Assembly: GCF_001570525.1 (NCBI RefSeq) | Contig: NZ_BBXC01000007.1 | Span: 733,364 to 797,363, forward strand | Source of the DNA: Herbidospora sakaeratensis | GTDB lineage: Bacteria > Actinomycetota > Actinomycetes > Streptosporangiales > Streptosporangiaceae | Length of the DNA stretch: 64,000 nt | Direction of reading: 5' to 3' | In this document: positions 1 to 64,000 of the stretch, piece after piece | How the letters are laid out: every line of letters starts with the position of its first letter | Numbering within the stretch: the stretch's first letter is position 1 | Notes under the pieces: model-generated | What the model saw: only the letters and a program-made list of their open reading frames with translations | What the model was told of the DNA's origin: nothing | The model's database searches: none | Translations under genes and position numbers: made by a program

Positions 1-137
1 CTCTCTTCGCCGCGCCGGTCAGATCGTCGAGACGCCGCGTCTCGTGACGCCTGCCGAACAACCGACCGTGAGGGGGAACCCGTGTCCGCACAGTGGGTAC
101 CCTAACGAGGCGATTTCACTGCGGATGATTCCTGTTG

Positions 138-848
138 TCAGTTCCCGGCCGCCGAACCCTCGACCTTGGCCTTGAGGTCCTGGAGCCACAGGTCCAGCCC
201 ACCGCCGAGCATGGCGGCGACGGCGTCGAAGTCGGGCCCCTTCAGCGAGTCGAGGAAGGCGGCCTCCCAGGACTCCTCCGTGTGCACGTGGGTGACGCCG
301 TCCTTCTCGGTGAACGTCCACAGGTGGACGCCCTTCTCGATGGTGATCGCCTTACCGGTCGCCGGGCCCTGCCAGATCACGCACTCGCCCTCCTCCAGCC
401 GTTTGACGCTCGACGTGATCGACAGGGTGTCCGCCGGGGAGAACTTCGACTCGGGGACCGGCGTCGTCCACCGGAACCGCGACGTGTCGGAGAGGGGGCC
501 CGAGTCGAGGCGCTCGATGGTCGCGATCGCCTTCTGCCAGCCCGCCCAGCCCTCCACGTCGACGTGGGTCTCCCAGACCTGCCGCAGAGGCGCGTTGATC
601 ACGATTTCCGAGGAGCTCGTGACGGGCGCCTCAAGGTCGATGCCCATCCCGTCGCACGTCTCGCCCTTGCCCGGCGCGGCCTTGACCGAAGACCCGGCCG
701 AGGACTCGGCGGCGGGTGCGGCGGCACTCGACCTGGCCCGCGACTCGTCGCCGTCGCCGGGTCCGCACCCGGTGACGACGGCCGCCAATCCCACGGCCAC
801 CGCGGCGATCCCCGCGACGGGCCAACGTGCCGAGTTGGAGAGCTGCAT
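138..848 (-). CDS. SRPBCC-fold lipoprotein
   Basis: The 236-residue product has a lipoprotein signal: a hydrophobic stretch ends in VVTGC, so Cys near residue 28 would be lipidated and the mature protein anchored outside the membrane. A Ser/Ala/Gly-rich linker follows. The rest resembles the SRPBCC (polyketide cyclase/START-like) fold, with the typical opening of a strand, the phrase NAPLRQVWETHVDVEGWAGW and a long C-terminal helix. Such folds bind hydrophobic ligands; no substrate can be named. The ATG at 848 is chosen because AAGGA lies just upstream; an in-frame ATG at 854 is possible. The gene stands alone, and a secreted SRPBCC lipoprotein is somewhat unusual. Confidence 0.8.
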   Translation of the reverse strand: MQLSNSARWPVAGIAAVAVGLAAVVTGCGPGDGDESRARSSAAAPAAESSAGSSVKAAPGKGETCDGMGIDLEAPVTSSSEIVINAPLRQVWETHVDVEGWAGWQKAIATIERLDSGPLSDTSRFRWTTPVPESKFSPADTLSITSSVKRLEEGECVIWQGPATGKAITIEKGVHLWTFTEKDGVTHVHTEESWEAAFLDSLKGPDFDAVAAMLGGGLDLWLQDLKAKVEGSAAGN

Positions 849-1074
849 GTCCATCCTTGTTCTCGGTGTGTCACCGCTGGCCGGCCGGCGAGCGGAGTCG
901 ATCGGCGTCCGGAATCGCACGTCGTGGACGTGGAAGTCGCGCAGGAAGGCGATGTCGTCGACCGGTGCGACGTTCCGTGGCCGACACCATTCCGTCTCGG
1001 CCGGTGTCGTCGCATCGGTGAAAACTGCGTAGATTCGCCGATCCGCGCATGCGGATGGCGCAGGCGGGCGGGTG

Positions 1075-1887
1075 TCAGCGCGCCGGGGCCAGAAGCCGGT
1101 CCAGCTTTTCGCGGGCGTCCGTGCCCGGCCGGGGCGTCAGGACGACGAGCCGGAGGTCGGTGGTCTGGGAGGTCAGGACGGAGGTGTCCAGGGGGATCGC
1201 GCCCACGTCGGGATGGACGGCCGTCTTGTGGGCACTCTCGTGGACGGCCACGTCCCCCAGCGCCCACAGGCGGCGGAAGCGGTCGTTTCCGGCCAGCCGG
1301 GAGATCAGCGCCGCCACGTCGGGGTCATCCGGATAACGGGCGCCGGTGGCGCGCAAGTCGGCCACCAGAGACTGCTCGAAGTACACGCGCTCGGCGTCGG
1401 TCTGCCGGACCCGGGGGTTGCGGGACTCGAACTGGACGATCATCGCGTTGCGGTCGTCGGCGGTCGCGTCGGCGGGATCACCGAAGGTCGCCGCGAACAA
1501 CCGGTTCCAATGCAGCAGCCGCCACGCGGCGTCGTAGACGGCCAGTGGCGTGCCGTCGAGCTGGTCGATGACACGATGCAGACTGCCGGGGATGAGACCG
1601 GGAATCCGGCCCGGGTTCGCGGCCAGGCCGGCCAGGCGCATCAGGTGCGCCTCCTCGTCGTCGGACAGGCGTAACGCGCGGGCCAGGGAGGCGCAGACCT
1701 GCGCGGACGGCGTCGCGGCCCGGCCCTGTTCCAGGCGCGCCACGTACTCGACGGAGATGCCGGCCAGCGTCGCCAGTTCGCCGCGCCGCAGACCGGCCAC
1801 ACGGCGCGGTGAGGCGTCCGCGAGATCGATCGCGGCCGGGTCCATGCGGTCCCGCCACGCCCGGAGAACGGCGCCGAGTTCGTTCAT
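1075..1887 (-). CDS. XRE-family regulator with MmyB-like ligand domain
   Basis: A 270-residue DNA-binding regulator. Residues about 10-85 form an XRE helix-turn-helix domain (GELATLAGISVEYVARLEQGR). The remainder is the MmyB-like ligand-binding domain, recognised by segments such as LDGTPLAVYDAAWRLLHWN and the C-terminal LVVLTPRPGTDAREKL. Members are usually autoregulated and control a divergent neighbour; here the neighbour is the VOC protein starting at 2022. A near-palindrome overlaps the start codon. The ligand is unknown. Length and start are normal for the family. Confidence 0.9.
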   Translation of the reverse strand: MNELGAVLRAWRDRMDPAAIDLADASPRRVAGLRRGELATLAGISVEYVARLEQGRAATPSAQVCASLARALRLSDDEEAHLMRLAGLAANPGRIPGLIPGSLHRVIDQLDGTPLAVYDAAWRLLHWNRLFAATFGDPADATADDRNAMIVQFESRNPRVRQTDAERVYFEQSLVADLRATGARYPDDPDVAALISRLAGNDRFRRLWALGDVAVHESAHKTAVHPDVGAIPLDTSVLTSQTTDLRLVVLTPRPGTDAREKLDRLLAPAR

Positions 1888-1903
1888 GGACCAGATGATC
1901 CAT
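1886..1903. promoter_or_regulatory. Candidate autoregulatory dyad at the XRE gene start
   Basis: The 18-bp sequence ATGGACCAGATGATCCAT is an imperfect inverted repeat (7 of 8 arm positions pair) and overlaps the start codon of the XRE regulator. It could be its operator in the shared intergenic region with the VOC gene. This is inference from symmetry only. Confidence 0.3.
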
Positions 1904-2021
1904 CATCGTTCACCGGCGTACCACGGTGTCCTTTCGCCGGTCACCCGAACAGGGTGGTACCCGTGATACGCGGAAAACGTGTGCCTTCCACCCGCGCGGA
2001 TCGTTCACGCATAGTCGGATC

Positions 2022-2489
2022 ATGAACAGAGTGACCAGGATGAACCACATCGGGGTACCGGTCAGTGATCTCGCGCGATCCGTGCAGTGGTACGAGGACG
2101 TCCTCGGCATCGCGCCGAACGGCGTCACGATCGCGGCTGCGAATCCGGCGCTCGGCGCGGTCGTGGAGGTCGAGAACCCGTCGATGCGGGCGTCGTTCCT
2201 GCTGGCCGGCGACAACGTCCTGCTGGAACTCATCCAGTACGACAGCCCGAGACCGATGCCCTTCGCGGGCCGCAACTGCGACGTCGGGGTCATGCACCTC
2301 TGCTTCGAGGTCGACGACCTCGACGCGGCCCACCGCGACCTGCTGGAGCGAGGTGTGCACGTCAACGCGGACCCGGTGCTGCTGCGGGACGGCGAGGGCG
2401 TGGAGGCGGGAGCGCTGGCCGGGACGAAGATCCTCTACCTGCGCGATCCCGACGGAATCCAGCTGGAACTGTTCGAGCTTCCCTCCTAG
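2022..2489 (+). CDS. VOC (glyoxalase/dioxygenase) family protein
   Basis: This 155-residue single-domain VOC protein begins with the classic motif MNHIGVPVSDLARSVQWYEDVLG, where the His is the first metal ligand of the fold. Later signatures are VGVMHLCFEVDDLDAAHRDL and YLRDPDGIQLELFELP, whose Glu is the usual last metal ligand. Family members include methylmalonyl-CoA epimerase, glyoxalase and antibiotic-binding proteins, and the sequence does not decide among them. ATG 2022 or ATG 2040 could be the start. The gene is divergent from the MmyB-type regulator, which may control it. Confidence 0.88.
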   Translation: MNRVTRMNHIGVPVSDLARSVQWYEDVLGIAPNGVTIAAANPALGAVVEVENPSMRASFLLAGDNVLLELIQYDSPRPMPFAGRNCDVGVMHLCFEVDDLDAAHRDLLERGVHVNADPVLLRDGEGVEAGALAGTKILYLRDPDGIQLELFELPS

Positions 2490-2566
2490 AAGTTCCGGCG
2501 CGGGTTCCTCCACACCCTTCCGCCCATTCCCTTGGACGCCGCCCAACGGGAGAAGCGGGGCCGCGC

Positions 2567-3382
2567 CTATCCGAGGTGAGACCGGGCGTCGTGCCAGGCG
2601 GCGCAGAACTCGGGCAACGAGGCGTGGCGATCGGCGGGGTCGGGGCGACAGGCCCGCGTGACGACCCCGTTCAATGGGCCGGGGAGGTGGTCGCCGAGGA
2701 AGACCCGGGCGGTGCGTCCCATGGTGAAGACGCTGGTGCGCTGGTCGATGAGCGCGCCCAGGGTGAACTCCTCCGGGGCCATGAAACGGGAGGAGCCGAA
2801 CATGCGGCCCATGTCGTTGCGGTAGGGCCCCGGCCGGTAGGTGTCGAGGTCGATCACGGCGACGTCGCGGGTCGTGAAGTCGTAGATGAGGCAGCCGTCG
2901 TAGAAGTCGCCCGCCACTTCGCCGTTCCGGCCCAGCAGGTCATGGACGTCGAAGACGGTGTCCAGCACGGCGAGGACGCGGTCGGCCGGCAGGCTTCGGA
3001 ACCGGTGGTAGGCCGAGGCGGGATCGTCACGCTGTTCGCGCGGGACGCCGACCAACTCGCCGTCGGCCCAGTCGTAGACGAGCATCGGCCCGTGCGCCGA
3101 CTCGACGACCGTGTGCAGGGCCGGTAGCGCGGGGTGCCGGTAGGCCCGTGCGAGCCTGACCGCGTTACGGAGTAGGCCGACGCGTTGGGCGTGGTCGAGG
3201 AAAGGGGCGTGGTCGGGGTGGCCCGCGGTCTTCACGAAGTGGCGTTCGCCGTCGACGACGACGCCGTAGGAGACGTTGCCGGAGTCCTGCCGGTCGAAGC
3301 GGGCGAAGACGGTTCCCAGCCGGGCGAGGTAGTGCTCGGGGGCCTCATCGGGCAGGGCGGGCGTGGCTATCGTCACCGGCAT
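2567..3382 (-). CDS. Protein-kinase-like protein
   Basis: The 271-residue product has a small N-lobe with a lysine in GERHFVKTAG, a DGCLIYD segment that takes the place of the catalytic loop, and DLDTYRP in the DFG position, like aminoglycoside-phosphotransferase/ABC1-type kinases more than classical Hanks kinases. An HRD motif is absent. It ends with RPDPADRHASLPEFCAAW, the subdomain XI-like end of eukaryotic-type kinases. ATG 3382 is supported by AAGGGAG seven bases upstream. Substrate is unknown, and activity could be lost or atypical. Confidence 0.75.
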   Translation of the reverse strand: MPVTIATPALPDEAPEHYLARLGTVFARFDRQDSGNVSYGVVVDGERHFVKTAGHPDHAPFLDHAQRVGLLRNAVRLARAYRHPALPALHTVVESAHGPMLVYDWADGELVGVPREQRDDPASAYHRFRSLPADRVLAVLDTVFDVHDLLGRNGEVAGDFYDGCLIYDFTTRDVAVIDLDTYRPGPYRNDMGRMFGSSRFMAPEEFTLGALIDQRTSVFTMGRTARVFLGDHLPGPLNGVVTRACRPDPADRHASLPEFCAAWHDARSHLG

Positions 3383-3575
3383 GAACGGCTCCCTTTCCGA
3401 CGAAGAGTTCGACGTCCTGAACGGCCTGCTGCACCGGTTGTCCGAACACGACCTGGACCAGTTCCTGCTCTGGAAGCTGCGGACCACCTACGGCAAGGTC
3501 TACATCAGCATCACACGCGGCCACTGGTTCGGATCGTCCGACGAGGCTTACGACGAGCTACCCCCGCCCCGATGA
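3381..3575 (+). CDS. Small hypothetical protein (64 aa)
   Basis: A short open frame with convincing composition: MNGSLSDEEFDVLNGLLHRL, an amphipathic helix-rich start, then DQFLLWKLRTTYGKVYISIT and a Pro-rich end. I do not recognise a family. Its ATG lies in the same CATG as the start of the divergent kinase-like gene, so the two coding regions overlap by two bases. No good ribosome binding site is visible for this strand. It lies directly upstream of the SUKH-3 remnant and could belong to the same small accessory cassette. Confidence 0.5.
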   Translation: MNGSLSDEEFDVLNGLLHRLSEHDLDQFLLWKLRTTYGKVYISITRGHWFGSSDEAYDELPPPR

Positions 3576-3663
3576 GAGCACCTCGCCGAGATGGCGCGGA
3601 CTGGGCGACGTCCCGTTCGTGACTGTGCGGCGAGCCGCCGCGTGGAGAGAGTCGCCCTACGGC

Positions 3664-3957
3664 GCATGTCCTTCGGATACGAGGTCAACGCGTTGGTCAC
3701 ATGGCCGGATATGAGAGGGCGCTCGCTCACGTGCGCGCTCCGCGAGGCACTCCGGTCGGCGCGCACGTGATGCACGAGGCCGCCGAGAGGTTCCTCGGCG
3801 AGTTCGGCGGACTGTCTGTCGCACACGGTGGCGCAGGAGTCTCTCGTGCCCGACAGCCGTTCGACTTCGATCCACTGCTCGGAAGGTCGATCTTTCCTGT
3901 CGGCGAGCTCGACCGAGGCAGATTCTTTCTCGGCATCGACGACGTGGGCGTGATTCC
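3664..3957 (+). pseudogene. SUKH-3 immunity protein remnant
   Basis: The frame from 3770 reads MHEAAERFLGEFGGLSV, then PFDFDP, then FPVGELDRGRFFLGIDDVGV, the core of the SUKH-3 (SMI1/KNR4-related) fold found in immunity proteins of polymorphic toxin systems. The expected upstream segment (GW.PGR.V....W) appears only in a different frame, near 3675-3705, and a stop follows it. The C-terminal third of the domain is missing, because the reading frame runs into a transcription terminator at 3967. I therefore read it as a frameshifted and truncated gene. Full-length members are about 150 residues. Confidence 0.6.
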
Positions 3958-3966
3958 GCGGCCCAA

Positions 3967-3999
3967 GACAGCGCCCTCACCAGAAGCAAGGGCGCTGTC
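3967..3999 (-). terminator. Intrinsic terminator-like hairpin
   Basis: A perfect 11-bp stem (GACAGCGCCCT at 3967-3977 and AGGGCGCTGTC at 3989-3999) with an 11-base loop lies 46 bases past the stop of the GNAT gene. There is no U-tract, as is common in high-G+C actinomycetes. Confidence 0.7.
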
Positions 4000-4045
4000 A
4001 CCTGCGACGACGTCAGCGACCGGCTCCCAGGCGTCAGCCGTGTGG

Positions 4046-4870
4046 TCAGGCGGCGGCGTCGGGTCGCCAGAGCCAGTTCTGCCGGGTGTACAGCGGCCGC
4101 AACCCGGCCCTGATCATGTTGTTCAACGACGGGTTGACCTCGCCCGTCGCCGGTTGGCCGGTTTCGGCGACGAGCCAGCGGCAGCCCGCCTTCGCGGCCG
4201 CTTCGGCGCGGGCCGCGAGCAGGGCCGACTGGGCTCCGCGGTTGCGATACTCGGGAAGGGTCGAGCCGCTGTTCAGGGAGCCCGCCTCGCCGTGGACGAA
4301 GAGGTTCGCGCCGGCCACCATGCGGTCGCCGTCCCAGACCGCGAAGGGGTGGGCGCCCGGATGGTCCACTCCGGCCACGAGCATCTCCGCGATGCCCTTC
4401 TCCGGCATGCCGAAGCCGCGGAGCACGACGGAAGCCCACTCCCGGGCGTCGTCACGGCCGACGGGGCCGACACGCAGGTCGGTCGTGCCGGGGGTGAAGT
4501 CGTCGATCGGGCACCACAGTTTCACGATCCGGCCACCCTCCCGCAGGTGGTGCCTGGTGCGGATGTCGTCCCACGTCGACGGCAGGACGGACGGGGCGAA
4601 CTGCAGGGTCGCGCCGGGGCTGCCTTCCCCTCGGTAGAAGTCCAGGATGCGATCGACCAGTTCGGGGGTGACGGGCTCGTCGAAGCCGAACCCGAGGGCC
4701 TTGCTCCAGAAGTTCGTCGGGTCCGCGCGCATCGACAGGGCGACGCCTCCGCCGATGCGCGTGGTCGTGATGCCGAGCTCGGTCCGCGCCGACAGTGGTG
4801 CGCCCGACTGGTATGCGTACATGAACTCCGCCTCGATGCCTTCGGCGAGGGCGGTCTGCTCCAGATTCAA
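4046..4870 (-). CDS. GNAT-family N-acetyltransferase
   Basis: A 274-residue GNAT protein. The C-terminal domain carries the acetyl-CoA binding motif A in STLPEYRNRGAQSALLAARAEAA (consensus Q/RxxGxG/A) and the following AETG segment. The N-terminal half resembles a second, degenerate acetyltransferase domain. The acceptor substrate is not evident. The start is TTG at 4870, preceded by GGGGAAG with good spacing; ATG 4822 is the alternative. A promoter-like motif shared with the hemerythrin gene lies about 40-70 bases upstream, and a strong hairpin follows the stop. Confidence 0.85.
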   Translation of the reverse strand: MNLEQTALAEGIEAEFMYAYQSGAPLSARTELGITTTRIGGGVALSMRADPTNFWSKALGFGFDEPVTPELVDRILDFYRGEGSPGATLQFAPSVLPSTWDDIRTRHHLREGGRIVKLWCPIDDFTPGTTDLRVGPVGRDDAREWASVVLRGFGMPEKGIAEMLVAGVDHPGAHPFAVWDGDRMVAGANLFVHGEAGSLNSGSTLPEYRNRGAQSALLAARAEAAAKAGCRWLVAETGQPATGEVNPSLNNMIRAGLRPLYTRQNWLWRPDAAA

Positions 4871-4907
4871 GTTGATCTTCCCCGTTGGAGGTGTTCCGGT
4901 GACCTAG

Positions 4908-4943
4908 GCAAGACGCGACGATCGGGATGAAAAGTTCGATTTC
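4908..4943 (-). promoter_or_regulatory. Promoter-like motif upstream of the GNAT gene
   Basis: Read on the minus strand this is GAAATCGAACTTT, 17 bases, then TCTTGC. The same two elements with the same 17-base gap occur upstream of the hemerythrin gene (6717-6752). The layout resembles an ECF-sigma promoter, with CGAAC as the -35 element and CRTC as the -10 element. It starts 38 bases from the GNAT start codon. Confidence 0.6.
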
Positions 4944-4946
4944 CCG

Positions 4947-5897
4947 CTACTCGGGTCGCGGAGCTTCCCGGCGCGGCAGCGGATGGAACAGCCGGATCCT
5001 GTGCACACGGCCGTCCACCAGGTGGTTCACCCAGACGACGGTGGGCGGGCAGTGGAACGGATCGTCGGGCGGGCTGACGAGCTGGTTCTCCCAGATGACC
5101 ACGTCGCGGCCGATCACGACGCCGGCGACGTGTTGCCGCACGCCGGCCGCCAGGTCGCGGTCCATCGCCCCCAGCAGGTAGTCGACGCCGTGCGTGACCG
5201 TGCCCTTCATCATGGTGATCTCCACCTCCGGCAGGCAGAGGTCAGCCAATGCCTGCCCGAAGGAGCCGTCGCGGGCGGCCCGCATCGTCTCCTCGGCCTG
5301 CCTGCGGTGGCGCCGGATCGGGACCGTCAGGTCGTCGTGGGGCAGGCCCGCCGTGGCCAGCAGCGCCTCCGCCAGTTTGACCCGCGCCTGGCTGAGCCGG
5401 CTGCGCACGGTGCCGACGGGGATGCCGCACACCTGCGCGATGTCCTCGTAGGAGGTGATGTCGGTGAAGTAGCGCAGCAGCGTCACCAGGCGCAGGCGCG
5501 GCGACAATTCGTCCAGGGCGTGCCCCACCCAGTCGCGCAGGACGTAGTCATCCAGGAGTCCCGCGGGATCGCGATCGAGGCGGGAAAGGAGCAGGGGCTC
5601 GACTTCCTCGACGGGGATGGGCCGCGTGGTGCGCAGCTGCGTCAGGCAGGCCGTGCGGACGATCGCCCGCAACCACGGCTTCAGGGCGGCCGGATCGCGG
5701 AGATCGCCGATCCGGCGCACCGCGATCAGAGCGGCTTCCTGGACGGCGTCTTCGGCGTCGGGCCGGTATCCGAGGATGCTGAACGCCACCGCCCGCATGT
5801 CCGCCTGGTGCGTGGCCAGCAACAGGCCGAGTGCGTGCACGTCGCCGGATTGGGCCTCGCGGACGAGGTCGGTCGTGGTGGGTGAGGCGTTCTGCAT
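4947..5897 (-). CDS. ECF sigma factor with C-terminal SnoaL-like domain
   Basis: A 316-residue RNA polymerase sigma factor. Residues about 10-85 are region 2 (HQADMRAVAFSILGYRPDAEDAVQEA) and about 120-185 are region 4 (LSPRLRLVTLLRYFTDITSYEDIAQVCGIPVGTVRSRL). The C-terminal ~110 residues match the NTF2/SnoaL-like extension found in ECF41/ECF56-type sigma factors, where the extension regulates the sigma core in place of a separate anti-sigma factor. None is encoded nearby. The GNAT gene downstream and the hemerythrin gene upstream share a promoter motif, so they are its likely regulon. Confidence 0.88.
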   Translation of the reverse strand: MQNASPTTTDLVREAQSGDVHALGLLLATHQADMRAVAFSILGYRPDAEDAVQEAALIAVRRIGDLRDPAALKPWLRAIVRTACLTQLRTTRPIPVEEVEPLLLSRLDRDPAGLLDDYVLRDWVGHALDELSPRLRLVTLLRYFTDITSYEDIAQVCGIPVGTVRSRLSQARVKLAEALLATAGLPHDDLTVPIRRHRRQAEETMRAARDGSFGQALADLCLPEVEITMMKGTVTHGVDYLLGAMDRDLAAGVRQHVAGVVIGRDVVIWENQLVSPPDDPFHCPPTVVWVNHLVDGRVHRIRLFHPLPRREAPRPE

Positions 5898-6004
5898 GCT
5901 TCAGAGGTTATTGACACCGTGTGACTGCGTCTGCCGTCTTGCGGGCATCCTCGCAGGTCGGTGGCTGCCTGTAGGTAAAAGTGCCCGTGATCCGGATGCC
6001 CGTC

Positions 6005-6667
6005 TCAGCGCGGGCCGACGCGGGCGGGGGTAACGGTGCCGTGGAGGCGCCTGGCGTGCGCGGCGTACAGGCGAGGGGCCACCAGCGGCATGATCAGCCG
6101 GGCCATGAGCGGGGCGTGGGAGAGCACCTCCCTGACCACTTCGGGGTCGCCCTCGTACATGGTCATGCCGAGGACGAGCGGCAGGTCCTTCCTGGGGCTC
6201 TTCGACAGGCCGTGCTCACCGAGCTTCCCGGCGAGGGGAAGGATCTTGGTCTCCTCCGTGGCCAGGTGCTCCAGCAGCCGGTCGTACAGCACCTCGAAGG
6301 CCCCGGCGAGGGCCTCGCCGTTCCGGGTCGTGGACGTCCAGCCCGGCAGCAGCATGGTCACCAGTTCGAGGGCGGCCTCGATCCCGTGGTGCTGTTCCTC
6401 CATCGTCGGCACGACGGCCAGGGCCTCCGCGCCGCCGCGATCGAGGAGGAGCGGCCACAGGATGACGTCCTCGCCCTCGTGGTGCAGACGCAGGACGAGG
6501 CACAGGAGCCCGGCGTGTCTCGCGACGACCGCGGCGCGCCTGGTGTCGCCTTCGGCCACGTCGCGGACGAGCTGGGGGAGCAGCTTGAACTCCCGGTGCA
6601 TCATCGTGTGCACCATGAACATGTCACGCACGTCGGCCATGGCTAGCCGGAGATTCCTGGTCTTCAT
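6005..6667 (-). CDS. Hemerythrin-domain protein
   Basis: The 220-residue protein is a four-helix hemerythrin HHE-type fold that binds a di-iron centre for O2/NO sensing or redox chemistry. Visible ligands are in MMHREFKLLPQL, LRLHHEGEDVILWPLL, MEEQHHGIEAAL and LLEHLATEETKILPL, in the usual H...HxxxE...H...HxxxE order. The start is ATG 6667 with AGGA just upstream. It lies immediately upstream of the ECF sigma gene on the same strand, and its upstream region carries the 36-base promoter-like motif shared with the GNAT gene. Confidence 0.85.
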   Translation of the reverse strand: MKTRNLRLAMADVRDMFMVHTMMHREFKLLPQLVRDVAEGDTRRAAVVARHAGLLCLVLRLHHEGEDVILWPLLLDRGGAEALAVVPTMEEQHHGIEAALELVTMLLPGWTSTTRNGEALAGAFEVLYDRLLEHLATEETKILPLAGKLGEHGLSKSPRKDLPLVLGMTMYEGDPEVVREVLSHAPLMARLIMPLVAPRLYAAHARRLHGTVTPARVGPR

Positions 6668-6716
6668 GTTCCTGCTTTCCGTGGTCTCCAGGCGGCGGGA
6701 TGCCGCCGACCGAAAA

Positions 6717-6752
6717 GCAAGATGTGGCGGGTCAGGCCGAAAGTTCGATTTC
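6717..6752 (-). promoter_or_regulatory. Promoter-like motif upstream of the hemerythrin gene
   Basis: On the minus strand: GAAATCGAACTTT, 17 bases, TCTTGC. It is identical in both elements and in spacing to 4908-4943, while the 17-base spacer differs. That pattern is expected of a common sigma-factor promoter and not of a recent duplication. It begins 50 bases from the start codon. Confidence 0.6.
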
Positions 6753-6776
6753 TCCGGACCGGTTTCCGGAGACGAC

Positions 6777-6807
6777 ACAGCGCCCCGGCGAGTGGCCGGG
6801 GCGCTGT
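6777..6807 (-). terminator. Terminator hairpin of the sugar operon
   Basis: A perfect 13-bp G+C-rich stem (6777-6789 with 6795-6807) and a 5-base loop start 12 bases after the stop codon of the last GH31 gene. A second perfect 8-bp hairpin (6751-6758 with 6765-6772) follows. No U-tract is present. Confidence 0.75.
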
Positions 6808-6818
6808 CGCCGGAGACG

Positions 6819-9647
6819 TCAGAACGATCCTGAGGTCGTGCCTCCCGATCCGCTCGCCGGCGCCGTGAACACCGTGTTCCCGCCCGGTTCCCACGCGTCA
6901 GCCGTGTTCGGGAACCCGGCCTCCTGCCGCTTCACGCACTTCCATTCCACCGAAGCCCCAGGCGGCAGCTTCGAGATGGTCCCCGTCCACGTCGGATAAG
7001 CGGTCGGCGACAGTTTGACCGCGCTCGCCACCGACCACCCCCCGAGCTGCGGCACGTTCCCCACCGCGTAAACCGACTGCCCCGCGACCGTCGTCCCGTT
7101 CGCGCAGCTGAACGTCATCGAAGAAGGCGCCTGCCCGATGGTGAACGCGAACGTCTTCGCCGTCCCCACGGAAACCGACGCCGACTTCGCCGTGATCACG
7201 CCGCCGCCCGCGTTGTACCACCCGCTGGAAGCCGCGTCGAAAGCCGCCTTGGACGCGTGCTGCGTCAAGGGAGACCCGTTCAACGTCACCGCGCTGGCCT
7301 GCGTGTCCGCCACCAACTCGACCACGTTCGACCGCGACGCCGGCGCCCCGGTGTACGTCCCGGACGAGGCGGCAACGGTCACGGTGGCCACCGACCCCGA
7401 CAGCGACTGGCTCAGCGCGGTCGTCCGCACCGACCCGGTCCTGTAGGCGGTAGAGCTTCCGTCATCCTCGTAAAGGGTGAAGGAACTCGCGCTGGGAGCA
7501 GCGTAGACCCGGGCGATCAGCTCGTTCCGGGTAGACGCGTCGGTGCGTTTCCCGAGGACGTTCATCGTCTTGTCGTCCACGAACATCTTCGGAATGATCG
7601 CCCCGGCCCGCGCGAAGGTCGGCAGCCGGAACTCGCCGTTCACCCACAACGGACGGTCGTTGAACCACTGCCCGGTGGAGACCAGCTTCTCCCCGGTCGC
7701 GTAGTCGTACCAGGTCCCCGCCGGCAGGTACATGTTCCGCGACCGTTCGCCGGCCCCGGCCACCACCCCCACCAGCAGGTCCTTCCCGATCATCTTCTGG
7801 TGCCCCATCTCCCGGACGGCAGCGTCGTTCTGGTAGTGGTAGACGAGCGGCGGCACGACCGGCTCCCCGGTCAGGTAGGCCCGGTGCGCCAGCGAGTAGT
7901 AGTACGGCGTCAGTTCATACCGCCGCCGCAGGTTCCCCAGGTTGCTCGGCTCGTCGCCGATCGAGTCCGGCGAGGTCGCCGCGCAGTTGCACAGGTTCTC
8001 GGTGTGCGGCCGCAGCGGCACGTCGAACCACGCCCCGTTGGCGAACCACTGCGTGTAGAGCTCGTCGAGGTCGGAGTCGAGCATCTCGCGCCGGAACCCG
8101 CCGATGTCGGAGCCGTAGTAGTCGATGCCCGACATCGACATGTGCATCTGGGCGTTCTGCTGCTGCGCCAGCGCCGTCAGTTTCGAGCCGATGTCGGCCG
8201 ACCACATCGCCACGCCGTGGCGCTGCATGCCGCCCGCGCCCGACCGCGCCAGCATGAACGGCCGCTTCGTGCCCGTGGCGTAGTTCCGGGCGATGCTCTC
8301 GGCCCACTTCAGGTTGTAGACGTTGTGGTAGTCGGCGTGCGCGTGCTTGCCGGGCAGCACGCCCGACACCCAGTCGGCGGGGTCGTACATCTCGGGTTCG
8401 CCCAGGTCGAGCCAGTGCCCCAGAATGCCCTGATCACTAAGAGCCTGACGTTTCAGGGTGTGCCAGTAGTCGCCGGCGGCGTTCTGCGTCCAGTCGATCA
8501 TTCCGCCTCGGCCCCACCAGTCGTTGGTCGTCAGGTAGGTCGGCGCGCACGACGAACAGCCCGCCCGCACCAGATAGCCCCGTGAGGCCATGTCGGCGTG
8601 TTCCGCGCGGTTCTTGCCGATGTACGACTCCTCGATCGTCATCAACCCCACGCCCTGGTTCGTGGCGTAGTCGGCGATCTTGGTGGCCGGAGACGGGAAG
8701 TCGGTGGTGTCCCACGTCAACGAGCCCATCAGGGTGTTGTCCGACCCGGCCGTCACGCCGCCGAACCACGGCAGGTCGAGCACGAACCCGTCCACGGGGA
8801 ACTTCGCCGACCGCAGCCCGGCCAGCCGGTTGTCGATCTCGGTCCAGTTGTCGTAGCCGAACTCCGACACCCACAGGCCGAACGCCTTCTTCGGCGGCAC
8901 CGGCGGGCGGCCGGTCAGCTCCAGGTAGTCCTTGCGCAGGTCGGGCAGGTCGGGGCCGGTCATGGTGTACCACCGGAGCTGGTCGCCCCAGGTGTCGATG
9001 GTCCACGGGTCGCCGTTGAGGTTCCACTCCTGCTTGTAGACCTGGTCGAGGAACAGGCCGTAGTTCAGGTTGGACGCCCCCACCGCGAACAACACCGGGA
9101 TCTGGGTGTTGCCGACGGGGCCGTTGTCGGGGTCCCAGACCATGGCGTTGCCGTAGGCGCCGCCGGGCGAGCGGGTCCGGCCGACCCAGTCGCCGTCGGC
9201 GCTGCCGCCCGTGAAGAACTGCTGGCCCAGGCCGTAGGCGTGCTGGACGGAGCTCTTCGTCACCGAGAGCCCCTTCCACGCCTGCGACAGGTTGCGCGGG
9301 CAGGCTTCGTAGAGCAGCCGGGCAGGGTCGGAGACCTTCACGCACAAGGTCCCGGCGGTGACCTCCACCTTCATGGACGCCGTCGTGATGACGTTCCCGA
9401 CCTGGCTGAACGAGGTCGGCCCGGTGTAGTCGGTCTTGGCCACCTGGGGAGTGCTGAAGATCGGCGACCCCGTGCCGGGGCTGGTGCCCTGGGCCAGCTC
9501 GAAGTGGACCAGGTCGTCGTCGAGGAACTCGGCGATCAGGTACGTCGACCCGCTGGTGAACTGCACCCGCTGCACGGCGGCCTGGGCGGGCAGGGCGACC
9601 AGGAAGCTGCTCGCCAGCACGGCCAGGACCACGAGAAATCGTTTCAT
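6819..9647 (-). CDS. Secreted GH31 alpha-glucosidase-like enzyme with CBM20
   Basis: A 942-residue secreted glycosidase. A Sec signal peptide ends at AQA (residue 23). The GH31 (beta/alpha)8 barrel runs from about 245 to 560: the nucleophile Asp414 lies in WLDLGEPEMY, and the acid/base Asp485 lies in MWSADIGS. A beta-sandwich region follows, and the last ~110 residues are a CBM20 starch-binding domain (SVYAVGNVPQLGGW). GH31 enzymes act on alpha-glucosidic or alpha-xylosidic bonds with retention, and CBM20 suggests alpha-glucan. It is the last gene of the operon; its ATG overlaps the upstream stop (ATGA) and a terminator follows. Confidence 0.9.
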   Translation of the reverse strand: MKRFLVVLAVLASSFLVALPAQAAVQRVQFTSGSTYLIAEFLDDDLVHFELAQGTSPGTGSPIFSTPQVAKTDYTGPTSFSQVGNVITTASMKVEVTAGTLCVKVSDPARLLYEACPRNLSQAWKGLSVTKSSVQHAYGLGQQFFTGGSADGDWVGRTRSPGGAYGNAMVWDPDNGPVGNTQIPVLFAVGASNLNYGLFLDQVYKQEWNLNGDPWTIDTWGDQLRWYTMTGPDLPDLRKDYLELTGRPPVPPKKAFGLWVSEFGYDNWTEIDNRLAGLRSAKFPVDGFVLDLPWFGGVTAGSDNTLMGSLTWDTTDFPSPATKIADYATNQGVGLMTIEESYIGKNRAEHADMASRGYLVRAGCSSCAPTYLTTNDWWGRGGMIDWTQNAAGDYWHTLKRQALSDQGILGHWLDLGEPEMYDPADWVSGVLPGKHAHADYHNVYNLKWAESIARNYATGTKRPFMLARSGAGGMQRHGVAMWSADIGSKLTALAQQQNAQMHMSMSGIDYYGSDIGGFRREMLDSDLDELYTQWFANGAWFDVPLRPHTENLCNCAATSPDSIGDEPSNLGNLRRRYELTPYYYSLAHRAYLTGEPVVPPLVYHYQNDAAVREMGHQKMIGKDLLVGVVAGAGERSRNMYLPAGTWYDYATGEKLVSTGQWFNDRPLWVNGEFRLPTFARAGAIIPKMFVDDKTMNVLGKRTDASTRNELIARVYAAPSASSFTLYEDDGSSTAYRTGSVRTTALSQSLSGSVATVTVAASSGTYTGAPASRSNVVELVADTQASAVTLNGSPLTQHASKAAFDAASSGWYNAGGGVITAKSASVSVGTAKTFAFTIGQAPSSMTFSCANGTTVAGQSVYAVGNVPQLGGWSVASAVKLSPTAYPTWTGTISKLPPGASVEWKCVKRQEAGFPNTADAWEPGGNTVFTAPASGSGGTTSGSF

Positions 9648-12600
9648 GGCCGCGCCACCACCAGGTTGTCCAGGTTGATGCCGTTGGACGCGTACTCGAT
9701 CTTGATGGAGCGGGCCCCGGCCGTGAGGCTGGTCGTGAGCGTCGCGGTGCCCCACGTGTCCCAGTTCGCCAGCGCCGGCAGGTTGAGCGTGCCGACCGAG
9801 ACCCCGTCCACGTAGACGGTCCGCGTCGAGGCGACCGTCGTCGAGTAGCGGAACTTGAGCTGGTGGCTGCCGGTCGCGTCGGCGCGCACCTGGAAGGTGA
9901 CCGAGTCGCCGGAGGAGGCGAAGCCGTCGACGAACCCGGTGCCGGTGTAGCCGGGGTGGTCGGTGTTGGTCGAGACGCCGACGCCCGCGCCGAACTCGGC
10001 CTCGTAGGCGGCCTTGTCGACCCCGTTCAGGGTGACCGACCGCGCCGAGGCGCTGGAGGCCAGCTTCACGTACGTGAGCTGCTGCGCCGGGTCCCACCAC
10101 CAGCCTTCGGAGGCCGACTGCAACGCGGCGAGCGAGGCCCGCGCGGTCGCGCCGGTCACCGACGACGGCTGGGTCGAGGCGACCTGGAGCGTGCTGGTCG
10201 TGGTCAGCGCGGGCACCGAGACGGCGACCGTGTGCGCGGCCCAGTTCTCGGTCGAGGTGATGGTCCGGTTCAGTCCCGCCGAGTCCTCGAAGTAGGAGTA
10301 CGACGAGGCGCCCGACGGATAGATCCGGAACACCAGGTTGGCGTACGAGGAGACGCTGTTCGAGATGTTCCCGCCCAGCTGGTAGGAGGCGTTCAGATTC
10401 AGCGGGATGATCGCGCCGCTGCGAGCGTAGACGGGGATCGTGTCGAGCCCGGCGGAGTAGGTCTTGGTGCCGGGGCCGGTGAAGCGGCCGCCGTTCCACA
10501 GGTCGTACCACTCACCCGACGGCAGGTAGACGTTCTTCGACGTCGCCCCCTGGGTCGTGATCGGCGCGACGAGCAGCTGCGGGCCGAACAGGTACTGCTG
10601 GTCGAGCGCGGCGGCCGTCGAATCGCCGGGGAACGCGAAGCTCATCGCCCGCATCATCGGCACGCCGGTCGTCGACGACGACTTGGCCTCGGTGTACAGG
10701 TAGGGGATCAGGTTCATCCGCACGTTGGCGAACTTCCGGAAGTACGGGATCACGTTCGTGTTCCCGGTCCGGGCCTGCACGTTCCACGGCGTGCGCGCCT
10801 CCGAGACCCCCGGGTTGGCCTTCTCCGAGTGGTACTGCATGACCGGCGAGAACACCGCCTGCGCGGCCGAGCGCAGGTAGAGCTCGGCGCTCGGGAAGTC
10901 GCCGGTGAACCCGGCCAGATCCCACGCGGTGTAGGGCACGCCCGACTGCCCGGCCGACAACTGCGCCCGCACGGCCTCCTGGAAGGCCGGGAACGAGGAG
11001 TTCTGGTCGCCGGCCCAGAAGATCGACGTCGACTGCGCCCCGGCGGTGCCGGCCCGGCTGAAGATCGTGCCGTCGGGCTTCTTGCCCTTGACGTAGGTGT
11101 TGTACGCCGACAGGTAGGAGTTCGGGTAGGCGTTGTGCATCTCGTCGCCCTTGCGGCCGTCGGCGAACGCCACGTTCCGGCCGAAGATCGCCTCGGAGCC
11201 GTCGGTCTTGAAGCCGTCGATCCCGACGTCGTCCATCAGGTAGTCGCGTTTGCTCATCCACCAGTTCCGCGCGGCGGCCGAGGTGAAGTCGGGCACCATG
11301 CTGTCGCCGAACCACTGGCCGGTCGGCACCCGGTAGACCCCGCCCGGCTGCGACGCGACGTAGCCCTGCGCCTGGGCGTACGCCTTGTCGTTGAGGTGCT
11401 GCTGCGGGGCGGACGACGGGTTGACGTCGAAGTTCTCCTTGAACACCGGGATCTGCCAGAGGATCACCTTGATGCCCTTGGCGTGGGCGTCGTCGACCAT
11501 CGCCTTCGGGTCGCTCCACGCCGTCCCGGGCGGGAACGTCAGATCGCTCAGGGCGAGTTTCCCGCTGCCCGGTTTGGCGGTGTACGTCGCGCCGTGCCAG
11601 ACGTAGAAGGTCGCCTCGTCGCTCCACTGCTCCAGCACGATCGCCGAGTGGGGGATGTCGTGCGTGGTCGGGTTGGCGAGTTCGGCCGTCACCTCCGACT
11701 GGGTGTTCCACTCGTTGGCCGACATCCAGAGCCCGAACGCCCACTTGGGTGGCAGTTGCGGCCGGCCGGTCACCGCGGTGTAGTCGTCGACGATCTCCGC
11801 GGGGGTGCCCGCGAAGAAGTGGTAGTCGAGCGTGGAGTTCAGCGCGCCGTTCGTGTCGACGGTGAATCCGGCCAGGTCGGTCAGGTGGGTGTTCAGGTTG
11901 AAGACGGAGTAGCGGGTCGAGGGCAGGTAGACGCCGTACCCGGCGGAGTTCAGGAAGAACGGCGTCGACAGGTAGGTGCGCCGCCACGACCCCTGGTCGC
12001 GGTACTGGTTGTAGACGAAGTTGTGCACGTCGGTGCCGCGCTGGTCGAGGCGGTCGTACCGTTCGCCGAAGCCCTCGAAGCGCTCGCCCGTGGGCGACAG
12101 GAAATGGTCCTCGATCTTGGTGATCGTCGAGACGCCGTCGCTGGCCCAGCCGATGTTGCGGAACACCGCCGGGTCGTACTGCCGGGTGATCAGGGTGGTG
12201 CCGTCGCCCTTGTAGACCGACAGGCGGTACGGCGTCTTCTGGATCTTCAGCACCAGCGACGACGTCGAGATCTGCAACGTCGAGGCCGAGTTGGTGACGG
12301 TGTAGCCCGACACGCCGGTGATGTTCAGGCCGCTCCCGGAGGGGGCGATCTGGGTGCGGAACCGGTCGAGGGCGGGGAAGGCGAAGCGGATCTTCGGCGT
12401 GAACGAGCCCGCCGAGTCGCCGGTCGTCACGTCGACGCTGGTGCCGTTGTTCACGTACGACGTCACGTTCGTGACCGTCGACCACGACGTCACCTTGAAC
12501 GTGAACGGCCCCACGCTGCGCTGCCCGGCGCCGTTGACGTCGGCGTTGACGGTGTAGGAGATCGAGTCGCCCCGCACGAACGACCCCATGCTGATGCGCC

Positions 12601-12907
12601 AGTAGGTGTTGTTGCCCTGGTTGTAGTCCCAGGCGGCGCCGATCGGGGTCTGCGCGACGCCGTTCTTCGTCCAGGTGATCCAGACGGTCTGACCCGGCTC
12701 GATCGGCCAGGTCGTGGCCTTGAGGGTGACGGCCTCCCCGGCCATCGGGTCACGGGGAGCACGTTCGGTCGGCTCGGTGGAGTAGAGGTCGTCGATGCCG
12801 GTCGGGTTGTGGTGCACGCCGCTGAGGGCGGCCGCGGGAAGGGCATGCAACATCGTGGCCAGCAGGGCGAGGACCACGACGGTGACGCCCGAGCGTAACC
12901 GGGTCAT
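9644..12907 (-). CDS. Secreted GH31 glycosidase/transglycosylase with C-terminal CBM
   Basis: A 1087-residue secreted protein with a signal peptide ending at PAAA near residue 27. An N-terminal beta-sandwich (residues 30-150, with PLAGE-like and TTWPIEPGQTVWITWTKNG segments) precedes the GH31 barrel. Asp569 in GFKTDGSE is the predicted nucleophile and Asp634 in FWAGDQNS the acid/base. The last ~130 residues look like a CBM35/CBM6 module. Length and domain order resemble the 3-alpha-isomaltosyltransferase/6-alpha-glucosyltransferase group that makes cyclic tetrasaccharides, but hydrolysis is equally possible. Its stop overlaps the next gene by ATGA, and its start overlaps the previous stop. 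Confidence 0.88.
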   Translation of the reverse strand: MTRLRSGVTVVVLALLATMLHALPAAALSGVHHNPTGIDDLYSTEPTERAPRDPMAGEAVTLKATTWPIEPGQTVWITWTKNGVAQTPIGAAWDYNQGNNTYWRISMGSFVRGDSISYTVNADVNGAGQRSVGPFTFKVTSWSTVTNVTSYVNNGTSVDVTTGDSAGSFTPKIRFAFPALDRFRTQIAPSGSGLNITGVSGYTVTNSASTLQISTSSLVLKIQKTPYRLSVYKGDGTTLITRQYDPAVFRNIGWASDGVSTITKIEDHFLSPTGERFEGFGERYDRLDQRGTDVHNFVYNQYRDQGSWRRTYLSTPFFLNSAGYGVYLPSTRYSVFNLNTHLTDLAGFTVDTNGALNSTLDYHFFAGTPAEIVDDYTAVTGRPQLPPKWAFGLWMSANEWNTQSEVTAELANPTTHDIPHSAIVLEQWSDEATFYVWHGATYTAKPGSGKLALSDLTFPPGTAWSDPKAMVDDAHAKGIKVILWQIPVFKENFDVNPSSAPQQHLNDKAYAQAQGYVASQPGGVYRVPTGQWFGDSMVPDFTSAAARNWWMSKRDYLMDDVGIDGFKTDGSEAIFGRNVAFADGRKGDEMHNAYPNSYLSAYNTYVKGKKPDGTIFSRAGTAGAQSTSIFWAGDQNSSFPAFQEAVRAQLSAGQSGVPYTAWDLAGFTGDFPSAELYLRSAAQAVFSPVMQYHSEKANPGVSEARTPWNVQARTGNTNVIPYFRKFANVRMNLIPYLYTEAKSSSTTGVPMMRAMSFAFPGDSTAAALDQQYLFGPQLLVAPITTQGATSKNVYLPSGEWYDLWNGGRFTGPGTKTYSAGLDTIPVYARSGAIIPLNLNASYQLGGNISNSVSSYANLVFRIYPSGASSYSYFEDSAGLNRTITSTENWAAHTVAVSVPALTTTSTLQVASTQPSSVTGATARASLAALQSASEGWWWDPAQQLTYVKLASSASARSVTLNGVDKAAYEAEFGAGVGVSTNTDHPGYTGTGFVDGFASSGDSVTFQVRADATGSHQLKFRYSTTVASTRTVYVDGVSVGTLNLPALANWDTWGTATLTTSLTAGARSIKIEYASNGINLDNLVVARP

Positions 12908-15048
12908 GCGAACATTCCTTTCAAACGCGGCCAGTGCTCCGAGGCGCAGAGCACCGGAGGACGCTCGATGGGCGCGGGAAGGGTGACCTCCCGCCCACCG
13001 CTGAGCACCGCGCCGGTCCACACGTCCACCCACTCGCCCGGGGGCAGGTAGGCGGCGATCTCGGTGGCGCCGGGCGTGGTGACGGGGACGACGAGCAGCG
13101 CGTCGCCCAGCTTGAACTGCAGGGGGTACGACCACAACTCGTGTTCCATGTGGTCGAAGAACAGACCCCGCATGAGCGGCTTGCCGCCGCGTACCGCAAC
13201 CGCCGCCTGCTCGGCCAGGTAGGGCACCAGGCGCTCCCTGAGCTGCGCGAACCTCCGGAAGACCGGAATCACGGTGGCGTCGCCGGTCTGTTCGGCGATG
13301 TTCCAGGGCGTGCGGTCGCGGATGGGGGTGCGGTGGTGGTTGAACTCGGAGTGGTACTGCATGATCGGCATGAACGCCGAGGTCCCGGCCGCGCGCAGGT
13401 AGAGCTCGGCGGTGGGCAGGTCGCCGGAGAACCCGGCCAGGTCCCAGCCCCAGTAGACGATCCCGCAGGCCGAGGCGGTGATCCCGGCGCGGATCGACGA
13501 GGCGAAGGCCGTCCACGTCGAGTCCTCGTCGCCGGCCCAGAACGCGCCGTGCGGCTGCGAGCCGGTGAAGCCGGCCCGGCTGAACGTGACCGGGGCCTTC
13601 CCGTGGGCGCGCAACAGGTCGCCGAAGGCCCGCGCGTAGTGCACGGGGAACAGGCCGTTCCCGTCGTCGCCCCGGCGGCCGTCGGCGTACCGCAGGTCGT
13701 GGCCCCACGCGTGCTCGCCGCCGTCGGTCTTGAAGCCGTCCACGCCCAGTTCGGAGACCAGGTAGGCGCGTTTGGCCGTCCACCAGTCGCGGACCTCCGC
13801 CGACGACAGGTCGGGCATCAGCGCCAGCGGGAACCACCAGCCCCGGTTCCGATAGGGCTTGCCGTTCGCCTCGCGGACCCCGTAGCCCTTCTCGACCAGC
13901 TGCCGCGCGTCGACCGCCGCCTGGTGGCGGGGGTGGGGGCGCGTCTTCTGCAGCGGGATCTGCCAGAGCAGCACCTTGACGTCGCGGGCGTGCAGCTCGT
14001 CGATCATCCCCTTCGGGTCGGGCCACGGCCCGTCGGCGGGGAAGGCGTAGTCCTTGAGGGTGTGGGGTTCCTCCGACGGCTCGTAGACCGCGCCCCGGAA
14101 CGCCGTGAAGGTCGTCTCGTCGCTCCACGCCTCGATGACCAGCGCGCCGACCGGGATGTCGTGCTCGCGGTGCCGGTCCATCTCCTGCAGCACCCGGGCC
14201 TGGGTGTTCCACTCGTTGCCGCTGGCCCAGAGCCGGAACACCCACGGGGGCAGCTCCGTCGGGTGGCCCACCTCGTCGAGGAAGGCGGCCAGCACGGCGG
14301 CGGGCTCGCCGTCGTAGAAGACGATCTCCAGGTCGTCGCCGGAGACCTCCGCCTCGACGGTCAGCAGGTCGCCGTCGGCGGAGTACCAGGTGCGCCGCGA
14401 CGTGCGCACGTGGAAGCCCCACGGCTCGTCGCCGACGACGAAGGCGAAGGGCATCGGCAGGTACGTCCGGTTCGCCGCCCCCTGCCCCTTGTACTGCTCG
14501 AACACGACCGCGTCGAGGTCGTTGCCCCGCTGGTCGACGGCGTTGAAGCGCTCGCCGAACCCGACCAGGTGGTCGCCGGGCGCGAGCCGGACCGCGAACC
14601 TGACCCGGCGCGGCCCGTCGGCGTCGACCAGCTGCTCGACCGAGCCCGGGACGACCCGGTCGGTCCCGCTGACGCCGACCTTCCCGGGCGTCCACCGCGC
14701 CGCCGACACCTCGAACCATCGGCTGGTCCGCCCCGCCTCCCGGAACCGGTAGCGGTAGCGGGTCCCGAACGCCAGCGGACCCGTCGTCACCGTCCACGAC
14801 CCGTCGGCGGCGCGGGCCGCCTTGGCCTGGGCGGCGGCCAGGTGCCCGCCGTCGGTGACGACCGGCCCCCCGTCCCCGTAGAGGGGCGTCATGGGCAGGT
14901 CGGCGCCGTTCCACTCGCAGACCACCTCGGCGGCCGACGACCGGACCCGCAGCTCGACCGGCTCGCCGTCGAGCGGCAGCGGCGGAACCCGCTGGTCCTC
15001 CGATTCGGCGTAGGGGTGGCCGGAGCCGTAAGGGCGATGACGGATCAC
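12904..15048 (-). CDS. Cytoplasmic GH31 alpha-glucosidase-like enzyme
   Basis: A 714-residue GH31 enzyme with no signal peptide, so it probably acts on imported oligosaccharide. The catalytic barrel spans about 265-560: nucleophile Asp442 in GVDGFKTDGGE and acid/base Asp507 in FWAGDEDST. The N-terminal beta-sandwich is preceded by RHRPYGSGHPYAE. The catalytic region is very close in layout to the secreted 1087-residue paralogue (both have ANEWNTQ/GNEWNTQ and WSDE), so the two may share a substrate family. The start is GTG 15048, inside the GTGA that ends the GH15 gene, with GGGAGC upstream. Its stop overlaps the next ATG. Confidence 0.88.
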   Translation of the reverse strand: MIRHRPYGSGHPYAESEDQRVPPLPLDGEPVELRVRSSAAEVVCEWNGADLPMTPLYGDGGPVVTDGGHLAAAQAKAARAADGSWTVTTGPLAFGTRYRYRFREAGRTSRWFEVSAARWTPGKVGVSGTDRVVPGSVEQLVDADGPRRVRFAVRLAPGDHLVGFGERFNAVDQRGNDLDAVVFEQYKGQGAANRTYLPMPFAFVVGDEPWGFHVRTSRRTWYSADGDLLTVEAEVSGDDLEIVFYDGEPAAVLAAFLDEVGHPTELPPWVFRLWASGNEWNTQARVLQEMDRHREHDIPVGALVIEAWSDETTFTAFRGAVYEPSEEPHTLKDYAFPADGPWPDPKGMIDELHARDVKVLLWQIPLQKTRPHPRHQAAVDARQLVEKGYGVREANGKPYRNRGWWFPLALMPDLSSAEVRDWWTAKRAYLVSELGVDGFKTDGGEHAWGHDLRYADGRRGDDGNGLFPVHYARAFGDLLRAHGKAPVTFSRAGFTGSQPHGAFWAGDEDSTWTAFASSIRAGITASACGIVYWGWDLAGFSGDLPTAELYLRAAGTSAFMPIMQYHSEFNHHRTPIRDRTPWNIAEQTGDATVIPVFRRFAQLRERLVPYLAEQAAVAVRGGKPLMRGLFFDHMEHELWSYPLQFKLGDALLVVPVTTPGATEIAAYLPPGEWVDVWTGAVLSGGREVTLPAPIERPPVLCASEHWPRLKGMFA

Positions 15049-16100
15049 AGTTCCGCTCCCAGCATCAGGTACATCCCGTGCGACCACAGCAGGGGAGTGG
15101 CGACCGGGCCCCAGCGCCGGATCCACTCGTCCTGCCGGTCGGGGAAGAGCAGCACGTCGGAGACCTGCTCGGGCAGGTCGCCGTTCGGACGGGCCTGGGC
15201 GGCCATCCAGTCGAGGTAACGCCGGGCCTCCTCCGGGCGTCCGGCGGCGGCGTGGTTCAGGCCGAGGAAGCCGGCCAGCAGCACCCACCGTCCGCCGCCG
15301 TAGAAGGTGTCGGCGCGGTAGCGGTAGACCCCGCCCTGGTGGGCGAGCTGCCGCTCGACCTCGGCGACGGTCGCGACGGCCACCGGGTGGTCGGGGGCGT
15401 ACACGCCGAAGGGGGCGACGCACGCCAGCAGGCTGGCGTCGACCTCGTCGGACCCCAGCCACTTGCGCAGGTGGCCGTCGGACGCGACGCCCTCGGCGGC
15501 GATCAGCCCCTCGATGCCGCCGATCGCCTCCTTGACCTCCGGGTCGGCGACGCCGAGCGAGACGGCGGCGCGCAGCCCGGCGTGGATCGCGCCGAGCGTG
15601 GCCACGTGGCGCTGCTCGACGTGCTCCTCCCACCAGTCGTAGCAGGGGCTGTCCCAGAACGCCGCCAGGTAGCGCGACGTCACCCGGACGGCCTCCATCG
15701 GGACGTCTGCGGAGTGGCGCCGGGCGTGCTCGGCCAGCTGCCACAACCACGTGCCGTAGCCGTCGAGCTGGTGGTCCCACCACTCGTCGGCGCCGTCGGC
15801 GCCGTCGAGGGTGAACCGGGTCGGCAACATCTCCCCGGGGGAGAGCGTCTCGTCGTGGCGCCGGGCGATCAGGTCGTCGACCTGCGCGGCGCGCGCGAGG
15901 ACGACCCGCGCGCACCACTCGTGGAAGGCGGTGACCGAGTCCTTCTCGCCCGCGCGGGACATGCCCTCGGCGATGAACGCGCCGTCGCGGAGCCACGCGT
16001 AGCCCGCGTAGGCGGAGAAGGTCGGGCACGCCGGATAGGCCCCCGAGGGCGACTGATTCTCGCGGATCACCCGGACGCTGCGAGACATCAAGTCGATCAT
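15045..16100 (-). CDS. GH15-family glycosidase
   Basis: A 351-residue cytoplasmic protein of the GH15 (alpha/alpha)6 fold, which cleaves alpha-linked glucose from non-reducing ends with inversion. Diagnostic segments are YAWLRDGAFIAEGM, WWDHQLDGYGTWLWQL, YDWWEEHVEQRHVATLGAI (expected to hold the catalytic acid Glu) and PLLWSHGMYLML near the C-terminus. It is much shorter than typical bacterial glucoamylases (over 600 residues) because it lacks the N-terminal beta-sandwich. It is translationally coupled to the GH31 gene that follows. Likely role: final degradation of the imported alpha-gluco-oligosaccharide. Confidence 0.82.
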   Translation of the reverse strand: MIDLMSRSVRVIRENQSPSGAYPACPTFSAYAGYAWLRDGAFIAEGMSRAGEKDSVTAFHEWCARVVLARAAQVDDLIARRHDETLSPGEMLPTRFTLDGADGADEWWDHQLDGYGTWLWQLAEHARRHSADVPMEAVRVTSRYLAAFWDSPCYDWWEEHVEQRHVATLGAIHAGLRAAVSLGVADPEVKEAIGGIEGLIAAEGVASDGHLRKWLGSDEVDASLLACVAPFGVYAPDHPVAVATVAEVERQLAHQGGVYRYRADTFYGGGRWVLLAGFLGLNHAAAGRPEEARRYLDWMAAQARPNGDLPEQVSDVLLFPDRQDEWIRRWGPVATPLLWSHGMYLMLGAEL

Positions 16101-16112
16101 GCTGGTTCTCTC

Positions 16113-17366
16113 CTAGCCGAGAAGGGCGTCGACCTTGGACGCGGCTTCGGTCAGGGCCTCTTCGACCGACTTGCGGCCGGCCGCGGCCTCGGTGAGCTCC
16201 TGGGTGACGGCGTCCTGCATCTCCTGCTGGCGGGCGATGACCGGCGGCAGCGCGATGCTGTCCAGCGAGTCGAAGACCGCCTGGCGGTTGGCCGGGACGG
16301 GGTCCTTCAGGTAGCCCTGCAGCACCGCCTGGTCGGACACCGGCGGCAGCTCCCACGAGCTGGCGATCCGGGTCGTGGCGGCCACGTTGGAGCTGCTCAG
16401 GAACTTGGCCCAGGCGTACGCCTCACGCGGGTGCTTGGTCGTGGTCGAGGCGGCGACCGAGTTGTGGAACACCGCGCTGGCCTTCTGGCTGTCGCCCGGC
16501 TCGACGACGACGTCCCAGGCGAACGGCACGTCCTTCAGGCCGGCGAACTGCCAGATGCCGTTGTGCCACATCGCGAGCTTGCCCGACTTGAACAGGTTGG
16601 TGTCGAAGTCGGCGGTGCCGCCGATCTCGGCCTCGGTCGGCATCGTCTTGCCGACCTTGCCGACCAGCCACTTGGCCGCCTTGACGCCCTGCGGGCTGTT
16701 GAAGGTCGACTTCCCGCCGGCCATGAACTCGCCGCCGGCCTGCTTCAGCGCCTTGTAGAACTCGAAGAACGTCACCGGCTGGAAGTCGCCGTAGACCCCG
16801 TCGGCGGTGAGCTTCTCGGCGGCGGCCTGCTCGTCCTCCCAGGTCCAGTCGGCGGTCGGCAGCGGGACGCCGGCCTTCTCGAACAGGTCCTTGTTGTAGA
16901 GCAGGACGACCGTGGAGAACGACGCCGGGAGCGCGAACTGCTTGCCGTCGTGCTTGAAGGCGTTCAGCGACTCGGTGGCGTAGCCGGAGGTGTCGGTGTC
17001 GCCGCCCGCCGCGCCCAGGTCGAGCAGGCTGCCCGCGGTGGCGTAGGTGACGAAGTTCTCGTAGTTGAGCTCGAAGGTGTCGGGCGCGGTCTGGCCCGCG
17101 ATGCTGGTCTGGAGCTTGGTGAAGTACTGGTCGTAGGGGGCCGTCTCCACCTGCACGTCGACCGTGGGGTTCTCCTTCTCGAACGCCGCCACGATCGTGT
17201 CGAGGTCCTTCACGTGGTCGGGGGCGGCAGAGAAGGTGAAGTAACGCAGGGTGACCTTGCCGCCTGCGGCGGGCTCTTCCGTACGGGTCGCCGAGCCCTG
17301 GGAGCAGGCGGTGGCGAGCAGGGCGGTGATCAGGGTCGCCGCGGCGACCCGGGCTGATCCGGCCAT
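16113..17366 (-). CDS. Sugar ABC transporter solute-binding lipoprotein (CUT1)
   Basis: A 417-residue family-1 extracellular solute-binding protein. The signal peptide ends in a lipobox, LLATAC, with Cys at residue 21. The mature part has the family features: VTLRYFTFSAAPDHVKDLDTIVAAFEKENPTV at the first strand-helix, LYNKDLFEKAGV, and the C-terminal segment AYAWAKFLSSS. It delivers an oligosaccharide to the two downstream-named permeases; clustering with GH31/GH15 enzymes suggests a malto- or isomalto-type alpha-gluco-oligosaccharide. It lies 19 bases after the second permease and 12 before the GH15 gene. Confidence 0.92.
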   Translation of the reverse strand: MAGSARVAAATLITALLATACSQGSATRTEEPAAGGKVTLRYFTFSAAPDHVKDLDTIVAAFEKENPTVDVQVETAPYDQYFTKLQTSIAGQTAPDTFELNYENFVTYATAGSLLDLGAAGGDTDTSGYATESLNAFKHDGKQFALPASFSTVVLLYNKDLFEKAGVPLPTADWTWEDEQAAAEKLTADGVYGDFQPVTFFEFYKALKQAGGEFMAGGKSTFNSPQGVKAAKWLVGKVGKTMPTEAEIGGTADFDTNLFKSGKLAMWHNGIWQFAGLKDVPFAWDVVVEPGDSQKASAVFHNSVAASTTTKHPREAYAWAKFLSSSNVAATTRIASSWELPPVSDQAVLQGYLKDPVPANRQAVFDSLDSIALPPVIARQQEMQDAVTQELTEAAAGRKSVEEALTEAASKVDALLG

Positions 17367-17385
17367 GGGGGGTTCCTTCGGGTTG

Positions 17386-18192
17386 TTATTTCAGCCCTGA
17401 CTGGGCCACGGACGCGATGACGTGCTTCTGGGCGAACAGGTAGAGGACGAGGATCGGGACGACGCTGACGACCGACCCGGCCATCACGACGTTCCACTCG
17501 GTGGTGAACTGGCCGTGCAGGTTGGCCAGGCCGAGCGGGAGGGTCATGAACTCGGGCGACCTGATGATCACCAGCGGCCACAGGAAGCTGTTCCAGCTGG
17601 CCATGAACCCGAAGATGGCGAACGTGGCCAGGGCCGGGCGGATCAGCGGCAGCACGACCAGGGCGAAGATCCGGAAGTGCCCCGCGCCGTCGAGCACCGC
17701 GGCCTCGTCGAACTCCCTGGGCACCTGCCGGACGGCCTGGCGCAGCAGGAACACGCCGAACGCCGAGGCGATCGTGGGGGCCAGCACCGCGAAGTAGGTG
17801 TCGGTCAGGTTGAACGTCCGCATCTCGATGAAGAGCGGCACGACGAGCACCTGCAGCGGCACCATCAGCGTCGCCAGGTAGACGGCGAACAGCGCGCCCC
17901 GGCCGGGGAACGGCAACCGGGCGAAGGCGTAGGCCGCCATCGAGCTGGTGACCAGCTGGAACACGGTCGAGGCGACGGCGATCCAGAGGCTGTTGAACAT
18001 GATCCGCCAGAACGGCATGGTCTCCAGCAGCCGTTCGTAGGCCCCGAAGCCCGCCCCGTCGGGGGTGAAGTCGGGCGGGGTCTGCAGCACGGCCCCCGCC
18101 GGGGTCAGCGACGTGATCACCGCCCACGCGAACGGGAACAACATGATCAGCGCGCCGAGCCCGACGACGACGTACCGGCCTGCTCTAGCCAT
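17386..18192 (-). CDS. Sugar ABC transporter permease (MalG-type)
   Basis: A 268-residue inner-membrane subunit with six predicted transmembrane helices. The EAA loop that contacts the ATPase is visible as EFDEAAVLDGAGHFRIFALVVLPL, typical of the MalG/second permease of CUT1 importers. It overlaps the preceding permease gene by 8 bases. No ATP-binding subunit is encoded in the operon. In actinomycetes such importers usually share a distant MsiK-type ATPase, and that is the likely arrangement here. Confidence 0.92.
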   Translation of the reverse strand: MARAGRYVVVGLGALIMLFPFAWAVITSLTPAGAVLQTPPDFTPDGAGFGAYERLLETMPFWRIMFNSLWIAVASTVFQLVTSSMAAYAFARLPFPGRGALFAVYLATLMVPLQVLVVPLFIEMRTFNLTDTYFAVLAPTIASAFGVFLLRQAVRQVPREFDEAAVLDGAGHFRIFALVVLPLIRPALATFAIFGFMASWNSFLWPLVIIRSPEFMTLPLGLANLHGQFTTEWNVVMAGSVVSVVPILVLYLFAQKHVIASVAQSGLK

Positions 18193-19114
18193 AGTTCACC
18201 CACCGGCGCTGGCCCCGGACCTGGATCAGCGTGACCACCAGCACGACCGCGAACAGCAGCCACGACAGGGCGGACGCCGCACCGGCGCGGCCGTACTTGA
18301 AGGTCAGGTTGTAGACCTGCTCGACGACGACCTGGGTCGCGCCGGCCGGTCCGCCGCCGGTCATGACGTGCACCTGGTCGAAGACCTGGAACCCGTTGAT
18401 CAGCGAGATGACGACGACGAAGAACGTGCTGGGCGACAGCAGCGGCAGGGTGATGCGGCGGAACCGCTGCCAGGCGTTGGCGCCGTCGACCCGGGCGGCC
18501 TCCAGGTACTCGTTCGGGATGGCCTGCAGCCCCGCGAGCAGGATGATCATCACGAAGCCGAGGTCCTTCCAGGCCGAGGCCAGGATGATCGAGGGCATCG
18601 CCCAGTCGGGGTCGGTCCACCACCCGGGGCCTTCGAGGCCGACCAGGCCGATCGCCCAGTTGACGATGCCCGAGGCCGGGTTGAGCAGCCACTTCCAGAG
18701 CAGCGCCACGACCACCCACGACGTGACGACGGGCAGGAAGTAGATCGCCCGGAACAGGTCGCGGCCCTTCATCGCCCGGTTGAGCAGCATCGCCAGGCCC
18801 AGGCCGCCCGCGTAGACGAGCGGCAGGTAACCGGCGATGAAGTAGAGCGTGTGCCCGAACGCGGCCCGGGTCTCCTCACTGGCCAGCAGGTCGGCGTAGT
18901 TGTCCAGGCCGACCCACTTCATCGGCGTGATCAGGTTCCACTCGTGCAGCGACGTCCAGAGCGACCCGGCCATCGGGATCAGGGTGAACAGCAGCAGCGG
19001 GACCGCGCTGGGCAGCAGGAAGACGGCGACCGTGAGGGCGTAGCGCAGGCGCTTCCTCGGCGGCCGGACCGGCTGCTTCACGGCGGCCGGCGCGGGGACC
19101 TCGGTGAGGGTCAT
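18185..19114 (-). CDS. Sugar ABC transporter permease (MalF-type)
   Basis: A 309-residue membrane protein with an N-terminal cytoplasmic segment and about six transmembrane helices. The EAA loop reads EYLEAARVDGANAWQRFRRITLPLL, as in MalF-type permeases. It pairs with the MalG-type permease to form the translocation channel. Its ATG lies within the ATGA at the end of the ROK gene, so the repressor and transporter are translated from one message. Confidence 0.92.
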   Translation of the reverse strand: MTLTEVPAPAAVKQPVRPPRKRLRYALTVAVFLLPSAVPLLLFTLIPMAGSLWTSLHEWNLITPMKWVGLDNYADLLASEETRAAFGHTLYFIAGYLPLVYAGGLGLAMLLNRAMKGRDLFRAIYFLPVVTSWVVVALLWKWLLNPASGIVNWAIGLVGLEGPGWWTDPDWAMPSIILASAWKDLGFVMIILLAGLQAIPNEYLEAARVDGANAWQRFRRITLPLLSPSTFFVVVISLINGFQVFDQVHVMTGGGPAGATQVVVEQVYNLTFKYGRAGAASALSWLLFAVVLVVTLIQVRGQRRWVNYG

Positions 19115-20301
19115 GAGCCGGCCCCTATCAGCCGCGCGCGAACCATCCGGCCCTGCTCGCCCGCCGCGCCCTCGGTGTCGAAGGGGGTGGCGAGCACCAG
19201 CGCGGCCGCGCCCTGGGCCCAGGAGGTGTCGTCCCAGCCCTCGACCTCGATCTCGATGTCGCGGCGGCCCGGCATGAGCTGGCGGCGGACCGCCGGGTCG
19301 AAGCCCGTGCGCCAGAACTCCCAGTGGGCGGTGCCCTCGCCGAGGACCACGACGACCTCGGGGTCGACGACGTTTATCAACCCGGCGGTCGCCCGGCCCA
19401 GGATCGTCCCGGCCTCGGCGAAGACCTCGCGGGCGGTCGCGTCGGCCGCCGCCAGGGCGCCCAGGTCGTCGACCGTGGCCACGTCGAGCCCCCGGGCGCG
19501 GGCCGCCGCCACCAGGCCGGCCGCGCCGACGACGGCCTCCAGGCAGCCGTACGCGCCGCAGCCGCACAGGGGCCCGTCGACGACCACCGGCACGTGCCCG
19601 AACTCGCCCGCGCCGCCGCGCGCGCCCCGGTAGACCCGGCCGTCGGCGACGATCGCGGCCCCGACGCCCCGGCCGATGGTCAGCACCAGGAAGTCGCGGT
19701 GGGTGCGGCCCCGGCCGTAGAGGCGCTCGGCCACCGCGAGGGCGTTGACGTCGTTCTCCAGCAGGACGGGCAGCTTGAGGCGGCGGCGCAGCCGGTCGCC
19801 CACCGGCATGGCCTGCCAGCCCAGCGTGGGGGCGTTGCAGGTGCCGACGGCCTGGTCGTCGACGCCGCCCGGGACGCAGACCCCGACGCCGAGCAGCGGG
19901 GGCACCTTGCCGAGCACGTCGGCGACGGCCTCGGCCAGGTCGCCCAGCGCGTCGGGGGAGGCGGGGTCGAAGGGGGTCTCCCACGAGCCGAGCACCTCGC
20001 CGTCGAGGCGGACCTCGACGATGACCAGGTGTTCGGCCGTCACCTTCACCCCGAGGGCCCGGCCCGCCGTGCCGGCCAGGCCCAGGCGCTGGGCGGGCCG
20101 GCCGCCACGTGACGGCTGGAGGTCGAGCTCCTCCAGCATGCCCGCCGCCATGAGCGCCTTGGTGAGCTGGGTGACCGTCGCGGGGGAGAGGTCCAGCTCC
20201 TTGGCGATCTCGGTGCGGCTGAGCGGCCCGACCGTGCCGAGCAGGGCCAGGATCGCCGTCCGCGTGAGATCGCCGCGATCGGTCGCAGCCATCGGGCTCA
20301 C
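19111..20301 (-). CDS. ROK-family transcriptional repressor of the sugar operon
   Basis: A 396-residue regulator. Residues 15-75 form a winged helix-turn-helix (LSRTEIAKELDLSPATVTQLTKALMAAG). The sugar-kinase-like ROK domain follows, with LLENDVNALAVAE and the zinc motif CGCGAYGCLE. ROK repressors leave DNA on binding a sugar. It is the first gene of the nine-gene sugar operon. A near-consensus promoter and a 14-bp palindrome lie directly upstream, pointing to autorepression. The start could be GTG 20301 or ATG 20292; neither has a strong ribosome binding site. Confidence 0.9.
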   Translation of the reverse strand: MSPMAATDRGDLTRTAILALLGTVGPLSRTEIAKELDLSPATVTQLTKALMAAGMLEELDLQPSRGGRPAQRLGLAGTAGRALGVKVTAEHLVIVEVRLDGEVLGSWETPFDPASPDALGDLAEAVADVLGKVPPLLGVGVCVPGGVDDQAVGTCNAPTLGWQAMPVGDRLRRRLKLPVLLENDVNALAVAERLYGRGRTHRDFLVLTIGRGVGAAIVADGRVYRGARGGAGEFGHVPVVVDGPLCGCGAYGCLEAVVGAAGLVAAARARGLDVATVDDLGALAAADATAREVFAEAGTILGRATAGLINVVDPEVVVVLGEGTAHWEFWRTGFDPAVRRQLMPGRRDIEIEVEGWDDTSWAQGAAALVLATPFDTEGAAGEQGRMVRARLIGAGS

Positions 20302-20304
20302 TTT

Positions 20305-20357
20305 CTTTATTGGTAAAGTTAGTCCCGAAATATGGCTGCTCAGCCGGACACTGTCAA
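20305..20357 (-). promoter_or_regulatory. Operon promoter with ROK-type operator
   Basis: On the minus strand TTGACA (20352-20357), 17 bases, CATATT (20329-20334) makes a near-consensus housekeeping promoter. Just downstream, the palindrome CTTTACCAATAAAG (20305-20318, 5-bp arms around CCAA) sits at about the transcription start and ends 4 bases before the ROK start codon. This is where a repressor would block initiation. Assignment to this ROK protein is inference. Confidence 0.65.
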
Positions 20358-20380
20358 GACTCCGAAACCAGATCGAAACC

Positions 20381-21229
20381 TCAGTGCCGGGCGCAGGGGC
20401 GGACCACCGCGATGGGGCAGCGCGCGTGCCGGAGCACCCGGCGGCTGACCGAGCCCATGACCGTCGACCCCGTCCGGCCGTGCGCGCCGACCACCACGAG
20501 ATCGGCCCGTGACGACGCCTCGACCAGGGCCTCCACGGGGTGCGCCGAGCGCAGGTCGTCGAAGACCTGCAGGCCCGGATACCTCAGCCGGTGCCGGGCC
20601 AGCTGCCCGGCGGCGACCGCCCGCTGGTGGGCCCGGACGGCGTCGATGTCGTAGTCGACCTCGGGGGCGTAGCTGTGGCCGGGGAGGCTCCAGGCGTGCA
20701 GGGCGCGGATCTCGGCGCGGTGCAGGTTCGCCTGTTCGAAGGCGTAGGAGATGGGGCGGGGGCAGTCGGCCGAATCGTCCAGGCCGATCACGACCTCGCC
20801 GACGACCCGCCCGGGGCGTTCCCTGACGATCACCACCGGCCCGGCGGCGTGCCCGGCCACCTGCGTGCTGACCGAGCCGAGGATGCCGCCGGCGGTGCGG
20901 CCCATGCCCCGGCTGCCCAGCACGAGCCCGGAGGACGCGGCGGCCAGCCGGCGGAGCACCTCGGCCGGGCGGCCCTCGATGTGCTCCAGGCGCATCCCGA
21001 GACCGGGGCGGCGGTGCCGCGCGGTCTCCTCGGCCGCGCTCATGATCTGGCAGGTCACCCTGGCGATCTGCCGTTCCAGTTGGCGGGAGTGGACGAACCG
21101 GTACGGAGATCGGTCGACCACGTGGACGATGTGCAGCCAGGCGTCACGGCGGGCGGCGTCGTCGGCGGCCCACTCGACCGCCGCGAGCGAGTTCGGCGAG
21201 CCGTCCACGCCGACGGTTACGACCTTCAT
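20381..21229 (-). CDS. Tandem universal stress protein
   Basis: A 282-residue protein with two USP domains: the first begins MKVVTVGVDGSPNSLAAVEWA and has the ATP-binding signature GSRGMGRTAGGILGSVSTQV; the second begins GEVVIGLDDSADCPRPI and ends with VVGAHGRTGSTVMGSVSRRVLRHARCPIAVV. Both keep the Gly-rich nucleotide motif. The start has GGGGGAG upstream. Its upstream region holds two DevR-type boxes, so it is probably controlled by the divergent response regulator, as many USP genes are in the mycobacterial dormancy regulon. Confidence 0.9.
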   Translation of the reverse strand: MKVVTVGVDGSPNSLAAVEWAADDAARRDAWLHIVHVVDRSPYRFVHSRQLERQIARVTCQIMSAAEETARHRRPGLGMRLEHIEGRPAEVLRRLAAASSGLVLGSRGMGRTAGGILGSVSTQVAGHAAGPVVIVRERPGRVVGEVVIGLDDSADCPRPISYAFEQANLHRAEIRALHAWSLPGHSYAPEVDYDIDAVRAHQRAVAAGQLARHRLRYPGLQVFDDLRSAHPVEALVEASSRADLVVVGAHGRTGSTVMGSVSRRVLRHARCPIAVVRPCARH

Positions 21230-21287
21230 GTCTCCCCCTGATGTTCTCCCGGTCTCCAGACAACGTCCGGGCAGAGGTAGATCTATA

Positions 21288-21301
21288 GGGACCAAAGTCC
21301 C
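21288..21301. promoter_or_regulatory. DevR/DosR-type box 1
   Basis: GGGACCAAAGTCCC, flanked by TA on both sides, matches the core of the DevR consensus (GGGACTWWAGTCCC) with perfect 5-bp arms. It lies 58 bases upstream of the universal stress protein start. Confidence 0.7.
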
Positions 21302-21315
21302 TAACAGTACAAATG

Positions 21316-21329
21316 GGGACGTTGGTCCC
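21316..21329. promoter_or_regulatory. DevR/DosR-type box 2
   Basis: GGGACGTTGGTCCC has the same perfect arms as box 1. The centres of the two boxes are 28 bases apart. This one lies 18 bases upstream of the response-regulator start, suggesting autoregulation. Confidence 0.7.
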
Positions 21330-21347
21330 TATCTAGGATGAATTCGG

Positions 21348-22007
21348 ATGAATACGTTTAAAAGCATGATTCGCGTATTCATCGTCGACGATCACGAAGT
21401 GGTGCGGCGCGGGGTCACGGTCCTCCTGGAGTCCGAGGACGACATCCGCGTCGTCGGCGAGGCCGGGTCGGCCGCGTCGGCGATCACGCGCATCCCCGTC
21501 CTCCGGCCGGACGTGGTCATCCTCGACGTGCGACTGCCCGACGGCAACGGCGTCGACGTCTGCCGCGAGGTGCGCAGTCAGCTGCCCGACCTGCCCTGCG
21601 TGATGCTGACCTCCTTCGCCGACGACGACGCGCTGTTCCAGGCCGTGATGGCGGGCGCGGCCGGCTACGTGCTCAAGCAGATACACGGATCCGACCTGGT
21701 GGGCGCGGTGCGCACCGTCGCCGGGGGCCGGTCGCTGCTCGACCCGAAGGCCACCCGGACGATGGTGCGCCGGCTGCGGGACGACGCCACCCGCAAGGAC
21801 CCCCTCGCCGTGCTGACCGACCAGGAGCGCCGCATCCTCGAATACGTCGTCGAGGGCATGACCAACCGCCAGATAGGCGATGAGATGTTCCTGGCGGAGA
21901 AGACGGTCAAGAACCACGTCTCCCGCCTGCTCGGCAAGCTCGGCATGCGCCGCCGCACCCAGGCGGCCGTCTACGCCACGCGGCTGCGGAGCGACGGGGT
22001 CAGCTGA
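21348..22007 (+). CDS. devR: DevR/DosR-like NarL-family response regulator
   Basis: A 219-residue response regulator. The receiver domain has the acidic pair in VFIVDDHEVVRRG and the phosphoacceptor in VVILDVRLPDGNG (Asp60, or Asp54 if translation starts at ATG 21366, which would match the numbering I recall for mycobacterial DevR). The LuxR-type C-terminal domain reads LTDQERRILEYVVEGMTNRQ then MFLAEKTVKNHVSRLLGKLG, very close to DevR. AGGA precedes ATG 21348. Two DevR boxes lie upstream. It overlaps the sensor kinase gene tail-to-tail by 8 bases. Confidence 0.9.
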   Translation: MNTFKSMIRVFIVDDHEVVRRGVTVLLESEDDIRVVGEAGSAASAITRIPVLRPDVVILDVRLPDGNGVDVCREVRSQLPDLPCVMLTSFADDDALFQAVMAGAAGYVLKQIHGSDLVGAVRTVAGGRSLLDPKATRTMVRRLRDDATRKDPLAVLTDQERRILEYVVEGMTNRQIGDEMFLAEKTVKNHVSRLLGKLGMRRRTQAAVYATRLRSDGVS

Positions 22008-23622
22008 CCGGCGCCTGCCACACCAGCCGGGTGCCGCCCCCTTCGCGCGCCCGCGCCTCGAAGCGGCCGCCCAGTTCCTCCGCGCGCCTGCGGAGGTTGC
22101 GCAACCCGCTGCGCCGCCCGTGGGCGGGCAGCCCGATCCCGTCGTCCTCCACCATCAGCGTCACCCGCCCGTCGCGCTGCTCCAGCGACACCCCCACGTT
22201 CCGGGCCTTGGCGTGCCGGGCCACGTTCGCCAGCGCCTCGTGCAGCACGGCGAGCACCTGGTCGGCGACGTCCTCGGGCACGCCGTAGTCGAGCTGCCCG
22301 TCGAGCCGCAGGGTGGGCCGGAACCCCAGGTCCCCGTACGTGTCGGCGACCAGTTCCACCACACGGGCCCGCAGCCCCGACCGGGCCGGGCCCTGCGGAC
22401 CCTGGAGGGCGAAGACGGTGGCCCGGATCTGCCGGATGGTCGCGTCCAGCTCGTCGACCGAGTGCCGCACCCGGGCCTCCGCCTCGGGATGGTCGACCAG
22501 CCGGACCGTGCTCATCAGCGTCATCGCCACCGCGAACAGGCGCTGGATCACCACGTCGTGCAGGTCCCGGGCGATGCGGTCGCGGTCCTCCAGCGTGTGG
22601 AGCCGCTCGGCGTCGAGCCGGGCCTTGGCGAGTTCCAGCGCTCCCGCGGCCTGTCCCGCGCACGACCGGATCATCCGCAGCGCGCAGGCGGTGAACGGGA
22701 CCCGGCCCGACCACTTCCCCAGCACCAGCACGCCGTGGGTCGAGTCGGCCGAGGTCAGCGGCACCGCGGCGGCCGGGCCGATGGGCACGTTCCGGATCGT
22801 CTGGTATCCGGCGCCGACCAGGTCGTCGACCACCACCGTGTCCCCGGTCCGCAGGGCCAGGCCCGCGAGGGACGTGTCGTACGCGACGTCGCCGCCGGCC
22901 AGTTCGCCGGCGCCTTCGGAGATCAGCGCGCGCAGCGTCGTGCCGTCGTCCACGGGATAGAAGACCAGGGCGGTGTCGGAGTCGGCGATGTCCCGCATCC
23001 GCCTGGTCAGCTGCGCCAGCACGTCTCCGGGGCCCGCGCCGGACAGCAGGCTCGTGGTCATGTCGGAGCCGGCCTGGAGCCGGATCTCCCGGTTGTGCGC
23101 CGCCTCGTAGACCAGCGCGTTGTCGACGGCCGTCGCGGCTGCCCCGGCCAGCGCCACGATGAGGTCCTCGTCGTCCTGGCCGAAGTCGGCGCCGTCGCGC
23201 TTCCCGGTCAGGCAGAGGATGCCGAAGACGTTGTCGCGGACCCGCAACGGGACGCCGAGGAAGGCGTCCTCCGGAGGGTCGCAGGGGATCCGGACCGGCT
23301 GGTCGAGCGGTTCGCGGTCCAGGGGCCAGCGCTCGACCGGGGGCATCTCCTCCTCGCGGCACCCGGCCGGGAGGTGCTCCACCCGCACGAAGTTCTCCCC
23401 GATGACGCGGAAGGCGCCGTGGCGGGCGCCGGCCAGCTCGGTCGCGGCCTCCGCGAGCCGTTGCAGCACGATCTCCGGATGGAGGTCCCCGCCGACGAAG
23501 ACGGTCGCGTCGAGGAGGGCGCGGGCCCGGTCGCGATCGGCCAGCGCGGCATCGCGCTCCGTCCGCAGCCCGGAGAGGAGTTCGCCCAGCCGCATTCCCG
23601 GGAACCCAGCCACAACCCTCAT
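22000..23622 (-). CDS. DevS-like two-GAF sensor histidine kinase
   Basis: A 540-residue soluble kinase with two GAF domains (about 48-172 and 195-332), then a HisKA_3 dimerisation domain with phospho-acceptor His355 in DRIARDLHDVVIQRLF and a HATPase domain (LHEALANVARHAKA, DDGIGLP). This is the DevS/DosT layout, and the convergent neighbour is DevR-like, so they are the likely cognate pair. GAF-A has no histidine between residues 84 and 175, which argues against the heme-based sensing known for DevS. ATG 23622 or ATG 23595 may be the start. Confidence 0.88.
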   Translation of the reverse strand: MRVVAGFPGMRLGELLSGLRTERDAALADRDRARALLDATVFVGGDLHPEIVLQRLAEAATELAGARHGAFRVIGENFVRVEHLPAGCREEEMPPVERWPLDREPLDQPVRIPCDPPEDAFLGVPLRVRDNVFGILCLTGKRDGADFGQDDEDLIVALAGAAATAVDNALVYEAAHNREIRLQAGSDMTTSLLSGAGPGDVLAQLTRRMRDIADSDTALVFYPVDDGTTLRALISEGAGELAGGDVAYDTSLAGLALRTGDTVVVDDLVGAGYQTIRNVPIGPAAAVPLTSADSTHGVLVLGKWSGRVPFTACALRMIRSCAGQAAGALELAKARLDAERLHTLEDRDRIARDLHDVVIQRLFAVAMTLMSTVRLVDHPEAEARVRHSVDELDATIRQIRATVFALQGPQGPARSGLRARVVELVADTYGDLGFRPTLRLDGQLDYGVPEDVADQVLAVLHEALANVARHAKARNVGVSLEQRDGRVTLMVEDDGIGLPAHGRRSGLRNLRRRAEELGGRFEARAREGGGTRLVWQAPVS

Positions 23623-23798
23623 TCTCGCGCGGAATATTCGGACATATCGCCACTTTTTGGTCAGTAGATCCAGTGAAGACCGGGCTCCCGCTGAAGCGGG
23701 GTGACACCGCGCACCAACCGAACGTCAAGCCCCGGGCGGGGTCTCCCGGTGCGGTGATCTTTCGCGAATGCGGACGACCGTGAGCAGGGGGCCTCGCG

Positions 23799-25357
23799 AT
23801 GGATGATCCCGAACGCATCGGCGACTACGCGATCGCCCGCAAGCCGGGCAGCGGCGGCCAGGGCGTCGTCTACGAGGCGTACGACCCCACCGGCGAACGG
23901 GTCGCCCTGAAACTGCGGCACGGCGCGACGGGCCTCGCCCGCCCGGTCGCCGATTCAGATGTGGGCGGTGAACGAGAAGGGCGTCCTGGTGCGCGACGTC
24001 GCGTACGCCGCCCGACTACGGGCCCACCTCCCTGGTGTTCGACGAGTCGGGCGAACGGCTCGCGGGCGAACGGTGCGGGCTCGTGGCGATCTGGAACCGG
24101 GTCGGCAACGGCGGCTGGTCGCCGACGATGTCGGCGGAGTGGGAGCCCGACACGGTGCCCATGGAGGCCGTCGCGAGTGTTCCGCCCCCGTCGGGGCTCG
24201 CCTCGGTTTCAGCCCCGACGGGGCACGCTGACGATGGCGTCCGAGGGCGAGGTCCGGCTCCTGGACACCTCCACGATGGCGCGGCCCGGCGGGGGCGTGA
24301 CCGTCTTCGACTATCTGCGGATTCCCGCATGCAGGCGGCGTCCAGCGCCGACGGCGCGCGTCTGGCGATCGGGCCGGTCGACGGCGGGTTCGTCGCGATG
24401 ATGGAGCGGCTTTATGGACCAGTCGGAGTTGCGCCTGATCGGCACCCGCACCGGCGAGATGATCGCCGATTTCCGCGAGCCGTGGGTCTCGCCGGAGTTC
24501 CGGGCCCCACTGCAGGGCGGGAGGTGCCGCCCATGGTGTTCGCGCCCGACGGACGCGTGCTCGCGGTGAACGGCACAGGCGCCGAAGTCGTCCTGATCGA
24601 CACCGGCGAGGGCCGCGTCCTGCGCACGATCACCCTGCCGCACGCCCGCCGACGAGCCCGGAGTGGGCGACCTCCTCGCGATGGCCTTCTCGCCGGACGG
24701 ATCCCTGGTCGCCGCGATCACGCACATCGAGGACGAGACCTCCCCCCACTACGGGTCGGGTCTGCTGGTCTGGCGCTTCCGCGACGGCGAGCTGGTCGAC
24801 GAGGTGAAGAACGTCATCGGCCACACGCTGACCTTCGCCGCCGACGGCGCCACCCTCTATGTCGGCCACCCCGACCACGGCGTTTGCACGGTCCGCCCGG
24901 CGGCCGGGCAGACCGACTGCGGCTTCCGCATGCCCGGCTACATCACCGAGAACCTCGCCCGCACCCCGACGGCGGCCGCCTCCCCCTCGGCGTCGCCGAC
25001 GGCTCGCTGGCGATCTGGAACCCGTCGACGCGGGAGGTGGAGGGCACGGTCATGCGCGGTCACGCGGCCGATGGCGTGGTCACGGCCGCCTTCAGCCCCG
25101 ACGGGACCCTGCTCGCCACCGGCGGCCACGACAACACCATTCGCCTGTGGGACGTGCGGGCCCGGCGCCCGATCGGCCTCCCGTTCCAGCACGCCGGTGA
25201 CCTGCCGGCCGTCGCCTTCGACGCCGACGGCAGAACGGTGCGCACGGCCGACGCGTCCGGGGCCGTCCACGCCGAGGATGCTGAAGGCGGTCTGCCACCG
25301 GGTGGACTGCCGGCCGTGATCCATCTGGCGCGAGACTTCTTCGGACTGGTCGAATAG
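23799..25357 (+). pseudogene. Decayed Ser/Thr kinase-beta-propeller gene
   Basis: The start is intact (GGGGG upstream, then MDDPERIGDYAIARKPGSGG with glycine loop GSGGQGVVY and VALKL), but the kinase domain stops after about 60 residues. Beta-propeller/WD40-like repeats then appear in changing frames: VFDESGERLAG...VAIWN near 24035-24110, VFAPDGRVLAVNG near 24540, AFSPDGSLVAAITH near 24690 in another frame, then AFSPDGTLLATGGHDNTIRL and WDVRARRP near 25090-25170. At least three frame changes and a large deletion of the kinase domain are needed. The intact layout was probably like that of the kinase genes at 55110-58768. Confidence 0.72.
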
Positions 25358-25375
25358 GAGGCTCCGTCGGGGGAC

Positions 25376-26122
25376 GTGACGACTCAAGGGGTTCAACGCA
25401 TGGCAGACGCCCTCGGCGGACCGGTTCCGGCACAGACATCACTCGGCCAGCGGGCGTTGGACCTTCTGGACAAAGCCCTCGAAATACAGAGTCCCCTGGT
25501 CCGCAAGAACCTCATCCGGGCGCGTCAGCGACACCCCGAGGCGACACCGGCGCAGGTCGTCCGCACGTTGGAACGCATGTACCTCAGTGCCCAGACAGGG
25601 GCCGGTGCGGCAGTGGGCGCGACCGCGGCCGCACCTGGCGTCGGGACGGGATTCGCGCTGGCGCTGTCGGCGGGCGAGGCATTCTCGTCGTTGGAACTGA
25701 GCACGCTCTTCGCGCTCTCGCTCGCGGAAGTTCACGGGGTCCCCATAGACGAGCTGGAACGCCGCAGGACGATCGTGATGGGCATCTTGCTCGGCGGAAG
25801 CGGCGCCGCCACCATCGGCAAGATCGCTGAACGCACGGGGCAGCACTGGGGACGTCAGGTGGTCGCCAAGGTGCCCGTTGAAACGTTGCGCCAGATCAAC
25901 GGAATCCTGGGGAGGAACTTCGTCACGAAGTACGGGACCAAGCAGGGAATCGTCGTCCTCGGCCGCGTCGCGCCGTTCGGCATCGGCGCGGTGATCGGAG
26001 GTGGCGCCAACGCCGCGTTCGCCGCTCTGAACGTGCGGGCCGGTCGTCGTGCGTTCGGGCCGCCTCCGGAGACATGGCCGGCCCCGGAGACATGGCCGAC
26101 CCCTGAGAATCAGCCGGGCTGA
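25376..26122 (+). CDS. EcsC-like protein
   Basis: A 248-residue protein with a helical N-terminal part, a Gly/Ala-rich hydrophobic core (GATAAAPGVGTGFALALSAG), and the pattern INGILGRNFVTKYGTKQG followed by APFGIGAVIGGGANAAFAAL, which resembles the EcsC family. EcsC proteins are membrane-associated and of uncertain function. The C-terminus has a short repeat, ETWPAPETWPTPE. GTG 25376 is used here; ATG 25400 is an alternative with AGGGG upstream. It begins 19 bases after the kinase pseudogene and may have been co-transcribed with it. Confidence 0.7.
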   Translation: MTTQGVQRMADALGGPVPAQTSLGQRALDLLDKALEIQSPLVRKNLIRARQRHPEATPAQVVRTLERMYLSAQTGAGAAVGATAAAPGVGTGFALALSAGEAFSSLELSTLFALSLAEVHGVPIDELERRRTIVMGILLGGSGAATIGKIAERTGQHWGRQVVAKVPVETLRQINGILGRNFVTKYGTKQGIVVLGRVAPFGIGAVIGGGANAAFAALNVRAGRRAFGPPPETWPAPETWPTPENQPG

Positions 26123-26230
26123 CGGCCACGTGGTCTTGCACCCGCGCGACCTTCTCCGTCAGGGAGGTTGCGCGGGCGGGGCGGGCAAGGGATCTTGCTG
26201 TGGGTACGCCGGTCTTCCTCAGGAGATTCC

Positions 26231-27397
26231 ATGACGCTGCCCCTCCATATGCGCCGCCAGGGCTTCGACCCCGATCCCGAACTGGCCGCCGTGCGCGAAC
26301 AGCAGGGCCTGACCCGGGTGCCCACCCCCTACGGCCGCGACGCCTGGCTGGTCACCCGCTACGACGACGTGCGCGACGTGCTCAGGAACGCCGAGCTGTT
26401 CAGCTATGGGCACGGCATCAACATCCCGCCGATGAGCGAGGAACAGACCAGACGCCTCAAGGCGGGCGCGTTGCTGATGATGGACCCGCCCGACCACACC
26501 CGCTTACGCCGCATGCTCACGCCCGAGTTCACGATGCGCCGCATCCGCCGCCTCGAACCCCGGGTGCGCGAGATCGTCGCCGACCACCTCGACGCGATGG
26601 AGCGGGCCGGCGCGCCCGCCGACCTGGTCGCGGACTTCGCCATGCCGATCCCGTCCCTGGTCATCTGCGAACTCCTGGGCGTGCCCTACGCCGACCGCGC
26701 CGACTTCCAGTCGCGGTCGTACACCCTGCTCGACTTCAACCAGCCGCCGGAGGTGCGCGGGCAGGCCCAGATGGCCTCGGCCGCCTACATGGGCGAACTG
26801 GTCGCGCGGGCCCGGGTCGAGCCGGGCGACGACCTGCTCGGCATGCTGGTCCGCGACCAGGGCGACGAGGTGACCGACGCCGAACTGGTCGGCCTCGGCG
26901 GGCTGCTGCTGATCGCCGGGCACGAGACGACCGCCAGCATGATCGGCCTCGGCACCCTGGCCCTGCTCCGCCACCCCGACCAGCTCGACCTGTTCAGGAA
27001 GGACCCGGAGAAGGTCGACGGCATGGTCGAGGAGCTGCTGCGCTGGCTCACCATCATCCACTCGGGCGCGATCAAGGTCGCCGCCGCCGACACCGAGATC
27101 GGCGGCGTGCCGATCGCGAAGGGCGAGGCCGTCGTGGTCTCCCTCCCGGCCGCCAACCGCGACCCCGCGCTGGCCGAGAACCCCGACGCCTTCGACGTCA
27201 CCCGCCGCGACCTCGCCCACGTCGCCTTCGGCTACGGCGCCCACCACTGCATCGGCGCGCCGCTGGCCCGCATGGAGATGCGCATCGCCTTCCCGGCCCT
27301 CTTCGAGCGTTTCCCCGGCCTGCGCGAGGCGGGCGAGCCGGCCTTCCGTTCGTTCAACGCCGTCTACGGGCTGACCTCGTTCCCCGTGGCCTGGTAA
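26231..27397 (+). CDS. Cytochrome P450
   Basis: A 388-residue soluble class I P450. Signatures: I-helix GGLLLIAGHETTASM, the ExxR motif EELLR, and the heme loop FGYGAHHCIGAPLARMEMRIAF, where Cys is the axial heme ligand. It would hydroxylate a small hydrophobic substrate using electrons from a ferredoxin/reductase pair encoded elsewhere; none is adjacent, so the substrate cannot be inferred. ATG 26231 follows AGGAGA with ideal spacing. A hairpin lies downstream, between it and the convergent ROK gene. Confidence 0.95.
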   Translation: MTLPLHMRRQGFDPDPELAAVREQQGLTRVPTPYGRDAWLVTRYDDVRDVLRNAELFSYGHGINIPPMSEEQTRRLKAGALLMMDPPDHTRLRRMLTPEFTMRRIRRLEPRVREIVADHLDAMERAGAPADLVADFAMPIPSLVICELLGVPYADRADFQSRSYTLLDFNQPPEVRGQAQMASAAYMGELVARARVEPGDDLLGMLVRDQGDEVTDAELVGLGGLLLIAGHETTASMIGLGTLALLRHPDQLDLFRKDPEKVDGMVEELLRWLTIIHSGAIKVAAADTEIGGVPIAKGEAVVVSLPAANRDPALAENPDAFDVTRRDLAHVAFGYGAHHCIGAPLARMEMRIAFPALFERFPGLREAGEPAFRSFNAVYGLTSFPVAW

Positions 27398-27434
27398 AAG
27401 CGCTCTTTCCGGTACGGCTCCGCCTACCATGGCA

Positions 27435-27461
27435 CCGCCCGCCGCCCCCAGTGGCGGGCGG
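27435..27461. terminator. Bidirectional terminator-like hairpin
   Basis: CCGCCCGCC (27435-27443) and GGCGGGCGG (27453-27461) form a perfect 9-bp stem with a 9-base loop, placed between the convergent P450 and ROK genes (stops at 27397 and 27510). Confidence 0.6.
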
Positions 27462-27509
27462 CACACCGGCGCTCCGCACCGCTCATCGCCCTCGCCGCAT
27501 CGAGGGGGC

Positions 27510-28706
27510 TCAGCCTCCCTCGGCCGTGACCCGGTCACGCCAGGCCGCCACGCCCTCGGTGGTGAGGAAGGCGTCGAAGACCATCTCCGCGGTGCCGACG
27601 CGCGGGGCCGCCACACCCAGCCGGGAGGCCGCGATCAGGCCCGGGTCGCCGCGCCGGAACGCCATGAGCCTCTCCTCGCAACCGGCGATCACCACCGGGG
27701 CCGCCACCTCGTAGATCTGGGCGCCGAGCCCGGAGAGCGTCACCGTCCGGGGGTCGTGCGCGTTGACCAGGGAGCCGATGCCGCGCCCGAGCGCGGTGGC
27801 GACCCTCTCGACCGCCCGCACGCTCCCGGCGTCGCCGGCGGCGGCCCGCGTGATCAGTTCCCCGGCGTGGTGGAGGCGCCGGTGGACCGGCACGTCCCGC
27901 TTGCCGACCAGCGCGTTGGCCCCCACGTCGAGGTCCCAGCACCCGGCCGACCCGCAGGGGCACGCCGCATGGGGATCGCCCGCCAGGGGCAGATGGCCGA
28001 ATTCTCCCGCCACGCCGTGGGCGCCGGCCAGGGGCCGCCCGCCGACGACGAGCGCCCCGCCCACGCCCAATGACACGTGCAGGTGGAGGCCGAAGTCGAC
28101 GCCGCGCAGGCCGCCCCGCCGCGCCTCGGCCAGCGCCGCCAGGCCGGCGTCGTTGCCGATCATGACGGCCGGGCCGCCGTCGAGACGGAGCAGGGAGATC
28201 AGGTCGACGTCGTGCCAGCCCAGGTGGATCGCGTCGATCATCCGCCCGTCGCGCACCGCGGCCGGGACGGCGACGCCGACCCCCACCACCCGCCCGGCCA
28301 AGTCGGCCACCCGCCCCCGCAGCGCCTCCGACAGGGCGGCCAGCACCTCCGAGGCGAGCCCGGCCGTGAGGTGGCGGCATTCGAGCAGCCGCGACGCCCC
28401 GCCCAGCTCGGCGGCCGAGATCGACCAGGAGTCCTCCCGCAGGTCGACGGCGAGCGCGACCGGCCCGTGGGGGTGCGGCCCGACCAGCTGGGTCGGCCGT
28501 CCGCGCGGCCGCTCGGCCGGCGGCTGCTCCCGCACCATGCCGGCCGAGACCAGCTCGCCCATCAGCACGGTCGCCGTACCCCGGGCCAGCCCCAGATCAC
28601 GGGTGAGCTGGGAGCGGGTGAGCTCCCCGCCCCCGGCGTGCACGGCACGCAGCAACCGGGTCAGGTTGTGGAGCCGCAACTCGCTGCTCGTCGTGGGCGC
28701 GTGCAC
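27510..28706 (-). CDS. ROK-family transcriptional regulator
   Basis: A 398-residue ROK protein: winged helix at about 20-80 (LTRSQLTRDLGLARGTATVLMGELVSAGMV), sugar-binding motif IGNDAGLAALAEA and zinc motif CPCGSAGCW. The inducer is probably a sugar or sugar phosphate. It starts at GTG 28706, divergent from a HAD phosphatase and MFS transporter operon. A perfect 6-bp inverted repeat lies between them, so it likely controls that pair. It is not close to the ROK protein at 19111 outside the family motifs. Confidence 0.9.
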   Translation of the reverse strand: MHAPTTSSELRLHNLTRLLRAVHAGGGELTRSQLTRDLGLARGTATVLMGELVSAGMVREQPPAERPRGRPTQLVGPHPHGPVALAVDLREDSWSISAAELGGASRLLECRHLTAGLASEVLAALSEALRGRVADLAGRVVGVGVAVPAAVRDGRMIDAIHLGWHDVDLISLLRLDGGPAVMIGNDAGLAALAEARRGGLRGVDFGLHLHVSLGVGGALVVGGRPLAGAHGVAGEFGHLPLAGDPHAACPCGSAGCWDLDVGANALVGKRDVPVHRRLHHAGELITRAAAGDAGSVRAVERVATALGRGIGSLVNAHDPRTVTLSGLGAQIYEVAAPVVIAGCEERLMAFRRGDPGLIAASRLGVAAPRVGTAEMVFDAFLTTEGVAAWRDRVTAEGG

Positions 28707-28739
28707 GGCCCCATTGTGGCAGCCGTTCCCGCACCTTTA

Positions 28740-28756
28740 TGCTCTCGGTCAGAGCA
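28740..28756. promoter_or_regulatory. Candidate ROK operator
   Basis: TGCTCTCGGTCAGAGCA has perfect 6-bp arms around a 5-base spacer and is flanked by TT and AA. It lies in the 69-base region between the divergent ROK regulator and HAD phosphatase genes, 19 bases before the latter's start. Confidence 0.55.
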
Positions 28757-28775
28757 AAATATTCAAGGGGTGGCG

Positions 28776-29417
28776 ATGAACGACTTCTGCGCGGTGCTGT
28801 TCGATCTCGACGGCACGCTGGCCGACTCCGACGCCGCGGTGGCCAGAGCCTGGGCCGCCTGGTCCGTCAAGCGCGGCGTCGACCTCGAGACGATCATGCG
28901 GGTCTCGCCGGGACGGCCGGGCGTCGAGACCATCGCCGAACTCGGCGCCCACCTGACCCCGGCCGAGGTCCTGGCCGACGCCGAGGAGAACCTGCGGATG
29001 GAGGAGGCCGACCTCGACGGCGTCTCGGCCGTCCTGGGAGCCCTCGGCCTGCTCGCCTCCTACGAGGATCTCGGCGTGCCCTGGGCCATCGTGACCTCCT
29101 GCCCCCGCCCGCTGGCCCTGGCCCGCATCGGCGCCGCCCGGCTGCCCCGGCCCCGGGTGATGGTCACCGCCGACGACGTCACCCGGGGCAAGCCCGACCC
29201 GGAGTGCTACCTCCTCGCGGCGAGGCTCCTCGACGTCGAGGCCCGCCGTTGCCTGGTGGTCGAGGACGCGGTGGCGGGCGTGCGCGCCGGCCGGGCCGCC
29301 GGGATGACGGTCGCGGGGGTGCGCGGCGTGCCCGGCGCCGACCTCTCCCTCACGGGCCTGCCGGATCTGACGTCCCTCACCGGGCGCTGCGCGCACCGCC
29401 ACGCCGTCGATGCCTGA
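28776..29417 (+). CDS. HAD-family sugar-phosphatase-like hydrolase
   Basis: A 213-residue HAD hydrolase of the beta-phosphoglucomutase/sugar phosphatase subgroup: motif I FDLDGTLADS with nucleophile Asp10 and Asp12, motif II AIVTS, motif III Lys in RGKPDPECYLLAA, and motif IV VVEDAVAGVRAG. The cap domain is the small helical C1 type. AAGGGG precedes the start. The stop overlaps the start of the MFS gene by 8 bases, so phosphatase and transporter are coupled, and a divergent ROK regulator suggests a sugar-related substrate. Confidence 0.92.
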   Translation: MNDFCAVLFDLDGTLADSDAAVARAWAAWSVKRGVDLETIMRVSPGRPGVETIAELGAHLTPAEVLADAEENLRMEEADLDGVSAVLGALGLLASYEDLGVPWAIVTSCPRPLALARIGAARLPRPRVMVTADDVTRGKPDPECYLLAARLLDVEARRCLVVEDAVAGVRAGRAAGMTVAGVRGVPGADLSLTGLPDLTSLTGRCAHRHAVDA

Positions 29418-30621
29418 ACGGCTCGCGCTGTCGATCCACTACGGGCTGGCCGGTGTGCTCAACGCGTTGTGGGTGGCCACCCTGCCCGCCGTCGACGAGC
29501 GGCTGGCGCTCGGTCCGGGCCGGATCGGCACGCTGCTGCTGCTCATGGCGGTGGGCGCGCTCGCCGCGATGCCGTTCGCCGGGCGGCTGGCCGACCGGTG
29601 GGGCAGCCGCCGCCTGCTCCGGCTCGCGGCCCCGGTCTGCGCGCTCGCCCTCGGCGGGGCCGCCCTCGCGCCGTCCTACGGGGTGCTGGCCGTCGCCGTC
29701 GTGCCGCTGGGAGCCGCCACGGGCGTGGTCAACATCGCGCTGAACGTGCACGGCGTCCAGATCGAACGCCGGCTCGGCAGGCCCGTGATGGGCAGCCTCC
29801 ACGGCGTGTGGAGCCTGGGCGGGGTGGCGGGCGGCGCGGCGATCACGGCGGCCCTGGCGGCCGGGGCCGAGGTGCGGACGCTGATGGCGTCGGGGGCGGT
29901 CACGCTGATGGTGTCGTCCCTGCTGCCGGGCCCCTGGCTGCGTGCCGGGCTCCCGGGCCGGGCCGACGGCTCCGACGGACGCGGATCACCCGTGGCGATG
30001 CGTGCGGGCCTGGTTGCGCTGATGGGGTCCGTGGTCTTCGCCGCGTACCTCAGCGAGGCGACCGCCACCGACTGGGCCGCCGTGCACGCACGATGGGAAC
30101 TGGCGGCCGGGCCGGCGACCGCGTCGTTCGTCTACACCGCCTTCGCGAGCGCGATGACGGTGACCCGGTTCCTCGGCGACCCGTTGCGGGGCCGCCTCGG
30201 GCCGGCCCGCACGATGAGGCTGGCCGGCGCCGTGGCGTCCACCGGATACGGCCTGGTCCTCCTCGCTCCGCTCGCCGGAACGGGCGGCCTCGCCTGCGCG
30301 GTCGCGGGCTGGAGCCTGGTCGGGGCGGGCATGGCCACGGTCGTGCCGGTGATCTTCAGCACCGTCGGGGCGACGGCCGGCCGGCCGGGGCGGGCGCTGT
30401 CGGCCGTCACCACGATGAGCTTCGGCGGGGCCCTCACCGGACCCGCCGTCATCGGCTACGTCGCGGAGATGTGGTCGCTGGGCACGGCGCTGGTCCTGCC
30501 CGCCGTCTTCGCCCTCTACGTCGCCCTGGCGGGGCCGGCCGCCGTCCTCAGCGTGGCACGCGGACCGTCTCCACCCACGCCGGAGGCGGCGGCGGGTTCT
30601 CGCCGATCAGGGCCGCGATGA
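29410..30621 (+). CDS. MFS transporter
   Basis: A 403-residue major facilitator with 12 predicted helices, including the motif A variant GRLADRWGSRRLL between helices 2 and 3. The segment VNIALNVHGVQIERRLGRPVMGSLHGVWSLG resembles the YbjJ/FucP-like branch, some members of which transport sugars. It is coupled to the HAD phosphatase; together with the divergent ROK regulator this looks like a small sugar-uptake or efflux unit. Its last 74 bases overlap the convergent VWA gene, encoding a Pro/Gly-rich tail. Confidence 0.88.
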   Translation: MPERLALSIHYGLAGVLNALWVATLPAVDERLALGPGRIGTLLLLMAVGALAAMPFAGRLADRWGSRRLLRLAAPVCALALGGAALAPSYGVLAVAVVPLGAATGVVNIALNVHGVQIERRLGRPVMGSLHGVWSLGGVAGGAAITAALAAGAEVRTLMASGAVTLMVSSLLPGPWLRAGLPGRADGSDGRGSPVAMRAGLVALMGSVVFAAYLSEATATDWAAVHARWELAAGPATASFVYTAFASAMTVTRFLGDPLRGRLGPARTMRLAGAVASTGYGLVLLAPLAGTGGLACAVAGWSLVGAGMATVVPVIFSTVGATAGRPGRALSAVTTMSFGGALTGPAVIGYVAEMWSLGTALVLPAVFALYVALAGPAAVLSVARGPSPPTPEAAAGSRRSGPR

Positions 30622-31705
30622 GCCGGCCCGACTCCGGCTCGTCCGGCCACGGCGTGTGGCCGTCGGTCAGCACGATCACCACGTTGGGGCGGTCGCGGCC
30701 CGCCAGGGCGGCCGTGATGCCCACGCGCATGTCGGTGCCGCCGCCTCCCCCCAGCGTGACCTGCTCGGCCGAGGTGACCCGGGAGACGGCGTGGACGTCG
30801 GCGTCGCAGGCCAGCACCGTCACCCGGTTGCCGTGCACGCCCACCTCGCGCAGCACCCCGGTGACCTCGGCCAGCGCCGCGGCCAGGTCGTCGTCGCCCA
30901 TCGAGCCGGAGGTGTCGACCACGATCGCGACCCGGGGGAGCGGGCGGCGCAGGCTCGGCAGCACCACCCCGCGCATGGCGGCCGACCGCCGCGACGGGCG
31001 GCGGTAGGTGTAGTCGACCGCGCCGCCCGCCCAGGCGACCGCCTCGCGGACCGCCCCGGTGAGCACCTGCCGCCAGTCGACGACCGGTTCGAGCACCTGC
31101 TCCGCCCACCGCTGCCACCCGCTGGGCAGCGTGCCCCGCGACCGCCGGTGCGCCCGCATCGCCTCGGCGGTGTGCCGCCGCAGCGACTCGGCCTCGACCG
31201 GCCCGACCACGGGCACGCCGTCACCGGTCTCCCACGGCGACGCCAGGCCGTGCGCGCCCGACCCGCAGTCGGGCGCGTGCTCGTGCGGCGGCAGCAGCGG
31301 GACGTACTCCTCGAACAGGCGGCCCGGGGCCAGGCCGAACAGGCGCGGCTCCATCCGGCCCGGCGGCAGCGGCAGCCGGTCGGCGAGCAGGTCGTCGTTG
31401 ATCTCGCAGTCCTGCGCGAGGTTGACGCGCAGCCGGTCCCGCTGGTCGGCGGGCGGCAGCCGCCCGGCCCGGCCGTGGTGGTCGCGCAGCAGGTGGGCGA
31501 CCTCGTGGATCCAGACGGCGGCCAGTTCCTCGACGGGGGTGGCGTCGACGAACGCGGGGGAGACGTAGCAGCGCCAGTGCGCGTCGACGCCCATCGTGGG
31601 CACCCGCTCGCTGGGGACGATGGAGAGGGCGTACAGGGCGGTGGCGAAGTAGGGGCGGTCGGCCGCCGCGCGGTAACGCGCGGCCAGCAGCTTCACCCGG
31701 TCCAT
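30548..31705 (-). CDS. VWA-like protein with metallopeptidase-type N-terminal domain
   Basis: A 385-residue protein of the DUF2201-type putative metallopeptidase plus VWA-like layout. The N-terminal domain has HEVAH (67-71), a zincin-type zinc motif, followed by QDCEINDDLL. The C-terminal VWA domain keeps the MIDAS triad: DTSGSMG (264-270), the GGGGGTDM threonine, and a later Asp in TDGH. Such proteins pair with MoxR AAA+ ATPases as metal-dependent adaptors. It is the last gene of the five-gene operon, two bases after the MoxR gene. There is no strong ribosome binding site, so coupling is likely. Confidence 0.85.
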   Translation of the reverse strand: MDRVKLLAARYRAAADRPYFATALYALSIVPSERVPTMGVDAHWRCYVSPAFVDATPVEELAAVWIHEVAHLLRDHHGRAGRLPPADQRDRLRVNLAQDCEINDDLLADRLPLPPGRMEPRLFGLAPGRLFEEYVPLLPPHEHAPDCGSGAHGLASPWETGDGVPVVGPVEAESLRRHTAEAMRAHRRSRGTLPSGWQRWAEQVLEPVVDWRQVLTGAVREAVAWAGGAVDYTYRRPSRRSAAMRGVVLPSLRRPLPRVAIVVDTSGSMGDDDLAAALAEVTGVLREVGVHGNRVTVLACDADVHAVSRVTSAEQVTLGGGGGTDMRVGITAALAGRDRPNVVIVLTDGHTPWPDEPESGRLIAALIGENPPPPPAWVETVRVPR

Positions 31706-31707
31706 CG

Positions 31708-32916
31708 TCAGAGCGCGCCGGACAGCTGGAGGAGGTCGACGAAGGCGTCGATGCCCGGGGGCACCGGCCAGCTGAGGTCGCGCATCGCGGCCAGGTCCAT
31801 CGCCGCGCGGGCCGCGACGTCGGGCACGCCGGCGTCCACCGCCTTGGCCAGCACCACCCACCCGGCCTCCCAGCGGCGCCGGGTCGGGTCGCCCTGCACG
31901 GCCGCCACCACCGCCGTCAGGAAGGCGAGCTGGCGGTCGCCGCGCTCGGGGAGCCGGAACGCGGCCGGGTCGGCGAGCACCCGGTCGGGGTCGGGCAGGT
32001 CGAGTTCCTCCAGGTAGGAGATGAGCTCGACGCCCGCGCCGTCGCCCACCGCGCCGACCACCGCCGCCGCGAGGGCCTCCCGGCCGGTGCCGCTCGCGTA
32101 GGCGACGGCGAGCAGCCTCAGCGCCATCTCCCACGTCCGGGGCGAGGGCCACGCGCCGCCCCGGCTCTCGGCGTCGGCGGGCAGGTGGTGCGTCAGACCA
32201 GGACGGGCGGTCAGGAAGCCGGAGATCGCGCCCCGGGCCTTCGCCACCGCGCCGGAGACGCGCGCCGGGTCGATCGAGGGGACGCGGGCGGCCGGCCAGG
32301 TGCCCGCCAGGCCGCGGGCGACGGTCCGGGGGTCGTGCGTCCAGCGCAGGTGGACGAAGCGGTTGGCCAGCGGCGGGCTCAGGTGCCAGCCGTCGGCCGC
32401 GCTCGACGGCGGGTTCGCGGCGGCCACGACGCGCACCGGCGCGGGCAGCGTGAGGCTGCCGACCCGCCGTTCGAGCACCACCCGCAGCAGCGCGGCCTGC
32501 ACGGCGGGCGGCGCGGACGACAACTCGTCGAAGAAGACCAGCCCCCGGCCCAGCGCGGTCACCCGCACGGCCCAGTCGGGCGGCGCCATCGGCACCCCGG
32601 TCACGGCCGGGTCGTCGCCGACGATCGGCAGCCCGGCGAAGTCGGACGGCTCGTGCACGCTCGCGATGACCGTCTCCAGCGGCAGCCCGAGCCCGGCGGC
32701 GAGCTGCTCCAGCCCGGCCGACTTGCCGATGCCCGGCTCGCCCCACAACAGGACCGGCAGGTTCGCCGCCACGGCCAGGGCGAGCGCCTCCAGCTGGGAG
32801 CTGGCGGCCGGTTCGGTGCGGAAGACGCCCAGCCGCCGGTTGATCTCGTCGGCGGCGGCCAGGCCGTCGTGCTCAGTCGTCGTCATCGCCGTGGTCATCG
32901 CCGTGGTCATCGTCAT
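31708..32916 (-). CDS. MoxR-type AAA+ ATPase
   Basis: A 402-residue AAA+ ATPase. Walker A is GEPGIGKS, Walker B is GLVFFDELSSAPP, sensor 1 is VVAAANPPSS, and the arginine-finger region is LANRFVHLRW, with the order typical of the MoxR/RavA clade. MoxR proteins remodel or insert metals and cofactors into targets selected by a VWA partner, here the next gene. Four in-frame ATGs (32916, 32910, 32898, 32886) occur in a low-complexity stretch (MTMTTAMTTAMTTT) that also encodes the acidic tail of the upstream ankyrin protein in another frame. The true start is uncertain. Confidence 0.88.
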   Translation of the reverse strand: MTMTTAMTTAMTTTEHDGLAAADEINRRLGVFRTEPAASSQLEALALAVAANLPVLLWGEPGIGKSAGLEQLAAGLGLPLETVIASVHEPSDFAGLPIVGDDPAVTGVPMAPPDWAVRVTALGRGLVFFDELSSAPPAVQAALLRVVLERRVGSLTLPAPVRVVAAANPPSSAADGWHLSPPLANRFVHLRWTHDPRTVARGLAGTWPAARVPSIDPARVSGAVAKARGAISGFLTARPGLTHHLPADAESRGGAWPSPRTWEMALRLLAVAYASGTGREALAAAVVGAVGDGAGVELISYLEELDLPDPDRVLADPAAFRLPERGDRQLAFLTAVVAAVQGDPTRRRWEAGWVVLAKAVDAGVPDVAARAAMDLAAMRDLSWPVPPGIDAFVDLLQLSGAL

Positions 32917-34138
32917 CGTCGTCGTCGTAATTCACGTACCCGACCCCGATGCCGGGGTGGTCGCGCTCGATCTCGTCGCGCAGGGCGACCAGGTCCCGGC
33001 GGCGGCGCCGCCGGATGAGGTCGGCCAGTGACCAGTCCTCCCAGTCGGTCACGTCGATCCGCGCCCCGGCCGCGCGCAGCGCGTCGACCAGCGCGGGCGA
33101 GCCGTAGGAGGCCACCGCGTGCAGCAGCGGGGTGCGTTCCCGGTAGTCCTCGCCGTTCACGTCCAGGCCCGCCGCCAGGAGGCGGGGCAGCAGCACGGTG
33201 TGGTCGACCAGGTGCAGCAGGTGCAGCAGGCTGCGCTGACGGCCGTCGCGGACCCGGGGGTCGACGCCCGCGTCCAGCAGCCGGAGCACCGCCGGGGTGT
33301 CGCCGTGCTGGGCGTGCAGGAACAGCGCCCAGCGCTGGGCGCGCAGCCGCCGGGGCAGCCTGCCCTCGCCCGACGTCCACGACTGCTCGACCGCGAAGCA
33401 GCCGGAGACGGCCCCGCCGAGGGCGCGCATGGCGCGTTCGCGCCGCTGCTCGTCCACGCCGTGCTCCAGCTGGAGCGAACCGCCGCCCGAGACGACCTGG
33501 TGCCAGACGCCGCCGCAGCGCACCCTGACCGGCTCGGGCAGGGCCGGCTCCGGCGGGCCCGACGCGCCCGGCGGCAGGCCGGGGCAGAGCCCTTCTCTGA
33601 CCAGCGGGTGCAGATCATCGGGCGTCAGCAGACCGGCGTCCATGAGCACCCGGTCGGGCAGCGAGGCGTCGGTCGCGCCGCCGAGGGCGGCGGTGTGCCG
33701 GGCGTCCCAGAAGTGGCGGGCCGACGTCCAGTCGACCTGGGTGATCATGTAGGGGTCGTCGTCCTCGTCGGCGGGGACGAGGTCCAGCTTCAGCCGCTGC
33801 GGGCCCTCGCTCAGCTCGGGCGTGAACGCCTGGAGTTCGGTGTCGCCGTAGCGGGCCAGGGTGACGTGGTGGTGGGTGCCCAGGGTGCCCGCGCCGTTGC
33901 CGCTGCGGGGCAGGTGCCAGCGCAGCAGCTCCGGTACGAGATGCCGCAGGTCGTCGGCGAGCGCCGGGTCCTTCTCGGCCAGGGCCGGGTCGAAGGCGAC
34001 GTCGACGGCGGCGGCCGCGCAGGCGCCCTGCCAGTCTCCGGCCAGGCGGCGTTCGGCGGACCGCTCGATCATCCAGCGCGGGACGGCGTAGCGGCGGGCG
34101 TGCCGCCAGCGGCTCAGTTCGTCGCGGTCATGGATCAT
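32873..34138 (-). CDS. Ankyrin-repeat protein with acidic tail
   Basis: A 421-residue protein. The first ~260 residues are an unrecognised domain (with DLVPADEDDDPYMITQVDW and GGVWHQVVSGGGSLQLEHG). Residues about 285-385 hold ankyrin repeats (HAQHGDTPAVLRLLDAGVDP, RTPLLHAVASYGSPALVDAL, RAAGARIDVTDWEDWSLADL). It ends in a run of Asp with two HG interruptions. It is probably a protein-interaction or sensor subunit. The ATG overlaps the stop of the LRR gene (ATGA), and the 3' end overlaps the MoxR gene by up to 44 bases. Confidence 0.8.
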   Translation of the reverse strand: MIHDRDELSRWRHARRYAVPRWMIERSAERRLAGDWQGACAAAAVDVAFDPALAEKDPALADDLRHLVPELLRWHLPRSGNGAGTLGTHHHVTLARYGDTELQAFTPELSEGPQRLKLDLVPADEDDDPYMITQVDWTSARHFWDARHTAALGGATDASLPDRVLMDAGLLTPDDLHPLVREGLCPGLPPGASGPPEPALPEPVRVRCGGVWHQVVSGGGSLQLEHGVDEQRRERAMRALGGAVSGCFAVEQSWTSGEGRLPRRLRAQRWALFLHAQHGDTPAVLRLLDAGVDPRVRDGRQRSLLHLLHLVDHTVLLPRLLAAGLDVNGEDYRERTPLLHAVASYGSPALVDALRAAGARIDVTDWEDWSLADLIRRRRRRDLVALRDEIERDHPGIGVGYVNYDDDDDDDHGDDHGDDDD

Positions 34139-35265
34139 CGGTACAGGCTGCCGATCGCGACCACGTCGGGGTGGCCGGGCCCGGCCGGGCGCAGCCGCGC
34201 GGTGAACGACCGCTTGACCTTGCGGGGCAGGCCGGGGCCGAGGCCGACGTACTCCAGGCGGGTGTCGTCGGGCACCCGGGCCAGCAGGCTCTTCGCGCCG
34301 CGCCCGGTGAGGCCGGTGTGCCGCAGCTCCAGACGGCGCAGCGGGCTGCCGGGCAGGGCGGCGGCCAGGGCGTGCGCGCCCTCGTCGCCGGTGGTGTTGG
34401 CGGGCGCGCCGAGGCTGCGCTCCGACGGCGGGCGGCCGAGGTCGAGCGACTCGATGCGGTCGAGCGCGGCGGCCAGCGCCGTCGCGCCGGCCGGCCCGAT
34501 GCCGTTGCCGCCGAGGCCGAGCCGGACCGGCCGCGCCGGGTCGCCCGCGGCGGCCAGCACGGCCGCGCCCTCGTCGCCCAGGTGGTTGGCCGGCAGGTAG
34601 AGCTCCCGCACGCCTCCCTCGGCGACCAGCCGCGCCAGCAGCGGCGCGTCGGCCGGGCCGAGGCCGTTGCCGCCGAGGAACAGCCGCTCCAGCGGCACGT
34701 CGCGGCTGACCAGGGCGGCGACCAGCACCTCCAGCGAGGCCGTCGACAGGCCGGTGTTGACCAGGTCGAGCGTGCGCAGCGTGCTGTTCCAGGCGAGCAT
34801 CCCGGCCAGCGCCCGCACCCCCGCCGCGCCGATCGGGTTGCGCTTGAGCCACAACGCCCGCACGCTCTGGTCGCCGCTCAGCCGGTCGGCCAGCGCCGCC
34901 GTGCCCTCGGGGCCGATGCGGTTGCAGCCCAGGTAGAGGGTGCGCAGGCGGTGGTCGTCGGTGAGCGCGCCGGCGACCGCGCGGGCCCCCTCGTCGCCGA
35001 TGGCGTTGGTGCCCAGCAGCAGGTGGACGGCGTGCGGCGAGGCCGTCGCCACTGGCAGCAGCCGGGCCACGCCGGGGGCGCCGAGACCCTGTTTGCACAG
35101 GTCGACCCGGCCGTCGGGGCGCAGCGCGCCGAGCGGGAAGACCTCGTCGGCCGCGACCACCCGGCTGTCGGCCAGCCGGGCCAGCAGCGGGTCGAGCGCC
35201 GCCGCCTCGGCCGGCGGCACGTCGGGGTGCTCGATCGCCGGGCAGCGTACGGGCACAGGCTTCAC
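34135..35265 (-). CDS. Leucine-rich-repeat protein (ribonuclease-inhibitor type)
   Basis: A 376-residue protein made almost wholly of ~28-residue repeats of the RNase-inhibitor LRR class, for example LRTLYLGCNRIGPEGTAALA, VRALWLKRNPIGAAGVRALA, LERLFLGGNGLGPADAPLLA and VRELYLPANHLGDEGAAVLA: about ten copies forming a curved recognition surface. There is no signal peptide, so it is cytoplasmic. The start is GTG 35265, two bases after the SDR stop, with GGAG upstream. Repeats of this type serve protein binding, sometimes as sensors. Confidence 0.85.
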   Translation of the reverse strand: MKPVPVRCPAIEHPDVPPAEAAALDPLLARLADSRVVAADEVFPLGALRPDGRVDLCKQGLGAPGVARLLPVATASPHAVHLLLGTNAIGDEGARAVAGALTDDHRLRTLYLGCNRIGPEGTAALADRLSGDQSVRALWLKRNPIGAAGVRALAGMLAWNSTLRTLDLVNTGLSTASLEVLVAALVSRDVPLERLFLGGNGLGPADAPLLARLVAEGGVRELYLPANHLGDEGAAVLAAAGDPARPVRLGLGGNGIGPAGATALAAALDRIESLDLGRPPSERSLGAPANTTGDEGAHALAAALPGSPLRRLELRHTGLTGRGAKSLLARVPDDTRLEYVGLGPGLPRKVKRSFTARLRPAGPGHPDVVAIGSLYR

Positions 35266-35267
35266 GG

Positions 35268-36629
35268 TCACCACTCCACCGATCGGTAGTCCTTCAGGAA
35301 GAGTCCGGAGACGAGGTCGCCGCCGACCCCCCGGACGACGGGGTCGTACACCCGCGCGGCCCCGTCGATCACGTCGAGCGGCGGCCGGAAGCGGCTCGCC
35401 GCCCTCTCGGGATGGGGCCGCTCGTCGGTGCACCACCCGGTGTCGACGCTGTTCATGTGGATGCCGCTCGCGGCGTAGTCGGGGGCGGCGGTCCGGGTGA
35501 GCATGTTGAGCGCGGCCTTGGCCATGTTCGTGTGCGGGTGGCGGACGGTCTTGTTCGCCCGCGAGAAGCTGCCCTCCATCGCCGACACCTGCACGACATA
35601 GCGGTCGGGATGCGGCGAGGCTTCGAGCAGCCCCCGCAGCCGCGAGGTGAGCAGGAACGGCGCGAAGGAGTTCACCAGCTGCACCTCCAGCCACTCGGCG
35701 GCGTCGACCTCGTGCAGCCGCAGGCTCCAGCTGTTGCGGTCGCGCAGGTCGAGCGGCTCCCCGGTCTCGTCGAGCATCCCGGCGGGGAAGAGCGCCTCGA
35801 ACTCGTCGGCGGCGACGAGCCCGGCCCCGTCACGGGTGGCCGTGACACTCCTCGACGCGGCGATCTCGCGCGTCGCGGGCCCGGTCGTGCGGCGGATCCG
35901 GGCGGCCGGGCCCTCCAGCGGGAGGTGCTCCGCCGCCGTCACCTCGCGGTGGTAGGCGGCCGGGCGGCGGATCGTCTGGGCCGCGTTGTTGACCAGCACG
36001 TCGAGGTGGTCGAAACGGGCGTGCACGGTCTCCAGCAGGCCCGCCACCCCGGGCAGGTCGAGCAGGTCGACGCCGTGGACGTGCAGCCGGTCGAGCCATT
36101 CGGCCGCGTCGGGCACGGCGGCGTAGCGGCGGGCCGCGTCGGCGGGGAACCGGGTCGTCACGAGGACCTCGGCCCCGTCGCGCAGCAGCTTCAGCGCCGT
36201 CTGGAAGCCGATCTTCACCCGCCCGCCGGTGACCAGCGCCCGGCGTCCGCGCAGGTCGCAGCGGGCGGTGCGGCGGGCCAGGTTCTCCTCGGCGCAGGCC
36301 GGACAGAGCCGGTGGTAGACCGAGTGGACCCGGTCGTAGACGGCCTTGCAGACGTAGCACCGCTGGGTCCCGGCCAGCGGCCGCGAGCCCGTCGGTGTGG
36401 CGACCGGGGGCGCGGAGCCGGGGTTCTGGTCGCGGTGGCGTTCGGCGGCCGCGATGACGACGTCGTCGTGCCGGCGGCGGTCGGCGCGGCGGGCCGCCTT
36501 GCGGGCCTTCTTGCCCGCCTGGTAGACCTGCGCGGCGGCCTCGCGGACCGGCGCCCAGCGCTCGTCGTCGGGATCGGCCGCGCGGGCCTCGGCCAGGACG
36601 CGCAGGCAGGTCTCCACGTCAGAAGCCAT
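35268..36629 (-). CDS. SDR-fold protein with N-terminal zinc ribbon, catalytic Tyr absent
   Basis: A 453-residue protein. Residues 1-70 are a basic helical segment (KKARKAARRADRRR); C91-x2-C94 and C109-x2-C112 make a zinc ribbon. The Rossmann part starts ALVTGGRVKIG, a variant of TGxxxGxG with Lys in place of Gly, and keeps NNAAQ and the Ser in VSAMEG. The usual YxxxK reads TNMAK, so the catalytic Tyr is replaced. Dehydrogenase activity is doubtful; NAD(P)-dependent sensing is an alternative. It is the first gene of the five-gene operon, next to a tRNA-like element. Confidence 0.82.
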   Translation of the reverse strand: MASDVETCLRVLAEARAADPDDERWAPVREAAAQVYQAGKKARKAARRADRRRHDDVVIAAAERHRDQNPGSAPPVATPTGSRPLAGTQRCYVCKAVYDRVHSVYHRLCPACAEENLARRTARCDLRGRRALVTGGRVKIGFQTALKLLRDGAEVLVTTRFPADAARRYAAVPDAAEWLDRLHVHGVDLLDLPGVAGLLETVHARFDHLDVLVNNAAQTIRRPAAYHREVTAAEHLPLEGPAARIRRTTGPATREIAASRSVTATRDGAGLVAADEFEALFPAGMLDETGEPLDLRDRNSWSLRLHEVDAAEWLEVQLVNSFAPFLLTSRLRGLLEASPHPDRYVVQVSAMEGSFSRANKTVRHPHTNMAKAALNMLTRTAAPDYAASGIHMNSVDTGWCTDERPHPERAASRFRPPLDVIDGAARVYDPVVRGVGGDLVSGLFLKDYRSVEW

Positions 36630-36657
36630 GCGCGCGTCCCCCTCCGGCAACAGAAGT

Positions 36658-36734
36658 GACACGGCCGACCGGATTCGAACCGGCGTCCTCCGCATCGATT
36701 TGGGGCGCGACGACCTCTGCGCTACGACCGTGTC
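36658..36734 (-). tRNA. tRNA-like element, anticodon arm degenerate
   Basis: On the minus strand there is a continuous 10-bp terminal stem (GACACGGTCG with CGGCCGTGTC, one G-U), a D-arm (GCGC, 10-base loop containing GG, GCGC), and a perfect T-arm with loop TTCGAAT at 36668-36684, contiguous with the terminal stem. The anticodon region (CCAAATCGATGCGG) forms at most two base pairs, and no CCA is encoded. It looks like a tRNA pseudogene or an unusual tRNA-like RNA; identity cannot be assigned. It lies 29 bases upstream of the SDR start. Confidence 0.5.
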
Positions 36735-36783
36735 GCCGGAAGGTTAGCGCACATCTCCGACATTCCGGATCTTGTCCCTGTCA

Positions 36784-36822
36784 GGGCGCGACGGCCTCTG
36801 CGCTACGACCGTGCGGCCGAAG
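36784..36822 (-). repeat. Duplicated 5' half of the tRNA-like element
   Basis: This 39-base stretch repeats 36703-36742 with only a few changes: GGGCGCGACG, CCTCTGCGCTACGACCGTG and the final CCG-AAG are shared. It contains the acceptor and D-arm half but not the T-arm. The copies are direct repeats 81 bases apart, between the SDR operon and the cupin gene. Confidence 0.65.
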
Positions 36823-36899
36823 ACCAACGTGTCATTCCCCCGACTTCCGACACATGCTGCTTAACCTGGGAAAACAGTTCGCGTCCGGGGGAGCACGCC

Positions 36900-37940
36900 A
36901 TGCGCAAGTCGCCGCACATCACCTCACTGGGGAAGGTCCGGCCCACGTTCGAGAACGAGCTGGGGTCCGTCACCGTGGTCGACGAGAAGGTGCTGCCGAT
37001 CCTCGACCGGCTCTCGCTGAAGCGGGTCGTGCTGGAGCCGGGGGCGATCCGCGAGCCGCAGTGGAACGTCAACGCCAACCAGCTCGCCTACGTCGTCTCG
37101 GGCACCGTCCTGGTGTCGATCCTCGGCAACGCCGACGCGTTCTCGTCGTTCGTGGTGCGGCCGGGGCAGATGTACCACGTCGAGTCGGGCGCGGTTTACC
37201 ACATCGAGAACATCGGCCCCGACCGCGCCGAGCTCGTGCTGGCCCTGCGTAGCGAGCGGCCGCAGCACTTCTCGGTGCGCGACAGCTTCACCGCGATGAC
37301 CGACGCCGTGCTGGGCAACACCTTCGACCTGCAGGCGTCGGCGTTCGCCGCGTTCGACCGGTCACCGGCCCAGCAGATCGTGCGCCGCACCGGCCCGGCC
37401 GACGTGACGCCGACCGCCACGCTGCCCAACGCCAAGCTGTTCGACATCGAGAGCCAGGCGCCGGTGCTGACCTACTCCTACGGCGACGCGCGGATGGCGC
37501 GGCACCAGTTCTGGGCCGCCCTCGACGACATCTCCATGTACTCCCTGCGGGTGAAGGAGAGCGGCATGCGGGAGCCGCACTGGCACCCGGTCACCGCCGA
37601 GATGGGTTACGTCGCCAAGGGCCACGCCCGCATGCGGGTGCTCGACCCCGATCTGAGCCTGGACGAATACCTGCTCGGCCCCGGCGACCTCTATTTCGTG
37701 CCGCGCGCCTTCCCGCACCACATCGAGGTCATCGGCGACGAGGAAATCCACTTCCTGATCTTCTTCGACCAGCCGATGCCCGCCGACATCGGATACAGGG
37801 CCACCGCGACCGCCTTTTCACGGGAGGTCCTCGCCGCGAGTTTCGCCATTCCCGAGAGAGAGCTTCCGCAATTCCCGTTCACCCCGATCGACCCGCTTTT
37901 CGTGCCGCGCCTCAATCCCCGCGACCCCGTGGGCAAATAG
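36900..37940 (+). CDS. Bicupin protein
   Basis: A 346-residue two-cupin protein of the oxalate-decarboxylase-like superfamily, without a clear signal peptide. The C-terminal cupin keeps the metal ligands (REPHWHPVTAEMGYV, then the late His in FPHHIEV). The N-terminal cupin has lost them: the same motif reads REPQWNVNANQLAYV, leaving no HxH. So only one metal site is expected, and oxalate decarboxylase activity, which uses both sites, is uncertain. Germin-like or auxin-binding-like roles are alternatives. The ATG is preceded by GGGGGAG. Confidence 0.85.
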   Translation: MRKSPHITSLGKVRPTFENELGSVTVVDEKVLPILDRLSLKRVVLEPGAIREPQWNVNANQLAYVVSGTVLVSILGNADAFSSFVVRPGQMYHVESGAVYHIENIGPDRAELVLALRSERPQHFSVRDSFTAMTDAVLGNTFDLQASAFAAFDRSPAQQIVRRTGPADVTPTATLPNAKLFDIESQAPVLTYSYGDARMARHQFWAALDDISMYSLRVKESGMREPHWHPVTAEMGYVAKGHARMRVLDPDLSLDEYLLGPGDLYFVPRAFPHHIEVIGDEEIHFLIFFDQPMPADIGYRATATAFSREVLAASFAIPERELPQFPFTPIDPLFVPRLNPRDPVGK

Positions 37941-38045
37941 CGCCAGCAGGCAGAGCGTGAGGGTGAGCCGGAGGTCGGCGTCCAGGAGGAAGGCGACGGC
38001 GGCCAGCGCGGCGCAGACCCGGAGCTTCGCGCGGACGGTCGTCAC
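37818..38045 (-). CDS. Small membrane protein coupled to the Nramp gene
   Basis: A 75-residue frame whose ATG overlaps the stop of the Nramp gene (ATGA). The first ~45 residues contain two hydrophobic segments (VCAALAAVAFLLDADLR and LTLTLCLLALFAHGVAG) with good coding bias; the rest is charged. The last 123 bases lie antisense to the 3' end of the bicupin gene, so the true end or the gene itself is open to doubt. Confidence 0.45.
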   Translation of the reverse strand: MTTVRAKLRVCAALAAVAFLLDADLRLTLTLCLLALFAHGVAGIEARHEKRVDRGERELRKLSLGNGETRGEDLP

Positions 38046-39307
38046 AGCAGCATCGTGATCGGCAGCGAGCAGCCGAGCAGGGCGACGACCGCCGCGGCGG
38101 CGGCCGCGATCCAGGTGGTGAGTGGCGCGTTGACCAGCGGGCCCATCAGGTCGCGGTCGCGGCAGAAGTACACGAGCAGGAACAGCACCACCGGGACGCC
38201 GAGCGAGATGACCACCTGGCTCAGCACCAGCAGGTCGGTGAGCGAGACCCCGGACAGCAGCGCCAGCACGGCCGGGGTCATCGTCACGATCCGGCGGGCG
38301 TGCACGGGCACCCGCACGTTCAGGAAGCCTCGCATCACGACGTCGCCGGCCAGCGTGCCGATCCCGGACGACGACAACCCCGACGACAACAACGCGACGG
38401 CGAACGCCAGGGCGGCGAACCCGCCCACGCGGGCAGCCAGTTCGGTGTGGGCGGCCGTCAGGTCACCGGTCCAGGCGCCGCCGCTGGCCACCCCGAGCCC
38501 GGCGCCGAGCGCGATCATCGACACGTTGATGACCGTGGCCACGCCAAGGGCCAGCGAGCAGTCCCACCGCAGGATGCGCCGCACCAGCGCGGGCTGGGCG
38601 CGGGCCGTCTCGGTCGACATCCCGCGCCCCTGCACCAGGGCGGAGTGCAGGTAGACCGCGTGGGGCATGACCGTCGCGCCGACGATGCCCATCGCCAGCA
38701 GCAGCGCCCCCGGCCCGCCGAGGCTCGGCACCAGCCCGGCCGCGAGCCCGCCCGCCGACTGGTGCCCGGTGGCGACGATGTCGTAGCCGACCCCGGCCCC
38801 GACGAACATCAGCGCCGCCGCGCTCATCAGCTCGAACGGCCGGGTGCGCCCCTTGCGCCGCAGTTCCAGCAGGGCCAGCGAGATGACCGCGGTGGTGATC
38901 GCCGACAACCAGACGGGCATGCCGAACAGCAACTGCATCCCGATGGCCGCCCCGACGAACTCGGCCAGGTCGGTGGCGAGCACGACGATCTCGGCCTGCG
39001 CCCACAGCAGCAGGCCGCCGCGCCGGCCGAACCGCTCGCGGCACAGTTCGGGCAGGTTGCGCCCGGTCGCCATGCCCAGCTTGGCCGCCTGGAACTGCAC
39101 CAGGATCGCGACCAGGCTGGCCAGCACCACGACCCAGACGAGCAGGTAGCCGAGGGTCGCCCCGGCGGTGAGGTTGGTGGCCACGTTCCCCGGATCGACG
39201 TAGGCGATGGCCGCGACGAACGCCGGGCCCAACATGGGCGCCAGCGCGGGGACTTTCCGCGTTGATGGACGTATGCCGGATTTAGCGGGATTGGGGCGAG
39301 CAATCAC
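38042..39307 (-). CDS. Nramp-family divalent metal transporter
   Basis: A 421-residue membrane protein of the Nramp/MntH family, importing Mn2+ or Fe2+ with protons. TM1 has the DPGN motif (IAYVDPGNVATNLTAG) and TM6 has MPHAVYLHS, both metal-coordinating. About eleven helices are predicted. The start is GTG 39307 with AAGGAAA upstream. A small membrane-protein gene is coupled downstream. The AT-rich upstream region (39308-39400) may hold a metalloregulator site, but I cannot identify one. Confidence 0.92.
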   Translation of the reverse strand: MIARPNPAKSGIRPSTRKVPALAPMLGPAFVAAIAYVDPGNVATNLTAGATLGYLLVWVVVLASLVAILVQFQAAKLGMATGRNLPELCRERFGRRGGLLLWAQAEIVVLATDLAEFVGAAIGMQLLFGMPVWLSAITTAVISLALLELRRKGRTRPFELMSAAALMFVGAGVGYDIVATGHQSAGGLAAGLVPSLGGPGALLLAMGIVGATVMPHAVYLHSALVQGRGMSTETARAQPALVRRILRWDCSLALGVATVINVSMIALGAGLGVASGGAWTGDLTAAHTELAARVGGFAALAFAVALLSSGLSSSGIGTLAGDVVMRGFLNVRVPVHARRIVTMTPAVLALLSGVSLTDLLVLSQVVISLGVPVVLFLLVYFCRDRDLMGPLVNAPLTTWIAAAAAAVVALLGCSLPITMLL

Positions 39308-39442
39308 AGTGATTTCCTTAATTGTGGGTTATTGGAAATCGCCACACCGAGTCAAATGTTCCCGTTGAAGGTAAGCGGTGAAACTCGGCCCCATTAATTG
39401 CGCATTTACGACAAATGCCGATATGTTCGGTTAGTGAGTAAT

Positions 39443-40240
39443 ATGAAGTCGCTGCTCGCCGTCGTCATGATCCTCACGGGCGCCGCCCCGGCCCACGCCG
39501 CCGAGGCGGCCACGCCGCGGGTGTGCCCGGTCAAACCCACGGTCGTCCTGGTCCACGGCGCGTGGGCCGACACCTCCAGCTGGGCCGGCGAGGTCCAGGA
39601 GCTCCAGCGGTCGGGCTACACCGCCCGCGCCATCGGCAACCCGCTGCGCGATCTGACCAGCGACGCCCAGACCGTGCGCGACTTCCTCGACACGGTCAAG
39701 GGGCCGGTCGTGCTGGTCGGCCACTCCTACGGCGGTTCGGTCATCACCAACGCCGCCACCGGCGACCCCGACGTCAAGGCGCTCGTGTACGTCGACGCGG
39801 CCGCCCCCGCGGCGGGCGAGAACACCATGCAGCTCAGCGGGCCGGGCTCGGCCCTGGGCGGGCAGCCGGAGACCCTCTACGACCAGGCCGCCGCGCCCGG
39901 CACCACCGCCAAGGACCTCTACCTGAAGAAGGACGTCTTCCAGAACTCCTTCGGCCAGGACCTGCCCAAGACGCGGTCGGCCGAGCTCTGGGCCGGGCAG
40001 CGGGCCGCCTCGACGGCCGCCTTCATGACCCCGTCGAAGGAGCCGGCCTGGAAGACGATCCCTTCGTGGTACTTCATCGCGAGCGGCGACAAGATCATCG
40101 TGCCGGCGTCGCAGCGCGCGATGGCCGAGCGGGCCAAGTCGAAGGTCACCGAGTTCGACGGTGGCTCCCACCTCGCCCTGGTCTCCCATCCGGAGGCCGT
40201 GACCCGCGTGATCGAAGACGCGATCTGCTCGCTTCGCTGA
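39443..40240 (+). CDS. Secreted alpha/beta hydrolase
   Basis: A 265-residue protein with a signal peptide ending at AHAAEA (about residue 15-18), then an alpha/beta-hydrolase fold: oxyanion strand TVVLVHGAWADTSSW, nucleophile elbow VGHSYGG, and late acid/base segments SGDKIIVP and GGSHLALVSHPE. The layout matches the salicylate-esterase/pyrethroid-hydrolase-like group common in actinomycetes. The substrate is unknown. ATG 39443 is chosen because the signal peptide begins there. The last 95 bases overlap a convergent gene. Confidence 0.88.
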   Translation: MKSLLAVVMILTGAAPAHAAEAATPRVCPVKPTVVLVHGAWADTSSWAGEVQELQRSGYTARAIGNPLRDLTSDAQTVRDFLDTVKGPVVLVGHSYGGSVITNAATGDPDVKALVYVDAAAPAAGENTMQLSGPGSALGGQPETLYDQAAAPGTTAKDLYLKKDVFQNSFGQDLPKTRSAELWAGQRAASTAAFMTPSKEPAWKTIPSWYFIASGDKIIVPASQRAMAERAKSKVTEFDGGSHLALVSHPEAVTRVIEDAICSLR

Positions 40241-40604
40241 CGACGTAGAGGAGCGCGGCCACCACCATCCACGCCACGAGCGACAGGAGCAGCACCAGCC
40301 ACGACGGCAGGCGCGGCGCCAGCAGCCACACGCAGACGGCGAACGCCGTCAGGCCGCCCGCTCCGAAGATCGCGCCCATGGCGTCCTTGGCGGCCGGGCC
40401 GCGCTTGTGCTCCTCCTCCTCGATGAGGGTCAGGGTGGCGCCCAGGATGGCGGGGAAGCCCAGCCAGACGCCCCCCGCGAGCGGCCCCCAGCGCTCGCCG
40501 ACCAGCCCGGCGACCACCGAGATGGCCGCGCCGAACACGAACCGCACCGCCAGGTCGCGCACCCGGGTGTGCCGCAGCCGCGACGCCCGGAACGTCACCT
40601 TCAC
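40146..40604 (-). CDS. DUF3147-like membrane protein (second of pair)
   Basis: A 152-residue protein with about four hydrophobic segments (RFVFGAAISVVAGLVGERWG, GGVWLGFPAILGATLTLIEE, GLTAFAVCVWLLAP and WLVLLLSLVAWMVVAALLYVV), resembling DUF3147 proteins, which have no known function. It starts at GTG 40604 inside the GTGA ending the preceding gene. Its basic tail is encoded antisense to the hydrolase gene's 3' end. Confidence 0.72.
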   Translation of the reverse strand: MKVTFRASRLRHTRVRDLAVRFVFGAAISVVAGLVGERWGPLAGGVWLGFPAILGATLTLIEEEEHKRGPAAKDAMGAIFGAGGLTAFAVCVWLLAPRLPSWLVLLLSLVAWMVVAALLYVVSEASRSRLRSRGSRPPDGRPGRGGSHRRTR

Positions 40605-40942
40605 GAGACCACCGTCCAGCCCAGCCAGGCCACGAGCGCCCACAGGACCAGCGCGCCGGTCGAGCCCTTGAGCGCGCCGAACCGGCGGACCAGCGGCACC
40701 GCCAGCGCGCAGTAGGCGATCAGCGCGACCCCGCCGGCGACCATGCCGAGGCCCGACTCGGCGAGCTCCTCGCGCCCGTCGCTCACCGCGGTGATCACCA
40801 TCCCCCCGATGGCCACGGCCGGGGCGGCGGCGAAGATGCCGGCGAACCGCTTCGGCGAGGTCGCCTCCCCGAGCAGCGCGAAGCACATCACCAGGACGCC
40901 CCCGAACACCCCGCGGGCCGCGATCAACCACACGTCGTCCAT
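40601..40942 (-). CDS. DUF3147-like membrane protein (first of pair)
   Basis: A 113-residue protein with four hydrophobic segments, starting MDDVWLIAARGVFGGVLVMC and containing KRFAGIFAAAPAVAIGGMVI, as in DUF3147 proteins. It is coupled by GTGA to a second member; the two probably form a hetero-oligomeric membrane complex. Function unknown. Confidence 0.75.
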   Translation of the reverse strand: MDDVWLIAARGVFGGVLVMCFALLGEATSPKRFAGIFAAAPAVAIGGMVITAVSDGREELAESGLGMVAGGVALIAYCALAVPLVRRFGALKGSTGALVLWALVAWLGWTVVS

Positions 40943-40999
40943 GGAAGACCGTTGCCCGCTGGGGTGCTGTGATCAGGTCACGGGCGGGGCAATTCGGTT

Positions 41000-42022
41000 T
41001 TACCGGCGGCTGGTCGACTCCCGGACGACCAGTTCCGGTTCGACCGTGCGGCGTTCGGAGGTGTCGTGGCCGACCATCCGGTTCAGCAGTAACTGGAACG
41101 CCTGCCGGCCGAGGGTGGCGAAGTTCTGCCGGACCGTCGTGAGCGGCGGCCAGAAGTGGGCCGCCTCCGGCACGTCGTCGTAGCCGACCACGCTGACGTC
41201 TTCGGGCACCCGGCGGCCGGCTTCGCGGAAGGCCCGCATCAGCCCCAGCGCCATCGGGTCGTTGGCCACGAACACCGCCGTCACCGACGGGTCGCGCGAC
41301 AACCGTTTGCCCTGTTCGTAGCCGCTGTTCGCGGACCAGTCGCCGGCCAGCGGCGGCGGGATCTCACGACCGCGCAGGGCGTGCCGCCAGCCCTGCATGC
41401 GGTTGTTGGCGTCGATCCAGTTGGCCGGGCCGCTCAGGTGGTGGACGGTCTCGTGCCCCAGTTCGAGCAGGTGCCGGGTGGCCCTGACCGCGCCGGCGTG
41501 GTGGTCGACCGCCACGGCCGGCACCGACAGGCGCTCGCCGCCGCCGACGTCGACCACCGGCAGGTCGGGCGGCAGGTCGCGCAGGCCGTCGGCGGCCGAC
41601 TCGTGGGGCACGATCACGATCACGCCGTCGACCGACTGCTGCCGCAGCCGGTCGACGCCCTCGGCGATCGACCGCCGGGTCATCGCCTCGAGACTGGCGA
41701 TGTTGACCAGGTAGTCGTGTTCGCGAGCGGCGCGCTCGATGGCGTAGAGGGTGGAGGCGGGGCCGTACAGAGTCGTGTCGAAACTCACCACTCCGAGCAC
41801 GCCCGAGCGGCCCGTCACGAGGGAACGGGCCGCGAAGTTGGGCCGGTAGCCGAGCTCCTGGACGGCCGCGAGGACCCGCGCGCGGGTCTCGGGGCGCACC
41901 TTCTCCGGAGCGTTGAGGACGCGGGAGACCGTCATCGCCGAGACGCCCGCGAGGCCGGCGACGTCTTCGAGAACGGCCGCTTTGGTGCGTTCGGCCGGCT
42001 CGCCGCCGGGGGAAGTGGTCAT
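41000..42022 (-). CDS. LacI-family repressor of the monosaccharide ABC operon
   Basis: A 340-residue LacI-type regulator: N-terminal helix-turn-helix (LEDVAGLAGVSAMTVSRVLN with the hinge ARSLVTGRSGVLGVV), then a periplasmic-binding-protein-like sugar domain ending in VVGYDDVPEAAHFWPPLTTV. It is the last gene of the CUT2 operon, 24 bases after the permease gene, so it is probably autoregulated. A 14-bp palindrome of LacI type lies at the operon promoter (46005-46018). ATG 42022 is used; TTG 42031 is in frame. Confidence 0.9.
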   Translation of the reverse strand: MTTSPGGEPAERTKAAVLEDVAGLAGVSAMTVSRVLNAPEKVRPETRARVLAAVQELGYRPNFAARSLVTGRSGVLGVVSFDTTLYGPASTLYAIERAAREHDYLVNIASLEAMTRRSIAEGVDRLRQQSVDGVIVIVPHESAADGLRDLPPDLPVVDVGGGERLSVPAVAVDHHAGAVRATRHLLELGHETVHHLSGPANWIDANNRMQGWRHALRGREIPPPLAGDWSANSGYEQGKRLSRDPSVTAVFVANDPMALGLMRAFREAGRRVPEDVSVVGYDDVPEAAHFWPPLTTVRQNFATLGRQAFQLLLNRMVGHDTSERRTVEPELVVRESTSRR

Positions 42023-42046
42023 GGGATCCAAGCCTATGACCTTGAC

Positions 42047-43294
42047 CTAACGGGCGGCACGCCGCTTGGCCCACACGTCGAACGCCACCGCCGCGAGCAG
42101 CACCACGCCCTTCACGAGCATGACGCGTTCACTCGGCGATCCGATGAGGGACATGCCGTTGTTGATCACACCCATGATGAGACCTCCCGTGATCGCGCCC
42201 ACGACCTTGCCGACGCCGCCCTGCACCGCCGCGCCGCCGATGAACGCCGCCGCGATGGCGTCGAGCTCGAAGGCGTTGCCGGCGGTCGGCCCGGCCTGGT
42301 TCAGCCGGCCCGCGAAGATGACCCCCGCCAGCGCGGCCAGCACGCCCATGTTGACGAAGATCCAGAACACCACCTGCTTGACCTTGATGCCCGAGAGCAC
42401 CGCCGCCTGCAGGTTGCCGCCGATGGCGTAGACCTGCCGCCCGAACACCGCCCGAGTCGTGACCAGCGAGTACGCCAGCACCAGCACGGCCAGCAGCACC
42501 AGCACCCAGGGAAGGTTGCGGAACCGGGCCAGCTGCACCACCACGAACATGATGACCGCGGCGGCCGTGACGATCTTCAGCAGGAACACCGGCAGCGGGT
42601 CGACGGCCTGGCGGTAGCCGAGCCGCGCGGTCCGGGTGCGCCACTGCGACAACGCCATGCCCCCGACGACGAGGACCCCGACGAGCAGCGAGAAGATGTC
42701 GGCCCCGCCGAGCACCCCCAGCCCGATGTTGCCGAAGTAGCCGTCGGTGAACCCGTTGGAAAGCGTCCGGACGGGGTCGGGGAAGGGGCCGATGCCCTGG
42801 TTGCCCAGCACGGTCAGCGTCAGCGCGCGGAACAGCAGCATGCCGGCGAGCGTGACGATGAAGGCCGGGATCCCGAAGTAGGCGATCCAGAAGCCCTGCC
42901 AGGCCCCGATGAGCCCGCCCGCGATGAGGGTGAGCACCAGCGCCACGGGCCACGGGATGCCGTAGTCGACCATCAGCACCGCGGCGATGGCGCCGGTGAC
43001 GGCGACCACCGACCCGACCGACAGGTCGATGTGCCCGGCGATGATGATCAGGATCATCCCGATCGACAGGATCAGGATGTAGGAGTTCTGGACGATGATG
43101 TTGGAGATGTTCTGCGGCTGGAGCAGCGCGCCCTCGGTCAGGATCGTGAACAGCACCACGATCAGCGCGAAGGCGATGTAGATCCCGCTCTGCCGGATGT
43201 TCAGCGAGACCCCGAAGACGGTGGTCCGGGCGGGGCCGGTCGACGGCGGCCCGGCGGGGGTGGGCGGGGCGGCGGCGGGGGAGACGCTGCTCAT
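42047..43294 (-). CDS. Monosaccharide ABC transporter permease (CUT2, MmsB-like)
   Basis: A 415-residue membrane protein, longer than RbsC-type permeases because of an insertion around residues 195-270, as in MmsB/XylH-type members. Key segments: IGMILIIIAGHIDLSVGSVVAV near the N-terminus, and AVLSGIKVKQVVFWIFVNMG. It forms the channel for the sugar delivered by the binding lipoprotein at 44879. A 37-base gap separates it from the ATPase gene. Confidence 0.92.
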   Translation of the reverse strand: MSSVSPAAAPPTPAGPPSTGPARTTVFGVSLNIRQSGIYIAFALIVVLFTILTEGALLQPQNISNIIVQNSYILILSIGMILIIIAGHIDLSVGSVVAVTGAIAAVLMVDYGIPWPVALVLTLIAGGLIGAWQGFWIAYFGIPAFIVTLAGMLLFRALTLTVLGNQGIGPFPDPVRTLSNGFTDGYFGNIGLGVLGGADIFSLLVGVLVVGGMALSQWRTRTARLGYRQAVDPLPVFLLKIVTAAAVIMFVVVQLARFRNLPWVLVLLAVLVLAYSLVTTRAVFGRQVYAIGGNLQAAVLSGIKVKQVVFWIFVNMGVLAALAGVIFAGRLNQAGPTAGNAFELDAIAAAFIGGAAVQGGVGKVVGAITGGLIMGVINNGMSLIGSPSERVMLVKGVVLLAAVAFDVWAKRRAAR

Positions 43295-43331
43295 CGGACC
43301 TCCAGGTGCGGGTCCAGGGCTCGGCAGTCGG

Positions 43332-44882
43332 TCATCGGGTTGCGTCCTTGGTGGTCAACGTGGTCATGAGTGTCATCAGGCGTTCCTGGGTGGCCTCGTG
43401 CCGGGGGAGTTCGCCGGTGATGTGGCCGGCCGACATGGTGTAGATGCGGTCGCACAGGCCCAGCAGTTCGGGCAGTTCCGACGAGATCACCAGCACCGCC
43501 TTGCCGCTGTCGGCGAGGCGGTTGATGATCGAGTAGATCTCGTACTTGGCGCCCACGTCGATGCCCCGGGTGGGCTCGTCGAGGATCAGGACGTCCGCGT
43601 CGGTGAAGATCCACTTCGACAGGACGACCTTCTGCTGGTTGCCGCCGCTCAGCTTCCCGGTGACGCTCAGCACGCTCGGGGCCTTGATGTTCATGTCGTG
43701 GCGGTAGCCCTCGGCGACGCGGTACTCCTCGTTGTCGTCCACCCAGCCGCGCCGTGCCAGCCGGCCGAGGTCGGCGGCGGAGATGTTGCGTTTGATGTCC
43801 TCGATCAGGTTCAGCCCGTAGCGCTTGCGGTCCTCGGTCGCGTAGGCGATGCCGTGGCCGATCGCGTCGCGGACGTTCCTGATCTCCACCTGCTTGCCGT
43901 CGCGGTAGACCCGGCCCGAGACGTCGACGCCGTACGACCGGCCGAAGACGCTCATCGCGAGTTCGGTGCGGCCCGCACCCATCAGCCCGGCCAGGCCGAC
44001 GATCTCGCCGTGCCGTACCGAGAGAGCGGCGTTCGAGACCACCACGCGGTCGCGCTGGACGGGGGAGTGCACGGTCCAGTCCTCGATCCGGAACGCCTCC
44101 TCGCCGATCGACGGCTCGTGCGGCGGGTAGCGGTGCTCCAGGTCGCGGCCGACCATGCCCGAGATGATGCGGTCCTCGGTGACGTCGTCGGCGTCCATGT
44201 CGAGCGTCTCGATCGAGCGGCCGTCGCGCAGGATGGTGACCCGGTCGGCGATCGCGGCGATCTCGTTCAGCTTGTGCGAGATGATCACGCAGGTGATGCC
44301 CTCGGCCCGCAGGCCGCGCAGCAGGTCGAGCAGGTGCGCCGAGTCCTCGTCGTTCAGCGCGGCCGTGGGCTCGTCGAGGATGAGCAGCCGCACCTCCTTC
44401 GACAGGGCCTTGGCGATCTCGACGAGCTGCTGCTTGCCGACGCCGATGTCCGAGACCGTGGTGACCGGGTTCTCGGGCAGCCCCACCCGGTCGAGCAGGG
44501 TCTGCGCCTCGTGGTTGGTGCGGTTCCAGTCGATCAGGCCGCGCCGCGAGCGCTCGTTGCCCAGGAAGATGTTCTCCGCGATCGACAACTGCGGGCAGAG
44601 CGCCAGCTCCTGGTGGATGATGACGATGCCCCGCTGCTCGCTGTCGCGGATGCCGGCGAACCGGCACTCCTGGCCGTCGAAGGAGATCTCCCCCTCGTAC
44701 GAGCCGTGCGGGTACACCCCCGACAGCACCTTCATCAGCGTCGACTTCCCGGCGCCGTTCTCGCCGCAGATGGCGTGGATCTCACCCCGGCGCACGGACA
44801 GGTTCACGTCCTGGAGCGCCCGTACGCCGGGGAAGGTCTTGGTGATCTCCTGCATGCGCAGGATGTCGCCCTGGGATGTCAT
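43332..44882 (-). CDS. Monosaccharide ABC transporter ATP-binding protein (CUT2, MmsA-like)
   Basis: A 516-residue fusion of two ABC domains. The first is complete: Walker [11 protein letters not shown]-loop [13 protein letters not shown], and [11 protein letters not shown]. The second has a degenerate Walker A (GLMGAGRTE) but keeps LSGGNQQKV and [13 protein letters not shown], which is normal for the RbsA/XylG/MmsA family. Its start overlaps the stop of the binding-protein gene by 4 bases. The substrate is a pentose or hexose; the MmsA/ChvE-type set suggests xylose, arabinose, glucose or galactose. Confidence 0.93.
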
Positions 44883-45994
44883 TGCAGTTCGGAGGCCTCG
44901 TAGTAGCCGGAGTCGACGAGCGTCTGGGTGTTGGACTTGTCGACGATGACCGGGTCGAGCAGGTAGGACGGGACCACCTTGTTGCCGTTCTCGTAGTCGG
45001 TCGTGTTGTTGACCTCCGGCTTGCCGCCCTTCAGGACGGCGTCGGTCATCTTCACGGTCACGTCGGCGAGCTGGCGGGTGTCCTTGTAGATCGTCGAGTA
45101 CTGCTCGTCGGCGAGGATCGACTTGACCGAGGCGAGCTCGGCGTCCTGGCCCGTGACCACAGGGTACGGCTGCTCAGAGGTGCCGTAACCGCTGGACTTC
45201 AGGGCCGACAGGATGCCGATCGACAGGCCGTCGTAGGGGGAGAGCACGCCGTCGACGTGGTCGCCGCCGCTGTAGGTCTTGGTGAGGATGTCCTCCATGC
45301 GCTTCTGCGCGGTCGCCGGGTCCCAGCGCAGGATCGCGACCGTCTTGAAGTCGGTCTGCGTGCTCTTGACGTTCAGGACCTTCTTGTCGATGTACGGCTG
45401 GAGGACCGACATCGCGCCGTTGAAGAAGAACGTCGCGTTGTTGTCGTCGGGCGACCCGGCGAACAGCTCGATGTTCAGCGGACCCTTCGTCGAGTCGTCC
45501 ACCTTCAGGCCCGCGAGGAGCGAGGTGGCCTGCTGGACGCCGACCTTGAAGTTGTCGAAGGTGGCGTAGTAGTCGACGTTGGGGGAGTTGCGGATCAGCC
45601 GGTCGTAGGCGATGACCGGGATCTTCTTGTCGGCCGCCTGCTGGAGCTGCGTGGTGATGGCGGTACCGTCGATGGAGGCCACGATCAGGAGCTTGGCGCC
45701 CTTGGTGATCTGGTTCTCGATCTGGTTGATCTGGGTGGGGATGTCGTTCTCGGCGTACTGGAGGTCGACCTGGTAACCGAGCTTCTCCAGCCCCGCCTTG
45801 ACGTTCTCACCGTCGGAGATCCAGCGCTCCGACGACTTCGTGGGCATCGTCACACCGACGAGGGCGCCCGCGGGGCCGGCGGCGGCCGACTGCGAGGCTT
45901 CCGCGTCAACGGTCTTCTGGGTGGATCCGCACGCGGCCAGGGCAGTGGCCATGAGTAGAGCGGCGGCGATCCGGGGGAATCTCACGTGCGTCAT
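44879..45994 (-). CDS. Monosaccharide-binding lipoprotein (ChvE-like)
   Basis: A 371-residue periplasmic-binding-type protein with lipobox LAACGS (Cys22). The mature domain starts [20 protein letters not shown] and contains [20 protein letters not shown] and [23 protein letters not shown], as in ChvE/MmsE multiple-sugar-binding proteins. It is the first gene of a four-gene operon. A promoter with a LacI-type palindrome lies directly upstream; the predicted transcription start falls at or next to the ATG, so the mRNA may be leaderless. Confidence 0.92.
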
Positions 45995-46004
45995 GCGAAG
46001 ACTG

Positions 46005-46029
46005 TTATCGCTAACATAAAACGTGTCAA
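46005..46029 (-). promoter_or_regulatory. CUT2 operon promoter and LacI-type operator
   Basis: TGTTATCGCTAACA (46005-46018) is a palindrome with 5-bp TGTTA/TAACA arms and a central CG, typical of LacI-family operators. On the minus strand TTGACA (46024-46029) lies 16 bases from TAACAG, giving a -35/-10 pair with the operator between and over them. The ATG follows 11 bases after the operator. Confidence 0.65.
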
Positions 46030-46135
46030 TAGCTCGTTATGAAACCGAGTCAACGGGATGGGAGCGTTACCATCCCTTGATCGCCGCTGGGACGGCTGCT
46101 ACAACCGGCGGAACCCCCGAGAAATACGGTGTTCC

Positions 46136-47026
46136 GTGCAACAGTCGATCCTCACCACCGTCGCGCTGCCCGCCGCCCTCGCGCTCATCATGTTCGGGCT
46201 GGGCCTGTCCCTCACGATCCGCGACTTCGCCGACGTCGCCACCCGCCCCAAGGCGGTCGTGATCGCCCTGGTCGCCCAGGTGCTGATCCTGCCGGCCGTC
46301 TGCTTCGGCCTGGTCGTCCTGTTCGACCTCGAACCCCTGCTCGCGGTCGGCATGATGCTGCTGGCCGCCTCGCCCGGCGGCACCACCGCCAACCTCTACA
46401 GCCACCTGTTCGGCGGCGACGTCGCCCTCAACGTGACGCTGACCGCGGTCAACTCCGTGCTGGCCGCCTTCACCCTGCCGCTCGTGGTCAACCTGTCGAT
46501 CGGCCACTTCGTCGAGGGCGGCGCCGAGCTCGGCCTCCAGGCCGACAAGGTCCTCCAGGTGTTCGCGCTGGTCCTGATCCCGGTCGTGATCGGCATGCTG
46601 GTGCGCGCCTGGAAACGGTCGTTCGCCGACCGCGCCGACAAACCGGTCCGCATCGCCTCGGCGATCGTGCTGGCCGCCGTCATCGTCGGCGCGATCGTGC
46701 AGGAGCGCGAGCGGCTGCTCGACCACCTCGCCTCGGTCGGCCTGGTCGCGGTGCTGTTCTCGGCGATCAGCCTGACCGTCGGCTACTGGCTGCCGCGCCT
46801 GTTCCGGGTCGAACGCCGCCAGGCCATCGCCTCGGGCATGGAGATCGGCATCCACAACAGCACCCTGGCCATCACGATCGCCCTCAGCCCGACCCTGCTG
46901 AACAACTCGGCGATGTCGATCCCGCCCGCCGTCTACGGCGTGCTGATGTTCGGCACCACCCTGGTCTTCGGCTACGCCGTCAGGGATTCGTCCAGATCCG
47001 GGCCAGCGTCGCCGGAAAGGGGATGA
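46136..47026 (+). CDS. Bile acid:sodium symporter-family transporter
   Basis: A 296-residue membrane protein of the BASS family with about nine or ten helices. Characteristic segments are [51 protein letters not shown] and the C-terminal [17 protein letters not shown], which carry the crossover motifs for sodium and substrate. The transported organic anion is unknown. The chosen GTG 46136 has only a weak ribosome binding site. The 3' end overlaps the convergent methyltransferase gene by 47 bases. Confidence 0.88.
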
Positions 47027-47720
47027 CCTCGGGCTCCGACAGCAGCTCGCGCAACCGCCGGTCGAACTCGGGCAGCCGCGCGCCGAAGCGGTGCCGGGTC
47101 GAGCTCGACATCGAGTAGACCTCCGCGACCCGGGTCTCCGGGTCGCGGGTCAGGGTGTCGGCCGTCCGCATGCTCAGCCGCTTGGGGCCCGGCCAGCCCG
47201 CCGCCGCGATGATCTCCTCCTCGTCGCCGAGCCTCGGCACCCGGTATTCGCCGAGGAACTCGGTGATCAGCTCCTTCACCCGCGGCGGGATGCGGCCGGG
47301 CCGGTGCATCTCGGAGACCAGCACCAGATGGCCGCCGGGCCGGACGAAGGTCCGCAACCGGGCGGCCATCAGCGCCCGGTCGGTCCAGTGGAACGACCGC
47401 CCGAACACCGCCGCGTCGAGCTCGCCCGGCTCGAACGCCAGGTCTTCGGCCCGTGCCCGGAGCCAGGTGACCGACGGGTCGCGGCGGCGGCCCCGCGCCA
47501 GCATGTCGGGGTCGGGGTCGACGCCGACCACCCGTCCGCAGAAGGGCGCCAGCGCGACCGCGAGCAGCCCCGGCCCGCACCCGATGTCGGCCACCACCGA
47601 CGCGGGGCCGAGGCCCAGCTCCTTGGCCAGCACCTCGGGCAGCTGGGCGGCGTAGGGGAGGCGGCCGAGCTCGTAGTAGTCGGCGGCGCCCTTGAACAGG
47701 TCGTCATCCCGCGGGGGCAC
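46980..47720 (-). CDS. Class I SAM-dependent methyltransferase
   Basis: A 246-residue methyltransferase. Motif I is [18 protein letters not shown], followed by [15 protein letters not shown] and [15 protein letters not shown], the layout of the UbiE/methyltransf_11 group. The substrate is unknown. GTG 47720 is preferred because AAGGAGG lies seven bases upstream; ATG 47753 is in frame without such a site. It is divergent from the mycothiol dehydrogenase gene, with about 45 bases between them. Confidence 0.88.
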
Positions 47721-47765
47721 GGCGTCCTCCTTCCGGTCGGAGATCCAGTCCATCACAATCGGTCC

Positions 47766-48854
47766 ATGACACACGAAGTACGCGGCGTGGTGGCCCGGGC
47801 CAAGGGCGCCCCGGTGACGCTGGAGACGATTCTCGTGCCCGACCCGGGCCCGGGCGAGGCGCTGGTCAAGGTGCAGGCGTGCGGCGTCTGCCACACCGAC
47901 CTGCACTACCGCGAAGGCGCGATCAACGACGACTTCCCGTTCCTGCTCGGCCACGAGGCCGCCGGCGTCGTCGAGGCGGTCGGCGAAGGCGTCACCGAGG
48001 TCGCGCCCGGCGACTTCGTGATCCTGAACTGGCGCGCCGTCTGCGGCCAGTGCCGCGCCTGCCTGCGCGGCCGGCCCTGGTACTGCTTCAACACCCACAA
48101 CGCCACCCAGAAGATGACCCTCGCCGACGGCACCGTGTTGTCCCCGGCGCTGGGCATCGGCGCGTTCGCCGACAAGACCCTCGTGGCCGCCGGGCAGTGC
48201 ACCAAGGTCGACCCGGCCGCCGGCGCGGCCGTGGCGGGCCTGCTGGGCTGCGGCGTCATGGCGGGCTTCGGCGCGGCGATGAACACCGGCAACGTCGGCC
48301 GGGGCGACTCGGTCGCGGTCATCGGGGCCGGCGGCGTCGGCATCGCGGCGGTCATGGGCGCCCGGCTGGCGGGGGCCGCGAAGATCATCGCGGTCGACAT
48401 CGACGGCCGCAAGCTCGAATGGGCGAAGAACCTCGGCGCGACCCACACGGTCGACTCCTCCTCGGCCGACGCCGTCGAGGCCATCCGCGACCTGACCGGC
48501 GGCCACGGCGCCGACGTCGTGATCGACGCGGTCGGCATCCCGAAGACGTACGAGCAGGCCTTCTACGCCCGCGACCTGGCCGGCACCGTGGTGCTCGTCG
48601 GCGTGCCGTCGCCGGAGATGCGCCTGGACCTGCCGCTCCTCGACGTGTTCGGCCGAGGCGGCGCGCTCAAGTCGTCGTGGTACGGCGACTGCCTGCCCAC
48701 CCGCGACTTCCCGATGCTGATCGACCTGCACCTCCAGGGCCGCATCGACCTGGCGGCGTTCGTGTCGGAGGAGATCCCGCTCGACGGGGTCGAGGCCGCG
48801 TTCGAGAAGATGCACCACGGCGACGTGCTCCGGTCCGTGGTGGTCTGGAAGTGA
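47766..48854 (+). CDS. mscR: S-(hydroxymethyl)mycothiol dehydrogenase
   Basis: A 362-residue zinc-dependent class III alcohol dehydrogenase. Catalytic zinc ligands are in CGVCHTD (39-45) and GHEAAG; the structural zinc site is [15 protein letters not shown]; the NAD-binding motif is GAGGVG. Details such as [14 protein letters not shown] match MscR, the mycothiol-dependent formaldehyde/nitrosothiol dehydrogenase of actinobacteria. It oxidises the formaldehyde-mycothiol adduct to S-formylmycothiol. The stop overlaps the start of a metallo-beta-lactamase-fold gene, as in mycobacteria. Confidence 0.9.
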
Positions 48855-49447
48855 CCCGGATCGACCACGCCGTCACCTCGGGCACCTTCAGCCTCGACGG
48901 CCAGACCTTCGACGTCGACAACAACGTGTGGGTGCTCGGCGACGACGCCGAGTGCGTCGTGTTCGACGCGCCCCACGACGTCGACGCGATCCTGAAGGTC
49001 GTCGCCGGCCGCCGGGTGACGGCGATCCTGGCCACCCACGCCCACGACGACCACGTCCGGCAGGCCCCGGCGCTGGCCGAGGCGACCGGCGCGCCGATCC
49101 TGCTCCACCCCGACGACCTGCCGGTGTGGCGGCTCACCCACCTCGACCGCGCCCCCGACGGCGAACTGGCCGACGGGCAGACGATCGAGGTGGGCGGCAC
49201 GACCCTGACGGTCCTGCACACGCCGGGGCACGCGCCCGGGGCGTGCTGCTTCCACGCGCCCGAACTGGGGGTCGTCTTCACCGGCGACACCCTGTTCCAG
49301 GGCGGGCCGGGGGCGACGGGCCGGTCGTTCTCCGACCACGACACGATCGTGGCGTCGATCAGGGAGAGGCTGCTGACCCTGCCCCCGGAGACCGTCGTGA
49401 AGACGGGCCACGGCCCCGACACGACGATCGAGGCCGAACGTTTCTGA
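48851..49447 (+). CDS. Metallo-beta-lactamase-fold hydrolase coupled to mscR
   Basis: A 198-residue MBL-fold enzyme. The metal motif is THAHDDHV, with further ligands in [26 protein letters not shown] and GHGPDT. It is of the glyoxalase II-like type. Translation begins at GTG within the GTGA that ends mscR, so the two are coupled; the natural inference is hydrolysis of S-formylmycothiol to formate and mycothiol, which is not proved by sequence. Confidence 0.88.
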
Positions 49448-49451
49448 CGGG

Positions 49452-50204
49452 TCAGCACAGACTCCGGGTGTTCACCGGGCCGACGTCCTGCGGCACGTCC
49501 GCGGTCGGCCCGGCCAGCAGCAGCGCCGTGCCGGCCGACCACATGACGCCGTCGTGGACGAACCAGTCGTCCTCGGCGACTCCGCCGGCGGCCGTCACGT
49601 CGGTGACGCCCTTCTCCGCCAGCAGCGCCTTCACCGCGCCGAAGCGCAGGCGGCGGAAGTCGACGCAGTGCAGCGGCTCGCCGGGGGCGTCGATCTGGCC
49701 GGGCATGGCATACCGCTCACCGGCCGCCGCCTCCCGGCCGAGCCTGATGTCGATCCCGCCCGGTTGCCCGGCCTCGATGCGCAGGGCGACGACGCAGTCG
49801 GTGAGGACGCAGTCGCCCTCCTTGGTGAGGAGGCCGACCTGCCCGCCGACGGGGATCGCGGTGCCGACGAGGCTGGGCGCGGCCGGGACCGTCCGCAGGG
49901 TCACGTCGAGGCCGACGCCGCGCAGCAGGTTCCCGTAGGTCTCCGGGTCGGCGGTCAGGTCGTTGACGGTGACCACGTAGGCGTTGCCGTCGCGGCGGAT
50001 GTCGAGGGCCGCCGCCGGGCTGGGCCAGGCCGCCCAGGTGACGGCCGCGGCGGTGGCGGCGGCGACCGGCACGGCCATCCGGGCGCGGCGGCGTCTCGGC
50101 GTGGGGAGCGTCTTGACCGCCTCCAGGAGCGCGAGGGCGCCTGGCGTGATCGGGGCGTCGTCACGCGCGGGGTTGATCCGCGCCACCATCTCGTCGACGT
50201 TCAT
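49452..50204 (-). CDS. Membrane protein paired with an ECF sigma factor
   Basis: A 250-residue protein: a cytoplasmic N-terminus (MNVDEMVARINPARDD), one transmembrane segment at about 45-65 (VPVAAATAAAVTWAAW), and an extracytoplasmic domain with two pairs of Cys. The arrangement and its ATGA overlap with the upstream sigma gene suggest a regulatory partner of that sigma, like the CU044_5270-type proteins often found beside actinobacterial sigma factors. It lacks a recognisable zinc anti-sigma motif. Confidence 0.75.
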   Translation of the reverse strand: MNVDEMVARINPARDDAPITPGALALLEAVKTLPTPRRRRARMAVPVAAATAAAVTWAAWPSPAAALDIRRDGNAYVVTVNDLTADPETYGNLLRGVGLDVTLRTVPAAPSLVGTAIPVGGQVGLLTKEGDCVLTDCVVALRIEAGQPGGIDIRLGREAAAGERYAMPGQIDAPGEPLHCVDFRRLRFGAVKALLAEKGVTDVTAAGGVAEDDWFVHDGVMWSAGTALLLAGPTADVPQDVGPVNTRSLC

Positions 50205-50728
50205 GAGTGTCCTTTCGCGAGGGATCCGGCGCGGGAGCCGTACCGGGACAGGTCGAGGTCGGCCGCGGCGAGCAGCCGGGCGAGGCGTTTCCTGGCGCGG
50301 TGGAGGCGCACCCGGGCGACCCCCTGCGGGCAGCCGAGCACCGTCGCGATCTCGGCGGTGGTCAGGCCCTCCCATCCGGCCAGGGAGAGCACCTCGCGGT
50401 CGAGGTCGCTGAGCTGGGCGAAGGCGGCGCGCACGGCGTCGGGGTCGTCGTCGGGCTCCGGGTGTGGCCGGGTGGCCAGTTCGCCGCGCAGCCGTTCGGC
50501 CAGGGCGGTGTGCCGGTGGTCGGCCCGCCGCTGGTTGGCCAGCACCCGGCGGGCCACCCCGAACAACCACAGACGGGCCTCGGCGGGGATCGTGTCGCGT
50601 TTGCGCCAGGCGGTGGCGAAGGTCTCGGCTATCGCGTCGGCGGCGTCGTCGGGTAACGCCGCGCGGCGCCTGATGTAGCCCATCACCGCCGGGTAATGGG
50701 TCAGGTAGAACTCGTCGAATGCCGTCAC
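50201..50728 (-). CDS. ECF sigma factor
   Basis: A 175-residue sigma-70 family ECF factor: region 2 (YLTHYPAVMGYIRRRAALPDDAADAIAETFATAWRK), then a linker, and region 4 (LSDLDREVLSLAGWEGLTTAEIATVLGCPQGVARVRLHRARKRL). The start is GTG 50728 with no ribosome binding site, so a leaderless message is possible. It is coupled to a membrane protein that may restrain it. Confidence 0.88.
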   Translation of the reverse strand: MTAFDEFYLTHYPAVMGYIRRRAALPDDAADAIAETFATAWRKRDTIPAEARLWLFGVARRVLANQRRADHRHTALAERLRGELATRPHPEPDDDPDAVRAAFAQLSDLDREVLSLAGWEGLTTAEIATVLGCPQGVARVRLHRARKRLARLLAAADLDLSRYGSRAGSLAKGHS

Positions 50729-50759
50729 GATGAGGTAAGTGTCCGGCTCCCGGCGGAAG

Positions 50760-51257
50760 TTACAGGACGGACGCCGTGACGCCCGCGATCGCCAGCAGCA
50801 GCCCGCCTGCCGACAGCGCCGCCCCCGCGACGGCCGCGACGCGGCGGCCCGGGAGGCGGGCCCAGTACATGAGCACATAGGGCAGGAAGCCCAGACCGCC
50901 CAGCCCGACCCCCGCCAGGCTCAGCGCCGCCAGCACGCCCTTGGTCCCCGTCGGCACCGCCCGGTCGCCCTCGGGGGTGAGCTGGGCCGGGGTGACCTCG
51001 CCCGCCTCGGAGTCGGGGGAGGCGTGGACCGCGATCGACGGGCCGCCCGACGCGGGGGCGAAGACGCCGTCGCAGTCGTAGCGGCCCTGGCCCAGGGTCA
51101 CGCACGACGTCACGGTCAGCGTGCCGGGGGTGCCCTCCTGGCCGGTGGCCAGCGACAACGACGGGACCGAGCCGTAGATGGACAGGCCGCAGACGGCGAG
51201 CCAGCACAGGATCAGGATGATCTTGCCGATGGGGCCGGGGCCGGGAGTCTTGCTCAT
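50760..51257 (-). CDS. Hypothetical membrane protein
   Basis: A 165-residue protein with an N-terminal transmembrane segment (KIILILCWLAVCGLSIYG), an extracytoplasmic domain of about 70 residues with a Cys pair (TSCVTLGQGRYDCDG), and two more hydrophobic segments at the C-terminus. I do not recognise the family. It lies upstream of the sigma gene on the same strand, separated by 31 bases. Confidence 0.75.
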   Translation of the reverse strand: MSKTPGPGPIGKIILILCWLAVCGLSIYGSVPSLSLATGQEGTPGTLTVTSCVTLGQGRYDCDGVFAPASGGPSIAVHASPDSEAGEVTPAQLTPEGDRAVPTGTKGVLAALSLAGVGLGGLGFLPYVLMYWARLPGRRVAAVAGAALSAGGLLLAIAGVTASVL

Positions 51258-51359
51258 GTGGCCCAGTTTGTCGGGGACGACTTGTACTGGTCTTGTAACG
51301 TACTTTGCCCCAGAAAGTATGATCTTGGCGTCCCGGACTTTTCCGTACAGGGAGCCGAA

Positions 51360-52163
51360 ATGGCCGACGAATACACGAATCCGCGTGCCGACTACGCGGC
51401 CAGACTCAATACCAGCACGCCGCACGCCGCCCGCATCTGGAACTACTGGATGGGCGGCAAGGACAACTACGCCGCCGACCGCCAGGCGGGCGACGCGGTC
51501 GCGTCGGTCTACCCCGACATCGTCACGATGGCCAAGCAGTCGCGGAAGTTCCTCATCCGCGCCGTGCGGTGGGTGGCCGAGGAGGGCGGCGTCAAGCAGT
51601 TCCTCGACATCGGCACCGGCCTGCCGACCATGCAGAACACCCACGAGGTCGCGCAGTCGGTGCACCCCGACGCCCGCATCGTGTACGTCGACAACGACCC
51701 CATGGTCCTGGTGCACGCCCGCGCCCTGCTGGTCAACACCACCCCCGAGGGCGTGACGACCTACGTCGAGGCCGACTACCACGACCCCGAGCTGATCGTC
51801 GCCGACGCGAAGAACGTGCTCGACTTCACCAAGCCGATCTGCGTCATGTTCATGGGCGTGCTCGGCTACGTCGAGAAGCTCGACGAGCTGAAGTCGATCG
51901 TCGACCGGGTCATGGCGCACGTGCCGTCGGGCAGCTACATGATCTTCTGGGACAGCTCCGAGGGCGACGAGATCGGCGACGGGGCCGACAAGCTGGTGGA
52001 GTCGGGCGGCGTGCCCTACTACCTGCGCAGCGTCGAGGAGCTCGCGTCGGTCTTCGACGGCCTGGAGTTCGTCGAGCCCGGCCTGGTCGCGCTGTCGCAG
52101 TGGCGGCCGACCGAGTACGAGCGCCCCATCGACTCCTTCGGCGGCGTCGCCCGCAAGCCGTGA
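51360..52163 (+). CDS. DUF574-type SAM-dependent methyltransferase
   Basis: A 267-residue protein of the actinomycete-specific DUF574 family, with the hallmark NTSTPHAARIWNYWMGGKDN, then FLDIGTGLPTMQNTHEVAQ as the SAM motif, VYVDNDPMVLVHARALL and DYHDPELIV. Substrates are unknown; many paralogues occur per genome. ATG 51360 follows GGGAG. A possible promoter (TTGTAA at 51293, TATGAT at 51318) lies upstream. Confidence 0.93.
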   Translation: MADEYTNPRADYAARLNTSTPHAARIWNYWMGGKDNYAADRQAGDAVASVYPDIVTMAKQSRKFLIRAVRWVAEEGGVKQFLDIGTGLPTMQNTHEVAQSVHPDARIVYVDNDPMVLVHARALLVNTTPEGVTTYVEADYHDPELIVADAKNVLDFTKPICVMFMGVLGYVEKLDELKSIVDRVMAHVPSGSYMIFWDSSEGDEIGDGADKLVESGGVPYYLRSVEELASVFDGLEFVEPGLVALSQWRPTEYERPIDSFGGVARKP

Positions 52164-52269
52164 GCCGATGACCACGGCGGCCGGACCGGGCCGGCCGCCG
52201 TGACGTCACAGGCCTCGATCTCCGTTACGGCTCCCGCCTGAGGCCGGGCCGTCCACGGCCGAAGCCGTG

Positions 52270-52617
52270 TCAGTCGTCGTCGGCGTCGTCAGCGGCGTCG
52301 TCCGCGTCGTCGGCCTCGTCCGCGGGGGCCTGGACGACCGTGCCCTTGGCCGCGTCGACGTAGACCTCCTTGACGGCGCCGTCGGCGCCGGCCACCTCGA
52401 TCTCCCAGGTCGTGCCCTCCAGATCGGACGAGACGACCCAGCCGCCGGCCACCTGGCCGAGCGCGGTGCGCTGGGCGGCGTCCACGAGCACCGTCGGCCG
52501 GGTGGGGGCCTTCTCGGCGCTGTCGTCACTGTCGGCGTTGGCGATCCCGACCCCGGCGGCGCCCGTGGCCAGGGCGGCGGCGAGCACACCGGTGGCGATG
52601 ACGGTCTTCCTGCGCAT
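52270..52617 (-). CDS. Secreted PepSY-domain protein
   Basis: A 115-residue protein with a signal peptide (ATGVLAAALATGAAGVGIANA), followed by one PepSY-like domain (ALGQVAGGWVVSSDLEGTTW then EIEVAGADGAVKEVYVDAAKG) and an acidic tail of imperfect ADD repeats. PepSY proteins are often encoded with two-component systems, as here, and may modulate a protease or bind metal. It is the third gene after the response regulator and kinase, with a 78-base gap. Confidence 0.85.
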   Translation of the reverse strand: MRRKTVIATGVLAAALATGAAGVGIANADSDDSAEKAPTRPTVLVDAAQRTALGQVAGGWVVSSDLEGTTWEIEVAGADGAVKEVYVDAAKGTVVQAPADEADDADDAADDADDD

Positions 52618-52695
52618 ATGTCGTCTCCTTCTGATGGCTTCGTGCGTGTTCCTCCACCATCGGAGACCCCGGCCTATCGAGGCCCTGCCGGTTTC

Positions 52696-53952
52696 CTAAG
52701 GATTTCCGAAGTCGACGATCACCTGCGCGCCCGCCGGCCCGTTCCGCACCCGCAGCGTGCCGCCCGACTCCTCGGCCGTGCGCCGGGCGATGTCCAGGCC
52801 CAGGCCGGTCGAACCGGCCCCGCTGACGCCGCGTTCGACCAGGTCGGAGCCGGGGAACCCGGGGCCCTCGTCGCTGACGGTCAGCCTTGCGCCGCCGGGC
52901 CGTCCGGCCAGGTCGACCGCGAACGCGGTGCCCTCGGGGGTGTGCGCGAACACGTTCTCCAGCAGCAGGTCGACGAGCGCGGCCAGGTCTTCGGCGCGGA
53001 CCGGGACGGGGAGCGGGCCCGGCGCCAGCCGTACGGAACGGGGGCGGTTCTGGTCGTCGGCCAGGGCCGACCAGAAGGCGACCCGCTCGGCGACCACCTC
53101 GGCCGCGTCGCAGCCGGGGCCGCGTTCGGCCCCCGACCGGCGGGCCTCGGTGATGACCTGGGTGACCATACGTTCGACGCTGGCCACGGCCGCGCCGACG
53201 CGGGCGGCGTCCTCGCGGTCGCGCATCGCGTCGACCTCCAGCCGCAGCGCCGTCACCGGGGTGCGCAGCCGGTGGGACAGGTCGGCGACCGACTCGCGTT
53301 CGCGCCGCAGCAGGCCGTCGATGCGCCCGGCGAGCTGGTTGAGCGCCGCGCCGACGTCGCGGATCTCGGGCGGGCCGTCGGGGGTCACCCGCGCGGCCAG
53401 GTCGCCGCCCGCCAGCCGCCGCGACACCCCCGCCGCCTCGGCGACCGGGCCGATCAGCGACCGGGCCAGCCGGTCGGCCACCAGCGCGCCCACGGCCAGC
53501 AACGCCAGGCCGATCAGGCCGAGCACCAGCCAGGTGCGGGTCACCCCCTCGCGCAGCCGCTCGGGCGGCACCAGCGCCCGGACCACGGTCGTGCCGTCGC
53601 CCTGCACGGCGACCAGCACCTCGCGGCCCTGCGGCGTGTCGACGGTGAGGCTGCGGCCGAGCCGCGCCAGCCGCACGCCCGGCCCGCCGGCGGCGGGTTC
53701 GCCCACGAACCGGTCGCCCGGCAGGAAGACCGTCACCGGCACGCCCGCGCCCTTCGCCTGCGCGATGGCGGCGGCCAGCGCCTCACGGTCGCCGAGCGCG
53801 GCCGTCGCGGCCACCGACCCCGCCCAGGCCGCCGCCGTGCCGGTGGCCCGCTCGGCGGCCAGCGCCTGCACCAGCACGGCCAGCGGGACCAGGAACGCCA
53901 CCAGCACCAGCGACGTCGTCGCCAGCGCCAGCGACGCCAGCCGCCGCCTCAC
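52696..53952 (-). CDS. Membrane sensor histidine kinase
   Basis: A 418-residue kinase: TM1 at about 8-30, an extracytoplasmic sensor of ~110 residues, TM2 near 150-170, HAMP (DRLARSLIGPVAEAAGVSRRLAGGDL), HisKA with phospho-acceptor His in SVADLSHRLRTPVTALRLE, and HATPase (LLENVFAHTP, DEGPGFP, STGLGLDIARR). The first position of the GTG start overlaps the regulator's TGA stop. The signal is unknown. Confidence 0.92.
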   Translation of the reverse strand: MRRRLASLALATTSLVLVAFLVPLAVLVQALAAERATGTAAAWAGSVAATAALGDREALAAAIAQAKGAGVPVTVFLPGDRFVGEPAAGGPGVRLARLGRSLTVDTPQGREVLVAVQGDGTTVVRALVPPERLREGVTRTWLVLGLIGLALLAVGALVADRLARSLIGPVAEAAGVSRRLAGGDLAARVTPDGPPEIRDVGAALNQLAGRIDGLLRRERESVADLSHRLRTPVTALRLEVDAMRDREDAARVGAAVASVERMVTQVITEARRSGAERGPGCDAAEVVAERVAFWSALADDQNRPRSVRLAPGPLPVPVRAEDLAALVDLLLENVFAHTPEGTAFAVDLAGRPGGARLTVSDEGPGFPGSDLVERGVSGAGSTGLGLDIARRTAEESGGTLRVRNGPAGAQVIVDFGNP

Positions 53953-54632
53953 CGGTCCGGGTCGACGATCTTGACGCCGACCCCGTGCACGGCGTGCAGA
54001 TAGCGGGGCCGCTGGGCGGTCTCGCCGAGCTTGCGCCGCAACCACGACAGGTGCACGTCGACCGTCTTGTCGCCGCCGCCCCAGGCCATCCGCCACACCT
54101 CGGCCAGCAGCTCCCGTTTCTGCACGACCTGCCCGGCCCGCGCGGCGAGGTAGGCGAGCAGGTCGAACTCCTTCGGCGTCAGGTCGAGCCGGCGGTCGTC
54201 GAGCCACGCCTCCCGGGCCGCCGGTTCGACCCGCAGCCCACCGACGACGATCACCTCGGGCTCGGCCTGCTCCCGGCCGCGCCGCAGCACCGCCCGCACC
54301 CGGGCGTCGAGCTGGGCCGCGCCGAACGGCTTCACGACGTAGTCGTCGGCCCCCGCGTCGAGCGCCTTCACGATCTCGGGTTCGGCGTCGCGGGCGGTCG
54401 CCACGATCACCGGGATCGTGCTGACCGCCCGCAGCATGCGCAGCACCTCGCAACCGTCGACGTCGGGCAGCCCGAGGTCGAGCACGACGAGGTCGGGCCG
54501 GTCCTCCAGGGCCCGGGTCAGTCCCTCCATGCCGTGGGGCGCCGAGCTGACGGCGTGCCCGAGGCCGGTCAGCGCCCGGGTGAGGGCCGATCTGACCTGG
54601 GGGTCGTCCTCCACGAGAAGCAGGTGTGCCAC
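53949..54632 (-). CDS. OmpR/PhoB-type response regulator
   Basis: A 227-residue regulator. The receiver domain has LLLVEDDPQVR and the phosphoacceptor in LVVLDLGLPDVDG; KPF near residue 105 is the conserved Lys. The winged-helix C-terminal domain ends RRKLGETAQRPRYLHAVHGVGVK. It is coupled to the downstream kinase. Translation starts at GTG 54632. It is divergent from the small secreted protein at 54685, which could be a target. Confidence 0.93.
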   Translation of the reverse strand: MAHLLLVEDDPQVRSALTRALTGLGHAVSSAPHGMEGLTRALEDRPDLVVLDLGLPDVDGCEVLRMLRAVSTIPVIVATARDAEPEIVKALDAGADDYVVKPFGAAQLDARVRAVLRRGREQAEPEVIVVGGLRVEPAAREAWLDDRRLDLTPKEFDLLAYLAARAGQVVQKRELLAEVWRMAWGGGDKTVDVHLSWLRRKLGETAQRPRYLHAVHGVGVKIVDPDR

Positions 54633-54684
54633 CTGTCCGCCTTTCTGGGTACTACCTGTCGGGGTTCCCCGAGAAAGGCGGACG

Positions 54685-55089
54685 ATGCGCGGAGCGGGAC
54701 TGGCGGCCTGGCTGCTCGCGGCGGCCTGCGCCGCGTCGGCGGGCACCTGGGCGGTCTCGCTCATCGCCCCCGGCGGGGCCCTGACCGAGGCCCAGGTGGA
54801 GGAGGCGCTCGCCACGGCCTCGGCGCAGCCGCCCCCGCCCCCGGGCGTGACCCTGCGCGCGGGCGGCAGCTTCGCCTACGCCGAGGGCTCCGTCACCGCC
54901 GCGTGCTCCGGCGACCGGGCCGTGCTGCTGTCGTGGACGCCGGCGCAGAACCACAACGTGGAGGACGTCGAGAGGGGCCCGGCCCCGTCGGCGTCGGTGA
55001 CCTTCGAGTCGGCCGACGACCGCACGACCACCGTGACGGTCCGCTGCCCCGGCCCGGTCGCCTCGGTCGCGCGCGGCACCGACGACTGA
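54685..55089 (+). CDS. Small secreted hypothetical protein
   Basis: A 134-residue protein with an N-terminal hydrophobic signal or anchor (GLAAWLLAAACAASAGTWAV), a Pro-rich stretch and a compact domain with two Cys (VTAACSGDRAVLL and VTVRCPGPVA). The pattern hints at an Ig-like beta fold. Family not recognised. AAAGG precedes the ATG. It is divergent from a two-component system. Confidence 0.75.
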   Translation: MRGAGLAAWLLAAACAASAGTWAVSLIAPGGALTEAQVEEALATASAQPPPPPGVTLRAGGSFAYAEGSVTAACSGDRAVLLSWTPAQNHNVEDVERGPAPSASVTFESADDRTTTVTVRCPGPVASVARGTDD

Positions 55090-55109
55090 ACCGGCGACTG
55101 AACCGGCGA

Positions 55110-56894
55110 CTAGCGGGTGGTCCAGAAGATCCGCATGTCGTCGAACACCGCCTCGGGGCCCTCGGCGAGCAGCCGGACCTGCTTCCCGTCCAGGTCGAGC
55201 AGCACGACCTCGAACCGGTCGTCGCCGCGCCGGGTGGCCATGACGTGGTCGTCGTCGAGCCAGCCGCCCACGCTCAGCCCCCTGGCCAGGGGGAACCGGC
55301 GGCGCTCCGCGCCGGTCGCCGCGTCGAGCAGGCACAGCCGCCGATCGGCGCAGCCGGTCAGCAGCAGGCCGTCGCGGGTGGCGTGCAGGTCGCCGGTGCC
55401 GGCGAGCTCCGTGACGACCTGGCCGGTCAGGGTGTAGACGGTGGTCGTGCCGCCGGTCTCGCGGGCGAGCGTGCCCTCCTCCGGTCCCCAGAGGAACGGT
55501 TCGCCTCCTCCGATCGCGACGCGGACGACGGCCGAGGTCCCCTTCACGGCGTCGACCAGCACGAACCCGGTGACCGGGTCGCCCTCCTCCGGGCCTCCCA
55601 TGGTGATCAGCAGGGTCGAGCCGTCGGCCGACCAGGCGGGGTGGCGGCCCAGCTCGGGACGGGGGACCGTGTCCACCTCGCGGGTCGTGCCGGTGTGGCG
55701 GTCGGTGATCTGGACGTAGTCGGAGTCGGGCGTGAGCAACCGCAACCCCGGGAAGACCGCGACGAACTGCCCTCCGGGGGAGACCCGCGCCTCGGCCAGG
55801 GGCCCGGCGGAGGTGAACGCGCCCGTGTCCGGGTCGCGGACGTAGCTGTGGCTCTCGCCGTCGCCCCGCGAGTCCTCGTAGGCGGACACCCACAGGCCGT
55901 CGGCGGGGTTCTCGTGCAGCGTGATGCCGAGGGGTTCGATCTCGACCTCGTCCGTGGCGGTCGCGGCCATGGGCCGGGCCACGACCGGGGCCACGACCGG
56001 AACGGGGGCCGGGGGCGGCGCGGCGGCCGGGGCGTCGGGCCGGGTCAGCACGACGGCCGCGGTCACGCCCACGGCGAGCAGGAGGGCGATCCACCACGAC
56101 CGGGGACGGCGCGGCCGGCCGGGGGCGTCCGGCGCCGGGTCGCCGGGGGAGGCCGGTTCCCCGAGCAGCCGCATGAGCGCGGCCTGGGCGGTCGGCCGGG
56201 CCGCCGGGTCCTTGTCGAGGCACGTCTCCACCAGCTCCCGCAGTTCCCCGTCGAGCCCGTCGAGGTCGGGCTCGCGGGTGAGGATGCGGTTGATGACGGC
56301 CGGCGCCGGTTCGGTCCCGAAGGGCGGCCGCCCGGTCGCCGCGCAGACGATCGTCGACCCCCACGCGAACAGGTCGGCCGCGCTGCCCGCCGGGCCGCCG
56401 CGGAACTGCTCGGGGGCCATGTACGGCGGCGTGCCGACGACGTCGTCGGCGGCCGAGTCGCCGAGCTGGGCGATGCCGAAATCGATCACCCTCGGCCCGT
56501 CGCGCCCCAGCAGCACGTTGGCCGGCTTGAAGTCGCGGTGCACCACGCCCGCCCGGTGGATCGCCGCCAGGGCCGTCATCGTCCCGATGGCCAGCCGGCC
56601 CAGCTCCGCGCCGCGCAGCGGCCCCCGTTCGGCCAGCGCCAGGGCCAGGCTGGGGCCGTCGACGTACTCGCTGACGATGTAGGGCGAGCCGTCGGCGATC
56701 CCGGTCTCCAGCACCTGGGCGGTGCAGAAGGTGCGCACCCGGCGGACCATCTCCGACTCGGCCAGGAACGCCTCGGGGTCGCCGTCGCGCAGCACCTTGA
56801 CCGCCACCCGCTCCCCGGAGGGGGATTCGCCCAGGTAGACCACGCCCTGACCGCCCGACCCGAGCCGGCCGACGATCCGGTGGCCGCCGATCAT
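55110..56894 (-). CDS. Membrane Ser/Thr protein kinase with extracytoplasmic beta-propeller
   Basis: A 594-residue Hanks-type kinase with all key residues: glycine loop GSGGQGVVY (12-20), Lys33, HRDFKPAN (119-126), DFG (138-140) and the APE motif in YMAPEQF. One transmembrane segment at about 282-302 links it to an outer domain of WD40/TolB-like beta-propeller blades (FLWGPEEG, SADGSTLLITMGG). The outer domain may sense a ligand. Its ATG overlaps the last base of the upstream stop (TGATG), so it is coupled to a pseudokinase paralogue. Confidence 0.92.
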   Translation of the reverse strand: MIGGHRIVGRLGSGGQGVVYLGESPSGERVAVKVLRDGDPEAFLAESEMVRRVRTFCTAQVLETGIADGSPYIVSEYVDGPSLALALAERGPLRGAELGRLAIGTMTALAAIHRAGVVHRDFKPANVLLGRDGPRVIDFGIAQLGDSAADDVVGTPPYMAPEQFRGGPAGSAADLFAWGSTIVCAATGRPPFGTEPAPAVINRILTREPDLDGLDGELRELVETCLDKDPAARPTAQAALMRLLGEPASPGDPAPDAPGRPRRPRSWWIALLLAVGVTAAVVLTRPDAPAAAPPPAPVPVVAPVVARPMAATATDEVEIEPLGITLHENPADGLWVSAYEDSRGDGESHSYVRDPDTGAFTSAGPLAEARVSPGGQFVAVFPGLRLLTPDSDYVQITDRHTGTTREVDTVPRPELGRHPAWSADGSTLLITMGGPEEGDPVTGFVLVDAVKGTSAVVRVAIGGGEPFLWGPEEGTLARETGGTTTVYTLTGQVVTELAGTGDLHATRDGLLLTGCADRRLCLLDAATGAERRRFPLARGLSVGGWLDDDHVMATRRGDDRFEVVLLDLDGKQVRLLAEGPEAVFDDMRIFWTTR

Positions 56895-58768
56895 CACGGG
56901 AGCACGCCGAGTCGGAAGAACACGTCGTCGCGCTTGTCGTCGACGGTCGCCAGCACCCGCTCGAGCTTGCCGAGCAGGTCGACGACCCGGAGTTCGTACC
57001 CCTTCTTGACCGGCACCCGCAGGATGAGATGGCGGTCGGTGAACCACCCGTACCAGAGGGAGTCCTCGGGGATCGGCACGGTCGCCAGCCGGGCGCCCGA
57101 GCCCAGGTCCCAGACGCACATGTCATCGGACTTCGGGCAGAGCGTCGCCAGCCTGCGGCCCGACGGGCTGAACCAGCTCCGGTCACGCGGCAGGCCCACC
57201 CAGTGCAGGGTGCGCACCACCAGGCCCGTGCGGTCGTAGACCTTCACCCCGAGATGACTGGTGTCGGCGTACCCGCGCGCGACCTGCCCGTCGGGCATGA
57301 ACCCGAACGGGTAGGCGGGCCCGCCGGTGTACTCGGTCTCCACGATCTCGGCCGCCCGGGTGTTCACGTCGACGACGGCGAATCCGTCCGTCCGTTCCTC
57401 GTCGGTGTTCTCGACGGAGAGCACGACCTCGGTGCCGTCGCGCGACCAGCTCGGCGTGACGGTCCGCTGGGGTCTGCGCACCGTGTTCACCGTGAACTCG
57501 GCCCCGGTCCTCAGATTGCGGAACCTGACGTAGTCGAAGTCGGACCGGAGGTACTTCGCCCACGGGCTCAGCACCACCCATTGGCCGTCGGGCGACACCA
57601 CGGGCTCCTCGCCCCGCCCGACCTCCGTGTAGGTCCCGTCGGACCGCCGGACGTACGCGGTGAACGGATTCTTCAGCGACAGGTAGCCGTTGAGCCGCAC
57701 CGGGTCGTCGGGGCTCTCGTGCAGGGTGATCGGCGTGCCGGGGACCTTGACGTCGGTCGTGTTCTCGGGCACCTCGTCGAGTTCCGCCGCGACGGTCGCC
57801 GCCGTGGTGACCGAGGGGGGCACCGCCTGTACGCGCACGTACTCGACCCTCGGCGGCACCGCGAGGAAGACCGTCAGGCCCGCGACCAGCGCGCCCGCGA
57901 GGAACGCCGTCGCGGCCCGCCAGGGGAGCCCGCGCCGGGCCGGGCGGGTCACCCGGCCGGTGACCTGGAGCAGCGACTCCTCGCCGATGAGGCGTAACAG
58001 CACGTCGCTGGCCACGGGCCGGTCGTCGGGGTTCTTCGCCAGGCAGGCCGACAACACGCTGCGCAGCTCGACGTCGATCCCGGTCAGGTCGGCGGGCTCG
58101 CGCACCACCCGGTTGACGGTCGCGGCCACCGAGTCGCCGGCGAACAGGTCGCGGCCGGTCGCCGCGAACACCATCGTCGCCGCCCACGCGAACACGTCGG
58201 CCGGGGGGCCGGGCGGCGCCGCGTCGAACTCCTCGGGCGCGCGGTAGGCGGGTTTGCCGACGTGCCGGGTCACGGTGGTCTCCGAGCCCCGGAGCGCCTC
58301 GTTCAGCCCGAAGTCGGCCATCCGGGGGCCGTCGGGCCCGAGCACGACGGTCGCGGGCCGGATGTCGCCGTGCAGCACGCCCGCCTGGTGGATGGCGACG
58401 ACCGCGCTCATGGTGCCCACCGCGAGGCGGTGCAGCGCCGCCCCGGTCAGCACCCCGCTCTCCGGTACGGCCTCCGCCAGCGTCGGGCCGTCGACGTGCT
58501 CGGACACGACGTAGGGCCGGTCGCCGAGCGTGCCGCCGCCGAGCACCTGGGCGACGCAGAACGCCGGCACCCCGCGCAGCGGCCCGACGGCGGCCGTCAC
58601 CCGCTCGGGCTCGGCGACGGGGGCCAGCAGCCGGATGACGACGGGTGTGCCCCGTGGGTCGGTGGCCAGGTAGGCGTCCTCGGGCCCCGGCTCGTCGATC
58701 TTGCCGGTGATCCGGTACTCCCCGACGACGGTGGGATCGTCGGGCCCCAGCGGAACGGCGCGCCCCAT
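56894..58768 (-). CDS. Membrane pseudokinase with beta-propeller domain
   Basis: A 624-residue paralogue of the next gene with the same layout (kinase fold, TM near 285-305, propeller domain). The catalytic set is broken: the glycine loop reads IDEPGPEDAYLA, the ATP-anchoring Lys is Arg46, HRD is HGD (133-135), and the metal-binding Asn is Thr140. DFG (152-154) remains. It is probably catalytically dead and acts as a regulatory or scaffold partner of the active kinase it is coupled to, but residual activity cannot be excluded. Confidence 0.88.
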   Translation of the reverse strand: MGRAVPLGPDDPTVVGEYRITGKIDEPGPEDAYLATDPRGTPVVIRLLAPVAEPERVTAAVGPLRGVPAFCVAQVLGGGTLGDRPYVVSEHVDGPTLAEAVPESGVLTGAALHRLAVGTMSAVVAIHQAGVLHGDIRPATVVLGPDGPRMADFGLNEALRGSETTVTRHVGKPAYRAPEEFDAAPPGPPADVFAWAATMVFAATGRDLFAGDSVAATVNRVVREPADLTGIDVELRSVLSACLAKNPDDRPVASDVLLRLIGEESLLQVTGRVTRPARRGLPWRAATAFLAGALVAGLTVFLAVPPRVEYVRVQAVPPSVTTAATVAAELDEVPENTTDVKVPGTPITLHESPDDPVRLNGYLSLKNPFTAYVRRSDGTYTEVGRGEEPVVSPDGQWVVLSPWAKYLRSDFDYVRFRNLRTGAEFTVNTVRRPQRTVTPSWSRDGTEVVLSVENTDEERTDGFAVVDVNTRAAEIVETEYTGGPAYPFGFMPDGQVARGYADTSHLGVKVYDRTGLVVRTLHWVGLPRDRSWFSPSGRRLATLCPKSDDMCVWDLGSGARLATVPIPEDSLWYGWFTDRHLILRVPVKKGYELRVVDLLGKLERVLATVDDKRDDVFFRLGVLP

Positions 58769-58789
58769 GCGGACATTATGGGCGAGTCG

Positions 58790-60220
58790 CTATGGATGCC
58801 ACATCTTCTCCAGAGGATGTTTGTGGACCTGCCGGTAGACGGCCCGCTGCGCCCACCGCCCGGTCGTGAGCAGCCCGATGCCGAGCACCAGCGTGCCGCA
58901 GAACACGATGATCGCCCAGCTGATGCGGTAGGCGGCGGTGAAGCCGGGACCCGGCGCGATCACCGTGACGTGGGTGGCGATGACGCTGCCGATGATGGCC
59001 ACCCCGAAGGTGACGCCCGTCTGCCGCATGGTCGACACGATGCTGGCGGCCACCCCGGCCTGCGCGTTGGGCATCCCGGAGACGGCCGTGGTGGTGATCG
59101 CGGCGTTCATCCAGCCGAGTCCGAACCCCATGAGGCCGTAACAGAGGAACATGCGCGGCCCGGTCGGCAGGTCGGGCGGCACGGCCGCGAGCAACCCGGC
59201 GCAGATGCTCCCGATGCTGCCGATCACCAGGGACCGGCGGGGTCCGTACCGGCCGACGACCCGCCCGGAGATCGGCCCGCAGACCGCCTGCAGCAGCGGC
59301 ATCGGCAGGATCGCCAGCCCCGCCTCCAGCGGCGAGAAACCCCGCACGTCCTGCAGGTACAGGGTGTTGGCGATCAGGAAGCCGCCCTGCGCGGTGTACA
59401 TGAGCAGCGCGATCCCGGTGGCCCCCGCGAACGGCGGCGCCTTGAAGAACCTGACGTCGATCAGCGGTTCGGGCCGGCGCCGCTCGACGATCACGAGCGC
59501 GACGAGGCAGGCCGCCGAGCCGAGCAGGGAGACCACGGTCTGCGGCGACCCCCAGCCGGTGTTCGGCGCCTCGATGATGCCGAACGTCAGCAGGAACACG
59601 GTCCCGATGACGAGGATCTGCCCGGCCGGGTCGAAGCGCCGGGCGTGCGCCGCCCTCGACTCCGGCACGTGCAGCTTGGCCAGCACGAACGCCGCGATCC
59701 CGATCGGGACGTTCACCCAGAACACCGACCGCCAGCCGACGAACTCGACCAGCGCGCCCCCGATGAGCGGCCCGGCCGCGACGCTGACCCCCACCACGCC
59801 GCCCCAGACCCCGATCGCCCGGGCCCGCTCCTTGGGCTCGGTGAACGTGTTGGTGATGATCGACATGGCGACGGGGTTGAGCATGCTGCCCCCGACCGCC
59901 TGCAGGGCCCGGAACACGGTCAGCGTCTCGAGGGTGGGCGCGATGCTGCACAGCAGCGAGCCGGTGGTGAAGACGACCAGGCCCGTCTGGAACACCTTCC
60001 GCCGGCCGATCCGGTCGGCCGTCGAGGCCGACAACATCAGGAACGAGGCGAGGGTGAGGGTGTACGCGTCGAGCGTCCACTGCGCGCCGGAGATGCTGCC
60101 GCCGAAGGCGTGCCGGATCGAGGGCAGCGCCACGTTCAGGATGCTGCTGTCCATGCCGACGATGAACACGCTCACGCAGCAGATGGCCAGCACGACGCCG
60201 GGCCTCGCACAGGTCGCCAT
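58790..60220 (-). CDS. MFS drug/solute exporter (DHA2-like)
   Basis: A 476-residue transporter with about 14 predicted helices. It has motif A (TADRIGRRKVFQTG), motif C-like GPLIGGALVEFVGWRSVFWVN, and the opening VGMDSSILNVALPSI typical of the EmrB/QacA (DHA2) group, which exports drugs or metabolites with protons. No TetR regulator is adjacent. The upstream region has an imperfect inverted repeat at 60300-60324. Confidence 0.92.
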   Translation of the reverse strand: MATCARPGVVLAICCVSVFIVGMDSSILNVALPSIRHAFGGSISGAQWTLDAYTLTLASFLMLSASTADRIGRRKVFQTGLVVFTTGSLLCSIAPTLETLTVFRALQAVGGSMLNPVAMSIITNTFTEPKERARAIGVWGGVVGVSVAAGPLIGGALVEFVGWRSVFWVNVPIGIAAFVLAKLHVPESRAAHARRFDPAGQILVIGTVFLLTFGIIEAPNTGWGSPQTVVSLLGSAACLVALVIVERRRPEPLIDVRFFKAPPFAGATGIALLMYTAQGGFLIANTLYLQDVRGFSPLEAGLAILPMPLLQAVCGPISGRVVGRYGPRRSLVIGSIGSICAGLLAAVPPDLPTGPRMFLCYGLMGFGLGWMNAAITTTAVSGMPNAQAGVAASIVSTMRQTGVTFGVAIIGSVIATHVTVIAPGPGFTAAYRISWAIIVFCGTLVLGIGLLTTGRWAQRAVYRQVHKHPLEKMWHP

Positions 60221-60299
60221 CCGCAGGGACTACCCGCCCTGAACTGGGGAGATGTGGCCCGCGACGGGTCTTTGCGGTCCGCTGGCCGTGATCGTCAAC

Positions 60300-60324
60300 G
60301 CCGTTTATACGAGAGCTATACGGC
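60300..60324. promoter_or_regulatory. Imperfect inverted repeat between MFS and RHS genes
   Basis: GCCGT at 60300-60304 and ACGGC at 60320-60324 flank TATA-containing sequence, in the 158-base region between two divergent genes. It could be a regulator site or part of a promoter (TATACG). The evidence is symmetry only. Confidence 0.25.
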
Positions 60325-60378
60325 CGCTCACGAGGCTGGCCTCCGATAAGCCGGATGACTCTTCTCGGAGGCCCGACG

Positions 60379-63300
60379 GTGTTGCGCGAACGGCGGCAGG
60401 GCGCCGCATTACCCACCCTCATCTCGCTTGCTCTGATGTCCAGCCTGATCACCTCCGTGCCGGCGAAGGCGCTCGCCCCGCCGGTACAGACTCCCGTGCG
60501 AGCCGCGGCGGTGACCTGTCCCGAGGAGATGCCGACCGAGATCGCCGCGCGGCTGGCCGCGCAGGTCTGCGGCACGCGGGTCAGGGCCGCGGCGATGACC
60601 ACGGAGAACGACGAGTACTTCGTGAACCCCGACGGCACCCTCACCCTTGAGCACCGCTACCGGCCGGTCCGGGTCAAGCGGGCCGACCGCTGGGTGCCGG
60701 CCGACGCGACCCTCGTCGCGGCCGACGACGGCACGCTCGTGCCGAAGGCCGCCTCGGTGTCCTACGGCTTCTCCGGCGGCGGCGACGGGCCCCTGGTCCG
60801 CGCCGCCCGCGACGGCGTGGAGTTCACGCTCGGCTCGCCGCTGGGCCGGTTGCCGAAGCCCGTGTTGTCCGGCGCGACCGCGACCTACCCGGAGGTGCTG
60901 CCGGGCGTCGACCTGGTGCTCACCGCCGACGTCGACGGCTTCACCCAGAAGCTGATGGTGAAGAAGCGGCAGGCCGCCGCCGACCCGAGGCTGAAGTCGC
61001 TCACCTTCGGCGCCGACGTCGAGAAGGGCGAGCTGAAGGCCGACCGGCACGGCAACCTCACCGTCGTCGACACGAAGGACGCCCCGGTCTTCGCCGCCGT
61101 CGCCACCGAGATGTGGGACGCCGCCGCCGAGAACGCGGCCAAGAGGACCCCGGCCGCCGCCGCGAAGACCGGCGCCGAGGCGCCGAACCCGGGGAAGCGC
61201 GCCACGATGGACGTCAAGGTCGGCCGCGACGCGATCACCGTCACCCCGGACGCGGCGCTGCTGGCCGACCCGGCCACCGTCTTCCCGGTGACGATCGACC
61301 CGAGCTTCACCGCCGCCAAGTCGGCCTGGACGTACGTCGACTCGCGCTACCCGACCAGCACCTACTGGAACAGTTCGAGCGACGCCACCGCGGGCACCGC
61401 CGAGTCGGGCGCGTTCAAACGGCGCTCGTTCTTCAACATGAACCTCTCGGGCATGGGCACCCGCAAGCAGATCGTGGCCGCGACGTTCAACATCTACGAG
61501 CACTGGGCCTGGTCGTGCTCGCCCAGGAACGTCGAACTGCACCGCACCGCCGCGGTGTCGTCGTCGACCAACTGGAACAACCAGCCCGCCTCGAACCTGT
61601 CGATCGGGGCCAAGAACGTCGCGCACGGCTGGTCGTCGAGCGGCCAGGGCGGGGCGTCGAGCTGCCCGTCGGCGTGGCTCGGCTGGAACGTCGCCGCCGC
61701 CCTCCAGGGCATCATGGACGCGGGCGGCACCTCGGTGACGTTCATGGTCAAGGCGTCCAGTGAGACCGACAACACCTACTGGAAGCGCTTCGCCAACAAC
61801 CCGAACATCTCCATCACCTACAACACCCTCCCGGGCACGCCCGGCTCCCTGGCGATGGCCCCCTGCTCCACCTGCGCCAGCCCGGCGCTGGTCGGGGCGG
61901 CGCAGCCGAACCTGTCGGCGAAGGTCTCCGACGCCGACGGCACGGCGCAGCGGGCCGACTTCGAGGTCTGGAACGCCGCCAAGGCGACCAAGATCACCGG
62001 TGGCTCGGTGTCGGGCGTCGCCAACAACGGCACCGCCACCTGGCGGGTCGCCACCCCGCTCGCCAACACCTCCTACAACTGGCGGGTGCGCACCTACGAC
62101 GGCACCGCCTACGGCGCCTGGTCGTCGTGGTTCGCCTTCACCGTCGACGCCGCCGCGCCCGACGCGCCCGAGGTGAGCTCGTCGGACTACCCGGCCGACG
62201 CGTGGTCGAAGGGCGCCGGGCAGGCCGGGTCGTTCACCATCACCCCGGCGGGCTCCGACGTCTCGGCCGTGCTCTGGTCGTTCGACGGCGGCGCGCAGCA
62301 GTCGGCCGCCAACAGCGGCGCCGCCCACACGGTCACCTGGACGCCCGCCGCCGACGGGCCGCACACGCTGCGGGCCTGGGTGAAGGACAAGGCCGGCAAC
62401 CTCTCCGAGCCCGCCGAGCACGCCTTCAACGTCGGCACCTTCGCGGTGACCTCGCCGCAGGACGCGAGCGCCACGGCCCGGCGTGCCGTGCTGGCCGCCG
62501 CGGGCAGCTCGGGCGTGAGCGCCGTCAGCTTCTCCTACCGGCGCGGCGAGGCCGACGACTGGCACCAGGTCCCGGCGTCCGACGTGCGCCGCCGCTCCGA
62601 CGGCGCGGCGATCACCTGGCCCGTCGCCCTGAGCGGGGGCGTCTCGCCCGAGCTCGTCTGGGACGTCACCCGCACGCTGACCACCGACGGCGCGATCCAG
62701 ATCCGCGCCGAGTTCGGCTCGGGCGCCTCCGCGCCGGTGGACCTGACGGTCGACCGCGACGCCGAGGGCGCGACCACCGGCCCGATCGGCCCCGGCACGG
62801 TCAACCTGCTCAACGGCGACTTCCGGATGACCGCCACCGACGCCAGCATGTTCGGCGTCGGCCTCATGCGCTCCTTCTCCTCCCGCGACCCGCGCAAGGG
62901 CTCCTCCCTGCCGGGCGTGGCCCCGATCTTCGGCGCCGAGTGGACGCCGAACGGGCTGGCCCAGTCGGGCGACGGCACCTTCACCGAGCTGCACGCCACC
63001 TCCGCCACCTCGGTGGAGATCACCGGCGACGGCTCGTCTGTCGCCTTCACGAAGAACGCCGACGGCTCCTGGACGCCCCAGTCGGACGCCGGCAACCTCC
63101 GGCTGACCTACGACGCGACGGCCGACCGCTACACCCTGACCGACTCCACCACCGCCAACAGCACGGTGTTCGCCAAGGTCAACGACGCCTACCTGGTGCG
63201 GGCGGTCTACCCGGCCGGCGGCAAGGGCGGCACCGTCTTCGTCTGGGAGTCGGTCACCGGCGCCGACGGCACGCGGCTGGCCCGGCCCAGCCGGATCATC

Positions 63301-64000
63301 GCCCCCGCCTGGTCGGTGGCCTCGCCGAGCGACTGCGACGTCGCCACCCTGGCCGCGCTGCCCGAGGGCTGCCGCCTGATCGTGATCGCGTACGCCGCCA
63401 CGACGACGGCGGGCGCCCAGCTCGGCGACGTCGCCGGGCAGGTCAAGCTGATCAGCCTGTGGGAGGGCGGCGCGGCCGCGCCGCAGCACCTGTCGGAGTA
63501 CCGATACGACGACCTCGGCCGCCTGCGCGAGCGCTGGGACCCGGCCACCCCCACCGTCAAGACCCGCTACGACTACGACCTCGGCGGCCGGGTCAACCGC
63601 TTCACCCCGCCCGGCGAACTGCCGTGGACGCTGACCTACGGCCGCGCCGGCAACGCCGACACCGCCGCCGACGGCATGCTGCTGGCCGCCTCGCGGCCGA
63701 CCCTGCGCCCCGGCACCCTGAACGAGACCAACGGCACCGCCGTCACCTCGGTCGTGTACGACGTGCCGACCAGCGGCAGCGGCGCGCCGTACAACCTCTC
63801 GCCGGCCGCCGCCCTGACGTGGGGCCAGACCGACCCGCCGTCGGACGCCACCGCGGTCTTCCCGCCCGACCAGGTGCCCGCCAACCACACCGGGCGCGGC
63901 GGGCTGGCCGGGTCGGACTACGGCCGGGCCACCGTCACCTACCTGAACGCCAACGGCGCGACCGTCAACCGGGCCGAGCCCGGCGGCGGCCTGTCGGCCA
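60379..64000 (+). CDS. Large secreted DNRLRE/RHS-repeat protein (partial, 5' end)
   Basis: At least 1207 residues, continuing past the window. GTG 60379 follows GGAGG with good spacing; the signal peptide ends at KALA (about residue 33). Residues about 313-480 are a DNRLRE-type domain (SAWTYVDSRYPTSTYWNSSS). Fibronectin-III/Ig-like segments follow (SYNWRVRTYDGTAYGAWSSW), then LLNGDFRMTATDASMFGVGL, and the first RHS/YD motifs appear near 1040 (YRYDDLGRLRERWDP) and 1060. This is the WapA/RHS polymorphic-toxin layout; the toxin tip and any immunity gene lie beyond 64000. Confidence 0.9.
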   Translation, partial: MLRERRQGAALPTLISLALMSSLITSVPAKALAPPVQTPVRAAAVTCPEEMPTEIAARLAAQVCGTRVRAAAMTTENDEYFVNPDGTLTLEHRYRPVRVKRADRWVPADATLVAADDGTLVPKAASVSYGFSGGGDGPLVRAARDGVEFTLGSPLGRLPKPVLSGATATYPEVLPGVDLVLTADVDGFTQKLMVKKRQAAADPRLKSLTFGADVEKGELKADRHGNLTVVDTKDAPVFAAVATEMWDAAAENAAKRTPAAAAKTGAEAPNPGKRATMDVKVGRDAITVTPDAALLADPATVFPVTIDPSFTAAKSAWTYVDSRYPTSTYWNSSSDATAGTAESGAFKRRSFFNMNLSGMGTRKQIVAATFNIYEHWAWSCSPRNVELHRTAAVSSSTNWNNQPASNLSIGAKNVAHGWSSSGQGGASSCPSAWLGWNVAAALQGIMDAGGTSVTFMVKASSETDNTYWKRFANNPNISITYNTLPGTPGSLAMAPCSTCASPALVGAAQPNLSAKVSDADGTAQRADFEVWNAAKATKITGGSVSGVANNGTATWRVATPLANTSYNWRVRTYDGTAYGAWSSWFAFTVDAAAPDAPEVSSSDYPADAWSKGAGQAGSFTITPAGSDVSAVLWSFDGGAQQSAANSGAAHTVTWTPAADGPHTLRAWVKDKAGNLSEPAEHAFNVGTFAVTSPQDASATARRAVLAAAGSSGVSAVSFSYRRGEADDWHQVPASDVRRRSDGAAITWPVALSGGVSPELVWDVTRTLTTDGAIQIRAEFGSGASAPVDLTVDRDAEGATTGPIGPGTVNLLNGDFRMTATDASMFGVGLMRSFSSRDPRKGSSLPGVAPIFGAEWTPNGLAQSGDGTFTELHATSATSVEITGDGSSVAFTKNADGSWTPQSDAGNLRLTYDATADRYTLTDSTTANSTVFAKVNDAYLVRAVYPAGGKGGTVFVWESVTGADGTRLARPSRIIAPAWSVASPSDCDVATLAALPEGCRLIVIAYAATTTAGAQLGDVAGQVKLISLWEGGAAAPQHLSEYRYDDLGRLRERWDPATPTVKTRYDYDLGGRVNRFTPPGELPWTLTYGRAGNADTAADGMLLAASRPTLRPGTLNETNGTAVTSVVYDVPTSGSGAPYNLSPAAALTWGQTDPPSDATAVFPPDQVPANHTGRGGLAGSDYGRATVTYLNANGATVNRAEPGGGLSA

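Follow-up and report, generated by a model that had tools for sequence, protein, structure and literature searches.

Several described systems share parts with the locus analysed here. MoxR-vWA ternary systems, which are found also in actinobacteria, encode a MoxR ATPase, a vWA protein and a further component (VMAP, iSTAND, FtsH, beta-propeller or TERNS3) within one operon (PMC7159879, PMC8195603). In NorQ-NorD and RavA-ViaA, as presented in the available sections of PMC9976466, an AAA+ ring and a MIDAS-bearing VWA partner work on a client, an arrangement that the ATPase and VWA protein described below resemble. A tRNA-like RNA encoded alongside an RNA-binding protein is represented by rsr-yrlBA-rtcBA, with Ro60/Rsr and the Y RNA YrlA; in the accessible part of that report, the authors raise the possibility that YrlA inhibits an anticodon nuclease competitively (PMC7790460). 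In human mitochondrial RNase P, the tRNA-handling complex requires the SDR-fold protein SDR5C1/MRPP2 but does not depend on its enzymatic activity, according to the available portion of PMC10602865.

In the window, i.e. the whole 64,000-nt stretch of Herbidospora sakaeratensis DNA that was analysed, five genes on the minus strand encode an SDR-fold protein (36629-35268; adh_short, 66.8 bits), an LRR protein (35265-34135; LRR_6, 72.4 bits), a third component with ankyrin repeats (34138-32873; Ank_2, 31.8 bits), a MoxR-type ATPase (32916-31708; AAA_5, 32.6 bits) and a VWA/DUF2201 protein (31705-30548; DUF2201_N, 95 bits, and DUF2201, 66.1 bits; all Pfam). These coordinates bear out the original prediction of five same-strand genes spaced by a 2-base gap, a 4-base overlap, an overlap of up to 44 bases and again a 2-base gap. 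The first gap applies if the LRR gene starts at GTG 35265; an in-frame GTG at 35274, favoured by the relatives, gives a 7-base overlap with the SDR gene, and in-frame ATGs further downstream in the MoxR gene would make its overlap with the ankyrin gene shorter than 44 bases. The complete set was found in the same order in 21 other loci (18 + 3) of Streptosporangiales and Catellatospora (Micromonosporaceae), where genes were called with a simple codon-position G+C caller. Since all five occur together in 21 other loci, their order is not due to chance, and the genes constitute a unit that travels across genera and orders. Conservation of the MoxR-VWA pair alone, with the LRR, ankyrin and SDR genes beside it by chance in this strain, is rejected by the same recurrence. 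The operon is made up of two modules, SDR-LRR and a triad of the third component (ankyrin), MoxR and DUF2201 protein (VWA and zincin); at two loci sharing the flanks of full operons, SDR-LRR is present and the triad absent.

Like the ternary systems, the operon contains adjacent genes for a MoxR-clade ATPase and a vWA protein with the MIDAS aspartates. The MoxR-type AAA+ ATPase (402 aa) has the Walker A motif GEPGIGKS and the Walker B motif FFDE. The DUF2201 protein (385 aa) combines a zincin-like domain (HEVAH, DCEIND) with a VWA domain of intact MIDAS (DTSGS, GGGGTD, LTDG); the HEVAH zinc motif claimed for it earlier was confirmed, and HExxH and a downstream acidic ligand are both present as sequence motifs. 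All 29 readable copies of types A and B retain HEVxH, while its Glu is changed (to H, Q or L) in all nine type C copies, the upstream genes of which also differ. Judging from these motifs, it is plausible that the ATPase and the VWA protein act on a bound protein. Unlike in the ternary systems, the vWA domain ends the 385-aa protein with no C-terminal effector domain, the operon includes a zincin domain and a tRNA-like RNA (tRNA-like element, TLE), and the third component gave no match to VMAP, iSTAND, FtsH, beta-propeller or TERNS3 in a comparison covering the classes with Pfam models; bpMoxR reached 21.6 bits, under the Pfam cut-off of 27. DUF2201 is not mentioned in the main text of PMC7159879.

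The third component (421 aa) carries C-terminal ankyrin repeats, which gave the only matches in a Pfam scan. The window copy is devoid of a middle segment that is found in other genera and, partly, in two relatives of the same genus. Homology with its counterparts in type B triads is shown by hhalign (E 4e-51; the two alignments had no sequence in common), and the Foldseek matches listed for a model from Actinomadura terrae (built from 4 sequences, pLDDT 72.3) were ankyrin proteins, or designs or fusions with them. To our knowledge, the VWA partners of NorQ-NorD and RavA-ViaA are not DUF2201 proteins, and these systems have no ankyrin, LRR or SDR partner or RNA element. DUF2201_N and DUF2201 also occur in N4-like phage S6 (Schitoviridae), adjoined by an ATPase gene, and in Thermus phage phiFa, with an ATPase three genes away; identity was 24-30% among the matches listed, and no TLE was found in the two phage stretches examined. 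A search of PADLOC-DB 2.0.0 gave no match over most of any listed anti-phage model, the partial matches being those of the ankyrin stretch to PDC-M72A (34.3 bits) and of ATPase stretches to RtcR and IetA. The NCBIfam and PADLOC scans yielded no lead, and no description of the operon or of the TLE RNA was found in the open-licence PMC literature; other journals could hold one.

The TLE of the window, absent from the original prediction, lies at 36655-36739 on the minus strand, 25 nt upstream of the SDR gene. It has a D arm, a T arm, a 10-bp acceptor helix (7 + 3) and an imperfect anticodon arm with a 6-nt loop (AAUCGA) and four of five anticodon pairs, and so departs from the elongator tRNA cloverleaf (7-bp acceptor, 5-bp anticodon stem, 7-nt U33 loop). 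It scored 38.6 bits with the Rfam tRNA model RF00005 (gathering threshold 29) and 88.6 bits with our R1 model, of which the window copy is itself part; ARAGORN called it at 36658-36732. The element is near-invariant across the seven Herbidospora-type loci compared. Its single-sequence folding energy is ordinary (z -0.66), and its surroundings showed no consensus promoter or terminator. A decayed second TLE that retained its 5' part lies at 36745-36820 on the same strand (R1, 27.6 bits); a like-placed copy is intact in sister locus L079 (13080-13165, 93.5 bits). This overlooked element alters how the locus is read: what seemed a protein operon is probably an RNA-protein system. As with Ro60/Rsr and its Y RNA, a tRNA-like RNA is encoded together with protein genes, and Ro60 too has a VWA domain. 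No Pfam match to TROVE, RtcA or RtcB was seen among the operon and near-flank proteins scanned. In contrast to YrlA, the window RNA consists of a compact body resembling tRNA, about 85 nt long, in which the anticodon arm is variable.

The TLEs form a structured RNA family. Our collecting pattern gave 77 matches at 48 loci, of which 60 at 40 loci passed the T-arm signature and 56 were aligned, Herbidospora copies L080, L081, L098 and L099 being left out as duplicates. Both-sided changes were observed in 18 of the 23 base pairs, and covariation amounted to 170 cells vs. 55.9 in shuffles, a level attained by none of 500 shuffles. The anticodon arm is hypervariable. The TLEs are also physically tied to the SDR, LRR and triad genes across the family, in which the two modules separate and join. 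When 150 family genomes were scanned with the model, all 49 matches of at least 75 bits were located at this system: 47 within 8 kb of an SDR gene on the same strand and two directly upstream of orphan ankyrin paralogs. At the operon loci examined, a TLE stands upstream of the SDR gene in 23 of 24 cases, the exception (L089) being a contig cut inside the LRR gene. LRR and TLE were both present in 28 of 49 SDR-bearing genomes, LRR only in 3, TLE only in 3 and neither in 15 (p = 3e-7, for related genomes and a TLE set of matches of at least 69 bits near SDR). A genome-level Fisher test of TLE against SDR was discarded as circular, because the TLE set is itself selected for proximity to SDR. A second, distant AAA-DUF2201 pair adjoins SDR and TLE in four loci, namely in Kutzneria and Streptacidiphilus (found via SDR) and in two genomes found via their TLE.

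The SDR-fold protein (453 aa) has a basic helical N-terminus, a Cys4 zinc-ribbon-like segment and a TGGRVKIG loop. Its AlphaFold2 model (pLDDT 89.6, pTM 0.88) gave SDR enzymes as the best Foldseek matches listed. The Rossmann fold of classical SDRs is present and the catalytic Tyr of YxxxK is absent, its position being occupied by Thr367, four residues ahead of Lys371. Since both residues are invariant in family alignments of 22 and 45 members, the lack of Tyr, foreseen in the original prediction, is a trait of the family. C91, C94, C109 and C112 are likewise invariant in both alignments, and the glycine motif is TGGRxKIG vs. the classical cofactor motif TGxxxGxG. This altered motif and the missing Tyr lend no support to the original suggestion that the SDR fold could sense NAD(P). 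The family is widespread, with at least 578 matches. Compared with SDR5C1/MRPP2, the bacterial protein has a zinc ribbon and lacks the Tyr; orthology is not claimed, and no TRMT10C- or PRORP-like partner was seen in the operon. The LRR protein is of the ribonuclease-inhibitor type (376 aa from GTG 35265), with invariant patches DGRxDLCK, YLGCN, WLKRNP and a C-terminal SxxR; an STM4015-family label was rejected (14.8 bits vs. a cut-off of 275). Net charge at pH 7 is positive for 20 of 22 SDR and 19 of 20 LRR proteins, which counts for an RNA-protein reading. The LRR protein and the SDR are about equally conserved (mean identity 0.754 and 0.748, respectively), and the ankyrin protein is the least conserved of the operon in 208 of 210 pairwise comparisons (L095, with its weak ankyrin match, was not included). 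The suggestion that both repeat proteins recognise a target thus suits the ankyrin protein better than the LRR protein.

The conserved five genes behind a tRNA-imitating small RNA point to an RNA-and-protein machine. We tentatively favour, at somewhat less than an even chance, a two-module RNA-protein system. One module would comprise one or several TLEs, the Tyr-less zinc-ribbon SDR and the LRR protein, and the other a MoxR-VWA ternary complex whose third component has ankyrin repeats and whose VWA protein has a zincin domain. Some observations count against it. No TLE was found within the 11-16 kb stretches around ten type B triad loci. Of the 118 loci of the widespread SDR family that were examined, 77 were without a tRNA-like gene in the 700 nt upstream. 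The constancy of the D and T arms is in part built in by the collecting pattern, which requires their motifs. Of 29 TLE matches from a class-wide search, 10 had no component within 13-14 kb around (the surroundings of one, G219, being outside the count), so TLEs may also act in trans.

Copies of this kind also speak against a cis-acting role, in which the TLE would be a tRNA-mimicking leader in the 5' UTR and control the operon through tRNA maturation enzymes or autoregulation by the encoded proteins. tRNA-mimic leaders do control expression elsewhere, and the placement of many TLEs suits this role: of the 31 family genomes that have a TLE in the vicinity of SDR, 24 have the end of the nearest one no more than 90 nt from the matched SDR start and on the same strand, and TLEs stand just upstream of the LRR gene in SDR-less loci as well as before the two orphan ankyrin genes. 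We nevertheless consider it unlikely, given that there are up to four copies per locus, that the TLE strand is opposite to that of the neighbouring AAA-DUF2201 genes at four loci and that the anticodon loop varies on a constant body.

Another explanation takes the TLEs to be chargeable tRNAs. In this case they would give amino acids to a tRNA-dependent reaction, with SDR-LRR as part of the acceptor enzyme matured by the MoxR module. Many TLEs retain a 7-bp acceptor stem, a T arm and readable anticodons, which differ among tandem copies, and 23 of 56, in which every anticodon-stem pair is formed and the loop has 7 nt with U33, could pass as ordinary tRNAs in this arm, a point against our reading. 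Yet the anticodon stem is fully paired in only 29 of 56, the loop is not 7 nt in 12 of 56, 26 of 32 type A copies have three additional pairs in the acceptor helix, and no aminoacyl-transferase or ligase was matched in the operon by Pfam, which makes charging improbable.

A further explanation regards the MoxR-VWA(-ankyrin) part as a dedicated maturation chaperone for the SDR-LRR pair and the TLE as incidental. Known MoxR-VWA pairs have dedicated clients, in the available parts of PMC9976466 and PMC7159879. SDR-LRR occurs without the triad, whereas all 20 family genomes with full-length type A VWA also have LRR; of 8 further class genomes, 7 have the two on one contig. On the other hand, five loci found via their TLE have LRR-ANK-MoxR-VWA and no SDR match in the stretch around, the SDR lacks its catalytic Tyr, and with 49 of 49 family matches at the system the TLE is not incidental; we judge this explanation to have a low probability. 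That the TLE is merely the integration site of a mobile island, with no functional tie to the operon, is very improbable: tRNA genes are common attachment sites and the operons occupy differing chromosomal contexts, but the near flanks in the window hold ordinary genes (P450, ROK, HAD, MFS, cupin, Nramp, hydrolase) and the TLEs are a family of their own, found in tandem, before orphan ankyrin genes and inside the operon (in L095 between LRR and ANK and between ANK and MoxR).

In the favoured two-module system, SDR-LRR would bind the TLE body as a platform, for which the SDR subunit that serves tRNA by its presence and not its activity in human mitochondrial RNase P, as far as the accessible source text goes, is a precedent. 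The variable anticodon arm would be the exposed, informative part of the TLE, and the ankyrin protein would provide the link to the MoxR motor. ATP hydrolysis may then allow the VWA/zincin protein to act on a bound protein, by remodelling or cleaving it, when the state of the RNA or of its partner changes, so that the triad would be an ATP-driven, possibly proteolytic responding module. As for purpose, our guess is that the system keeps factors which attack or mis-handle tRNA under surveillance, or serves as a decoy against them. In a more specific version, which is possible though doubtful, tRNA-like baits with diversified anticodon arms, held by the catalytically altered SDR and the LRR protein, would gate the ankyrin-MoxR-metallopeptidase, which would be triggered once tRNA-targeting toxins, phage factors or stress nucleases cleave, modify or capture the bait.

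If the two-module reading is true, an RNA component would be added to MoxR-VWA machines, and the large family of Tyr-less, zinc-ribbon SDR proteins would gain a concrete hypothesis, binding of tRNA or tRNA-like RNA. It would also bring to light a family of RNAs resembling tRNA, which annotation would class among odd or pseudo tRNAs, and the linkage of genes and TLEs predicts protein-RNA complexes.

Upon re-examination of the window, all five operon genes (SDR, LRR, ankyrin, MoxR and VWA) were found at the positions and on the minus strand as originally predicted, and Pfam backs the label of each. The unit is real and conserved, since the window and 21 other loci hold all five genes, and gene maps show a constant SDR>LRR>ANK>MoxR>VWA order amid differing flanks. 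The closest named SDR record (88% identity) comes from Herbidospora galbida, placed in the Streptosporangiaceae by NCBI. In a survey of 150 genomes of the family, with thresholds differing by gene and general paralogs included in the MoxR figure, relatives of VWA, SDR, ankyrin, LRR and MoxR were found in 53, 49, 29, 31 and 64 genomes, respectively. The VWA gene is present in all seven searched genomes of the window's genus (partial in one). Named carriers of the five genes are Actinomadura terrae (Thermomonosporaceae in NCBI), A. rayongensis and Catellatospora methionotrophica (Micromonosporaceae). Class-wide, 12 of 394 genomes have a full-length VWA at ≥72% identity, and G484 and G102 gave partial matches. 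We also observed that an MFS transporter gene (29410-30621, +) is convergent with the DUF2201 (VWA) gene (30548-31705, -), their 3′ ends overlapping by 74 bases; the sister locus L079 has the same overlap.

Upstream of the SDR gene lies a tRNA-like element (TLE; 36655-36739, -), which ARAGORN called as an odd tRNA (36658-36732). In each of 22 operon loci it placed one or more tRNA-like genes, with differing anticodons, upstream of the SDR gene on the same strand. Among 118 SDR-family loci, 41 carry such a gene within 700 nt upstream of the SDR and 77 have none; the 41, which are concentrated in SDR-LRR loci, include one resembling an ordinary tRNA-Leu (L113) and two probably from one genome (L081, L099). 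The elements form a structured RNA family. We aligned 56 TLEs collected by their D- and T-arm pattern, so that the constancy of these arms is partly by construction, while the acceptor and anticodon arms were unconstrained. On this alignment 92.1% of the cloverleaf cells pair and both-sided changes occur at 18 of the 23 pairs; covariation scores 0.402, vs. 0.179 in shuffles (0/500) and at most 0.125 with a slid structure. Two results weigh against it: the window TLE taken by itself folds no more stably than its shuffled versions (z -0.66), nor was a consensus promoter seen for it. The acceptor helix is three pairs longer in 26 of 32 TLEs of type A (five-gene operon) loci vs. 9 of 24 others. 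A fully paired anticodon stem was found in 29 of the 56, combined in 23 with a 7-nt loop containing U33, a base present in 31 of 35 other tRNAs of the same loci. Herbidospora-type proximal TLEs have 6-nt loops (AAUCGA, AAGCGA, AUGCGA or AUUCGA) in a nearly invariant body.

To what extent the RNA is linked to the proteins was read from scans with the TLE model, R1. Every one of the 150 family genomes gave some match, because R1 scores tRNAs as well. At ≥75 bits the genome-wide scan, with a model built mostly from SDR-adjacent elements, returned 49 matches, 47 of them within 8 kb of an SDR gene on the same strand (three inside the G123 operon). The other two, both outside the R1 set, immediately precede orphan ankyrin paralogs, one in G001 (gene broken) and one in G123. 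Slightly under this score TLEs mix with tRNAs: judged by position, the matches in G128, G103 (adjoining an LRR remnant), G102 and G076 are TLEs, and those in G113 (73.3 bits), G119, G088 and G099:C5 are ordinary tRNAs by appearance. A class scan (296 genomes, 1e-14) yielded 29 matches, comprising 17 at the system, L201 at 9.4 kb from an SDR-LRR pair, one in G219 whose surroundings were left out, and ten (L193, L197, L198, L202, L203, L204, L206, L208, L209, L210) with no component in the stretches examined. Five of these ten copies have a Trp-like CUCCA loop. All seven genomes with the ten component-less TLEs and the G219 match also have, elsewhere, a VWA with an identity of about 50% or above, a link that is only suggestive, six of them coming from one VWA-rich genus. 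The RNA-protein linkage is firm in the family and partial across the wider class.

Gene maps showed that the unit consists of two modules that are gained or lost separately. SDR-LRR occurs without the ankyrin-MoxR-VWA triad in, e.g., L039, L040, L041, L042 and L046-L049, as well as in Kutzneria, Lentzea and one cyanobacterial MAG. L041 and L042 have flanks in common with L087, L096 and L097, yet the triad is absent; about 80-100 nt of other sequence follow and the flank picks up at the same base. L054 kept SDR-LRR, with only VWA fragments at that locus in its genome (G102). The TLE has a reduced score in L041 (71.9 bits) and L054 (64.6 bits) and is intact in L039, L040 and L042. Five loci located via the TLE hold LRR-ANK-MoxR-VWA with no SDR match in the stretch examined. 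Two more classes of MoxR-DUF2201 loci were observed, type B (L059-L068; VWA about 50% identical) and type C (L069-L077; 36-46%). The third component was seen in 9 of 10 type B loci (not in L060) and is homologous to ANK along most of its sequence (hhalign E 4e-51 across 395 columns, the two alignments having no sequence in common); Pfam gave no ankyrin match in the two type B proteins scanned. Type C pairs have different upstream genes, three of which weakly match the third component along 62 columns (E 1e-4, probability 54).

A different AAA-DUF2201 pair, having a TLE on its 5′ side, adjoins the SDR locus of Kutzneria (L160) and Streptacidiphilus (L176); the two DUF2201 proteins (69% mutual identity) both have HEARH, and the third gene is related. 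Two loci located via the TLE, L207 (SDR) and L212 (SDR-LRR), show the same arrangement. TLE, SDR and an AAA-DUF2201 pair were thus brought together at least twice. In other phyla, a tRNA-like gene immediately precedes SDR on a Deinococcus plasmid (L183 3662-3746, 44.1 bits), with a GC-rich inverted repeat in between, and in SAR324 (L150 8884-8970, 50.6 bits); two lie upstream in Candidatus Parabeggiatoa (L104 8650-8738 and 8742-8827, about 34 bits each), and ARAGORN placed one just upstream in a cyanobacterial MAG (L108). These resemble the actinobacterial TLE less closely and may in some cases be ordinary tRNAs.

Key motifs are conserved. Of the 20 type A copies, 19 have HEVxH (the remaining one, L083, was called without its N-terminus), as do 10/10 of type B. 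In all nine type C copies the HExxH Glu is replaced by H, Q or L; the two His residues and the acidic motif are retained there, as is the MIDAS, which shows small variants. Judged from these alignments, the putative zinc site is general across DUF2201 types, and the predicted catalytic Glu accompanies the clade having the third-component family, an association that may reflect a single evolutionary event. DUF2201 proteins also lie near ATPase genes in Erwinia phage S6 (L179) and Thermus phage phiFa (L180); several records call the phage protein an HNH endonuclease, and the S6 copy matched only DUF2201 models in Pfam.

The SDR protein indeed lacks the catalytic Tyr: Thr367 stands four residues before Lys371, both invariant in a 22-member alignment and in a 45-member one spanning several phyla, as are C91, C94, C109 and C112. 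The AlphaFold2 model has a confident SDR fold (pLDDT 89.6, pTM 0.88) and, at the N-terminus, a long helical portion. A Tyr-less SDR family with HxTNMAK (L103-L178), mostly without an LRR neighbour, is very widespread, its record titles naming Actinomycetota, Proteobacteria, Verrucomicrobia, Gemmatimonadetes, Cyanobacteria and others. The phage family phrog_3142 (596 positions, labelled FabG-like) matches the window SDR (35268-36629), the best stretch (128 bits) falling within the C-terminal part of phrog_3142.

Among 21 operons, 208 of the 210 pairwise comparisons rank the ankyrin protein lowest in conservation (mean identity 0.553, vs. 0.748 for SDR, 0.754 for LRR, 0.838 for MoxR and 0.778 for VWA), and more than one ankyrin gene was called in L091, L092, L093 and L194; both features fit a recogniser or adaptor, and the LRR protein looks structural. 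We propose that SDR-LRR would bind the TLE, the ankyrin component would couple to MoxR-VWA, and this machine would remodel or cut a protein. To our knowledge, rsr-yrlBA-rtcBA is the nearest known case of a tRNA-like RNA within an operon. For that operon it has been suggested that YrlA may act as an inhibitor of an anticodon nuclease (PMC7790460). The common denominator proposed for MoxR-VWA systems is that the vWA domain captures a substrate and ATP drives its remodelling (PMC7159879, PMC9976466). A precedent for an SDR acting with tRNA is mitochondrial RNase P, which needs the SDR5C1 protein but not its activity (PMC10602865). With the tRNA-like RNA, which the original prediction overlooked, the unit is more unusual than had been proposed.
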